From the NCBI GenBank assembly GCA_001604275.1, contig LVBD01000026.1, positions 1 to 33,797 of the forward strand: DNA of 33,797 nucleotides. Reading direction: 5' to 3'. The position numbers were made by a program, and so were the translations under genes. The first letter of the stretch is position 1, and the number at the start of each line of letters is the position of its first letter. The notes beneath the pieces are model-generated. The model was not told where the DNA came from, did no database searches, and saw only the letters and a list, made by a program, of their open reading frames with translations. The DNA is from Spirochaetales bacterium Spiro_02. GTDB lineage: Bacteria; Spirochaetota; Spirochaetia; Sphaerochaetales; Sphaerochaetaceae. Positions 1 to 33,797 of this stretch are shown piece by piece.

Positions 1-10
1 TCTATACCCC

Positions 11-50
11 AGTGACAAAGTCCCTTTCATTACCTCAGGACTTTATCACT
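11..50. repeat. Inverted repeat upstream of the first ABC cassette
   Basis: Two 13-base arms (11-23, AGTGACAAAGTCC; 38-50, GGACTTTATCACT) are reverse complements with one mismatch and are separated by 15 bases. No T-run follows directly, so a simple intrinsic terminator is not obvious. It could be the end of an upstream transcript cut off by the window edge, or an operator about 40 bases upstream of the -35 box. The role is unknown. Confidence 0.45.
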
Positions 51-89
51 TCCCAATGAGGCAGCCTATGGCCGTGGGCGTTTTTTTTG

Positions 90-118
90 TTGACAGGTGC
101 TAGGGGGCGGGTTAGCAT
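90..118 (+). promoter_or_regulatory. Sigma70-type promoter of the first ABC cassette
   Basis: A perfect -35 box TTGACA lies at 90-95. A 17-base spacer leads to TAGCAT at 113-118, which matches four of six -10 positions. A run of eight T at 81-88 lies directly upstream and could act as an UP-like element. The start of transcription would be near 125, about 60 bases before the binding-protein ATG at 188. Confidence 0.6.
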
Positions 119-187
119 GGGAAACGATTCGGGCATGGGGACTGGTAGTCCGTTGAGTCGTGCCCGCATTTGTTCCAGGAGGAAAAC

Positions 188-1267
188 ATGAAGAAACTGT
201 TTGTTCTGTTGATGATTCTGTCGCTGTTCGTTCCGGCTGCCTTTGCCCAGGGAGGGCAGGAAGCAACCCCTGCTCCTGCAGCGACGGCTCCGGCTGCGGA
301 AACCACCGCTGCCACGGCGGTGACTGGTGGAAGCGTCAATGCCTATACGACGTTGGAAGAGCCGCTTGCCGCAAAGTTGTTCCAGCTTTTCGAACAGGAG
401 ACCGGTATCAAGGTCAACTTCGTCCGTCTGTCCGGCGGCGAATGCGTCGCCCGGCTCGAAGCCGAGGCCGCCAATCCGCAGGCATCGATCTGGGTCGGCG
501 GGGTAGGGCTTGACCACATCACCGCAAAAAGCAAGGGGCTGACCACTCCGTATGTCAGTCGCTATGCAAGCAAGACTCCTGCGCAGTTCCGCGATCCCGA
601 CAACTATTTCATCGGCCTGTATGTCGGACCGTTGACGTTCGTCACGAACACCGACCGCGCCAAGGAACTCGGCCTGGACATCCCCCAGAGCTGGGCGGAC
701 CTGCTCAAGCCCGAGTACAAGGGGTATATCCGCATGGCAAGCCCGAACTCTTCCGGAACCGCATACAATGTGCTGACTACGATGCTCGACATCTATGGCA
801 CCGAAGACGCGATGATGGATTACATGAAGCAATTGGATAAGAATATCGACCAGTACACCAAGAGCGGTTCCGCTCCCGGCAAGAGCGTCGCCACCGGCGA
901 GATCCCCATAGCTATCGGTTATGCCCATGACCAGGTCAAGCTGAAGGCTGCCGGCGCTCCGATCGTCATCACCGCTCCTGCCGAAGGTACCGGCTATGAG
1001 CTGGCTTCCATGTCGCTGGTCAAGGGCGGCAAGGATACCGTCAACGCAAAGAAGCTCTACGACTGGATTCTCTCCAGCCCAGTGGCACAGCAGACCTTCA
1101 CCGAATGGTATGTGGTGCTCGTCGCGGACGGCGCTCCGAAGCATCCCGACGCCCTGTCGATCAACGAAATCAAGACCGTGGTGCAAGACATGGCGTGGGA
1201 CGGCGACTCTGTCAACAAGACCAGGTTGTTGGACCGCTGGACCAACGAGATCGGCAACAAGAGATAA
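188..1267 (+). CDS. ABC transporter periplasmic substrate-binding protein (AfuA/FbpA-like), cassette 1
   Basis: 359-residue extracytoplasmic solute receptor for the permease and ATPase that follow. The ATG at 188 is preferred over an upstream in-frame TTG at 170 because AGGAGG (177-182) sits at the right distance. Residues 1-20 form a signal peptide ending AFA, with no lipobox cysteine, so the protein is soluble in the periplasm. A low-complexity Ala/Pro/Thr linker (about 24-46) precedes the folded domain. Family signatures are the ETGIKVNFV strand, SWADLLKPEYKG (168-179) and NSSGT (187-191). The twin tyrosines that bind Fe3+ in FbpA/FutA are absent; that position reads GYAHDQ (244-249). His247, Asp248 and Glu271 have the spacing I recall for the glucose-6-phosphate ligands of AfuA (His205, Asp206, Glu229). 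This suggests a sugar phosphate or similar ligand rather than iron. Family call firm, substrate inferred. Confidence 0.88.
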   Translation: MKKLFVLLMILSLFVPAAFAQGGQEATPAPAATAPAAETTAATAVTGGSVNAYTTLEEPLAAKLFQLFEQETGIKVNFVRLSGGECVARLEAEAANPQASIWVGGVGLDHITAKSKGLTTPYVSRYASKTPAQFRDPDNYFIGLYVGPLTFVTNTDRAKELGLDIPQSWADLLKPEYKGYIRMASPNSSGTAYNVLTTMLDIYGTEDAMMDYMKQLDKNIDQYTKSGSAPGKSVATGEIPIAIGYAHDQVKLKAAGAPIVITAPAEGTGYELASMSLVKGGKDTVNAKKLYDWILSSPVAQQTFTEWYVVLVADGAPKHPDALSINEIKTVVQDMAWDGDSVNKTRLLDRWTNEIGNKR

Positions 1268-1313
1268 CCGTGGCATCGTGTGAACGGTTTTTCATCACTA
1301 TGACATGATCTTT

Positions 1314-1346
1314 CTACCTGCGGGAGGCGGGACTTCCCGCAGGTAG
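1314..1346 (+). promoter_or_regulatory. Stem-loop between binding-protein and permease genes, cassette 1
   Basis: A perfect 12-bp stem (CTACCTGCGGGA at 1314-1325, complement at 1335-1346) encloses a 9-base loop and has no T-run after it. In binding-protein operons such intergenic hairpins often protect the upstream mRNA from 3' exonucleases or partly stop transcription, giving more receptor than permease. That role is inferred. A comparable hairpin sits at the same place in cassette 2. Confidence 0.7.
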
Positions 1347-1379
1347 TGTATTTGAGCTAGACAAGAAGAGACGGTCAAG

Positions 1380-3617
1380 ATGTTTACAAAAAAGAGAATC
1401 CTGCAGTTCTGCCTTGCCGCCGTTGTGTTTCTGCTCGCCGATTTCTGGATCTATCAGACGCTGTCAGCCAATTTCCAGTCGTACGCGGAGCAGCGCAACT
1501 TCAATGAAATCGAACTGTTTGCGCGGACTGCCCCCGAAGGGCAGGATGTCCAGGACTATGAGCAATGGCTTCCGACGGTAAAATCGATTATCCCGGGCGC
1601 GAGAGCCCTGTATTTTTCCTATGATGAATCGGTTTTCAACTTTGTCCCGGCGACTGGGTCGCCTACCGCTATGGCCTTGTGGAATTCCAATCGGGGGAGC
1701 GCGGAGTTCAACAAGGCGATGGAAAGCGTCTACTATCTGGAGCCGATGAAGCTGTCGCGGATGTTCCAGGCGGACTATTCGAAGGATCCTGATGAAAACA
1801 GCGCGGAAATCTTGGGATCCCAGGTCTTTTTCGTGCCGGTGATCGATGAGACCGGGTATCAGGCCTCCGGAGCGATCATGATTCTCGTGCCCGACGTGTC
1901 TGTGACCGGTTTCCAGTCGCTGCTGCGGACGTTGCTGATCGCCGCGGCGGTGTTCTTCCTTGCGGTCATTACGGTAATCCTGTTCACCCGCGATCCAATG
2001 ACCGGTTTCATGGTGCTCGCGCTGTTCGTCATCGTGCTGGTGTTCATTGCCTATCCGTTGTTCGAGGCGGTGCGGCTGTCGTTCCTCAAGAACGGGAAGT
2101 TCACCCTTGAGATTTGGAAGGAGTGCCTGTCCCCGACGTATATCGTCGCATTGTGGGGGTCGCTGAAGCTCGGCGTGCTGACGGCGACGTTCTCCACGTT
2201 GCTCGGCTTTATCTTCGCGTTCCTCATCGAGCGGACATCGTTTCGTCAGAAGAAATTGATGACGACGCTGGCGACGATGCCTGTCATTTCTCCACCGTTC
2301 TCGCTGTCGTTGTCGATCATATTGCTGTTCGGCAACAACGGGCTGATCTCGAAGCAGTTGCTGCATCTCAATACGTCGATCTATGGTCTGGGCGGCCTGA
2401 CGTTGGTCGAGGTGATCGGCATGTTCCCCATCGCGTTCCTGTCGATCAGCGGGGTGTTGCGGCAGATCGATTCGACCGTGGAGGATGCGTCTCTGGATCT
2501 GAGCGCCACCAAGTGGCAGACGTTCAGGACGATCACGTTGCCGTTGGCGGTGCCCGGGATCCTGTCGGGCTGGCTATTGGTGTTCACCAATTCGCTCGCC
2601 GACTTCGCAAACCCGTTGCTGTTGTCCGGAGATTACCGCGTGCTGTCCACCGAGGCGTACATGCTGGTCACCGGCCGGAGCAATCTGGGCGCAGGTTCTG
2701 CGTTGTCGTTTCTGCTGCTGATGCCGACGCTCACCGCGTTCCTCGTGCAGCGGTTCTGGGTGGCGAGGAAGAGCTATGTCACTGTCACCGGCAAGCCGTC
2801 GACGGTGCTGACGGAACTGACCAGTACGCCGGTTCGTCGGGTGCTGGAGGTCATCTCCTGGGCTGTACTCGGGTTCATCCTAGCCCTGTACCTGACGATT
2901 TTCGCCGGGTGCTTCGTCAAGAACTGGGGTATCGACTATACGTTCACCATGGCGAACTGGGGCGAGGCGCTCAGCCGCGGGTGGACGAGCATCCGCGATA
3001 CTGTGACGCTCGCCGCGATCGCAACGCCGATCGCAGGTCTGCTGGCGATGATGGCTGCGATGCTGATCGTCCGAAAGAAATTCCCCGGCAAGCGACTGCT
3101 GGAGATGCTGATCATGACGCCGTATGCGATTCCCGGTACGCTGATCGGCATCAGCTATATCCTGGCGTTCAACAAGCCACCGATTCTGCTGGTCGGCACC
3201 GGCGCGATCATCGTCATCAACTATGTGATCCGCGAACTGCCGGTCGGGCTTGAGAACGGCATCACGGCTCTGCATCAGATCGATCCATCTATCGAGGAGG
3301 CGGCCGCCGATCTGGGCGCCGATGTGCCCACAGTGTTCCGCACGATCGTGCTGCCGCTGGTGCGGCCGGCGTTCCTGTCGAGCATGTCGTATACGTTCGT
3401 CAGGTCGATGACCGCCGTCAGCGCGATCATCTTCCTGATTTCCGCCCGCTGGAATCATCTGACCGTGCTGATCTTCAACTTTTCGGAGAATCTGCGGTTC
3501 GGTCTGGCCAGTGTCCTGTCGTTCGTCCTGATCGTCATCGTTCTCGGCGTATTTGCGCTGATGCAGGTGCTGGTCAAGGATGACAAACTGACTCAGAAAA
3601 CAATTTCTGCCCGCTAA
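1380..3617 (+). CDS. ABC transporter permease, fused double BPD domain with extra N-terminal extracytoplasmic domain
   Basis: 745-residue inner-membrane subunit. Two binding-protein-dependent permease domains are fused in one chain, each with the cytoplasmic EAA loop that docks on the ATPase: EDASLDLSATKW from Glu368 and EEAAADLGAD from Glu639. This is the FbpB/AfuB architecture. What is unusual is the first 210 residues: a membrane segment (about 8-28), a hydrophilic extracytoplasmic stretch (about 29-184), then a second membrane segment (about 185-205) before the first ordinary permease helix. That stretch ends in a pattern like VFFVPVIDETGYQASGAIMI, reminiscent of Cache/PAS-like sensor folds. 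The paralogue in cassette 2 lacks it. The start at 1380 has only a weak ribosome binding site, but the helix beginning at residue 8 supports it. The ATPase gene follows after 11 bases, so the two are co-translated. The permease call is firm; the sensor-like fold is a guess. Confidence 0.9.
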   Translation: MFTKKRILQFCLAAVVFLLADFWIYQTLSANFQSYAEQRNFNEIELFARTAPEGQDVQDYEQWLPTVKSIIPGARALYFSYDESVFNFVPATGSPTAMALWNSNRGSAEFNKAMESVYYLEPMKLSRMFQADYSKDPDENSAEILGSQVFFVPVIDETGYQASGAIMILVPDVSVTGFQSLLRTLLIAAAVFFLAVITVILFTRDPMTGFMVLALFVIVLVFIAYPLFEAVRLSFLKNGKFTLEIWKECLSPTYIVALWGSLKLGVLTATFSTLLGFIFAFLIERTSFRQKKLMTTLATMPVISPPFSLSLSIILLFGNNGLISKQLLHLNTSIYGLGGLTLVEVIGMFPIAFLSISGVLRQIDSTVEDASLDLSATKWQTFRTITLPLAVPGILSGWLLVFTNSLADFANPLLLSGDYRVLSTEAYMLVTGRSNLGAGSALSFLLLMPTLTAFLVQRFWVARKSYVTVTGKPSTVLTELTSTPVRRVLEVISWAVLGFILALYLTIFAGCFVKNWGIDYTFTMANWGEALSRGWTSIRDTVTLAAIATPIAGLLAMMAAMLIVRKKFPGKRLLEMLIMTPYAIPGTLIGISYILAFNKPPILLVGTGAIIVINYVIRELPVGLENGITALHQIDPSIEEAAADLGADVPTVFRTIVLPLVRPAFLSSMSYTFVRSMTAVSAIIFLISARWNHLTVLIFNFSENLRFGLASVLSFVLIVIVLGVFALMQVLVKDDKLTQKTISAR

Positions 3618-3628
3618 GGTGGTGTGCT

Positions 3629-4729
3629 ATGGAAAAGAAAAGTGTATCGGTAACTCTCGAGCATGTTACCAAGCGATTCAAGGATGTGAAGGGCAAGGCC
3701 GATGTGGTCGCCGTCAATGATTCGAACTTCATCATCGAGCCGGGTGAACTGGTGACGTTGCTGGGGCCGTCGGGCTGTGGAAAGACGACGACGCTGCGGA
3801 TGATCGCCGGGTTCGAGCTTCCGACGGAAGGAAAGATTTTCATCGGCAACGAGGACGTGACGATGTTGCCGCCGAACAAGCGCGATACGGCGACGATGTT
3901 CCAGAGCTACGGGCTGTTCCCTCATATGACGGTGTTCGACAACGTTGCCTATGGTCTGAAGTTGCGCAAGGTTCCGTCGGAGGAGATCAAGGTCCGTGTC
4001 AACGAGACGCTCTCTTTGGTCGGTCTGGCCGACTACGGAGATCGTGCTCCTTCGAAGCTCTCCGGCGGGCAGCAGCAGCGCGTGGCGTTGGCCCGCAGTC
4101 TGATCGTGACTCCTTCCGTGCTGTTGCTCGACGAGCCGTTGTCCAACCTCGATGCCTTGCTTCGCGAACAGATGCGCGTGGAGATCCGCAAGATCCAGCG
4201 GGATCTGGGCATCACCGCCGTATATGTCACACATGACCGCGTCGAGGCGATGAGTCTGTCCGATCGGGTAGTGGTGATGAAGGATGGCTATATCCGGCAG
4301 ATCGGAGCTCCGTCGGAGATCTACGAATCGCCGAATTCCCGGTTCGTCGCCGGCTTCGTCGGAAAGGCGGCGTTCTTCCCTGTGACGATCATGGGGCATG
4401 ATGGGCCTCACTGGACATGCGATCTGGGAGGCCGGGCGGTCGTGGTCGCCCATGCCGCGGACGATGTATCGGTGGGTGATGATGCCGTACTGATGGCTCG
4501 TCCCGAATCCCTGCGGCTGGCGGCTCCGGGCGAGGGGCATATCGATGGGCGGGTGCGCATGAATGTCTATCTTGGTAACAGTCTGGAGTCGTTCATCCAG
4601 ACGCCGTTCGGCGAGGTGCTGGTCCAGATCGATGATCCGCATGCCAAGCGGGTGTATCCCGAAGGAGCCGAGGTGTCGATCGATTTCTCGCCGGATCGGG
4701 TGCGCATCCTCAATAAGGACGAAGAATAA
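3629..4729 (+). CDS. ABC transporter ATP-binding protein, cassette 1
   Basis: 366-residue cytoplasmic ATPase energising the upstream permease. Motifs are complete: Walker A GPSGCGKT (46-53), Q-loop within MFQSYGLFPH, signature LSGGQQQ (144-150), Walker B LLLDEP with Asp168 and Glu169, and the H-loop at His202. Residues after about 240 form the TOBE-type regulatory domain usual in the CUT1/Fe/spermidine family. The start has a GGTGG ribosome binding site, 11 bases after the permease stop. The gene ends just before an unusual tandem repeat array. Role as the importer motor is firm; substrate as for the binding protein. Confidence 0.93.
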   Translation: MEKKSVSVTLEHVTKRFKDVKGKADVVAVNDSNFIIEPGELVTLLGPSGCGKTTTLRMIAGFELPTEGKIFIGNEDVTMLPPNKRDTATMFQSYGLFPHMTVFDNVAYGLKLRKVPSEEIKVRVNETLSLVGLADYGDRAPSKLSGGQQQRVALARSLIVTPSVLLLDEPLSNLDALLREQMRVEIRKIQRDLGITAVYVTHDRVEAMSLSDRVVVMKDGYIRQIGAPSEIYESPNSRFVAGFVGKAAFFPVTIMGHDGPHWTCDLGGRAVVVAHAADDVSVGDDAVLMARPESLRLAAPGEGHIDGRVRMNVYLGNSLESFIQTPFGEVLVQIDDPHAKRVYPEGAEVSIDFSPDRVRILNKDEE

Positions 4730-4828
4730 AGGGTCATGGTAGGATTAGGGTCCTGGTAGGGTCATTGTGGGAGGTGTTGTAGGAGGTGTTGTAGGAGGTG
4801 TTGTAGGAGGTGTTGTAGGAGATGAGGG
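4730..4828 (+). repeat. Tandem repeat array rich in anti-Shine-Dalgarno complements
   Basis: Immediately after the ATPase stop codon come 11-base units AGGGTCATGGT (4730), AGGGTCCTGGT (4747) and AGGGTCATTGT (4758). Four 12-base units (A/G)GGAGGTGTTGT follow at 4769, 4781, 4793 and 4805, then a decayed copy AGGAGATGAGGG at 4817. Each perfect unit contains AGGAGGTG, the complement of the 16S rRNA 3' end (CACCTCCT), and then TTG-TAG, a start codon next to a stop. No gene start lies at a usable distance. It may be simple slippage, or it may bind 30S subunits in the mRNA. Confidence 0.75.
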
Positions 4829-4880
4829 TGGGGCGCTAGAACTCGAATCGTCACGACATCTATCGCGGGCCGGAAAAGCA

Positions 4881-4918
4881 TGATACACTGAAATTCCACC
4901 GGAAAGAGGTTTCGGTGG
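4881..4918 (+). promoter_or_regulatory. Possible extended -10 promoter and 5' stem-loop of cassette 2
   Basis: TGATACACT (4881-4889) looks like an extended -10 element, without a recognisable -35 box. Transcription would start near 4896, exactly where a small inverted repeat begins: CCACCG (4896-4901) pairs with CGGTGG (4913-4918), and adjacent AAA/TTT bases extend the stem around a bulge. A hairpin at the very 5' end could stabilise the mRNA. This is weak evidence; cassette 2 might also be read through from cassette 1. Confidence 0.35.
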
Positions 4919-4941
4919 TATGGAAGCAAAAGGAGGCTCAT

Positions 4942-5964
4942 ATGAAGAAACTGTCTGTCGCGGTGCTTGTCTTATTCCTGAGTTTCGTCGCTGTGTTCGC
5001 ACAGGGAACCAAGGAGGACGGTGCTGCCGCCAAGGAACTGATCGTATATGCAAGTGTGGATGAAGCGAATGCAGTGAAGATTCTCGATGCGTTCACGGCG
5101 GAAACCGGTATCAAAACAAGTTTCGTCCAGCTTTCCTCAGGCCCCGCATTGACGCGAATCCAAGCGGAAGCGGGTCGCCCGCAGGCCGATGTCTGGCTCG
5201 GTGCACCGAGCGACAACCATGTTACGGCGAAGAATGCCGGACTAACGATGCCGTACAAGGGAGATGCGTTTGAGGCGCTCGGTGCTGAATTCAAGGATCC
5301 TGACGGATATTGGAGAGGTTTCTATATGAATCCGCTGTGCTTCGGCGTCAATACCGTCGCTTTGGCGAAGGCCGGGGCCGCGATGCCGACCAGTTGGGCT
5401 GATTTGCTGAAGCCGGAATACAAGGGATTGATTCAGGCCCCGACACCGCAGTCCGCGGGAACGGCGAAGATCATGCTGTACAGTCTGGTGGAGATGATGG
5501 GCGAGGATGCCGCGTTCGAATATATGGCTCGGTTGAACAAGAACATCCAGACCTACACATCCTCCGGGACGGGACCTTCCAAAGGGGTGAACGTCGGGGA
5601 TTGCGCCATCGGCATTCAGTTCTCGCCGGCTTTCTTCCAGATGCAGGCCAACGGTCAGCCGATCGAGATCGTATTTCCAAAAGAGGGCTTTGGATTTGAA
5701 TTTCCTGCAGCTTCCATTCTCTCGGGGGCGAAGAACTACGAAGCCGCGAAGATCTTCATGGATTGGCTGGTCAGCAAAAAAGGACAGGATGTCCTTGAAT
5801 CGACCGGCACATATTTCTATCCGGTGATCGATGATGCGAAGATCGATCCGATCATGCCCGCGTTCTCCACCTTGAACGTGGTACCGATCGACCTCGCATA
5901 CTATTCGGAAAACTATAGCCGATTGGTCGAACGCTGGGTAAATGAGGTCTTGAGCGCGAAATAG
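4942..5964 (+). CDS. ABC transporter periplasmic substrate-binding protein, cassette 2
   Basis: 340-residue paralogue of the first binding protein. The ATG at 4942 follows AAGGAGG (4930-4936); an upstream in-frame GTG at 4915 lacks such a site. Signal peptide about 1-20, cleaved after VFA, no lipobox. Shared signatures are ETGIKTSFV and SWADLLKPEYKG (151-162). At the position where the cassette 1 protein has His247-Asp248 this one reads FSPAFF (227-232), so the His/Asp pair is Pro229/Ala230, although Glu248 and Glu253 are kept. The FbpA-type twin tyrosines are also missing. The ligand is thus probably a non-iron solute different from that of cassette 1. The gene heads its own permease-ATPase set. 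Family call firm, substrate unknown. Confidence 0.88.
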   Translation: MKKLSVAVLVLFLSFVAVFAQGTKEDGAAAKELIVYASVDEANAVKILDAFTAETGIKTSFVQLSSGPALTRIQAEAGRPQADVWLGAPSDNHVTAKNAGLTMPYKGDAFEALGAEFKDPDGYWRGFYMNPLCFGVNTVALAKAGAAMPTSWADLLKPEYKGLIQAPTPQSAGTAKIMLYSLVEMMGEDAAFEYMARLNKNIQTYTSSGTGPSKGVNVGDCAIGIQFSPAFFQMQANGQPIEIVFPKEGFGFEFPAASILSGAKNYEAAKIFMDWLVSKKGQDVLESTGTYFYPVIDDAKIDPIMPAFSTLNVVPIDLAYYSENYSRLVERWVNEVLSAK

Positions 5965-5981
5965 CCGTTCAGGCATGACGG

Positions 5982-6016
5982 CAATGCGGCGTCCGGCGAG
6001 AGTCTGCGCCGCATTG
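5982..6016 (+). promoter_or_regulatory. Stem-loop between binding-protein and permease genes, cassette 2
   Basis: A perfect 10-bp stem (CAATGCGGCG at 5982-5991, CGCCGCATTG at 6007-6016) has a 15-base loop and no T-run. It lies 18 bases after the binding-protein stop, the same layout as the hairpin at 1314-1346 although the sequences differ. Likely an mRNA stabiliser or partial terminator favouring receptor expression (inferred). Confidence 0.65.
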
Positions 6017-6082
6017 GTTCCGCTCGATATGGGGATGTCCGGTTCCGACTGGAACGTCCACTGGAAAAAGACAAGAGGGACC

Positions 6083-7777
6083 ATGAAACGATTCCATTTT
6101 ACCGATCAGTGGAAGGATATGAAGAAGCTGAGCGGCGATCCCTTGTTGCTATGCGTCATCGTCGTCCTGTTGCTGTCGCTGATTATGTTCATCATCTATC
6201 CATTGCTGCGGGTGTGTATCGTCAGCTTTCAAGTCGACGGACATTTTTCACTCAAGAATTTTCGGGATGCGCTGACATATAGCAACGGCTATTATCTGAA
6301 AGCACTGTGGAACTCGCTGTGGATGGGTGTCGCCACTGCCGTGCTGGGGACTTTCGTTGCGTTCGTATTCGCATATTCCCTTACCCGGGCGAATATTCCT
6401 GGAAAGAAGTTTTTCAATGTCATTGCGACGATCCCAATCATCAGTCCGCCGTTTATCGGCGCTCTTGCGATCGTCATGTTGTTCGGCCGCAACGGATTCA
6501 TCAGCTCGACACTCCTGGGGATGCGCAATGCGAATGCCTACGGAGCGAAGGGCTTGTTGTTCGCGCAGGTTCTTACATTCTTTCCCGTCGCTTACATCAC
6601 CTTGCGGGGGGTGCTCGAATCGATCAGTCCGACGCTTGAGGATGCGGCGATGGATCTTGGGGGCAATCGCTTCACGATTTTTAGGAAAGTGACGTTACCG
6701 TTGGCAATTCCCGGGATCGCCAGTTCCATGTTGGTGCTGTTCGTGGAATCCCTTGCCGATTTCGGCAACCCACTGGTTCTCGCCGGCGCTCAGTTCCCGA
6801 TTCTGTCTGTCCAGGCATACCTTGAGATCACCGGGATGGGGAATTTTGCGAAAGGAGCCGCATTGGCGTTCATCCTTCTTGTTCCGTCCGTGTCGGTCTA
6901 TATGTTGCAGAAGTATTGGGTGAGCAAGAAACAGTATGTCACGGTGACGGGGAAGCCCACCCAGTCGACGAACAACGTGGTCAGCCCGACCGCCCGATGG
7001 ATTCTGTTCGCCGTCTCGTGCCTGATCGCTTCCGTTGTCATCCTTGTCTATGCCAGTATCATCTGGGGGGCGTTCGCGAAATCGTGGGGGAACAGCTATG
7101 AAGTGACTTTCGACAATTTCAAGTATGTGTTCCGGGTCGGTTTCGAATCGGTGTTGGATACATTGACCATAGCTGGTATCTCGACGCCGATCAGCGGTAT
7201 CATCGGGATGATGATCGCTTTTTTGGTGGTGCGGAAGCGATTCATCGGCCGTCGGTTCATGGAATTCTCGAGCATGTTGAGTTTCGCGGTGCCCGGAACC
7301 GTCATCGGTATCGGATATATTCTCGCTTTCAACCATGCGCCGTTCTATCTGACGGGGACGCTCGCCATCCTTCTGTTGAATTTTATCTTTCGGTATATCC
7401 CGGTAGGAATACAGGGAGGCGTCGCGGTGCTCAATCAGATCGATCCATCGATCGAGGAAGCAGCGGTCGATCTCGGGGCGGACAGCAATGTTACGTTCCG
7501 GAAAGTGACGCTTCCTTTGATGATTCCTGCGTTCTTCAGCGGGTTGATTTTCGCTTTTGTCCGGAGTATGACCGCAATCAGCGCGGCGATATTCTTGGTT
7601 TCAGCAAAATGGAAGTTCATGACCGTGCAGATCATGAGCCAGGTCGAGAGCGGACGGATCGGAGCCGCCGCCGCTTTCAGCCTGATTCTGGTCGGAATCA
7701 TTTTGATCGCCATGGCTGTGATCAAGCTGATTCTTCGGTTGAAATATCAGACGACGAGCTCGATTCTCTCCGGTTAA
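6083..7777 (+). CDS. ABC transporter permease, fused double BPD domain, cassette 2
   Basis: 564-residue inner-membrane permease with two transport domains in one polypeptide. The ATG at 6083 is chosen because AAGAGGGA (6073-6080) precedes it and the upstream in-frame sequence has no membrane or signal character. The first helix (about residues 21-46) belongs directly to the permease fold. The two EAA loops begin at Glu186 (EDAAMDLGGN) and Glu458 (EEAAVDLGAD) and should contact the ATPase encoded 36 bases downstream. It is clearly paralogous to the cassette 1 permease, sharing for example YVTVTGKP between the two halves, but it lacks that protein's N-terminal extracytoplasmic domain. Role firm, substrate unknown. 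Confidence 0.92.
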   Translation: MKRFHFTDQWKDMKKLSGDPLLLCVIVVLLLSLIMFIIYPLLRVCIVSFQVDGHFSLKNFRDALTYSNGYYLKALWNSLWMGVATAVLGTFVAFVFAYSLTRANIPGKKFFNVIATIPIISPPFIGALAIVMLFGRNGFISSTLLGMRNANAYGAKGLLFAQVLTFFPVAYITLRGVLESISPTLEDAAMDLGGNRFTIFRKVTLPLAIPGIASSMLVLFVESLADFGNPLVLAGAQFPILSVQAYLEITGMGNFAKGAALAFILLVPSVSVYMLQKYWVSKKQYVTVTGKPTQSTNNVVSPTARWILFAVSCLIASVVILVYASIIWGAFAKSWGNSYEVTFDNFKYVFRVGFESVLDTLTIAGISTPISGIIGMMIAFLVVRKRFIGRRFMEFSSMLSFAVPGTVIGIGYILAFNHAPFYLTGTLAILLLNFIFRYIPVGIQGGVAVLNQIDPSIEEAAVDLGADSNVTFRKVTLPLMIPAFFSGLIFAFVRSMTAISAAIFLVSAKWKFMTVQIMSQVESGRIGAAAAFSLILVGIILIAMAVIKLILRLKYQTTSSILSG

Positions 7778-7813
7778 TACGGCAGAATGACGATGGACAA
7801 GTGGAGATAGACG

Positions 7814-8902
7814 ATGAGTGTCAAACTAGTGGATGTGACGAAGGTCTTTACCGACCATGACGATAGACAGAAGGAATTCACTGCGGTCAGTCATGTGAAT
7901 ATCGAGATCGAAGAGGGCGAGATGGTGACATTCCTCGGTCCTTCCGGCTGCGGCAAGACGACTACATTACGGATTATCAGTGGATTCGAGACGCAGACCT
8001 CAGGAGATGTATTCATCGACGGGGAACTTGTCAACGATCTGCCTGCGAACAAGCGGAACACCTCCATGGTGTTTCAGTCCTATGCGATTTTTCCGCATCT
8101 TTCCGTAAGTCAGAACATCGGTTTCGGCTTGGAACTAAAAGGAATGAAAAAGGATGCGATCAAGATCGAGGTTGACAAGATCATGGAGGTCATGGGGCTT
8201 ACGTCTCTTGGGAATCGACGACCGAGCCAGTTGTCCGGTGGACAGCAGCAGCGCGTGGCGCTCGCTCGGGCGATCGTGAATAAGCCGAGAGTGCTTTTGT
8301 TCGACGAGCCGCTTTCCAATCTTGACGCGAAGCTGCGGGAACAGATGCGCATCGAAATCCGACGTATTCAGCAGCAGTTCGGCATCACCAGCATTTATGT
8401 CACCCATGATCAGAGCGAAGCGATGACTGTCAGCGATCGAATCATGGTCATGGACAAGGGTGAGATCAAACAGCTTGGGACGCCTTTCGAGATCTATAGT
8501 CGTCCATCGAACCGATTTGTCGCCGACTTCATCGGCAGAGCGAATTTCATCGAAGGACTGGTGTGCGGTCTGCAGGATGCTGTTTCGATTCAGGTAGGAA
8601 AGACGGTCCTGCGATTTCCCAGTTTCAATCCTGATGTGGAAGAAGGAAAGATCGGTATCGTCGTGATACGTCCGGAAGGCCTTGTGCTCGGCAAGACTTC
8701 CTCGTCCGCGTTTTTCAATGGAACGGTCTCGCATGCGGTGTACCTCGGTTCTTCGATGGAGTATGAGATTTCCGTGGACGGGCGGGAAGACCCGATCATC
8801 GCGGTATCGAACAATCCGGTGAAAGAGGGATTCTTTCATGTCGGGGATCCCGTTGGAATCAGCTTCGACCCTGTCAGTGCCCATGTGATCTCCGGTTCAT
8901 GA
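7814..8902 (+). CDS. ABC transporter ATP-binding protein, cassette 2
   Basis: 362-residue ATPase of the second importer. Walker A GPSGCGKT (42-49), Q-loop in [10 protein letters not shown], signature LSGGQQQ (140-146), Walker B LLFDEP with Asp164 and Glu165, and H-loop in YVTHDQSEA are all intact. A TOBE-type C-terminal region follows from about residue 240. The ATG at 7814 has GGAGATAG at 7803-7810. It is the last gene of cassette 2; an inverted repeat and then a separately promoted GntR gene follow. Confidence 0.93.
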
Positions 8903-8923
8903 TGGGTGTGCGCCAGAGTGTTC

Positions 8924-8977
8924 GGAATGGTTCGACAGATATCTTGAATATCTCGTATTTTGCAGGTTTCCCATTCC
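8924..8977 (+). terminator. Nested inverted repeat after cassette 2
   Basis: Outer arms GGAATGG (8924-8930) and CCATTCC (8971-8977) enclose a second pair AGATAT (8937-8942) and ATATCT (8948-8953) around a 5-base loop. The position, 21 bases after the ATPase stop, suits a transcript end, but there is no T-run, so it may be a weak or factor-dependent terminator, or an operator for the adjacent GntR protein. Confidence 0.35.
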
Positions 8978-9012
8978 AATCATCGATTTCCGTTTGCTGT
9001 CGGCTCGCGATT

Positions 9013-9042
9013 TTGGTATCATTGCCCTATCAAGGATATAAT
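9013..9042 (+). promoter_or_regulatory. Promoter of the GntR gene
   Basis: TTGGTA (9013-9018) and a perfect TATAAT (9037-9042) are separated by 18 bases. Transcription would start near 9049, about 23 bases before the regulator start, so this gene can be expressed independently of the ABC genes. The direct repeat GTTCCGGTTCCG just downstream (9050-9061) might be part of an operator; that is speculative. Confidence 0.6.
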
Positions 9043-9071
9043 GGCGAAGTTCCGGTTCCGCCAAAAAGGGA

Positions 9072-9836
9072 ATGGTGTACCGTATGGGCTTGAAGTTTCA
9101 GAATGTGTTCTCGGATATCCAGTCGAAGATATTCAACGGCACGTGGATCTACGGGGAGAAGATACCCTCGGAGATGGAGTTGTGCGATATATACGGGGTA
9201 TCCCGCATCACGGTACGGCGGGCGTTGGATAAGCTTGTCGGACAAGGGCTGATCGTTCGCACGCGAGGCAAGGGGTCGTTCGTCTGCCACCGTATGTTGA
9301 TCGCCGGGGCGAGCCACCGATGGTTCGATGAAAGGCTGAAGGAAACGGGGAATCCTTCGTACGTCAGGAAGTTGATCCACAAGGAGAAAGTGCCTGCTAC
9401 GGGAAATCTCGCCCGCGTTCTCAATCTAGACGGACATGAAGAGCCGCGGATGTTATGGTATTTCAAAGGGATCGGATATCTTGGGGATCGACCGGTGGAT
9501 ATCCGCAACAGCTACATGCTCGAGTCGATTGGCGACCAGTTGATAGAGAAAGGTGCATTGGATGCTTTCTACCAGGAGGAAATCGGCCGGATCGTTGGAA
9601 AGGAGTATGTCGCTTCCCATGGGACATTGTCGGCGATCAATGCGAACGAGGAAATCGGCTCGTTGCTGGATATTCCGGTCGGTACGGCGTGCATTTGGAG
9701 CCGGTGCGTCGGGTGCGTCGAGGGCGATGTCCCCGTGGAAGCTTGCCACACGATCTACAACGGCAATTTGTTCGAACTGTTGTTCGATGTCGATCCTCGA
9801 GGTCCAGTAGGGGAATTCTGGGAGTCCTTTCGCTGA
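9072..9836 (+). CDS. GntR-family transcriptional regulator with UTRA domain
   Basis: 254-residue DNA-binding regulator. Residues about 8-72 form the winged helix: IPSEMELCDIYGVSRITVRR (31-50) then ALDKLVGQGLIVRTRGKGSF, the GntR pattern. The remaining residues (about 90-245) match the UTRA ligand-binding fold in length and layout, as in the HutC/PhnF branch, whose effectors are small molecules such as sugar phosphates, phosphonates or histidine-pathway intermediates. The ATG at 9072 lies very close to AAAAAGGG; ATG 9084 (residue 5) is an alternative and changes little. Its place after two solute importers suggests that it controls them in response to the imported solute (inferred). Confidence 0.88.
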   Translation: MVYRMGLKFQNVFSDIQSKIFNGTWIYGEKIPSEMELCDIYGVSRITVRRALDKLVGQGLIVRTRGKGSFVCHRMLIAGASHRWFDERLKETGNPSYVRKLIHKEKVPATGNLARVLNLDGHEEPRMLWYFKGIGYLGDRPVDIRNSYMLESIGDQLIEKGALDAFYQEEIGRIVGKEYVASHGTLSAINANEEIGSLLDIPVGTACIWSRCVGCVEGDVPVEACHTIYNGNLFELLFDVDPRGPVGEFWESFR

Positions 9837-9901
9837 AGCGGCGTCCTCTTGGAGGCTGGCCAATCGGGGAGCTTTGAAAAACACACATAAGGAAGGAATG
9901 C

Positions 9902-10726
9902 ATGCAGACGATGCTGATGCCGGTGCTTGTCACGGCTTTCGCAGGCCTGGCGACCGTCGCTGGCGCTGCTCTGGTCGTGGACCGATATTCCCGAAAAAGC
10001 AAGCTGGTGGCAGCTTCGCTTGGATTCGCGACTGGCGTTATGCTGTCCATCGCGCTCGGCGAGCTATTGCCGGAGGGCGTGGAGATCGGTTCCGAGGCTT
10101 GGGGTCCTATCGCAGGGACACTGCTTCCCGTGGGGCTGTTCATTGCAGGAGCTCTGCTTTCCTGGGGGCTCGATGTCCTGTCCCCTCATGAGCATCATGG
10201 TCATGGGGAGTCGACCTGTAGCGAAGGCGTCGTCCATGAAGAGCCGGGACATTTCATCGACCCCGAATTCGAGAGCCATGATATCGCCCAGGCGGGGAAG
10301 GGAATGGTGGTGGCGTTGCTGCTCCATAACATCATCGAGGGGATGGCCACAGGAATGACAGCGGCAGGGGACTTGCGTCTGGGGATCGGGATGGCCATCG
10401 CCATCGCATTGCACAATGTTCCGATCGGCGCAACGCTTGCGCTTCCTGTGGGATACGGCGGATCGAAATCGAAGGCGATCCTCACCGCGCTGGTGGTCGG
10501 CCTAGTCCAGCCGCTGGGCGCGCTCGTCGGGGTGCTGTTCTTTGGCTCTTCGGGCTCTCCGGTCGTCATGGGGATGCTCACCAGCTTCGTAGCTGGAATC
10601 CTGGTATACATATCCTTCGACGAACTTTGGCCCGCCGCCCAGCATAGTGGAGGACGCTCCCGGTCGATTGCAATGCTGTTCCTTGGCATCTGTTTCATGC
10701 TCGTAACCGAACGGATCTTCGGATAA
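9902..10726 (+). CDS. ZIP-family metal transporter (GufA/ZupT-like)
   Basis: 274-residue membrane protein with about eight hydrophobic segments, probably moving Zn2+, Fe2+ or Mn2+ across the inner membrane. A His-rich cytoplasmic loop (SPHEHHGHGE, 94-103) sits between helices 3 and 4, as is usual for ZIP proteins. The two metal-site motifs are recognisable but altered: helix 4 reads HNIIEG (142-147) where HNxPEG is expected, and helix 5 reads HNVPIG (171-176), losing the usual glutamate. The ATG at 9902 follows AAGGAAGG (9889-9896). It lies alone between the GntR and acyl-CoA ligase genes with no evident link to either. Family confident, metal unknown. Confidence 0.85.
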   Translation: MQTMLMPVLVTAFAGLATVAGAALVVDRYSRKSKLVAASLGFATGVMLSIALGELLPEGVEIGSEAWGPIAGTLLPVGLFIAGALLSWGLDVLSPHEHHGHGESTCSEGVVHEEPGHFIDPEFESHDIAQAGKGMVVALLLHNIIEGMATGMTAAGDLRLGIGMAIAIALHNVPIGATLALPVGYGGSKSKAILTALVVGLVQPLGALVGVLFFGSSGSPVVMGMLTSFVAGILVYISFDELWPAAQHSGGRSRSIAMLFLGICFMLVTERIFG

Positions 10727-10792
10727 CGGAAATAATTCTGGGATTGTCGGTTTTCCTATTCCTGTTTCAGTTGAATTATTCTGACAAATGGT

Positions 10793-10820
10793 GTATCAGT
10801 GTTAATATTAACACTGATAC
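10793..10820. promoter_or_regulatory. Perfect 28-bp palindrome, probable operator of the acyl-CoA ligase gene
   Basis: The half-site GTATCAGTGTTAAT (10793-10806) is followed with no spacer by its exact reverse complement (10807-10820), 40 bases before the ligase ATG. Promoter-like elements overlap it: TTGAAT (10771-10776), 17 bases, then TATCAG (10794-10799); or CTGACA (10781-10786) with AT-rich sequence downstream. A loop-free, AT-centred palindrome inside a promoter is typical of a dimeric repressor site (TetR, FadR/GntR or MarR type). It could instead form a cruciform or an mRNA hairpin. Confidence 0.75.
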
Positions 10821-10860
10821 GGTGATTGTCATGTTTCAATGACCGAAGGGGAAGGCTACT

Positions 10861-12780
10861 ATGGAGAGAACGATCATTCGGATGCTGCATGAGGCGGCGC
10901 AGCGGTACGGCAACCGCGCGTATACGACCAAGAAAACGGATGCGGGATGGACGCCTTGCGGTTTCGCCGAAACCGACGGGCTGTCGGATCTGGTGGCGGC
11001 ATGCCTGGTTTCCAGAGGGATGTCCCCTACGCAGACCTGCGGCATCTTGGCTGAGGGGCGTCCCGAGTGGGTCACGTTCGAACATGGAGTGATCAAGGCG
11101 AGAGGTATCAGCGTTCCGTTGTCCATCAAGCTGACGCCCGACGAGATAGCGTTCCGCATCAACCATAGCGAGGCGGTGGCGCTCGCCGTCAGTTCGAATA
11201 CGCTGGGAAATGTCGTCAAGGCGATGCCGAAATTCGACCACAAAGTCATTCTTGTCTATCTTGATTCGTCCGATGAACGGATCTCCAACCATGCCGCGGA
11301 AAGCGGTTGGAAGGCTGGCGTGGACTATGTGGACTGGGATATGGTCCTTACCGAAGGGAAGACTGCGCTCGACAAGAATTCCGATCTGGTCAAACGTCTG
11401 GAAACAGAAGTCAAGGAAGATGATACGATCAACATCTGCTACACCAGCGGCACGACCGGCAATCCGAAAGGGATCATGCTGACGCATCTGAACTACTGGG
11501 CGAACAGTCATGACGCAGTGGAGTTGTTCAAGATTCCAGATGCGACGTTCGAGACGCTGATCGTACTCCCCGTAGACCATTCCTTCGCCCATACGGTGGG
11601 CATCTACACCGCTCTGGTGCGTGGCATCACGCTCCATTTCGTGGACGCCCGCGGTTCCAATGCCGCGATCATCCGCAATTTCCCGAAGAACCTCGTCGAA
11701 GTGAATCCTGTGTTCCTGATGACCGTTCCGTCGATCAGCGGCAATTTCATGAAGAAGATCACCCAGGGGGTGATGGGCAAGGGAAAGTTCGTAGCGGGGA
11801 TTTTCCAGCGGGGACTGGAGGCGGGGATCGCCCGCAACGGGGACGGATTCCGCAAAGGCGGCGGATGGGTTCGGTTCAAGACCTGGCTTCCGTTTACGCT
11901 GGCGAACATGCTTGTCTTTCCCAAACTTCGCCGGATTTTCGGTGATCGGATGCAGTTCTGCGTCGGAGGAGGTGCGTTGCTGGAAGCGAAGCAGCAGCGA
12001 TTTTTCGCCGCGATCGGGGTGCCGATCTATCAAGGCTACGGGCTGACCGAGGCCGCGCCGATCATCAGTTCCAATTCCCCCAGTCGGTACAAGTTCGGTT
12101 CGTCGGGCATGGTCGCCCCGTCGGTGGTATGCAAGATCATGAAGGACGAAACCCACGAGGCGAAGGTCGGCGAACGAGGCGAGATCGTCATCAAGGGCGA
12201 GAACGTGATGAAGGGGTACTTCAAGAATCCGGAGGCCTCGGCCGAGGTGTTGCGTGACGGCTGGTTGTGGACCGGCGACCTAGGCTACTACGACGAGGAT
12301 GGGTTCCTGGTCGTCACCGGTCGAGCCAAGGCGTTGCTGATTGCAAAGGACGGGGAAAAATATTCACCGGAAGAGGTCGAGGAAGTGATGATCAACAACC
12401 TCGACATTCTCAATCAGTTGATGGTCTATAATGACCACCAGGCTATTACTTCCGCGCTTGTCACCCTCCAGGAGGATGTCGTCAAGCGGTTGATCGCAGA
12501 ACAAAGTCTGTCGACCCCTGAGGCGGTCCACGATGCTGTGATCCGTTTTCTGCGTTCGTACGAGCCGCTGGCAAAGGCGATTCCTTCGGTCTGGCTTCCT
12601 GCACGGTTCGCGATCATCCCCAAGGCGTTCAGCGAGGCCGACGGGTTGGTCAATTCGACGATGAAACTGGTCCGATACAAGACGGTCGAGTTCTACAAGG
12701 ACAGGATCGATGCGATGTACGAGAGCGACGAACGCAACGATGCGCTGAACATCCAGGCGATCAAGGAGCTATTCTTCTGA
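10861..12780 (+). CDS. Long-chain acyl-CoA ligase / AMP-dependent synthetase (FadD-like)
   Basis: 639-residue adenylate-forming enzyme predicted to activate a fatty acid with ATP and then load it on CoA. The phosphate-binding loop TSGTTGNPKG is at 195-204, the adenine motif GYGLTEA at 392-398, and TGDL at 471-474. The C-terminal hinge region reads GRAKALLIAKDGEKYSPEEV, a variant of the usual GRxKDLI. Length and order fit bacterial and eukaryote-like long-chain ligases; an aryl or medium-chain substrate cannot be excluded. A GAAGGGGAAGG stretch precedes the ATG at 10861. A perfect palindrome overlaps the promoter and a strong terminator lies 52 bases after the stop, so it is a single-gene unit with its own control. 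Confidence 0.88.
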   Translation: MERTIIRMLHEAAQRYGNRAYTTKKTDAGWTPCGFAETDGLSDLVAACLVSRGMSPTQTCGILAEGRPEWVTFEHGVIKARGISVPLSIKLTPDEIAFRINHSEAVALAVSSNTLGNVVKAMPKFDHKVILVYLDSSDERISNHAAESGWKAGVDYVDWDMVLTEGKTALDKNSDLVKRLETEVKEDDTINICYTSGTTGNPKGIMLTHLNYWANSHDAVELFKIPDATFETLIVLPVDHSFAHTVGIYTALVRGITLHFVDARGSNAAIIRNFPKNLVEVNPVFLMTVPSISGNFMKKITQGVMGKGKFVAGIFQRGLEAGIARNGDGFRKGGGWVRFKTWLPFTLANMLVFPKLRRIFGDRMQFCVGGGALLEAKQQRFFAAIGVPIYQGYGLTEAAPIISSNSPSRYKFGSSGMVAPSVVCKIMKDETHEAKVGERGEIVIKGENVMKGYFKNPEASAEVLRDGWLWTGDLGYYDEDGFLVVTGRAKALLIAKDGEKYSPEEVEEVMINNLDILNQLMVYNDHQAITSALVTLQEDVVKRLIAEQSLSTPEAVHDAVIRFLRSYEPLAKAIPSVWLPARFAIIPKAFSEADGLVNSTMKLVRYKTVEFYKDRIDAMYESDERNDALNIQAIKELFF

Positions 12781-12832
12781 TGTTCGTCCATTTCGTGTAA
12801 TGCTTTCATAGATTTGTGTGTTATACATGTAC

Positions 12833-12883
12833 CAGCCTTGCCTGTCATCAAGTATGATGAACGGCAGGGCTGTTTTCGTTTTT
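12833..12883 (+). terminator. Rho-independent terminator after the acyl-CoA ligase
   Basis: CAGCCTTGCC (12833-12842) pairs with GGCAGGGCTG (12863-12872) with one G-U pair. Inside it TCATCA (12845-12850) pairs with TGATGA (12855-12860) around the loop AGTA. The tail is TTTTCGTTTTT. Confidence 0.88.
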
Positions 12884-13081
12884 GACGGTTTTTGGTGATA
12901 TGTCATTGTTCGTAAATGAGATACGCACAGATACGGAACCTTTTCCAGTTTTTGGTCGCTGCGTGATGTTTTGTGCCTTTTTTATATAAGAATCATATTT
13001 ATCACTGGATTAACACCAAAAGGTATCGTATGATGGAGCCGAATGAGTCTGCCACCCCGGGGAACGGGATAGGAGGATGTG
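12884..13081 (+). promoter_or_regulatory. AT-rich leader of the lipoprotein/FadL-like operon
   Basis: No gene is seen here. The stretch around 12970-13016 is AT-rich and probably holds the promoter: TTGTGC (12972-12977), 17 bases, CATATT (12995-13000), a weak match. Directly after it TATCACTG (13000-13007) and ATTAACAC (13009-13016) resemble parts of the palindrome at 10793-10820, whose halves contain TATCAGTG and ATTAACAC. AGGAGG at 13071-13076 is the ribosome binding site of the lipoprotein gene. Confidence 0.45.
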
Positions 13082-14518
13082 ATGAAGAAATTTGCGATTG
13101 CGTTTTTGATACCGTTGCTTTTGGTAATGCTTGCATCGTGCGACGGTGACCTTCAGTCGAAGGTAGCCGGTCTCATGGACAAACTGGGCGGCAACGTCTG
13201 GATTGATTCCGGACTGGTCGAACCGAATACCGCAGGGGTGACTCAGGTTACGGCTACGGTCACCAATACGTCTACGATGGCTTCGAATCAGGCTATAGCA
13301 TCTCTCGGTTTTTCTAATTTGGACGGCTATTCATCTCCGATTGGAAATGACGATCCTGTACTGGCCCCTCAGTCGGCCGAAGATAAGAAAGCTCTGGAGG
13401 ATGCGCTGAGTACCGCCTTGAACTCGACGACCCAGACAGAGAAGCTCAAGGAAGAATTAAGCAAGCCGGTGACTGATAGCGCTACGGTTACAGCTGCCCA
13501 GAATTCAATGAAAGTCGCCGCAGCTGCGTTGACGGCTGCCGCCGGTATGACTGGTCTTGATTCCAATACTGCCACTGCATTAACCAATTTTGCCAGTGCC
13601 TTGAATGCAAACGCAATTGAATCTTCTCTCACACAAGGTGATGTCATGCTCGTGCAGATGATGACCAATCTCGTTGCATCTACTGCTACGGTTGCTTCCT
13701 CAGAAGATAGTATCGATCCTGCTAGCGACGATGTCAAAGCAGTCATCGATGACTCATTGTTCTTGATCAATGTCGCCCAGCAGGTTTCCGGTGTCGGGAG
13801 TCTTGATTTGACGCAGATGCTGAACCTCAGCGATCTGATGAGCAAGATCAACACTCGGTCGGTTGCTAGGTCAGGGGAAACGGAAAGTCCTGTGGAAGTG
13901 ATTCAGTTTGGGAATGATCAAGCAGAAGTCGTCGGCTATGTCAATCAAGTTTCCAAGATTGTCGCTACGTATGTTATGGCGACTTCCGATGGTACCATCG
14001 ATGAAGCAAAATACCAGCAGATGATCCGGAGCATGAGGGTCGTGAAAGCCGCATATGAAAATGCCGTGGCCATGGCATCGTTGTCTTCATCCCATTCTCC
14101 GTCGGAAAAAGAGCAGTTTGGGTTGACGGCGATGATGGATTATGCGGTAGCGACTGCGTTCATTGAACTGGATACGTTCGAAGATTCCGAAACATTTGAC
14201 GATTTGGTTGGAACTTTGGAACCTGGCGACACCGTTCGAGAAATCCTTCAATCTCTGTATCAGCATACTCCAAAGTTGCTGACGGGAACGTTGGTTCCAG
14301 GGGATACCCTGTACATAGGTGGGGAATATGCCTCGGCACTTGGGTCGCTTGACCAAGAAGCCTTATTGGGAAAGCTGAAGGATTATGTCAAAGGTTGTAA
14401 GACTGCAATTCTGGATGCATATGATGTGATCGAAGATATGGCGACAATTTCTGACAATACGATGATCACGGCGCAATTGACCAGCGATCAGCTGTCCAGT
14501 TGGTTCGATTCACTATAG
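13082..14518 (+). CDS. Lipoprotein of unknown function
   Basis: 478 residues starting at the ATG at 13082, five bases after AGGAGG; a GTG directly upstream (13079) is less well placed. Residues 1-19 are a lipoprotein signal with lipobox LASC, so Cys20 should be acylated. The next residue is Asp, an inner-membrane retention signal in E. coli, though spirochaetal sorting rules differ. The mature part is rich in Ala, Ser, Thr and Asp, looks largely helical, and has no cysteine motif or catalytic signature that I recognise. The 14-base gap to the following FadL-like barrel gene indicates co-transcription. The pair may work together at the outer membrane, for example in lipid or hydrophobic-solute uptake (inferred). 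Function unknown. Confidence 0.8.
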   Translation: MKKFAIAFLIPLLLVMLASCDGDLQSKVAGLMDKLGGNVWIDSGLVEPNTAGVTQVTATVTNTSTMASNQAIASLGFSNLDGYSSPIGNDDPVLAPQSAEDKKALEDALSTALNSTTQTEKLKEELSKPVTDSATVTAAQNSMKVAAAALTAAAGMTGLDSNTATALTNFASALNANAIESSLTQGDVMLVQMMTNLVASTATVASSEDSIDPASDDVKAVIDDSLFLINVAQQVSGVGSLDLTQMLNLSDLMSKINTRSVARSGETESPVEVIQFGNDQAEVVGYVNQVSKIVATYVMATSDGTIDEAKYQQMIRSMRVVKAAYENAVAMASLSSSHSPSEKEQFGLTAMMDYAVATAFIELDTFEDSETFDDLVGTLEPGDTVREILQSLYQHTPKLLTGTLVPGDTLYIGGEYASALGSLDQEALLGKLKDYVKGCKTAILDAYDVIEDMATISDNTMITAQLTSDQLSSWFDSL

Positions 14519-14532
14519 AATGGGGGCGAGAG

Positions 14533-15810
14533 ATGAATACGATACGGAAAGTTTCTTGTGTGTTGATGCTGGTTGCTGTAATTGCAGCTCCTCTTTTTGC
14601 GACGGAGTCTACGGATCCCGTAGGTCCTGGAGTTGGAAGTTCCTCGGTCGCATATGATTCTCTTGGTGTGGTTTTTTCGCCGATCAGCGTCCGATCCATG
14701 GGGATGGGCGGTGCCGGAATCGCCGTTGCCGGTACGTCGGATAGTTTCTTTCTCAATCCAGCTGCACTCGCGAATAGGAAATTCCAGCTGTCCTTGCCGT
14801 CCATTGGTGTGACGGTCTATAATCCGCAACAAATTCTCGAGCAAGGGATCATTGAGGATATCAAAGCGGATAAGGAGGAAGATGCAGCTCAGAAGTTCCT
14901 AGGAATTTTGAGTCGCAAGGGCTTCAACGAGGCGCTGACTTCAGATGTTGCTTTTTCTTTGTCTGCGGGAGGGTTCGGTCTTGGAATTCAAGCGCAGGAG
15001 AAGATTCACTCATATAGCCCGGATGGAAAGACAACTTCGACAAAGCTGATCGCCGAAGCCAATGCCGTCGCTACTTTGGGGTATGGGCTTCGTATCCACA
15101 TTATTGAAGATTCTTTGTCCATCGATCTTGGTGTCGCAGCGCGGTTCAACTATCGCGCCTACAACCAGGCAGTTACCGCAGATGATTTCATAGGGTTGGT
15201 CGCTGGAACGGAAGATACCGATGATTTGCTCAACGAGACTCCGTTGATGGCTGGCTGGGCTGTTCCCATCGATGCCGGTGTAAACGTCAATCTGCCGCTA
15301 GGGTTCACGATCTCCACCGTCGTACGTAATCTGATCGGCAAGTATCACATGACCGCCTATCCCGGCATCAGCAACTGGGCGAAGGAAGTCTTGGGCGTGA
15401 AGCTTACTTCTGATGGTTCTCAAGGGGCAGGAACTAATTCGGAGTTTGAATTCACGATCCCATGGTCGCTGGATGCCGGCTTCGGCTGGGCTCCGTCGTT
15501 CGGTTCCTTCGACAAGATACTCCGTCCTACGGTGGCCGTCGATGTCGTGGATCTGGTTGATCTCTTTGGAGAAGAGGTCACCACCGAACGGCTGTTGACT
15601 CATCTCAAGGCAGGTGCGGAAGTCAAGCTGTTCTCGATGCTGGATGTCCGAGCCGGTCTGAACCAAGGCTACATTACCATCGGTGCCGGCGTAGACCTCT
15701 TCGTAATCAGGTTGGAAGCGGCATATTATCGGCAGGAGTTCGGCGTGCAGTTGGACGACAAGCCGGTCGATGCGCTGACAATCAGGGCGAACATCGGTTT
15801 CGACCGCTGA
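14533..15810 (+). CDS. FadL/UPF0164-like outer-membrane beta-barrel protein
   Basis: 425 residues. The ATG at 14533 is preferred to an in-frame GTG at 14500, inside the upstream gene, because GGGGGCGAGAG precedes it and a signal peptide follows (about 1-24, cleaved after LFA). The mature N-terminus carries VRSMGMGGAGIAVAG then SFFLNPAALA, the hallmark of the FadL/PorV/TraF-like barrel superfamily, in which an N-terminal segment plugs the pore. Alternating hydrophobic strands continue to the end (LTIRANIGFDR). Relatives in treponemes are the UPF0164/FadL-like proteins thought to import hydrophobic nutrients such as fatty acids. With fadD just upstream, fatty-acid uptake is plausible, but transport has not been shown by anything in the sequence. 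Confidence 0.75.
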   Translation: MNTIRKVSCVLMLVAVIAAPLFATESTDPVGPGVGSSSVAYDSLGVVFSPISVRSMGMGGAGIAVAGTSDSFFLNPAALANRKFQLSLPSIGVTVYNPQQILEQGIIEDIKADKEEDAAQKFLGILSRKGFNEALTSDVAFSLSAGGFGLGIQAQEKIHSYSPDGKTTSTKLIAEANAVATLGYGLRIHIIEDSLSIDLGVAARFNYRAYNQAVTADDFIGLVAGTEDTDDLLNETPLMAGWAVPIDAGVNVNLPLGFTISTVVRNLIGKYHMTAYPGISNWAKEVLGVKLTSDGSQGAGTNSEFEFTIPWSLDAGFGWAPSFGSFDKILRPTVAVDVVDLVDLFGEEVTTERLLTHLKAGAEVKLFSMLDVRAGLNQGYITIGAGVDLFVIRLEAAYYRQEFGVQLDDKPVDALTIRANIGFDR

Positions 15811-15825
15811 TTTTTCAAGCTTTCA

Positions 15826-15870
15826 GCAACCCGTTGAAGTGGCAAGGTCCACTAGACGGGTTGCTTTTTT
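15826..15870 (+). terminator. Rho-independent terminator of the lipoprotein/FadL-like operon
   Basis: GCAACCCGT (15826-15834) pairs with ACGGGTTGC (15856-15864), with an inner AGTGG/CCACT stem. Six T follow (15865-15870). Confidence 0.92.
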
Positions 15871-15967
15871 ATGTCCATTCCTAGGTCGGAAAGTGCTATG
15901 AGAGTCAGATTTTTGAGGACTTTGTAGATTAATTATTTGTATTGTATGTAATTGTATATGTTCATTG

Positions 15968-16044
15968 CTTTGTCATTGCTCGGACATTGCTTTGCCATTT
16001 GTGCATGCATGCTCGGTGATTGCTCGGACATTGCTTCGCCATTG
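15968..16044. repeat. Degenerate 11-bp tandem repeat array
   Basis: Seven consecutive 11-base units read on the plus strand: CTTTGTCATTG, CTCGGACATTG, CTTTGCCATTT, GTGCATGCATG, CTCGGTGATTG, CTCGGACATTG, CTTCGCCATTG, starting at 15968, 15979, 15990, 16001, 16012, 16023 and 16034. The consensus is about CTYNGNCATTG. A further unit, TATGTTCATTG, precedes at 15957. CATTG-g-CTTCGCCA at about 16163-16176 is an isolated related copy. The period is not a multiple of three, so this is not a coding repeat. It is one helical turn (10.5-11 bp) long, as expected for phased protein-binding sites, but function is unknown. Confidence 0.75.
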
Positions 16045-16094
16045 CTCAAAACTAGACATATGCTCAATTCTGTCTTAAAAACTTGCCTCCAAAC

Positions 16095-16124
16095 AGCCTT
16101 ACAGCCCGTACCAAGCCCGTACTC
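16095..16124. repeat. Second short 11-bp repeat
   Basis: AGCCCGTACCA (16103-16113) is directly followed by AGCCCGTACTC (16114-16124) and preceded by a partial copy AGCCTTAC (16095-16102). The unit length equals that of the array at 15968-16044 although the sequence differs. The whole stretch 15871-16193 otherwise contains no gene I would support; short frames on both strands lack ribosome binding sites and family likeness. Confidence 0.5.
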
Positions 16125-16193
16125 AGGCAGGAACAGAACTCCCATATGGATATTCTTTTTTTCATTGGCTTCGCCAGGTAGGCGCTTCAAGAT

Positions 16194-16211
16194 ATGTTAT
16201 TATAATAACAT
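16194..16211. promoter_or_regulatory. Perfect 18-bp palindrome upstream of nhaC
   Basis: ATGTTATTA (16194-16202) is followed by its exact reverse complement TAATAACAT (16203-16211). The centre contains TATAAT on both strands (plus 16201-16206; minus 16204-16199). No -35 box is found at a usable distance on either strand. It lies 35 bases upstream of the nhaC -35 box, a place suitable for an activator or distal repressor site. Confidence 0.5.
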
Positions 16212-16246
16212 TAAGTGCAAATCGCTACAAACTTGCTAGAATTACG

Positions 16247-16276
16247 TTGAAAATGTAAGTTTCCCCATGATATAGT
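16247..16276 (+). promoter_or_regulatory. Promoter of the NhaC-type antiporter gene
   Basis: TTGAAA (16247-16252) and TATAGT (16271-16276) with an 18-base spacer, each matching five of six consensus positions. Transcription would start near 16283, 64 bases upstream of the ATG. Confidence 0.6.
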
Positions 16277-16346
16277 TACTCCATTGTGGGGGAAGGAATC
16301 ATGAATTGTACGGCTCCACATATATCTTCATGTGAGAGGTTCTGAA

Positions 16347-17978
16347 ATGGAACATTTCGGTATATGGGGCCTGATACCCCCTGTTCTTGCCATTACGCTG
16401 GCGTTCATTACCAAGGACGTCATGGTATCGCTGTTTCTCGGCATCTTGTCAGGAGCACTGATCGTCGCCGGAGGCAATCCGATCGTGGCCATCCTCAATC
16501 TGACCGACCTGCTGGCCGGATCATTGAACGATGGATGGAATATCAGGATATTCCTGTTCTGCGCATTGCTTGGAGGACTCGTCGGCATGCTCAGCCGCAC
16601 CGGATCCGCAGGGGCGTTCGGCCGTTGGGCCGCCAAGAAGATCAAGAGCCCGAAGTCTTCGATGCTGATGGCATGGTTCTGCGGCCTGCTGATATTCATC
16701 GACGACTACTTCAATTCGTTGGCGGTAGGGACGGTGATGCGGCCGATCACAGACAAGAACGGCGTACCCCGCGCCAAGTTGGCGTACATCCTCGACTCCA
16801 CGGCGGCCCCGGTGTGCATCCTGGTACCGATTTCCAGCTGGGTGATCACCGTCATGTCGATCGTCAAAGGCTCCGAAGGATTTTCTGTCCTGGGGATGAG
16901 TGAGTTCGAGTTCTTCATCCGTTCCGTACCATACAACATCTATGCGATCCTGACGCTGATCATGGTCCTGGTATTGATCCTGACCGGCAGGGACTTCGGA
17001 CCGATGGCCCGTTCTACGCAGTTGGCAAGGGAAGGAAGGCTGTACGATTCCTCATACGGCGACGCCCCCGGGGAAATTTCCATCGAAGGAAGCGAAAAGA
17101 CTGACAAAGCCCGTCCATTCGACATGCTGCTTCCGTTGATCGTGCTGATCGTGTCGGCGGTGATCCTGTTCCCTGCGACCACATGGTTGCTGGCGGTGGA
17201 CGGGGAGTCGATTTCGACCATCGGCCAGGCAATGGCCTCTATGACATTGGGCGAAGCGTTCAACAATACCGATGCGTCGATGGCCCTGTTCTATGCCATC
17301 ATCATCACGCTGGTGGTGACGTACATCTACTACGCTGTCCGCCGATTGTTCACGATCAAGGAAGCGAGCGATGCGATCATCGACGGCGTCAAGTCGATGG
17401 TTCCCGCACTGATGATCCTGACGATGGCATGGACGATCGGATCGATCATCAAGTCGTCCCCTGCGGATGGGGGGCTGGGGCTGGCCAGCTATCTGTCCGA
17501 AGTCGTCGTCGGAGGCAACTTTCCAATCCGTCTGATCCCGATGCTGGTGTTCGCGCTTTCGGCGCTGATCTCGTTTGCCACCGGAACCAGCTGGGGAACC
17601 TTCGCCATCATGATCCCGATCGTCATGCCGATCGTCGTCGGACTCGCCCAGGCGAACGGGATGGACAGTACGTCGCTGGTCAACGCCACGTTCATCTCGA
17701 TCAGCGCGGTGCTCGGCGGGTCGGTGTTCGGCGACCACGCATCCCCCATTTCCGATACCACGATTCTGTCTTCGACAGGCGCCGGTTGTCCCCACTTGGA
17801 ACATGTGGCGACCCAGATGCCATATGCGGTCACCTGTGCGGCCTGTTCGTTCATCGGCTTCCTGTTCGGAGGATTCTTCCTCAACGAACTGGTCGCTTGG
17901 ATCGCCGCGCTCTCCGCATTCGTGCTGGCGATGGCATTCGCTCCCAGGATGCGGATCTCCGCAGTAGGAAGGAAGTAA
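16347..17978 (+). CDS. Na+/H+ antiporter, NhaC family
   Basis: 543-residue inner-membrane protein with roughly a dozen hydrophobic segments. The C-terminal half carries the family hallmark FATGTSWGTFAIMIPIVMPI and then SVFGDHASPISDTTILSSTG, where the conserved Asp, His and Ser/Thr residues are expected to line the transport site; the N-terminal half has IFIDDYFNSLAVGTVMRPI, also typical. Likely exchanges cytoplasmic Na+ for external H+, although some relatives exchange organic acids (malate/lactate). The ATG at 16347 follows GAGAGG; an in-frame GTG at 16332 is less likely. The gene has its own promoter, and a GC-rich hairpin follows the stop. Confidence 0.88.
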   Translation: MEHFGIWGLIPPVLAITLAFITKDVMVSLFLGILSGALIVAGGNPIVAILNLTDLLAGSLNDGWNIRIFLFCALLGGLVGMLSRTGSAGAFGRWAAKKIKSPKSSMLMAWFCGLLIFIDDYFNSLAVGTVMRPITDKNGVPRAKLAYILDSTAAPVCILVPISSWVITVMSIVKGSEGFSVLGMSEFEFFIRSVPYNIYAILTLIMVLVLILTGRDFGPMARSTQLAREGRLYDSSYGDAPGEISIEGSEKTDKARPFDMLLPLIVLIVSAVILFPATTWLLAVDGESISTIGQAMASMTLGEAFNNTDASMALFYAIIITLVVTYIYYAVRRLFTIKEASDAIIDGVKSMVPALMILTMAWTIGSIIKSSPADGGLGLASYLSEVVVGGNFPIRLIPMLVFALSALISFATGTSWGTFAIMIPIVMPIVVGLAQANGMDSTSLVNATFISISAVLGGSVFGDHASPISDTTILSSTGAGCPHLEHVATQMPYAVTCAACSFIGFLFGGFFLNELVAWIAALSAFVLAMAFAPRMRISAVGRK

Positions 17979-17988
17979 CCGACAGATG

Positions 17989-18014
17989 GGCAAAGCGGCT
18001 GAAGCCGCTTTGCC
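17989..18014 (+). terminator. GC-rich stem-loop between nhaC and manA
   Basis: GGCAAAGCGGC (17989-17999) and GCCGCTTTGCC (18004-18014) form a perfect 11-bp stem with a four-base TGAA loop, 10 bases after the antiporter stop. No T-run follows, so it is either an inefficient or factor-dependent terminator or a 3' stabiliser. Confidence 0.6.
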
Positions 18015-18048
18015 TCGCCCCTCGCTCTACCATGGCATTGCGGTTTCA

Positions 18049-18057
18049 TGCTATGAT
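18049..18057 (+). promoter_or_regulatory. Extended -10 promoter of manA
   Basis: TG (18049-18050), one base, then TATGAT (18052-18057) is a good extended -10 element with no clear -35 box. Transcription would start near 18064, about 21 bases before the ATG. Confidence 0.45.
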
Positions 18058-18084
18058 ACTGACAAGAACGTACTGGAGGATGGT

Positions 18085-19305
18085 ATGGACATCGTCAGAA
18101 TCAGGCCGTATATCAAGGACTATGACTGGGGGAATGAAGATTTCATCCCATCGTTGCTCGGCATACCGGCCGATGGCCGACCGAAAGCCGAGGTCTGGTT
18201 CGGGACACATCCTGCCGGGGAATCGACAGTGATCTCCGAGCAAGTCGAAGTTCCGCTCGGAGCATTCCTCGCCGACCACGCCGATGGATATTTCGGCCCC
18301 GCCCACCTCGAGCAGTTCGGTCCGTCGCTCCCATTGCTGCTCAAAGTCCTGGCTATCGAAAAGCCGCTTTCGATACAGGTCCATCCATCGGCAGCCCAGG
18401 CGGAAAAAGGCTTCACTCAGGAAGAACCTCTGCATCACGTCCTGCCTCGGGAGCAATGGAACTATCAGGATCGGAATCGCAAGGCGGAGGTGATCTATGC
18501 CCTGACGCCGATCACAGCCATGTGCGGGTTCCGGTCGTTCGATCAGGTCGATGCGACGTTGCGGATGCTGATTCCGACCTGTTACGACATGTATTTCGCC
18601 AAGCCGGTCTCCCTCGCGGGAGAAGATGCGAACGGAAAGCTATCCTGTCTGTTCGAAACATTGTATACGATGGATCCTGCGACGCTGAAAACCTGCATCG
18701 ACGAATATATCGGCAGTCTGAAACATCACGCGGAACTCCCGCTGGCCACTGCGGACGGCAGGTTTCTTGAGCCGAAAGGCATCGCACTGTCCTGTGCGAC
18801 AGAATACCCCAAAGACCCGGGACTGTTCTGTCCATTTCTGCTCAATGTGCTGCATCTTGAACCCGGCGAGGCGCTGTTTCTCGAACCGAGGACGATCCAT
18901 GCCTATGTCTTCGGGAACGGCATCGAGCTGATGAGCGCAAGCGACAATGTGCTTCGGGGCGGGCTGACGCACAAGAAAGTCGATGTCCCGGAACTGATGC
19001 GCGTGATGAAGATCGAAGCTGACGATCCGGCTGTCTGTCCGACACTCATCGATGCGTTCGGCCGTAAGGCTGTCCTGACTCCGACCGAAGAATTCATGCT
19101 GCTGACGATGGACAGCGGATATTACGACATCGAACGTCACAGCAAGATCGAGCTGATGCTCTGCACGGAGGGCTCCGCCTCGATCATCACCCGAAACGAG
19201 CGGTTCGAATTGAAGAAAGGGGAGTGCTGCGTGATCGCGGCCACCATTCCATCGTATCGGCTGGAGGTCCAGGGCACCGTCTTCTCCGCTACAGTGCCTG
19301 CCTGA
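18085..19305 (+). CDS. manA: Mannose-6-phosphate isomerase, class I
   Basis: 406-residue cytosolic zinc enzyme that interconverts mannose 6-phosphate and fructose 6-phosphate, feeding mannose into glycolysis or supplying GDP-mannose synthesis. The zinc-site motif PLSIQVHPS gives Gln98 and His100. KAEVIYAL, the counterpart of HKPE, supplies Glu135, and EPRTIHAY supplies His272. The catalytic-region sequence VLRGGLTHKKVDVPEL is also typical. The ATG at 18085 follows GGAGG (18075-18079); the frame is open further upstream, but that part overlaps the intergenic hairpin and is not protein-like. It ends 41 bases before the convergent TetR gene. Confidence 0.92.
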   Translation: MDIVRIRPYIKDYDWGNEDFIPSLLGIPADGRPKAEVWFGTHPAGESTVISEQVEVPLGAFLADHADGYFGPAHLEQFGPSLPLLLKVLAIEKPLSIQVHPSAAQAEKGFTQEEPLHHVLPREQWNYQDRNRKAEVIYALTPITAMCGFRSFDQVDATLRMLIPTCYDMYFAKPVSLAGEDANGKLSCLFETLYTMDPATLKTCIDEYIGSLKHHAELPLATADGRFLEPKGIALSCATEYPKDPGLFCPFLLNVLHLEPGEALFLEPRTIHAYVFGNGIELMSASDNVLRGGLTHKKVDVPELMRVMKIEADDPAVCPTLIDAFGRKAVLTPTEEFMLLTMDSGYYDIERHSKIELMLCTEGSASIITRNERFELKKGECCVIAATIPSYRLEVQGTVFSATVPA

Positions 19306-19346
19306 CGGCGAGCCAGGACAAGGCCATGGATTTTCGCCATCGGTCG

Positions 19347-20021
19347 TCAGATTCCGCCATCCTGCAGTTTTTTTCTCGCGTATTCGAATATGTCCGTTCC
19401 CGTCGCCGTATCGATGAGGGTGGCGGTACGGCGTATCAGATCGTCCGACTCGGGACTTTCCACACCGAACAGGTTGAGCGCAGTCGATAGCTGGTAGCGC
19501 AGAAGCGTCCGGAAATCGGATACTTTGTTGTACCCGGCCTGGAGCAACCCTCGCAGACTCCCATATGCGACCACTTCCTTCATGAAGCAGTCTTCCTTGG
19601 TGAGATTCCTGGAGACCGGAGCGAACGTCGGCATGTCCTGCGAAACCGCGCAGTCGAGCACCACGCGCATCGACTCCCAACTTGAGAACGCATCGGAAAA
19701 TAGTTCGCAGACCGTCGGATAAGTCACGATTACCTGGATCTTGAGGGCTGTGTCGAGGCAGTAGGCGAGCAAGGAGTCGACGGAACCTTTCGTCAGTTCT
19801 TCAGCTCGCTGACGGCAGATGGAGAGCAGAGACATGACCAGATGGCTGAAGATGTCATCCTTGTTGGCATAGAAATGATAGAGACTGCCGTTGCGTACTC
19901 CGGCTTTCTGGATGATCTTGCGGATCGTTGTCTGCTTGTAGCCGAGAGAGAAGAACAATTCATATGCGGCTGCGAGGATCTGCTGCTTGGTGTTCTCCGT
20001 GTGCCGTTCTGGTTTCGACAT
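19347..20021 (-). CDS. TetR/AcrR-family transcriptional regulator
   Basis: 224 residues, starting at the ATG at 20021 directly after a GGAGG site on the minus strand; an upstream in-frame start at 20069 has no such site. The N-terminal helix-turn-helix reads ILAAAYELFFSLGYKQTTIR then KIIQKAGVRNGSLYHFYANK, the textbook TetR pattern. The C-terminal ligand-binding part is all helical and not conserved enough to suggest an effector. It is divergent from a four-gene RND efflux operon and shares a 227-base control region with two palindromes. It is therefore probably the local repressor, released by a substrate of the pump (inferred). Its own promoter is likely TTGCCT (20086-20081) and AATACT (20063-20058), 17 bases apart. 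Confidence 0.9.
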   Translation of the reverse strand: MSKPERHTENTKQQILAAAYELFFSLGYKQTTIRKIIQKAGVRNGSLYHFYANKDDIFSHLVMSLLSICRQRAEELTKGSVDSLLAYCLDTALKIQVIVTYPTVCELFSDAFSSWESMRVVLDCAVSQDMPTFAPVSRNLTKEDCFMKEVVAYGSLRGLLQAGYNKVSDFRTLLRYQLSTALNLFGVESPESDDLIRRTATLIDTATGTDIFEYARKKLQDGGI

Positions 20022-20105
20022 GCCGCCTCCGTCCATTCGATTCTCGTACCATCTGTCAGTATTGCGCATTTATCCCCGGCAGGCAATATGGAACGTCTTC
20101 CCAAT

Positions 20106-20119
20106 TTGAGCATGCTCAA
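20106..20119. promoter_or_regulatory. 14-bp palindrome in the TetR/RND control region
   Basis: TTGAGCATGCTCAA is a perfect palindrome between the likely -35 boxes of the two divergent promoters (20081-20086 on minus, 20129-20134 on plus). Candidate operator for the TetR protein or another regulator. Confidence 0.5.
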
Positions 20120-20128
20120 GTAAAATGA

Positions 20129-20173
20129 TTGACATGCAGGATGGAGTCCTGTTCAATACCTCATGTGAGGTAT
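20129..20173 (+). promoter_or_regulatory. Promoter and overlapping operator of the RND efflux operon
   Basis: TTGACA (20129-20134), a 17-base spacer and TTCAAT (20152-20157) form a sigma70-type promoter. A palindrome with arms ATACCTCA (20156-20163) and TGAGGTAT (20166-20173), two bases apart, covers the end of the -10 box and the predicted start near 20164. This is the classic position for a TetR-type repressor site. Confidence 0.6.
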
Positions 20174-20248
20174 GCGCGACATGCCGATGCATAACGATGC
20201 ATTCGCCGGCCGTGGTATCGTAGACTCCCGGAACTGGAGGGAAATTCG

Positions 20249-21436
20249 TTGAAATCGAAAAAGACGCATGTCGTCGTGTTGATATTGCGATACGTGATAC
20301 TCGCCTGCATCGTAAGTGGCGTGGTAGTCGGCCTGAGATATTTCCTGGACACGAGAAAGAAAACGACATATGAGGCCCCTCACCCGGCTGTGGTGATCCA
20401 GCGTCCTGTCCGTACGACGATCGAGCGTAGCGTGGTGCTCAGCGGCCATGTCGAGGCCGACGCAATGATCCCCGTCGTGCCGCTGGTTTCCGGAACGATC
20501 ATGGAATACCCGGTAAAAGCAGGCGACTACGTGACGGAAGGCGATATCGTCGCAGTCATCGATAAGCGTCCTTACGAACAGCAGATGTTGCAGGCCGAGG
20601 CTGCGTATCTCGCTTCGCAGAGCACGTTCGAGCGTGTCGATGGGTTGTACGCGGCCAATGCGGTCTCCAGACAGAACTACGACGAGGCGAAAGCCCAGCG
20701 CGATGCGATGCTCGCCCAGTACGATCTTGCCAAAATCCAGTTGGGGTATGCGGAAGTGACCGCTCCGGTTTCAGGGACCGTACTGATGGCTCCGTCGGCG
20801 AAAGGTAGCATCGGAACATCCCAGCAACCGGTGGCGGTGATCGCCGATCTGGAAAATCTGGTGGTCCGTCTCGACGTGCCGGAGAAGTATTTCGATCTGT
20901 TCAGTACGAACCGTCGGAAGCTGAAAGCGCAGGTCATACGCCCCGCTTCGGGAAACCTTTCCCCGGAAGCTCGTTCGGAAGCGACGATCGAGACGATCGC
21001 CCCGTATATCCAGCCCCAGTCGAAGGTGTTCGAGGTTGTCTGCCGGCTCCAGGAGAATCTGGACGACTTCCGCCCCGGTATGTACGTAAAGGTCGGTATT
21101 GTCTATGAAACGCAGGACAATGTGCCCGCATTGGCACAGACCGTGCGAAAGGTCGACGGTTCGTGCTATGGATACGACGAGCAAAGCGGTACTGCGAAGT
21201 GGATCGAGTTGACCCCCACGATAGAGAATGACCAGCTGTTCGCAGTGCCGAAGGACTATGCCGATCTGTGGTTCATCGTCGAAGGCCAGCATCAGGTGTT
21301 CGATGGGCAGGACGTGACGGTGCACAAGCGGCTCGATGCGGCAGGGCGTGAGATCGCCTCCAGCGGGACTTCGTCGAAGGCATCCTCGACCGACTCGCTC
21401 TCCGTCGTTGGTGCGAAGGAAGGAGCCTCCCTGTGA
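20249..21436 (+). CDS. RND efflux membrane fusion (periplasmic adaptor) protein
   Basis: 395-residue adaptor of an HlyD/AcrA-type tripartite exporter. The start is a TTG at 20249 with GGAGGG (20236-20241) seven bases upstream; no better start is in frame. A single membrane anchor lies at about 8-31 without a lipobox, so the adaptor is held by a helix, not a lipid. The split lipoyl domain appears as MIPVVPLVSGTIMEYPVKAG (73-92) and VTAPVSGTVLMAPSAKGSIG, flanking a helical hairpin (about 110-165) that should contact the outer-membrane channel. A beta-barrel domain follows. Its stop overlaps the GTG of the RND pump gene by four bases, implying translational coupling. Confidence 0.92.
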   Translation: MKSKKTHVVVLILRYVILACIVSGVVVGLRYFLDTRKKTTYEAPHPAVVIQRPVRTTIERSVVLSGHVEADAMIPVVPLVSGTIMEYPVKAGDYVTEGDIVAVIDKRPYEQQMLQAEAAYLASQSTFERVDGLYAANAVSRQNYDEAKAQRDAMLAQYDLAKIQLGYAEVTAPVSGTVLMAPSAKGSIGTSQQPVAVIADLENLVVRLDVPEKYFDLFSTNRRKLKAQVIRPASGNLSPEARSEATIETIAPYIQPQSKVFEVVCRLQENLDDFRPGMYVKVGIVYETQDNVPALAQTVRKVDGSCYGYDEQSGTAKWIELTPTIENDQLFAVPKDYADLWFIVEGQHQVFDGQDVTVHKRLDAAGREIASSGTSSKASSTDSLSVVGAKEGASL

Positions 21437-24400
21437 AAGTATCCCATTTCGCGGTGCGCCATCCGGTGGTGATCGGCATGCTGCTGATCGTACTGGTCGC
21501 ATTCGGAGTCCTGTCGGTAGTGGGAATGAACATGGAGTTCATGACCGACATTTCCATGCCATCGGTCGAAGTGATAACCGTCTATCCAGGGGCGGGGGCT
21601 TCCGACGTCGAGCAGGATATCACCACGATCCTCGAGGACAATTTCGTCACCCTCCCGAACTTCAAGAACATAGACTCCTTGAGTGCGAACTCGGTCAGCT
21701 GGATCACCATCACGTTCCAGGACGGAGTCGATGCATACGACCAGCTCAACGAAGTGCGCAACAGAATCTCTCAGGTGCGTGACGACCTTCCCGATGGCAT
21801 CCAGGGCGATCCTACCGCACTCGTGGGAGGGGTGGAGATGCTGCCGATCTTTACGTTCTCGATCAGCGGAGGAGCCGATACAGCGAAACTGACCGAATAC
21901 GTGGAAGACACCTTGCGCCCCAGGATCACGCGGATTCCCGGTGTAGCGGATGTGTCCGTGTATGGGGGGAAGGATCTGCGGGTCAACGTGAAGCTGCGCA
22001 TCGAGGATCTGACATCGAAAGGCATTTCGGTCACCAGCGTCTACCAGATACTCAATTACGGCAACGTGCAGCTGCCGGTAGGAACCGCCGACTATCAGGG
22101 GAGAACGATCGATGTCCGCTACGAGGGAGGTTTCAGTTCGCTCGACGACATTCGGAATCTACCGGTCGGCACGGGTGACGACGATGTGGTGATCCGTCTG
22201 AGCGATGTCGCAGATGTGACGCTGTCGTATCCTGACCCTGACATCTATGTCGATTCCGACGGAAAAGAGATGGTGATCGTCGACATCACCAAGCGATCGG
22301 ACGGCAATACGGTGAAGATCGTGAAGCAGCTCAAGGAGATTCTTGTGCAATCGGAGACGGAGACGGGCGGTGCGGTGACGTACCATGTGATCTCCGATGA
22401 TTCCCGTACTGTTTCCGCATCGTTGATGACGGTGGTGGAGTCGGGTATCAGCGGGATCATCATGGCTGTTCTTGTGATCTTCCTGTTCCTCAATGATGTG
22501 CGGGCTACGCTGATCATCGGCCTGTCGATCCCGATTTCGATTCTCTTCACGTTCATCGGCATGCGTGTCGCCGGTCTTTCCATCAACCTGATGAGCCTGT
22601 CGGGGATGGTCGTTGCGCTTGGAATGGTCGTAGACGGGTCGATCGTCATGCTGGAGCAGGTGTATCGCTACTATGGGCGCAAGGACTATACGCTCGACCG
22701 TGCGATTTTCCGAGGCGCCGACGAGGTGGGGACCTCGATTTTCGCATCTACGACGACGACTGTCGTGGTATTCATTCCCATTGCGATGCTTTCCGGTCTG
22801 GTCGGGATGATCCTTGAAGATGTGTCGATCACGCTGATGCTCGCCCTCATTTCCTCATTCCTAGCAGCGGTGGTCGTCGTACCATTCCTCATGAAGATGG
22901 TCCTGCGTCCGGAAGGACCGAGCATCCGCCGCAAGACGTTGTTCAACCGTGGTGTCGACGCTCTGGAAGGTTGGTACCGGCGGGCGCTGGGGTGGTCGAT
23001 GGCTTCCTGGAAGTTCATTCTGCTGGTCGCCGTGTGCGTGCTGATCATAACAGTCTTCACGATGAGCGCGCTGGGAATTACATTCATTCCTTCGACGGAC
23101 AACGGGGATTTTTATGTAGATCTTGAAATGCCGAACGGCTACTCGTTGCAGCAGACTAGGGAAAAGGCCGCGATGGCCGAACGGCTGGTTCGTTCTCAAG
23201 TGCCGGAAATCCAGAGCGCGGTATTCATTACCGGCCAGAGCCAGAAATCGTTGCTCGGTTCCGCGTCGCCGCATAGCGCGTACGGGAAGATCGTACTGGT
23301 GCCGGTCAAGGAACGCAAGCGTGACATCCACGATATCATCCTCGAGCTGCAGGAGAGCCTGAGTGCGGCGATTCCCGATGCGACGGTGGAGGTTACCAAC
23401 GGAGGGTTCGACAAGCTGGTCGGATACGCCACCGGCGGAGGTGGTTACGGCCTGACGCTGGTCAGCGAGGATCTGGATCTGCTCTATGAGACGGCGATCA
23501 AGATCGAGGACGAACTGAAGACCGATCCGTCGGTCATGACTACCTACATCGACACGTCGTTCGACACCAATACGCTGGTCATCGACATGTCGCACGAATA
23601 CATGAACTCGCTGGGGATCACCAGCTATGAAGCGGGAGTCACTACCGCTGTGCTGTTCCAAGGGGTGGACGCGGGACGCTTCACCAACAAGGCGGATGGC
23701 AAGCGGTATGATATCCGCCTGTCGTCAGACATCACCGACAAGCCGGTGACAATGGAATCGATCAGCGACATCCGCGTCGTTTCACTTTCCGGCACTCCGG
23801 TGTCGTTCGCCAATCTCTCCAATGTCGACGTGCAGCAGTCGATCTCCCGGATCAACCATAGCGACCGTGCCAAGACAATCACCGTTTCGGCGAATTTGGT
23901 GAGCGAGGATACCTCTACGGTCAGCAATCATATGGAGGCCTGGCTTGCGAAGAATCCGCTCCCCGCAGGGGTTTCGTCGAAAGCCGGGGGTATCATGGAA
24001 TTGATCGGTGATTCCATTCCGCCGATGATGACGGCTCTCGCGATCGCCCTGTTCATGGTCTACGTGGTGATGGTGCTCCAGTTCGAACGATTCCGTCAGC
24101 CGTTGCTGATCATGGCGACGGTGCCGTTCTGCATCATCGGCGTCGTGCTGGGGTTGCTGGCCTTCGGTTCGACGATGTCTCTGGTGGCGCTTCTGGGCGT
24201 CATTTCGCTGGGCGGAGTGGTGGTGAACAACGGCATCATCCTGATCGACTATGTGAATCTTCTTCGCGACCAGCGGCGCGCCAAGCGTCTGGCAGATAGT
24301 CGCGGCGAGAGCTTGGTTGCCGACGAGGAGCAGGGCTTCGTCGTCGAAAAGGCGCTGAGCCTCGGTCTCGAGGGGGAGACGGAACTGTTGCGCACATGTG

Positions 24401-24705
24401 TGGCCGACGGTTCGTCGAGCCGGATCCGCCCGATCTTCATGACGACGCTCACGACGATGCTCGGTGTCGTGCCGATGGCTGTGGCCACAGGCGAGGGAGC
24501 CGAAATCTATGCGCCGCTGGGGCAGGCGATCGCCGGCGGGTTGCTTACCTCCACGTTGATCACGTTGTTCTTGATCCCCGTGCTCTATTTCATCACCGAG
24601 CGGCGGCGGATCGTCAAGTTTTATCGAAGAGCCGGCCGTTCCGGTTCGGATGCAGTCGGAAACACATCGTCCGGCACAATGGCCGGCGCTTCTCGGGAGG
24701 AATAG
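21433..24705 (+). CDS. RND-family efflux pump, inner-membrane transporter (HAE1/AcrB-like)
   Basis: 1090-residue trimeric-type pump that would take substrates from the membrane or periplasm and pass them to the TolC-like channel, driven by an ion gradient. The start is GTG at 21433, overlapping the adaptor stop, with AGGAG upstream. The order is one helix, a large periplasmic loop, helices 2-7, a second large loop, and helices 8-12. The proton-relay sites differ from AcrB: helix 4 has VVDGSIVMLE with Asp401-Gly402 (AcrB has Asp-Asp), and helix 10 has VVVNNGIILIDY with Asn933 where AcrB has Lys. Such changes are common in this branch of the family but leave the coupling ion open. An insertion of about 40 charged residues (LLRDQRRAKRL onward) lies in the cytoplasmic loop after helix 10. 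Confidence 0.95.
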   Translation: MKVSHFAVRHPVVIGMLLIVLVAFGVLSVVGMNMEFMTDISMPSVEVITVYPGAGASDVEQDITTILEDNFVTLPNFKNIDSLSANSVSWITITFQDGVDAYDQLNEVRNRISQVRDDLPDGIQGDPTALVGGVEMLPIFTFSISGGADTAKLTEYVEDTLRPRITRIPGVADVSVYGGKDLRVNVKLRIEDLTSKGISVTSVYQILNYGNVQLPVGTADYQGRTIDVRYEGGFSSLDDIRNLPVGTGDDDVVIRLSDVADVTLSYPDPDIYVDSDGKEMVIVDITKRSDGNTVKIVKQLKEILVQSETETGGAVTYHVISDDSRTVSASLMTVVESGISGIIMAVLVIFLFLNDVRATLIIGLSIPISILFTFIGMRVAGLSINLMSLSGMVVALGMVVDGSIVMLEQVYRYYGRKDYTLDRAIFRGADEVGTSIFASTTTTVVVFIPIAMLSGLVGMILEDVSITLMLALISSFLAAVVVVPFLMKMVLRPEGPSIRRKTLFNRGVDALEGWYRRALGWSMASWKFILLVAVCVLIITVFTMSALGITFIPSTDNGDFYVDLEMPNGYSLQQTREKAAMAERLVRSQVPEIQSAVFITGQSQKSLLGSASPHSAYGKIVLVPVKERKRDIHDIILELQESLSAAIPDATVEVTNGGFDKLVGYATGGGGYGLTLVSEDLDLLYETAIKIEDELKTDPSVMTTYIDTSFDTNTLVIDMSHEYMNSLGITSYEAGVTTAVLFQGVDAGRFTNKADGKRYDIRLSSDITDKPVTMESISDIRVVSLSGTPVSFANLSNVDVQQSISRINHSDRAKTITVSANLVSEDTSTVSNHMEAWLAKNPLPAGVSSKAGGIMELIGDSIPPMMTALAIALFMVYVVMVLQFERFRQPLLIMATVPFCIIGVVLGLLAFGSTMSLVALLGVISLGGVVVNNGIILIDYVNLLRDQRRAKRLADSRGESLVADEEQGFVVEKALSLGLEGETELLRTCVADGSSSRIRPIFMTTLTTMLGVVPMAVATGEGAEIYAPLGQAIAGGLLTSTLITLFLIPVLYFITERRRIVKFYRRAGRSGSDAVGNTSSGTMAGASREE

Positions 24706-24708
24706 CCC

Positions 24709-25932
24709 ATGTTCGGGAAAAAAATGAAACGGTTGATGATCGGTCTCGTGTCGGTGTCGGCGGCGCTCGCCCTTGCCGGCTGTTCGGCGGTGTTCACCAG
24801 CACGATCATAGGACAGGTAGTGGAGAAGAAGGATGGGGTGAGCGACCCTGTCGGCATTGACGACGTGGCGGTGTATGCGTTTCTCAGCGAGAGCGAGCGC
24901 GCTACGGCCATCAGCGCGTATGAAGCGGACGGGACGCTTCCCAAGACTTCGGGCAGAATCTTCCATGATGTGACCGAGACGGTGAACACCGAAGCCGGCC
25001 ACTATACGATCTCGATCATCTGGGAATCGACGTCGGCGCTGTTCGGCAAGACCGCCGACCGCATCCCGATCTATCTTGCGTTCTACCATAAGGATTTCGG
25101 TCTGGTCTTGTCATCGAACGAGAACTACATGACGTCGGACAAGGTCTCCACGATGATCAGGGAGACGCTCGATCGGATCAACGTGGAATATACGATCAAC
25201 CTGGTTGTCAAGAACGTAGCTGGAGCGGGAACCGGCGATGAGATGACGCTTCCTGCCGGAATGCGGGTGACGGTCAAGGAAGTCCTTTCCGACAATACGC
25301 TCGGCGATACGCTGTACAGCGCGGTTCCCTCGGATGCCTCGGTCAGCTTCGTCTACCCCGAAGCCGATGTTCCCGACACAGGGTTGCAGGTCGCCGTTTC
25401 CCTGACGGCAAGCGGTAGCACCTGGCGGCAGACTGACGCTGCCGGCGCATTCATCGACACTACCAACGCATATACGTTGACGGATACCACCTATTCATTG
25501 GCGTCGTCCCCGTTGTATCTGAAAAACCTGCAGATCGATGCACAGACGGTATCCGGAAGGTTTACCGGTGGTTCCGATGACGACACACGTGACAACCGGA
25601 CGGTATGGCTTTTGGAGAAGGAAGAAAACGAGACTGCGCCTGCTGTCGGTGCGGTTTCCGAAGATGTTCCCAAAACTGTCACCACCTATCGGGAGATGGC
25701 CGACGAATCGCTTCGGCATGGATACTTTACCTTGACCGCCGGGTCCTGGACCGCGACAGAAAGCGACTATCCAGGTCGATATGCGTCGAAGACGTATTGG
25801 TTGGTCGTGTCCCAGTCCCCGAATGCCACGGGAATAACGAGCGGCGACTCGTATCAAGAGGTGACGGTGACCAACAACCCGAACGACGGGAGTTCTGCGC
25901 TTGTCGTAGTCGATGGTTCGCACACTGTATAG
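24709..25932 (+). CDS. Large lipoprotein of unknown function inside the RND efflux operon
   Basis: 407 residues. The ATG at 24709 follows GGGAGGAA (24695-24702). The signal ends in lipobox LAGC, so Cys25 should be acylated; Ser at +2 would favour outer-membrane sorting by E. coli rules. The mature part looks rich in beta strands and may be three consecutive beta-sandwich-like modules (about 30-150, 160-270 and 275-400). The first resembles a carboxypeptidase-regulatory or Ig-like repeat (GQVVEKKDG ... GHYTISI). I do not recognise a family or catalytic motif. It lies three bases after the pump gene and upstream of the channel gene, so it is co-expressed with the exporter and could be an assembly, gating or exported-substrate partner (inferred). 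Confidence 0.82.
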   Translation: MFGKKMKRLMIGLVSVSAALALAGCSAVFTSTIIGQVVEKKDGVSDPVGIDDVAVYAFLSESERATAISAYEADGTLPKTSGRIFHDVTETVNTEAGHYTISIIWESTSALFGKTADRIPIYLAFYHKDFGLVLSSNENYMTSDKVSTMIRETLDRINVEYTINLVVKNVAGAGTGDEMTLPAGMRVTVKEVLSDNTLGDTLYSAVPSDASVSFVYPEADVPDTGLQVAVSLTASGSTWRQTDAAGAFIDTTNAYTLTDTTYSLASSPLYLKNLQIDAQTVSGRFTGGSDDDTRDNRTVWLLEKEENETAPAVGAVSEDVPKTVTTYREMADESLRHGYFTLTAGSWTATESDYPGRYASKTYWLVVSQSPNATGITSGDSYQEVTVTNNPNDGSSALVVVDGSHTV

Positions 25933-25943
25933 CGGGAGTGAGG

Positions 25944-27389
25944 ATGATGAAATATCGGAAGCGTCGTACGTACATCCTGTTCTCCGTGTTCCTCCTCATT
26001 TCCGTCCCGCTTCTTGCCGATGGTGAGGGAGCCTCGTCGCCGGGTGTCTCTCCATCAAACAACATGGTCGCCGGATTTACTGTCAAGGATCTGCGTCAGA
26101 GTATGGTCACGGAGAATACCGATCTTCGCAAGATGTGGGAGGACGTGGCGCAGAGCCTGCTCGATGTCAAGGACGCGAAGGCCGGCTATTCGCCGACGAT
26201 CGATCTGCAGGTGTCGGGTACGTATATGTTCAATCCCCCCGTGGGGCCGATCACGCTCAGCACCGACGAGATTCTCAACGGTCTGGGTTTGTCGAGCATC
26301 CCGGGCGTCGATCCGAACGGGTATGTGACGATCTACGACGGGATGGAGAATACGCTCTACCAGTTCAGCCTATCGTTGACTCAGCCGGTGTTTACCTGGG
26401 GCAAGATTCCAAAATCGGTCAAGCTGTACCAGCTGGTGGCGGAGGTCCGTCAGCTGCAGCTTGCCTCGAAGCAGTCCGAACTGGAGGCGGAGCTGGAGAC
26501 ACGGGTGGCGAGCCTGTGGTATCTAGATCGGATCATGACCTTGCTTGTCGAACAGCAGGGGTATGCGGCGCGTCTGGTCGAGCTTGCAAGGCAGGGCGAG
26601 GCGAACGGCATGATTCTCCATCAGGATGTGCTGGAAGCTGAAATCCAGGCGAAGCAGTTGGATATCACCGTCCAGGAGACGAACGAGAAGTTCGAAAGCG
26701 TGTTGCTTGGTCTTCGCACGTTGACAGGTATTCCCGACCTTTTGTGGCCGATGATCGATTTCAAGCCCGATGAGTCCGCATACCTTGCTTTGCTCGACAG
26801 GAAGTATGATCTTCTCGAGGTCCAGGCGACCAGTTCGATGCAGAATAGCCTGAAGATGCTCGACAAGCTACAGTCCGTGGCTTCCTACGCGCAGGATATT
26901 GCCGAGGCTTCGGTGTACTGGAAACCGGATCTGGCGCTGGTCGTCGATCTGGGCTATGGAGGTTCCCGTTTCCCGCTGGTCGAGAAGGACTGGTATCGCC
27001 AGGATATGTATACCGCGAACTTGACGGTGGCCATCAAGACCACCGTCTGGGACGGCGGCAAGAAGCTCAACGATATCAAGCGTGCGAAATCGTCCGCGGA
27101 GAGTTCCTCGGTCGACAAGGATGCCGCTCTTGCGACGATCCGTCGGACGTTGCGCGAGCAATGGCTTGCAATGGATCTGGCAAAAAGCAAGATCGAGTAC
27201 CAGCAGCTCAAAATCTCGGTCGCCCGCTCGAAAATAGACCAGCAACGCACGTTGTTCGATTCCGGCTATGGCGATGAATCGGCTTTGCTCCAGGCGCAGA
27301 TCGAGGAATGCACCGCCCGTATCGAGCTGGAGCAGCAGAAGCTCGCCCTCGCCAACGCTTACTATACGATCCGCTATCTCACCGGGTAG
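25944..27389 (+). CDS. TolC-family outer-membrane efflux channel protein
   Basis: 481 residues from the ATG at 25944, with GGGAG at 25934-25938; the adjacent ATG at 25947 is equally possible. The frame is open upstream to 25605, but that part overlaps the lipoprotein gene. A signal peptide spans about 1-25 (TYILFSVFLLISVPLLADG). The mature protein shows the two similar halves of outer-membrane efflux proteins: long amphipathic helical stretches (VRQLQLASKQSELEAELETR; AESSSVDKDAALATIRRTLR) separated by strands that build the barrel. It forms the outer-membrane exit duct for the adaptor and RND pump encoded upstream. It is the last gene of the operon, followed by a palindromic hairpin. Confidence 0.9.
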   Translation: MMKYRKRRTYILFSVFLLISVPLLADGEGASSPGVSPSNNMVAGFTVKDLRQSMVTENTDLRKMWEDVAQSLLDVKDAKAGYSPTIDLQVSGTYMFNPPVGPITLSTDEILNGLGLSSIPGVDPNGYVTIYDGMENTLYQFSLSLTQPVFTWGKIPKSVKLYQLVAEVRQLQLASKQSELEAELETRVASLWYLDRIMTLLVEQQGYAARLVELARQGEANGMILHQDVLEAEIQAKQLDITVQETNEKFESVLLGLRTLTGIPDLLWPMIDFKPDESAYLALLDRKYDLLEVQATSSMQNSLKMLDKLQSVASYAQDIAEASVYWKPDLALVVDLGYGGSRFPLVEKDWYRQDMYTANLTVAIKTTVWDGGKKLNDIKRAKSSAESSSVDKDAALATIRRTLREQWLAMDLAKSKIEYQQLKISVARSKIDQQRTLFDSGYGDESALLQAQIEECTARIELEQQKLALANAYYTIRYLTG

Positions 27390-27397
27390 GGGGCATC

Positions 27398-27431
27398 GCA
27401 GGGGCTTGCAGTACGTACTGCAAGTGCCCTG
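27398..27431. terminator. Palindromic hairpin between convergent efflux-channel and phospholipase D-like genes
   Basis: CTTGCAGTAC (27405-27414) is followed by its exact complement GTACTGCAAG (27415-27424). Outer GCAGGG/CCCTGC arms extend the stem with a small bulge. There is no T-run on either strand. Lying between two converging genes, it probably acts as a two-way transcript end or 3' stabiliser. TGCAAG(T/C)GCCCTGC occurs twice in a row just after the centre. Confidence 0.55.
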
Positions 27432-27464
27432 CAAGCGCCCTGCGCTCATCCTGCGCCCACCTCG

Positions 27465-28916
27465 TTACACAAGCATGATGATCGGAGCGAGGATGATGCG
27501 TGACAGCCATAGCGCGATGGATTTGAAGAAGTTCGGCGTTCTCAGCGGGAATCTAGGATTCGCAGGTGGGACCGTCCCGCGGGACATCGTATTCGCTGCG
27601 CTTGCATCGATCCACTTGCCGAGCGTCGTGCGCATCAGAGCATTGAACGGCTCGCTGTCGATCACGAGCATCGTCTCGGTGTCGAGATGGAGACTTCGAG
27701 GATCGAGGTTATATGATCCGACTACGCTGATACGTGTATCGACCACCGATGATTTCGCATGAATCGACCCCGGCCCCATGTATTCGTAGATCGTCCCGGT
27801 CTCCAGCAATCGTTTCTTACGGTTCAGATATGCGGAGAATCCCGGGAAATTCGGGGTGGACGCTGCTGAGTTCGTCAGGTACGTGATGCCGACGCCGCTT
27901 TCGGCAAGCGCTTTCAGCTGTTGCCGTTGCGCTTTCAGCGGAACGATGTATGGGCTTTGGATGATCACCGATTCTTTCGCCGTTGAAAACAATGCGACCA
28001 TCTCATCCCATATCCACGGTGCCTTGCTGCCTCTGCCCAGCGGATTGTGTACCAGCGTAATCCTGTTCGTAGGGATGGTGACGGATTCCCAGTCTTCGAC
28101 CAGCGGGGCGATATATTCAGGGTGCGCGGCGCGCTGGTCCGCCGCCTGTTTCGCCAAGCGCTGTCTGGCTGCGTTCCCCAGCCGTGTCCCCGCTTCTGTC
28201 CGCGTCTTGCTGTGTTCCATGTATGGAAGATTCCATACATGCCGGCTGTAATCGAGTATCTGATCGATGACGCTCGGTTCGTCGGAGTTCGTCCGATAGA
28301 TCAGCACATCCCGGTCGTAGACCGGATTACCGTCGTATCCTTCCGGCTGGTAGAGTTTGTCGGCGATGTTGCGTCCTCCCATGATCGCGATTCTGCCATC
28401 GACGACGAGGAACTTGTCGTGGAGACGATTGTGCCATCGCCAGGGCATGAACAACCGCAACGGTTCATAAAGCCCGAGCTCGATATTCGGATGAGCTTCC
28501 ATCGCTTTGCGTATGTCGAGCAAGGAGCCTTTCATTCCTCCGACTACAGCATCGCAGATGAAGCGAACTTTGACTCCTCTGTCCGCCGCATCGAACAATG
28601 CGCCGAAAAAAATGTCCGAGTAAGCTCCTGAAACAAGCGTATGATAGGAAACGACGATGCTTTCCTGCGCTTGTTCGATAAGTTGTATCCTCCATCTTCC
28701 CGCTTCGACAGGTGCTTCAAGCAGTGCGATCCTGTCGTTCCCCCACAGCATCGGGTTCCCGAAGAACCGGCTCGCCGGATGCTGCGCCTTGTACTCGTCG
28801 GTCGTCGTGCCCCGATGGAAGAACGGAAGCCATCCGGTGAGCAGGACATATATTGCATAGACGAGGACGATCGTCCCCAGGCCGACCAAGCCGAAAAACG
28901 TCAATTTGTGTTTCAT
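27465..28916 (-). CDS. Phospholipase D-like protein (cardiolipin synthase-type)
   Basis: 483 residues with an N-terminal membrane anchor (about 7-28) and two HKD catalytic motifs: HDKFLVVDG (His166, Lys168, Asp173) and IHAKSSVVD (His386, Lys388, Asp393), each followed by the expected GGRN or GSYN stretch. Such two-HKD membrane proteins usually make cardiolipin or swap phospholipid head groups through a phosphatidyl-histidine intermediate. Length and order (a short anchor, not two helices) are closer to the ClsC/YmdC-like branch than to ClsA. The ATG at 28916 has GAAGAGAG upstream on the minus strand. It is divergent from the cysteine desulfidase gene. The enzymatic class is firm, the exact lipid reaction inferred. 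Confidence 0.88.
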   Translation of the reverse strand: MKHKLTFFGLVGLGTIVLVYAIYVLLTGWLPFFHRGTTTDEYKAQHPASRFFGNPMLWGNDRIALLEAPVEAGRWRIQLIEQAQESIVVSYHTLVSGAYSDIFFGALFDAADRGVKVRFICDAVVGGMKGSLLDIRKAMEAHPNIELGLYEPLRLFMPWRWHNRLHDKFLVVDGRIAIMGGRNIADKLYQPEGYDGNPVYDRDVLIYRTNSDEPSVIDQILDYSRHVWNLPYMEHSKTRTEAGTRLGNAARQRLAKQAADQRAAHPEYIAPLVEDWESVTIPTNRITLVHNPLGRGSKAPWIWDEMVALFSTAKESVIIQSPYIVPLKAQRQQLKALAESGVGITYLTNSAASTPNFPGFSAYLNRKKRLLETGTIYEYMGPGSIHAKSSVVDTRISVVGSYNLDPRSLHLDTETMLVIDSEPFNALMRTTLGKWIDASAANTMSRGTVPPANPRFPLRTPNFFKSIALWLSRIILAPIIMLV

Positions 28917-29056
28917 CTCTCTTCAATATACTCACGTTAGCAGCATTCGCGGAAATGAACTTGCATTTCCTCTTGTTTTTTGGTCGCCGCCTGATATTCG
29001 GTCAAAACGTTGTTTCTACGATCGCATGGGAAGTGCGGCATGTGCATAAGATGTGC

Positions 29057-29086
29057 TTGTGAGCGGGGTGCAAGCGATGGTATATT
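29057..29086 (+). promoter_or_regulatory. Promoter of the cysteine desulfidase gene, possibly giving a leaderless mRNA
   Basis: TTGTGA (29057-29062), 18 bases, TATATT (29081-29086). The ATG of the next gene is at 29093, only seven bases after the -10 box, about where RNA polymerase would start. No Shine-Dalgarno sequence fits in that gap. Either the mRNA is leaderless or an upstream promoter is used. Confidence 0.5.
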
Positions 29087-29092
29087 GAAGCC

Positions 29093-30415
29093 ATGGAACT
29101 ACAACGACAGAAGCAGTTTCTCGGGCTGCTTGAGAAAGAACTGGTGATAGCCATGGGGTGCACAGAACCCGCAGCGGCCGCTTTGGCGGGGGCGAAAGCC
29201 GCCGAACTGCTTGGCGCACGCCCTGAATTCGTAGCGATTTCGACGAGCCGCGACATGGTGAAGAACGCCATGGGAGTAGGGTTGCCGAACTGTGAACTGA
29301 AAGGTATCCAGGCTGCCGTCGCGCTCGGGGTCGTCGGAGGGGACTGTTCGAAGGGACTGGGAATCCTGTCGGTGATCACCGATTCCCAGCGCAAGGCGGC
29401 TGCGGAGATGGCCCGTGAAGACCGTGTGTCGTTACAGATGGTTTCCGAAGTACCCCCGCTGTATATCGAAGTGACGGTCTCTGCCGGAGGTTCGACCGCA
29501 AAGGCGGTCATCAGCGGCGAGCATGACCGGTTCAGCCTTATGGAGAAAGACGGGAAAGTCCTGCTCGACCTCGGCCTAGTCCCGGATTCGCTGGCGGAGG
29601 CTTCCGATGCCCTTTCGCAGGAGGAACTTGCCGCGCTGAGTCTCGATGAGATCATCGATTTTGCGAACAGCGCACCGCGCCGTGCACTGGATATCGTCCT
29701 GGAAGCAGCCCGTACCAACATGGCGATCGCCCGGCATGCGTTCGTCGGGAACTATGGACTGTCGGTCGGACGCATCTTTGGAGAGACACTGCCTTTCGAA
29801 CCCCGTACGCTTGGCGAGGCGTTTGCACTGGGAACCGCGCTTGCCGCCTCGGCGAGCGACGCCCGCATGGCCGGTTGTCCGATGCCTGTCATGATCAACA
29901 GCGGGAGCGGCAACCAAGGCATAACGGTGACCGTGCCGCTGGCGGTACTTGCCTCTTTTCTGAAAAAGTCGGATGATGAACTTGGCAGGGCATTGTGCGT
30001 CAGTGAATTGGTCGGACTCGTCCTGACCTCCCGCAAGGACAGACTTTCGGCGCTATGCGGAGCGTTCACCGCGGCGATCGGAACATCGTGCGGGATGGTG
30101 TACCTCATGGGCGGTGATCGCGCTACGATGGATCGCGCCGTCAACACCATGGTGGGAAATCTGACAGGTATCATATGCGATGGTGCGAAAATGACTTGTG
30201 CGCTGAAGATATATTCCTGCGTCGATGCGGCGGCTCTATCCTGCCGCCTTGCGTTCAAAGGAATCGCGCCAGGTTGCGAAAGCGGGATCGTAGGGAAGGA
30301 TTCGTTGCAAAGCATCGATTTTCTTTCCCGGATCAGCCATGAAGGAATGGAGCAGACCGACAGGACGATCCTTTCCATCATGATGGACAAGCAGCGTCAC
30401 GTCGAACGATGCTAG
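29093..30415 (+). CDS. L-cysteine desulfidase / UPF0597 (YhaM/CyuA-like) iron-sulfur protein
   Basis: 440-residue cytosolic enzyme of the UPF0597 family, expected to split L-cysteine into pyruvate, ammonia and sulfide (L-serine deaminase relatives act similarly). GCTEPAA places the candidate catalytic cysteine at Cys23. Cys322, Cys362 (CDGAK) and Cys369 are spaced 40 and 7 apart, which is the spacing I recall for the [4Fe-4S] ligands of the methanogen enzyme (282, 322, 329). All expected ligands are therefore present. Length matches the family. The ATG at 29093 has no ribosome binding site and sits at the predicted transcription start. Internal alternatives would delete the GCTEP region, so this start is kept. 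The exonuclease gene follows after 40 bases and is probably co-transcribed. Confidence 0.88.
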   Translation: MELQRQKQFLGLLEKELVIAMGCTEPAAAALAGAKAAELLGARPEFVAISTSRDMVKNAMGVGLPNCELKGIQAAVALGVVGGDCSKGLGILSVITDSQRKAAAEMAREDRVSLQMVSEVPPLYIEVTVSAGGSTAKAVISGEHDRFSLMEKDGKVLLDLGLVPDSLAEASDALSQEELAALSLDEIIDFANSAPRRALDIVLEAARTNMAIARHAFVGNYGLSVGRIFGETLPFEPRTLGEAFALGTALAASASDARMAGCPMPVMINSGSGNQGITVTVPLAVLASFLKKSDDELGRALCVSELVGLVLTSRKDRLSALCGAFTAAIGTSCGMVYLMGGDRATMDRAVNTMVGNLTGIICDGAKMTCALKIYSCVDAAALSCRLAFKGIAPGCESGIVGKDSLQSIDFLSRISHEGMEQTDRTILSIMMDKQRHVERC

Positions 30416-30455
30416 CTGCACAAACTGAAATATATACGATAAGGAACGATACGAC

Positions 30456-31085
30456 ATGGAATTCGTCGCTTTGGATTTCGAAACCGCCAACGGGACGCGA
30501 GAGAGCGCCTGTTCGCTCGGACTCGCCTTGATGGATGAGGAGGGGACCCTTCTCGATACATGGTATTCTTTGATCAATCCGCCATCGACATGGTTCGATC
30601 CGGCCATGACCGCCATCCACGGGTTGACCGCCGCCGATGTGGCGGATGCACCGACATTCGAAGAGGTATGGCCGAAGGCAATGTCATTCATCGGCGACAG
30701 AATCGTCGTCGCTCACAACGCAGCTTTCGACATGGGCATCCTCAAGGCGATGCTCAACTGGTACCGAATGGAGGTCCCGTCGCTCCCGTACCTGTGCACG
30801 GTAAAGATTTCCAGGAAAATATGGCCGGACATGGACAACCACAAGCTGACAACCCTCTCCCAGGAGTTCGGTATGGAATATCAGGCCCACTATGCGCTGG
30901 ATGATGCCGTCAACTGCGCAAAATTGTTCGCCCGTGCATGCCATGGGCATCTGAACGAACTGGAGGACTTGCGCAAGTTCCTGATCACCAAAGGAATCCA
31001 ACCGCTTGCTCTCAACGGCAGAGGCGTCGACGGTCCCGCCGTGTTCGCCCCGCCCGTCCGACAGGAGGAGGGCTTCCTGTTCTAG
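30456..31085 (+). CDS. 3'-5' exonuclease, DnaQ-like DEDDh family
   Basis: 209 residues. The complete DEDDh catalytic set is visible: Asp7 and Glu9 (ALDFETAN), Asp92 (AHNAAFDMGIL), His145 and Asp150 (HYALDDA). These residues bind two metal ions that cleave nucleotides from DNA or RNA 3' ends. The fold region spans about 1-165; the remaining 45 residues are a short tail without a BRCT or other domain I recognise. It resembles stand-alone DNA polymerase III epsilon-like proteins, but whether it proofreads, repairs or trims RNA cannot be told. ATAAGGAACG precedes the ATG at 30456. It ends close to the convergent response-regulator gene. Confidence 0.9.
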   Translation: MEFVALDFETANGTRESACSLGLALMDEEGTLLDTWYSLINPPSTWFDPAMTAIHGLTAADVADAPTFEEVWPKAMSFIGDRIVVAHNAAFDMGILKAMLNWYRMEVPSLPYLCTVKISRKIWPDMDNHKLTTLSQEFGMEYQAHYALDDAVNCAKLFARACHGHLNELEDLRKFLITKGIQPLALNGRGVDGPAVFAPPVRQEEGFLF

Positions 31086-31117
31086 AATCGCTCGTTTCTG
31101 CGAAAGTGCGCCGCAGT

Positions 31118-31834
31118 CTAGTCCTGGTCGGGGTTTTCGGCCATCCGATAGCCTAGTCCCATTTCCGTCAGGATGTACTGGGGTTCTGCGGGATTCTTTT
31201 CGATCTTGCGGCGGATATGGGCCATGTTCACCCGCAGGATCTTGTTGTCCTCGGTAAAGAACGGTCCCCAGATGTGGCTTTGGATATAGCCGTACGTCAG
31301 GACCTTTCCCGGCTGGCGTGCGAGCAGTTCGACGATCTTGAACTCGATCTGCGTCAGATGGACGCTCTCCCCATCGACGGTCACCGTATGCTTGTCGAAA
31401 TCGATGGTGAAGTCTCCGACCGAATAGGAAGTGGCGGGCAGATCATCGCCCGACATCTTCTTGACGCTGTTGCGAAGCGCCGCGCGGATCCTTGCGATCA
31501 GCTCCGAGGAACCGAACGGTTTCGTGATATAGTCATCCGCTCCGAGGTCGAGCGCTTCGACCTTTTCCGTCTCCTGGTCCCTTGCCGACACGATAAGGAC
31601 CGGCTTGCCGTACCATTGCCGCAGTTTCTTCAGCACGTCCACACCGTCCAGATCGCCGGGCAACCCCAGATCCAGCAGGATAGCGTCCGGAATGTGGGAG
31701 GAAGCCATCAGCAAGGCCTCCGAACCATTTTTCGCCACGAGAGCCGTATAGCCGTTGGCGGACAGAATGGAAACCAGCACATGTACGATCGCCTCTTCAT
31801 CTTCGACAATGAGTATTTTTCCTAAAGTCGGCAT
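31118..31834 (-). CDS. Response regulator, KdpE/OmpR-like
   Basis: 238 residues from the ATG at 31834, with GGAGA upstream on the minus strand; the frame is open further, but that part overlaps the kinase end. The receiver domain (6-120) has the acidic pair (Glu11, Asp12), phosphoacceptor Asp55 (LLDLGLPG) and Lys105 (TKPFGSS). The C-terminal winged helix (about 140-230) shows HLTQIEFKIVELLARQPGKV and LRVNMAHIRRKIEKNP, the OmpR/PhoB pattern closest to KdpE. Phosphorylation by the KdpD-like kinase encoded just upstream should alter transcription of K+ or envelope-stress genes. No kdpFABC genes lie in the window, so the targets are unknown. Confidence 0.9.
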   Translation of the reverse strand: MPTLGKILIVEDEEAIVHVLVSILSANGYTALVAKNGSEALLMASSHIPDAILLDLGLPGDLDGVDVLKKLRQWYGKPVLIVSARDQETEKVEALDLGADDYITKPFGSSELIARIRAALRNSVKKMSGDDLPATSYSVGDFTIDFDKHTVTVDGESVHLTQIEFKIVELLARQPGKVLTYGYIQSHIWGPFFTEDNKILRVNMAHIRRKIEKNPAEPQYILTEMGLGYRMAENPDQD

Positions 31835-31871
31835 ATTGTTTCTCCTTCTCCGGTCCGCCATGATGCGGTAC

Positions 31872-33443
31872 CTATTCTTCAGAATCTGATAGTTTTTCCA
31901 TCGGTATGTTGAATGTGAACAACGCTCCTCCGTCAGGAGCGTTCGTACCGGAAATAGTACCTCCATGGGCGAGAATGATCGATTTGCAGATGCTCAGTCC
32001 GATTCCGAGCCCCCTGCTGCTATCGTTCTTCTCGTTGTTCCTGATCGAAAAACCTTCGAACAGGATGGGGAGTTCTTCCGCCGCGATGCCTTTCCCGTGG
32101 TCTCTGACGGAGAACTGCACATGGTTGTCGTCGGAGACTTCGACAGAAACTTCGATCGGTTCCGTGGATTCGCTATGGCGGATCGCGTTCTCGATCAGGT
32201 TGATGACTACTTGCTCGATCAACGTGCTGTCCATGTAGGCCATGATGAACTCATCGGGAATCTTCACCTGCAGCTTGCAGGCGGGGAAGTGTTTCTTCGT
32301 CTTCTGCACGGCCTGAGATACGACTTCCTCGATCGGTTCCATCGATTTGTGGAGTTTCGTAGCAGCTTCATTATCGATTCTGGTAACGGACAGGACGTTC
32401 TCTACCATCCGAAGCAACCACATGGCGTCGGTGTTGATATCAGAGACCAGATGAAACATATCCTGGGCATCGATCTTACCCCTATTGTCGAGGATTGCCG
32501 AGCTGGCGCCAATGATCCCGGTAAGCGGGGTCCTCAGATCGTGGGAGATCGCCCGAAGCAGATTGCCGCGCATCCGTTCCTTCTGCTGCTCCATCACGAT
32601 CATCTGCCTGTCATCCTCCAGATGCTGACGTTCCAGGACCATGACGAACTGTGAGAAGATCAACTGCAGGAAATTCTCCGTTTCCTTGGAGATGGGCGGC
32701 AGGTCTTTTGTCGATAGGATGGCGATTACGGCGATCACGTTCTCCCTTGATGTCAGGGGGGAATAGGAGAATGCGGATACCGCGCTCTCCCCGGTCGCGA
32801 AGATGTTCCGGACGATCCCGGCTTCGTGGAGTTCGTCGACATCTTCTCCGATGGTGCCTTCCTGGATGAACGAGACCGGATCAAGGTAGAACCGGGTAGC
32901 CCTGCCGAGGAAGTTGCTCAGCCAATGGCATGCGAGCTCGGCGGTCTCTTTTGAACTTTGTACCTTGAGCAACTGCTGGCTCACTTCATTGAGTTGTCGG
33001 GTCTTCTGTTCCCGCGCCTTTGTCAGACTCATCTGTTCCTTGAGTCCTGCGGCGAGGGTGCTGGTGATCATGGCCACCAGCAGCATGCTGACGAACGTGA
33101 CGGGATATCCGCTGATGGTGAAGTTGAACGCGAAATACGGATAGGTGAAGAAATAGTTGGTTCCGAATACGCCGAAGATCGATGCGATCAGTCCCCATAT
33201 GAAGCCGTTGGTCCACAACGAGGTGAGCAATACAGCCAGAACATAGATCTCGGAGGCGTTGGAGGCTACTGATTCGGTATTGAGCATGAAAATGTTGATG
33301 ATCGTGGCGACGAACAGCAATGCGGCGGTTTTCCCGAGGTTCTCAAGCCATGAGACGAGGTTGTTGTTCTTTTGTACGTTCCATCGTAATCGCATTGTTC
33401 GCAACCTGCCGTGCTGTTTGCCACTATATAGCACTTTCTTCAC
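31872..33443 (-). CDS. Sensor histidine kinase, short KdpD-like (membrane domain, GAF-like, HisKA, HATPase)
   Basis: 523 residues from a GTG at 33443 with AGGA four bases away; ATG 33395 (residue 17) is a good alternative. Four hydrophobic segments (about 37-54, 64-80, 82-104 and 112-134) match the DUF4118 membrane block of KdpD. A coiled linker and a GAF-like region (about 160-270) follow, then the H-box AISHDLRTPLTG with His301, the N-box (NLIENAIRHS) and glycine boxes (DHGKGI, GLGIGLSICK). The large N-terminal KdpD and Usp nucleotide-binding domains of E. coli KdpD are absent, so ligand sensing must differ. It lies 37 bases upstream of the response regulator in the same operon. Confidence 0.88.
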   Translation of the reverse strand: MKKVLYSGKQHGRLRTMRLRWNVQKNNNLVSWLENLGKTAALLFVATIINIFMLNTESVASNASEIYVLAVLLTSLWTNGFIWGLIASIFGVFGTNYFFTYPYFAFNFTISGYPVTFVSMLLVAMITSTLAAGLKEQMSLTKAREQKTRQLNEVSQQLLKVQSSKETAELACHWLSNFLGRATRFYLDPVSFIQEGTIGEDVDELHEAGIVRNIFATGESAVSAFSYSPLTSRENVIAVIAILSTKDLPPISKETENFLQLIFSQFVMVLERQHLEDDRQMIVMEQQKERMRGNLLRAISHDLRTPLTGIIGASSAILDNRGKIDAQDMFHLVSDINTDAMWLLRMVENVLSVTRIDNEAATKLHKSMEPIEEVVSQAVQKTKKHFPACKLQVKIPDEFIMAYMDSTLIEQVVINLIENAIRHSESTEPIEVSVEVSDDNHVQFSVRDHGKGIAAEELPILFEGFSIRNNEKNDSSRGLGIGLSICKSIILAHGGTISGTNAPDGGALFTFNIPMEKLSDSEE

Positions 33444-33641
33444 TTTTCCTACGGGGAGGATCCTCCATTTTTCCCGGTTTCCGACCGTAAAGGACGATAG
33501 GACAGGTTTTACGTGGAAGTTAAAATGGCGTTAATCTTTCTGTAGTCTATAAATGAAAGCATAGTAAAGCGCCGAGGCAAGCTAGTGGCGTGCCCATCGT
33601 CGAAAGAAAGTGGGATGGAAGGGGCCGTTTGGAAAAAGCGT

Positions 33642-33670
33642 TTGTCTCGGAGTAGAGAAAGCTGTATAAT
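33642..33670 (+). promoter_or_regulatory. Promoter of the rubrerythrin gene
   Basis: TTGTCT (33642-33647), 17 bases and a perfect TATAAT (33665-33670). Transcription would start near 33677, with a leader of about 59 bases. The rest of 33444-33641 shows no gene; it has a 12-bp palindrome GGAGGATCCTCC (33455-33466) near the kinase start. No clear PerR-type box is seen. Confidence 0.65.
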
Positions 33671-33735
33671 TACCCTGTGCGTTCGGCACCGGTATAGTCC
33701 GGGGCCTGCAGATATTTCAATGTGAGGGGGATCGT

Positions 33736-33797
33736 ATGGAACTGAAAGGTTCGAAGACGGAAGCTAATCTGATGACCGCGTTTGCGGGGGAGTCCCA
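33736..33797 (+). CDS. Rubrerythrin (5' part only, cut by the window end)
   Basis: Only 20 codons are present: MELKGSKTEANLMTAFAGES. This is the characteristic rubrerythrin start (LKGTKTxxNLxxAFAGES), in which the glutamate near residue 19 belongs to the di-iron site. Rubrerythrins reduce hydrogen peroxide in anaerobes. GAGGGGG (33724-33730) precedes the ATG and a sigma70-type promoter lies upstream. The rubredoxin-like C-terminus cannot be checked. Confidence 0.8.
   Translation, partial: MELKGSKTEANLMTAFAGES

Follow-up and report, generated by a model that had tools for sequence, protein, structure and literature searches.

The array of 11-bp repeats near the middle of the window, by which we mean the whole 33,797-nucleotide stretch of DNA analysed here, is probably a non-autonomous copy, one of many dispersed in the genome, of the element found at the ends of a RAYT/TnpA_REP-type Y1 (HUH) transposase gene. 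Arrays of this kind are repetitive, ordered and intergenic, bracket transposase genes in inverted orientation, and recur across genera with different units. Judged from sequence, the system is best read as REPtron- or TIRtron-like, its cognate repeats being putative helically phased direct-repeat arrays, with the window holding one solo copy.

The window array (Table 1) belongs to a repeat family termed class B and consists of units in the order ATTGCTTTGTC ATTGCTCGGAC ATTGCTTTGCC ATTTGTGCATG CATGCTCGGTG ATTGCTCGGAC ATTGCTTCGCC ATTGCTCAAAA. Its self-identity is 0.55, 0.49 and 0.48 at lags of 11, 22 and 33, against about 0.25 at other lags; first-order simulations gave 0.30±0.04 at lag 11 and reached the observed value in 0 of 20,000 runs. 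TRF likewise called the array, with periods of 11 and 22. The adjacent 11-base units reported in a preliminary description of this DNA are thus borne out, there being eight of them, and the autocorrelation proposed there as a check yields the peak at lag 11 and lesser ones at 22 and 33. Equally sound was the claim that the region is gene-free, as the gap extends for ~520 bases from 15810 to ~16332-16347. A second 11-base repeat mentioned in the same description does exist as AGCCCGTAC, with just two copies, and it is separate from the dispersed element because homology to other places stops at ~16059. Near 16163, the ‘isolated copy’ of that description (CATTGGCTTCGCC) is partial, and no supporting evidence for it was found. 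The AT-rich block at the left end of the element lies in a window of 55% GC overall, and the right-block consensus across copies is close to TCAAAACT..ACATCCAACC.ATTCTGTC. The terminator-like hairpin upstream is missing from the terminator consensus scan owing to its long loop. The array itself folds worse than shuffled DNA (z +1.97), the class B core forms no hairpin (z +1.7), no Rfam family was matched, and a promoter and terminator scan inside the array returned nothing above chance.

Table 1. Coordinates of the window array, its surroundings and related features; positions are those of the window unless a contig (C) of its genome (G000) or a locus (L) is named.
Feature	Position	Strand	Remarks
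Class A-like element	4730..4830	+	right behind stop codon (TAA AGGGTCATGGTAGG...)
12-bp array TTGTAGGAGGTG x4.8	4765-4821	+	inside the class A-like element
Upstream gene	14500..15810	+	start 14500 or 14698; weak PorV/PorQ-family match
Terminator-like hairpin and T-run	15827..15870	+	CAACCCGTT...ACGGGTTGCTTTTTT, just past upstream gene
AT-rich block	15924..15957	.	18% GC; left end of dispersed element
Class B array, element core included	15963-16050	+	eight 11-bp units
Element core GCATGCATGCTCGGTGATTG	16003-16022	+	part of window array
Right block TCAAAACTAGACATATGCTCAATTCTGTC	16046..16080	+	shared in part with other copies
AGCCCGTAC pair	16103-16111 and 16114-16122	+	spaced 11 bp; separate from dispersed element
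Downstream gene	16332..17978	+	start 16332-16347; Na+/H+ antiporter family, Tet(35)/NhaC-like, match under curated cut-offs
Class A-like palindromic element	27390..27464	.	GGGGCATCGCAGGGGCTTGCAGTACGTACTGCAAG...; convergent genes either side
RAYT1	G000:C33:7192-7968		259 aa; flanked by inverted class B copies, one per side
Class A examples	L052-L091, e.g. L055:3000-3031, L071, L083
Contigs with an array near the end	G000: C25, C31, C43, C58, C60, C63, C70, C71

Class B is spread through the genome, which is that of a spirochaete, probably one of the Sphaerochaetaceae to judge by its gene content. BLAST with the window array located the family at 19 places, a 17-base class B pattern matched 98 times, and the 20-base core or its variants matched 36 times at ~24 places; the reversed control of either pattern returned 0 matches. 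All copies lie between called genes and share an architecture in which an AT-rich block leads into ordered units of varying number (for example ATTGCTTTGCC, ATTGCTGCATG, CCTGCTCGGTG, ATTGCTCGGAC), followed by a right block that is shared in part. The 40 nt preceding the arrays average 21% GC (n=16 copies), and a terminator-like hairpin precedes several other copies as well. Distances to neighbouring genes vary widely and the orientations of these neighbours are mixed. The search of the genome and its relatives for the 11-mer, which the preliminary description had recommended, combines ~24 places in the own genome with no array match in 60 relatives; in one of these, a 32-base match is confined to the right flank. 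Among 139 family genomes, three-unit CATTGCN(4-5) arrays, with a different spacer, occurred in only two others.

The second array family in this genome, class A, has the form GGGT(CATTGCAGGGT)n, and 18 of its 27 copies start 0-6 nt past a stop codon. It is often found in the gaps between convergent genes, and often leads into a GTAC-rich centre and inverted copies; GTAG is seen in some copies only. One class A copy (L079:3085-3120), with two convergent genes around it, holds the near-perfect palindrome CATTGCAGGGTCATTGCAATGACCCTGCAATG. As a separate observation on both families, ~8 of 50 arrays sit within ~400 bases of a contig end (~1 expected), and two contigs have an identical 60-base start in common, adjoining class B arrays. 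It is as if an insertion sequence targeted class A and class B elements.

The link to a transposase comes from contig 33, where a Y1_Tnp search located the one complete gene of this type in the genome, RAYT1, enclosed by two inverted class B copies. The protein scores 31.7 bits against Pfam Y1_Tnp, above the cut-off of 23, and 35.3 bits (E 9.5e-9) against NCBIfam REP_Tyr_transpos, below the curated cut-off of 80; since the latter model passed its own cut-off in just one of 14 control genomes, this score weakens the label rather than the resemblance. The Y1_Tnp domain contains an HUH motif and a single tyrosine of catalytic type, both of them kept in RAYT1, and H75, H77 and Y159 are invariant across eight relatives. 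In PDB searches, RAYT1 alone found weak transposase matches (E about 0.8) and the family profile several IS200-type transposases (E 6e-6 to 1.5e-3); the top match of the profile, designed filament proteins, was taken as spurious. The class B copy on the 5′ side of the gene contains an exact 38-mer that also occurs at three further places, including one on contig 33 itself at a distance of 3.8 kb.

RAYT2, the sole paralogue of RAYT1 (37% identity), lies immediately downstream of a class A element (L220:1282-1326), its other side being near a contig end. Because this array sits behind a stop codon, as is usual for class A, and one side alone is visible, this possible link is suggestive only and weak on its own. 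At a further locus (L205, G000:C60 ~13-16 kb), several TGTTTCACGTGAAACA parS-type sites lie by gyrase-A-like and ParA-like genes, and a Y1 transposase fragment is present as well.

The same arrangement recurs around related transposases. A profile built from eight relatives of RAYT1 retrieved 35 clade members outside this genome, which fall into three genera of its family (g8, g9 and g10). When each 5′ flank was scored against the reverse-complemented 3′ flank (shuffle maxima about 12-16), inverted flanks were detected in 20 of the 32 clade genes from other genera with both flanks readable; with RAYT1 included, 21 of 33 score 18-75. The paired flanks are mostly tandem arrays of 9 or 10 bp whose unit sequence changes from gene to gene, and units differ between transposases even inside one genome. 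Paired arrays are absent in 12 of the 33 clade genes, several of which have an array on the 5′ side. Flank scores did not exceed 12.5 for five RAYTs that belong to other subclasses within the family. Among 28 homologues, most of them taken from outside this family but inside the phylum, paired arrays were absent and four genes had single inverted repeats. In three distant spirochaete RAYT homologues (L334, L338, L347), single short GGG-rich inverted repeats flank the gene, resembling the TIRs of PMC3733652. In a tree, those g8 and g9 genes that bear arrays form one supported group of 28, while RAYT1 and RAYT2 fall on a separate branch, indicating that the arrangement is old or arose more than once.

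Two controls put these scores into perspective. In a 386-kb sample of G007, a relative, every gene of 180 aa or more (n=234) was scored blind to function, and a score of at least 18 was reached by five genes, which are the five clade transposases of the sample, and by none of the 229 others. Among 94 genes in the stretches of G000 fetched around arrays, one scores at least 18, namely RAYT1. Most arrays detected in the G007 sample belong to transposase-flank families, several of which occur at extra places, and there was no cross-match between its arrays and those of the G000 loci in either direction. As the G000 loci were picked for holding arrays, the gene control is the more informative of these two controls. 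One of the relatives’ arrays tested does fold (z -3.9). The AT-rich block is not general in the clade, being found just in class B and at one other locus. In an unrelated genome, a gammaproteobacterial MAG (L092, L096, L115, L153), CGTCATTGCGT arrays lead into the long palindrome CGAGGAGCCCGTAGGGCGACGAAGCAACC; this is a different dispersed palindromic family.

How do these elements compare to known repeat systems? REPs are hairpins of 20-50 nt with a GTAG foot (PMC2817692, PMC8266576). REPtrons (PMC2817692, PMC6006769, PMC8266576) share with the present system a Y1 HUH transposase with one gene per repeat family, inverted copies that bracket the gene, intergenic dispersal, and the presence in a single genome of two repeat families that go with two genes; for RAYT1 and class B, the bracketing inverted copies are indeed those that are also dispersed. 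The difference lies in the repeats, which here consist of direct repeats in tandem, mostly with units of 9-11 bp, rather than of hairpins: neither the window array nor the class B core shows the imperfect palindrome of a REP, the window array lacks a GTAG foot, and no consistent GTAG, nor the alternative GTGG, marks the foot of class B copies. Since the window array forms no hairpin, its element does not appear to rely on one as REPs do, and it is unlikely to be recognised in the way that REPs are. According to PMC3733652, TIRtrons (TIRYTs) are RAYT-like genes with long flanking inverted repeats unrelated to GTAG, some of them dispersed. The system described here agrees in its RAYT-like gene, its non-GTAG inverted flanks and its moderately abundant dispersed copies, and differs in that the inverted repeats are short direct-repeat arrays of variable number with gene-specific units, which the passages of PMC3733652 consulted here do not describe. 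Bracketing and dispersal thus match REPtrons, and TIRtrons even better because the inverted repeats of the latter are unrelated to GTAG.

More distant parallels exist as well. The MIRU elements of mycobacteria are dispersed intergenic tandem repeats at stop codons, a placement shared by class A, and their units are far longer than those of class A; we know of no MIRU-transposase pairing. The iterons of plasmid origins and HUH initiators are phased direct repeats near AT-rich DNA that are read by a nicking or initiator protein. Class B resembles them in its phased direct repeats by AT-rich DNA, but the arrays here are dispersed, inverted around a transposase and free of an initiator gene, the neighbours of the window array being the PorV-like and antiporter genes. 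A plasmid-type iteron or partition role, as considered in the preliminary description, is unsupported, there being no rep gene nearby and copies spread over many contigs. The words ‘tandem’ and ‘direct repeat’ are absent from the main text of the Y1 survey PMC6006769, and no description of tandem arrays as cognate repeats was found in the open-access library searched, although a subscription paper could already contain one.

By analogy with known Y1 HUH enzymes (PMC6006769, PMC8266576), the transposase would nick single-stranded DNA beside the array and rejoin it, and the element would thereby be copied or moved. Less firmly, the enzyme might dock on the units, which follow each other evenly at intervals of one helical turn, the AT-rich block might ease melting in class B, and the number of units might drift through slippage. 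Iterated protein binding at one-turn spacing, proposed beside curvature when the array was first described, stays plausible in this form; the likely binder would be the transposase, given that related transposases are bracketed by arrays with 9-11 bp units of unrelated sequence.

The mobile repeat that the earlier description had named as its alternative is the better reading of the site, with ~24 dispersed copies of which two bracket a Y1 transposase. A neutral minisatellite, made by replication slippage and of incidental period, has by comparison a slim chance of being correct. It can draw on the presence of 11-bp CATTGC-type arrays in unrelated bacteria and phages (66 genome and 22 viral stretches), and on a reversed control pattern found just as often among viral contigs (25 versus 22), which implies that slippage makes such arrays in many genomes; as these viral counts amount to background, a common origin of the window array with the phage and bacterial ones was rejected. 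Yet slippage alone accounts for neither the dispersal, in which ordered units and an AT-rich block recur across one genome, nor the bracketing, which involves two inverted copies around RAYT1 and is exclusive to transposases in the G007 sample. Absence from relatives and high copy number, named beforehand as signs of a neutral satellite, are both formally observed, but the tie to a transposase alters their meaning.

Host-function sites for a nucleoid or chromosome-organising protein, spread by selection and flanking the transposase by chance, are improbable to a similar degree. Helical phasing, intergenic placement and ~24 copies would suit such sites, and REP elements proper bind host proteins such as gyrase (PMC6006769). 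Their strand, however, bears no consistent relation to local G skew (positive in 10 of 21 class B and 15 of 24 class A copies), the 60 related genomes hold no matching array, and units that are wholly different between transposases, even in one genome, would be odd for a single host protein. Slightly less credible again is a transcription-linked element acting on mRNA ends past terminators or stop codons. The stop-codon placement of class A and the terminator-like hairpins preceding several class B copies speak in its favour; against it stand the failure of the window array to fold (z +2.0) or match Rfam and the widely varying distances and mixed orientations of class B neighbours, and the placement is equally explained by insertion into safe gaps.

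We therefore return to the transposase-associated element as the preferred reading. Y1 HUH transposases are known readers of single-stranded hairpins, and a clade in which phased direct repeats with gene-specific units often stand on both sides of the gene suggests another mode of recognition. Whether this amounts to a distinct HUH class, in which each transposase would read its own phased direct-repeat array instead of a hairpin, in an iteron-type manner that co-evolves gene by gene and leaves dispersed solo arrays, is evenly balanced. The transposase-linked arrays suggest a selfish or domesticated element of a little-known kind, and the clade offers many natural protein-DNA pairs for testing. 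Some of the minisatellites that lie between genes in these genomes would then be transposase-linked rather than neutral.
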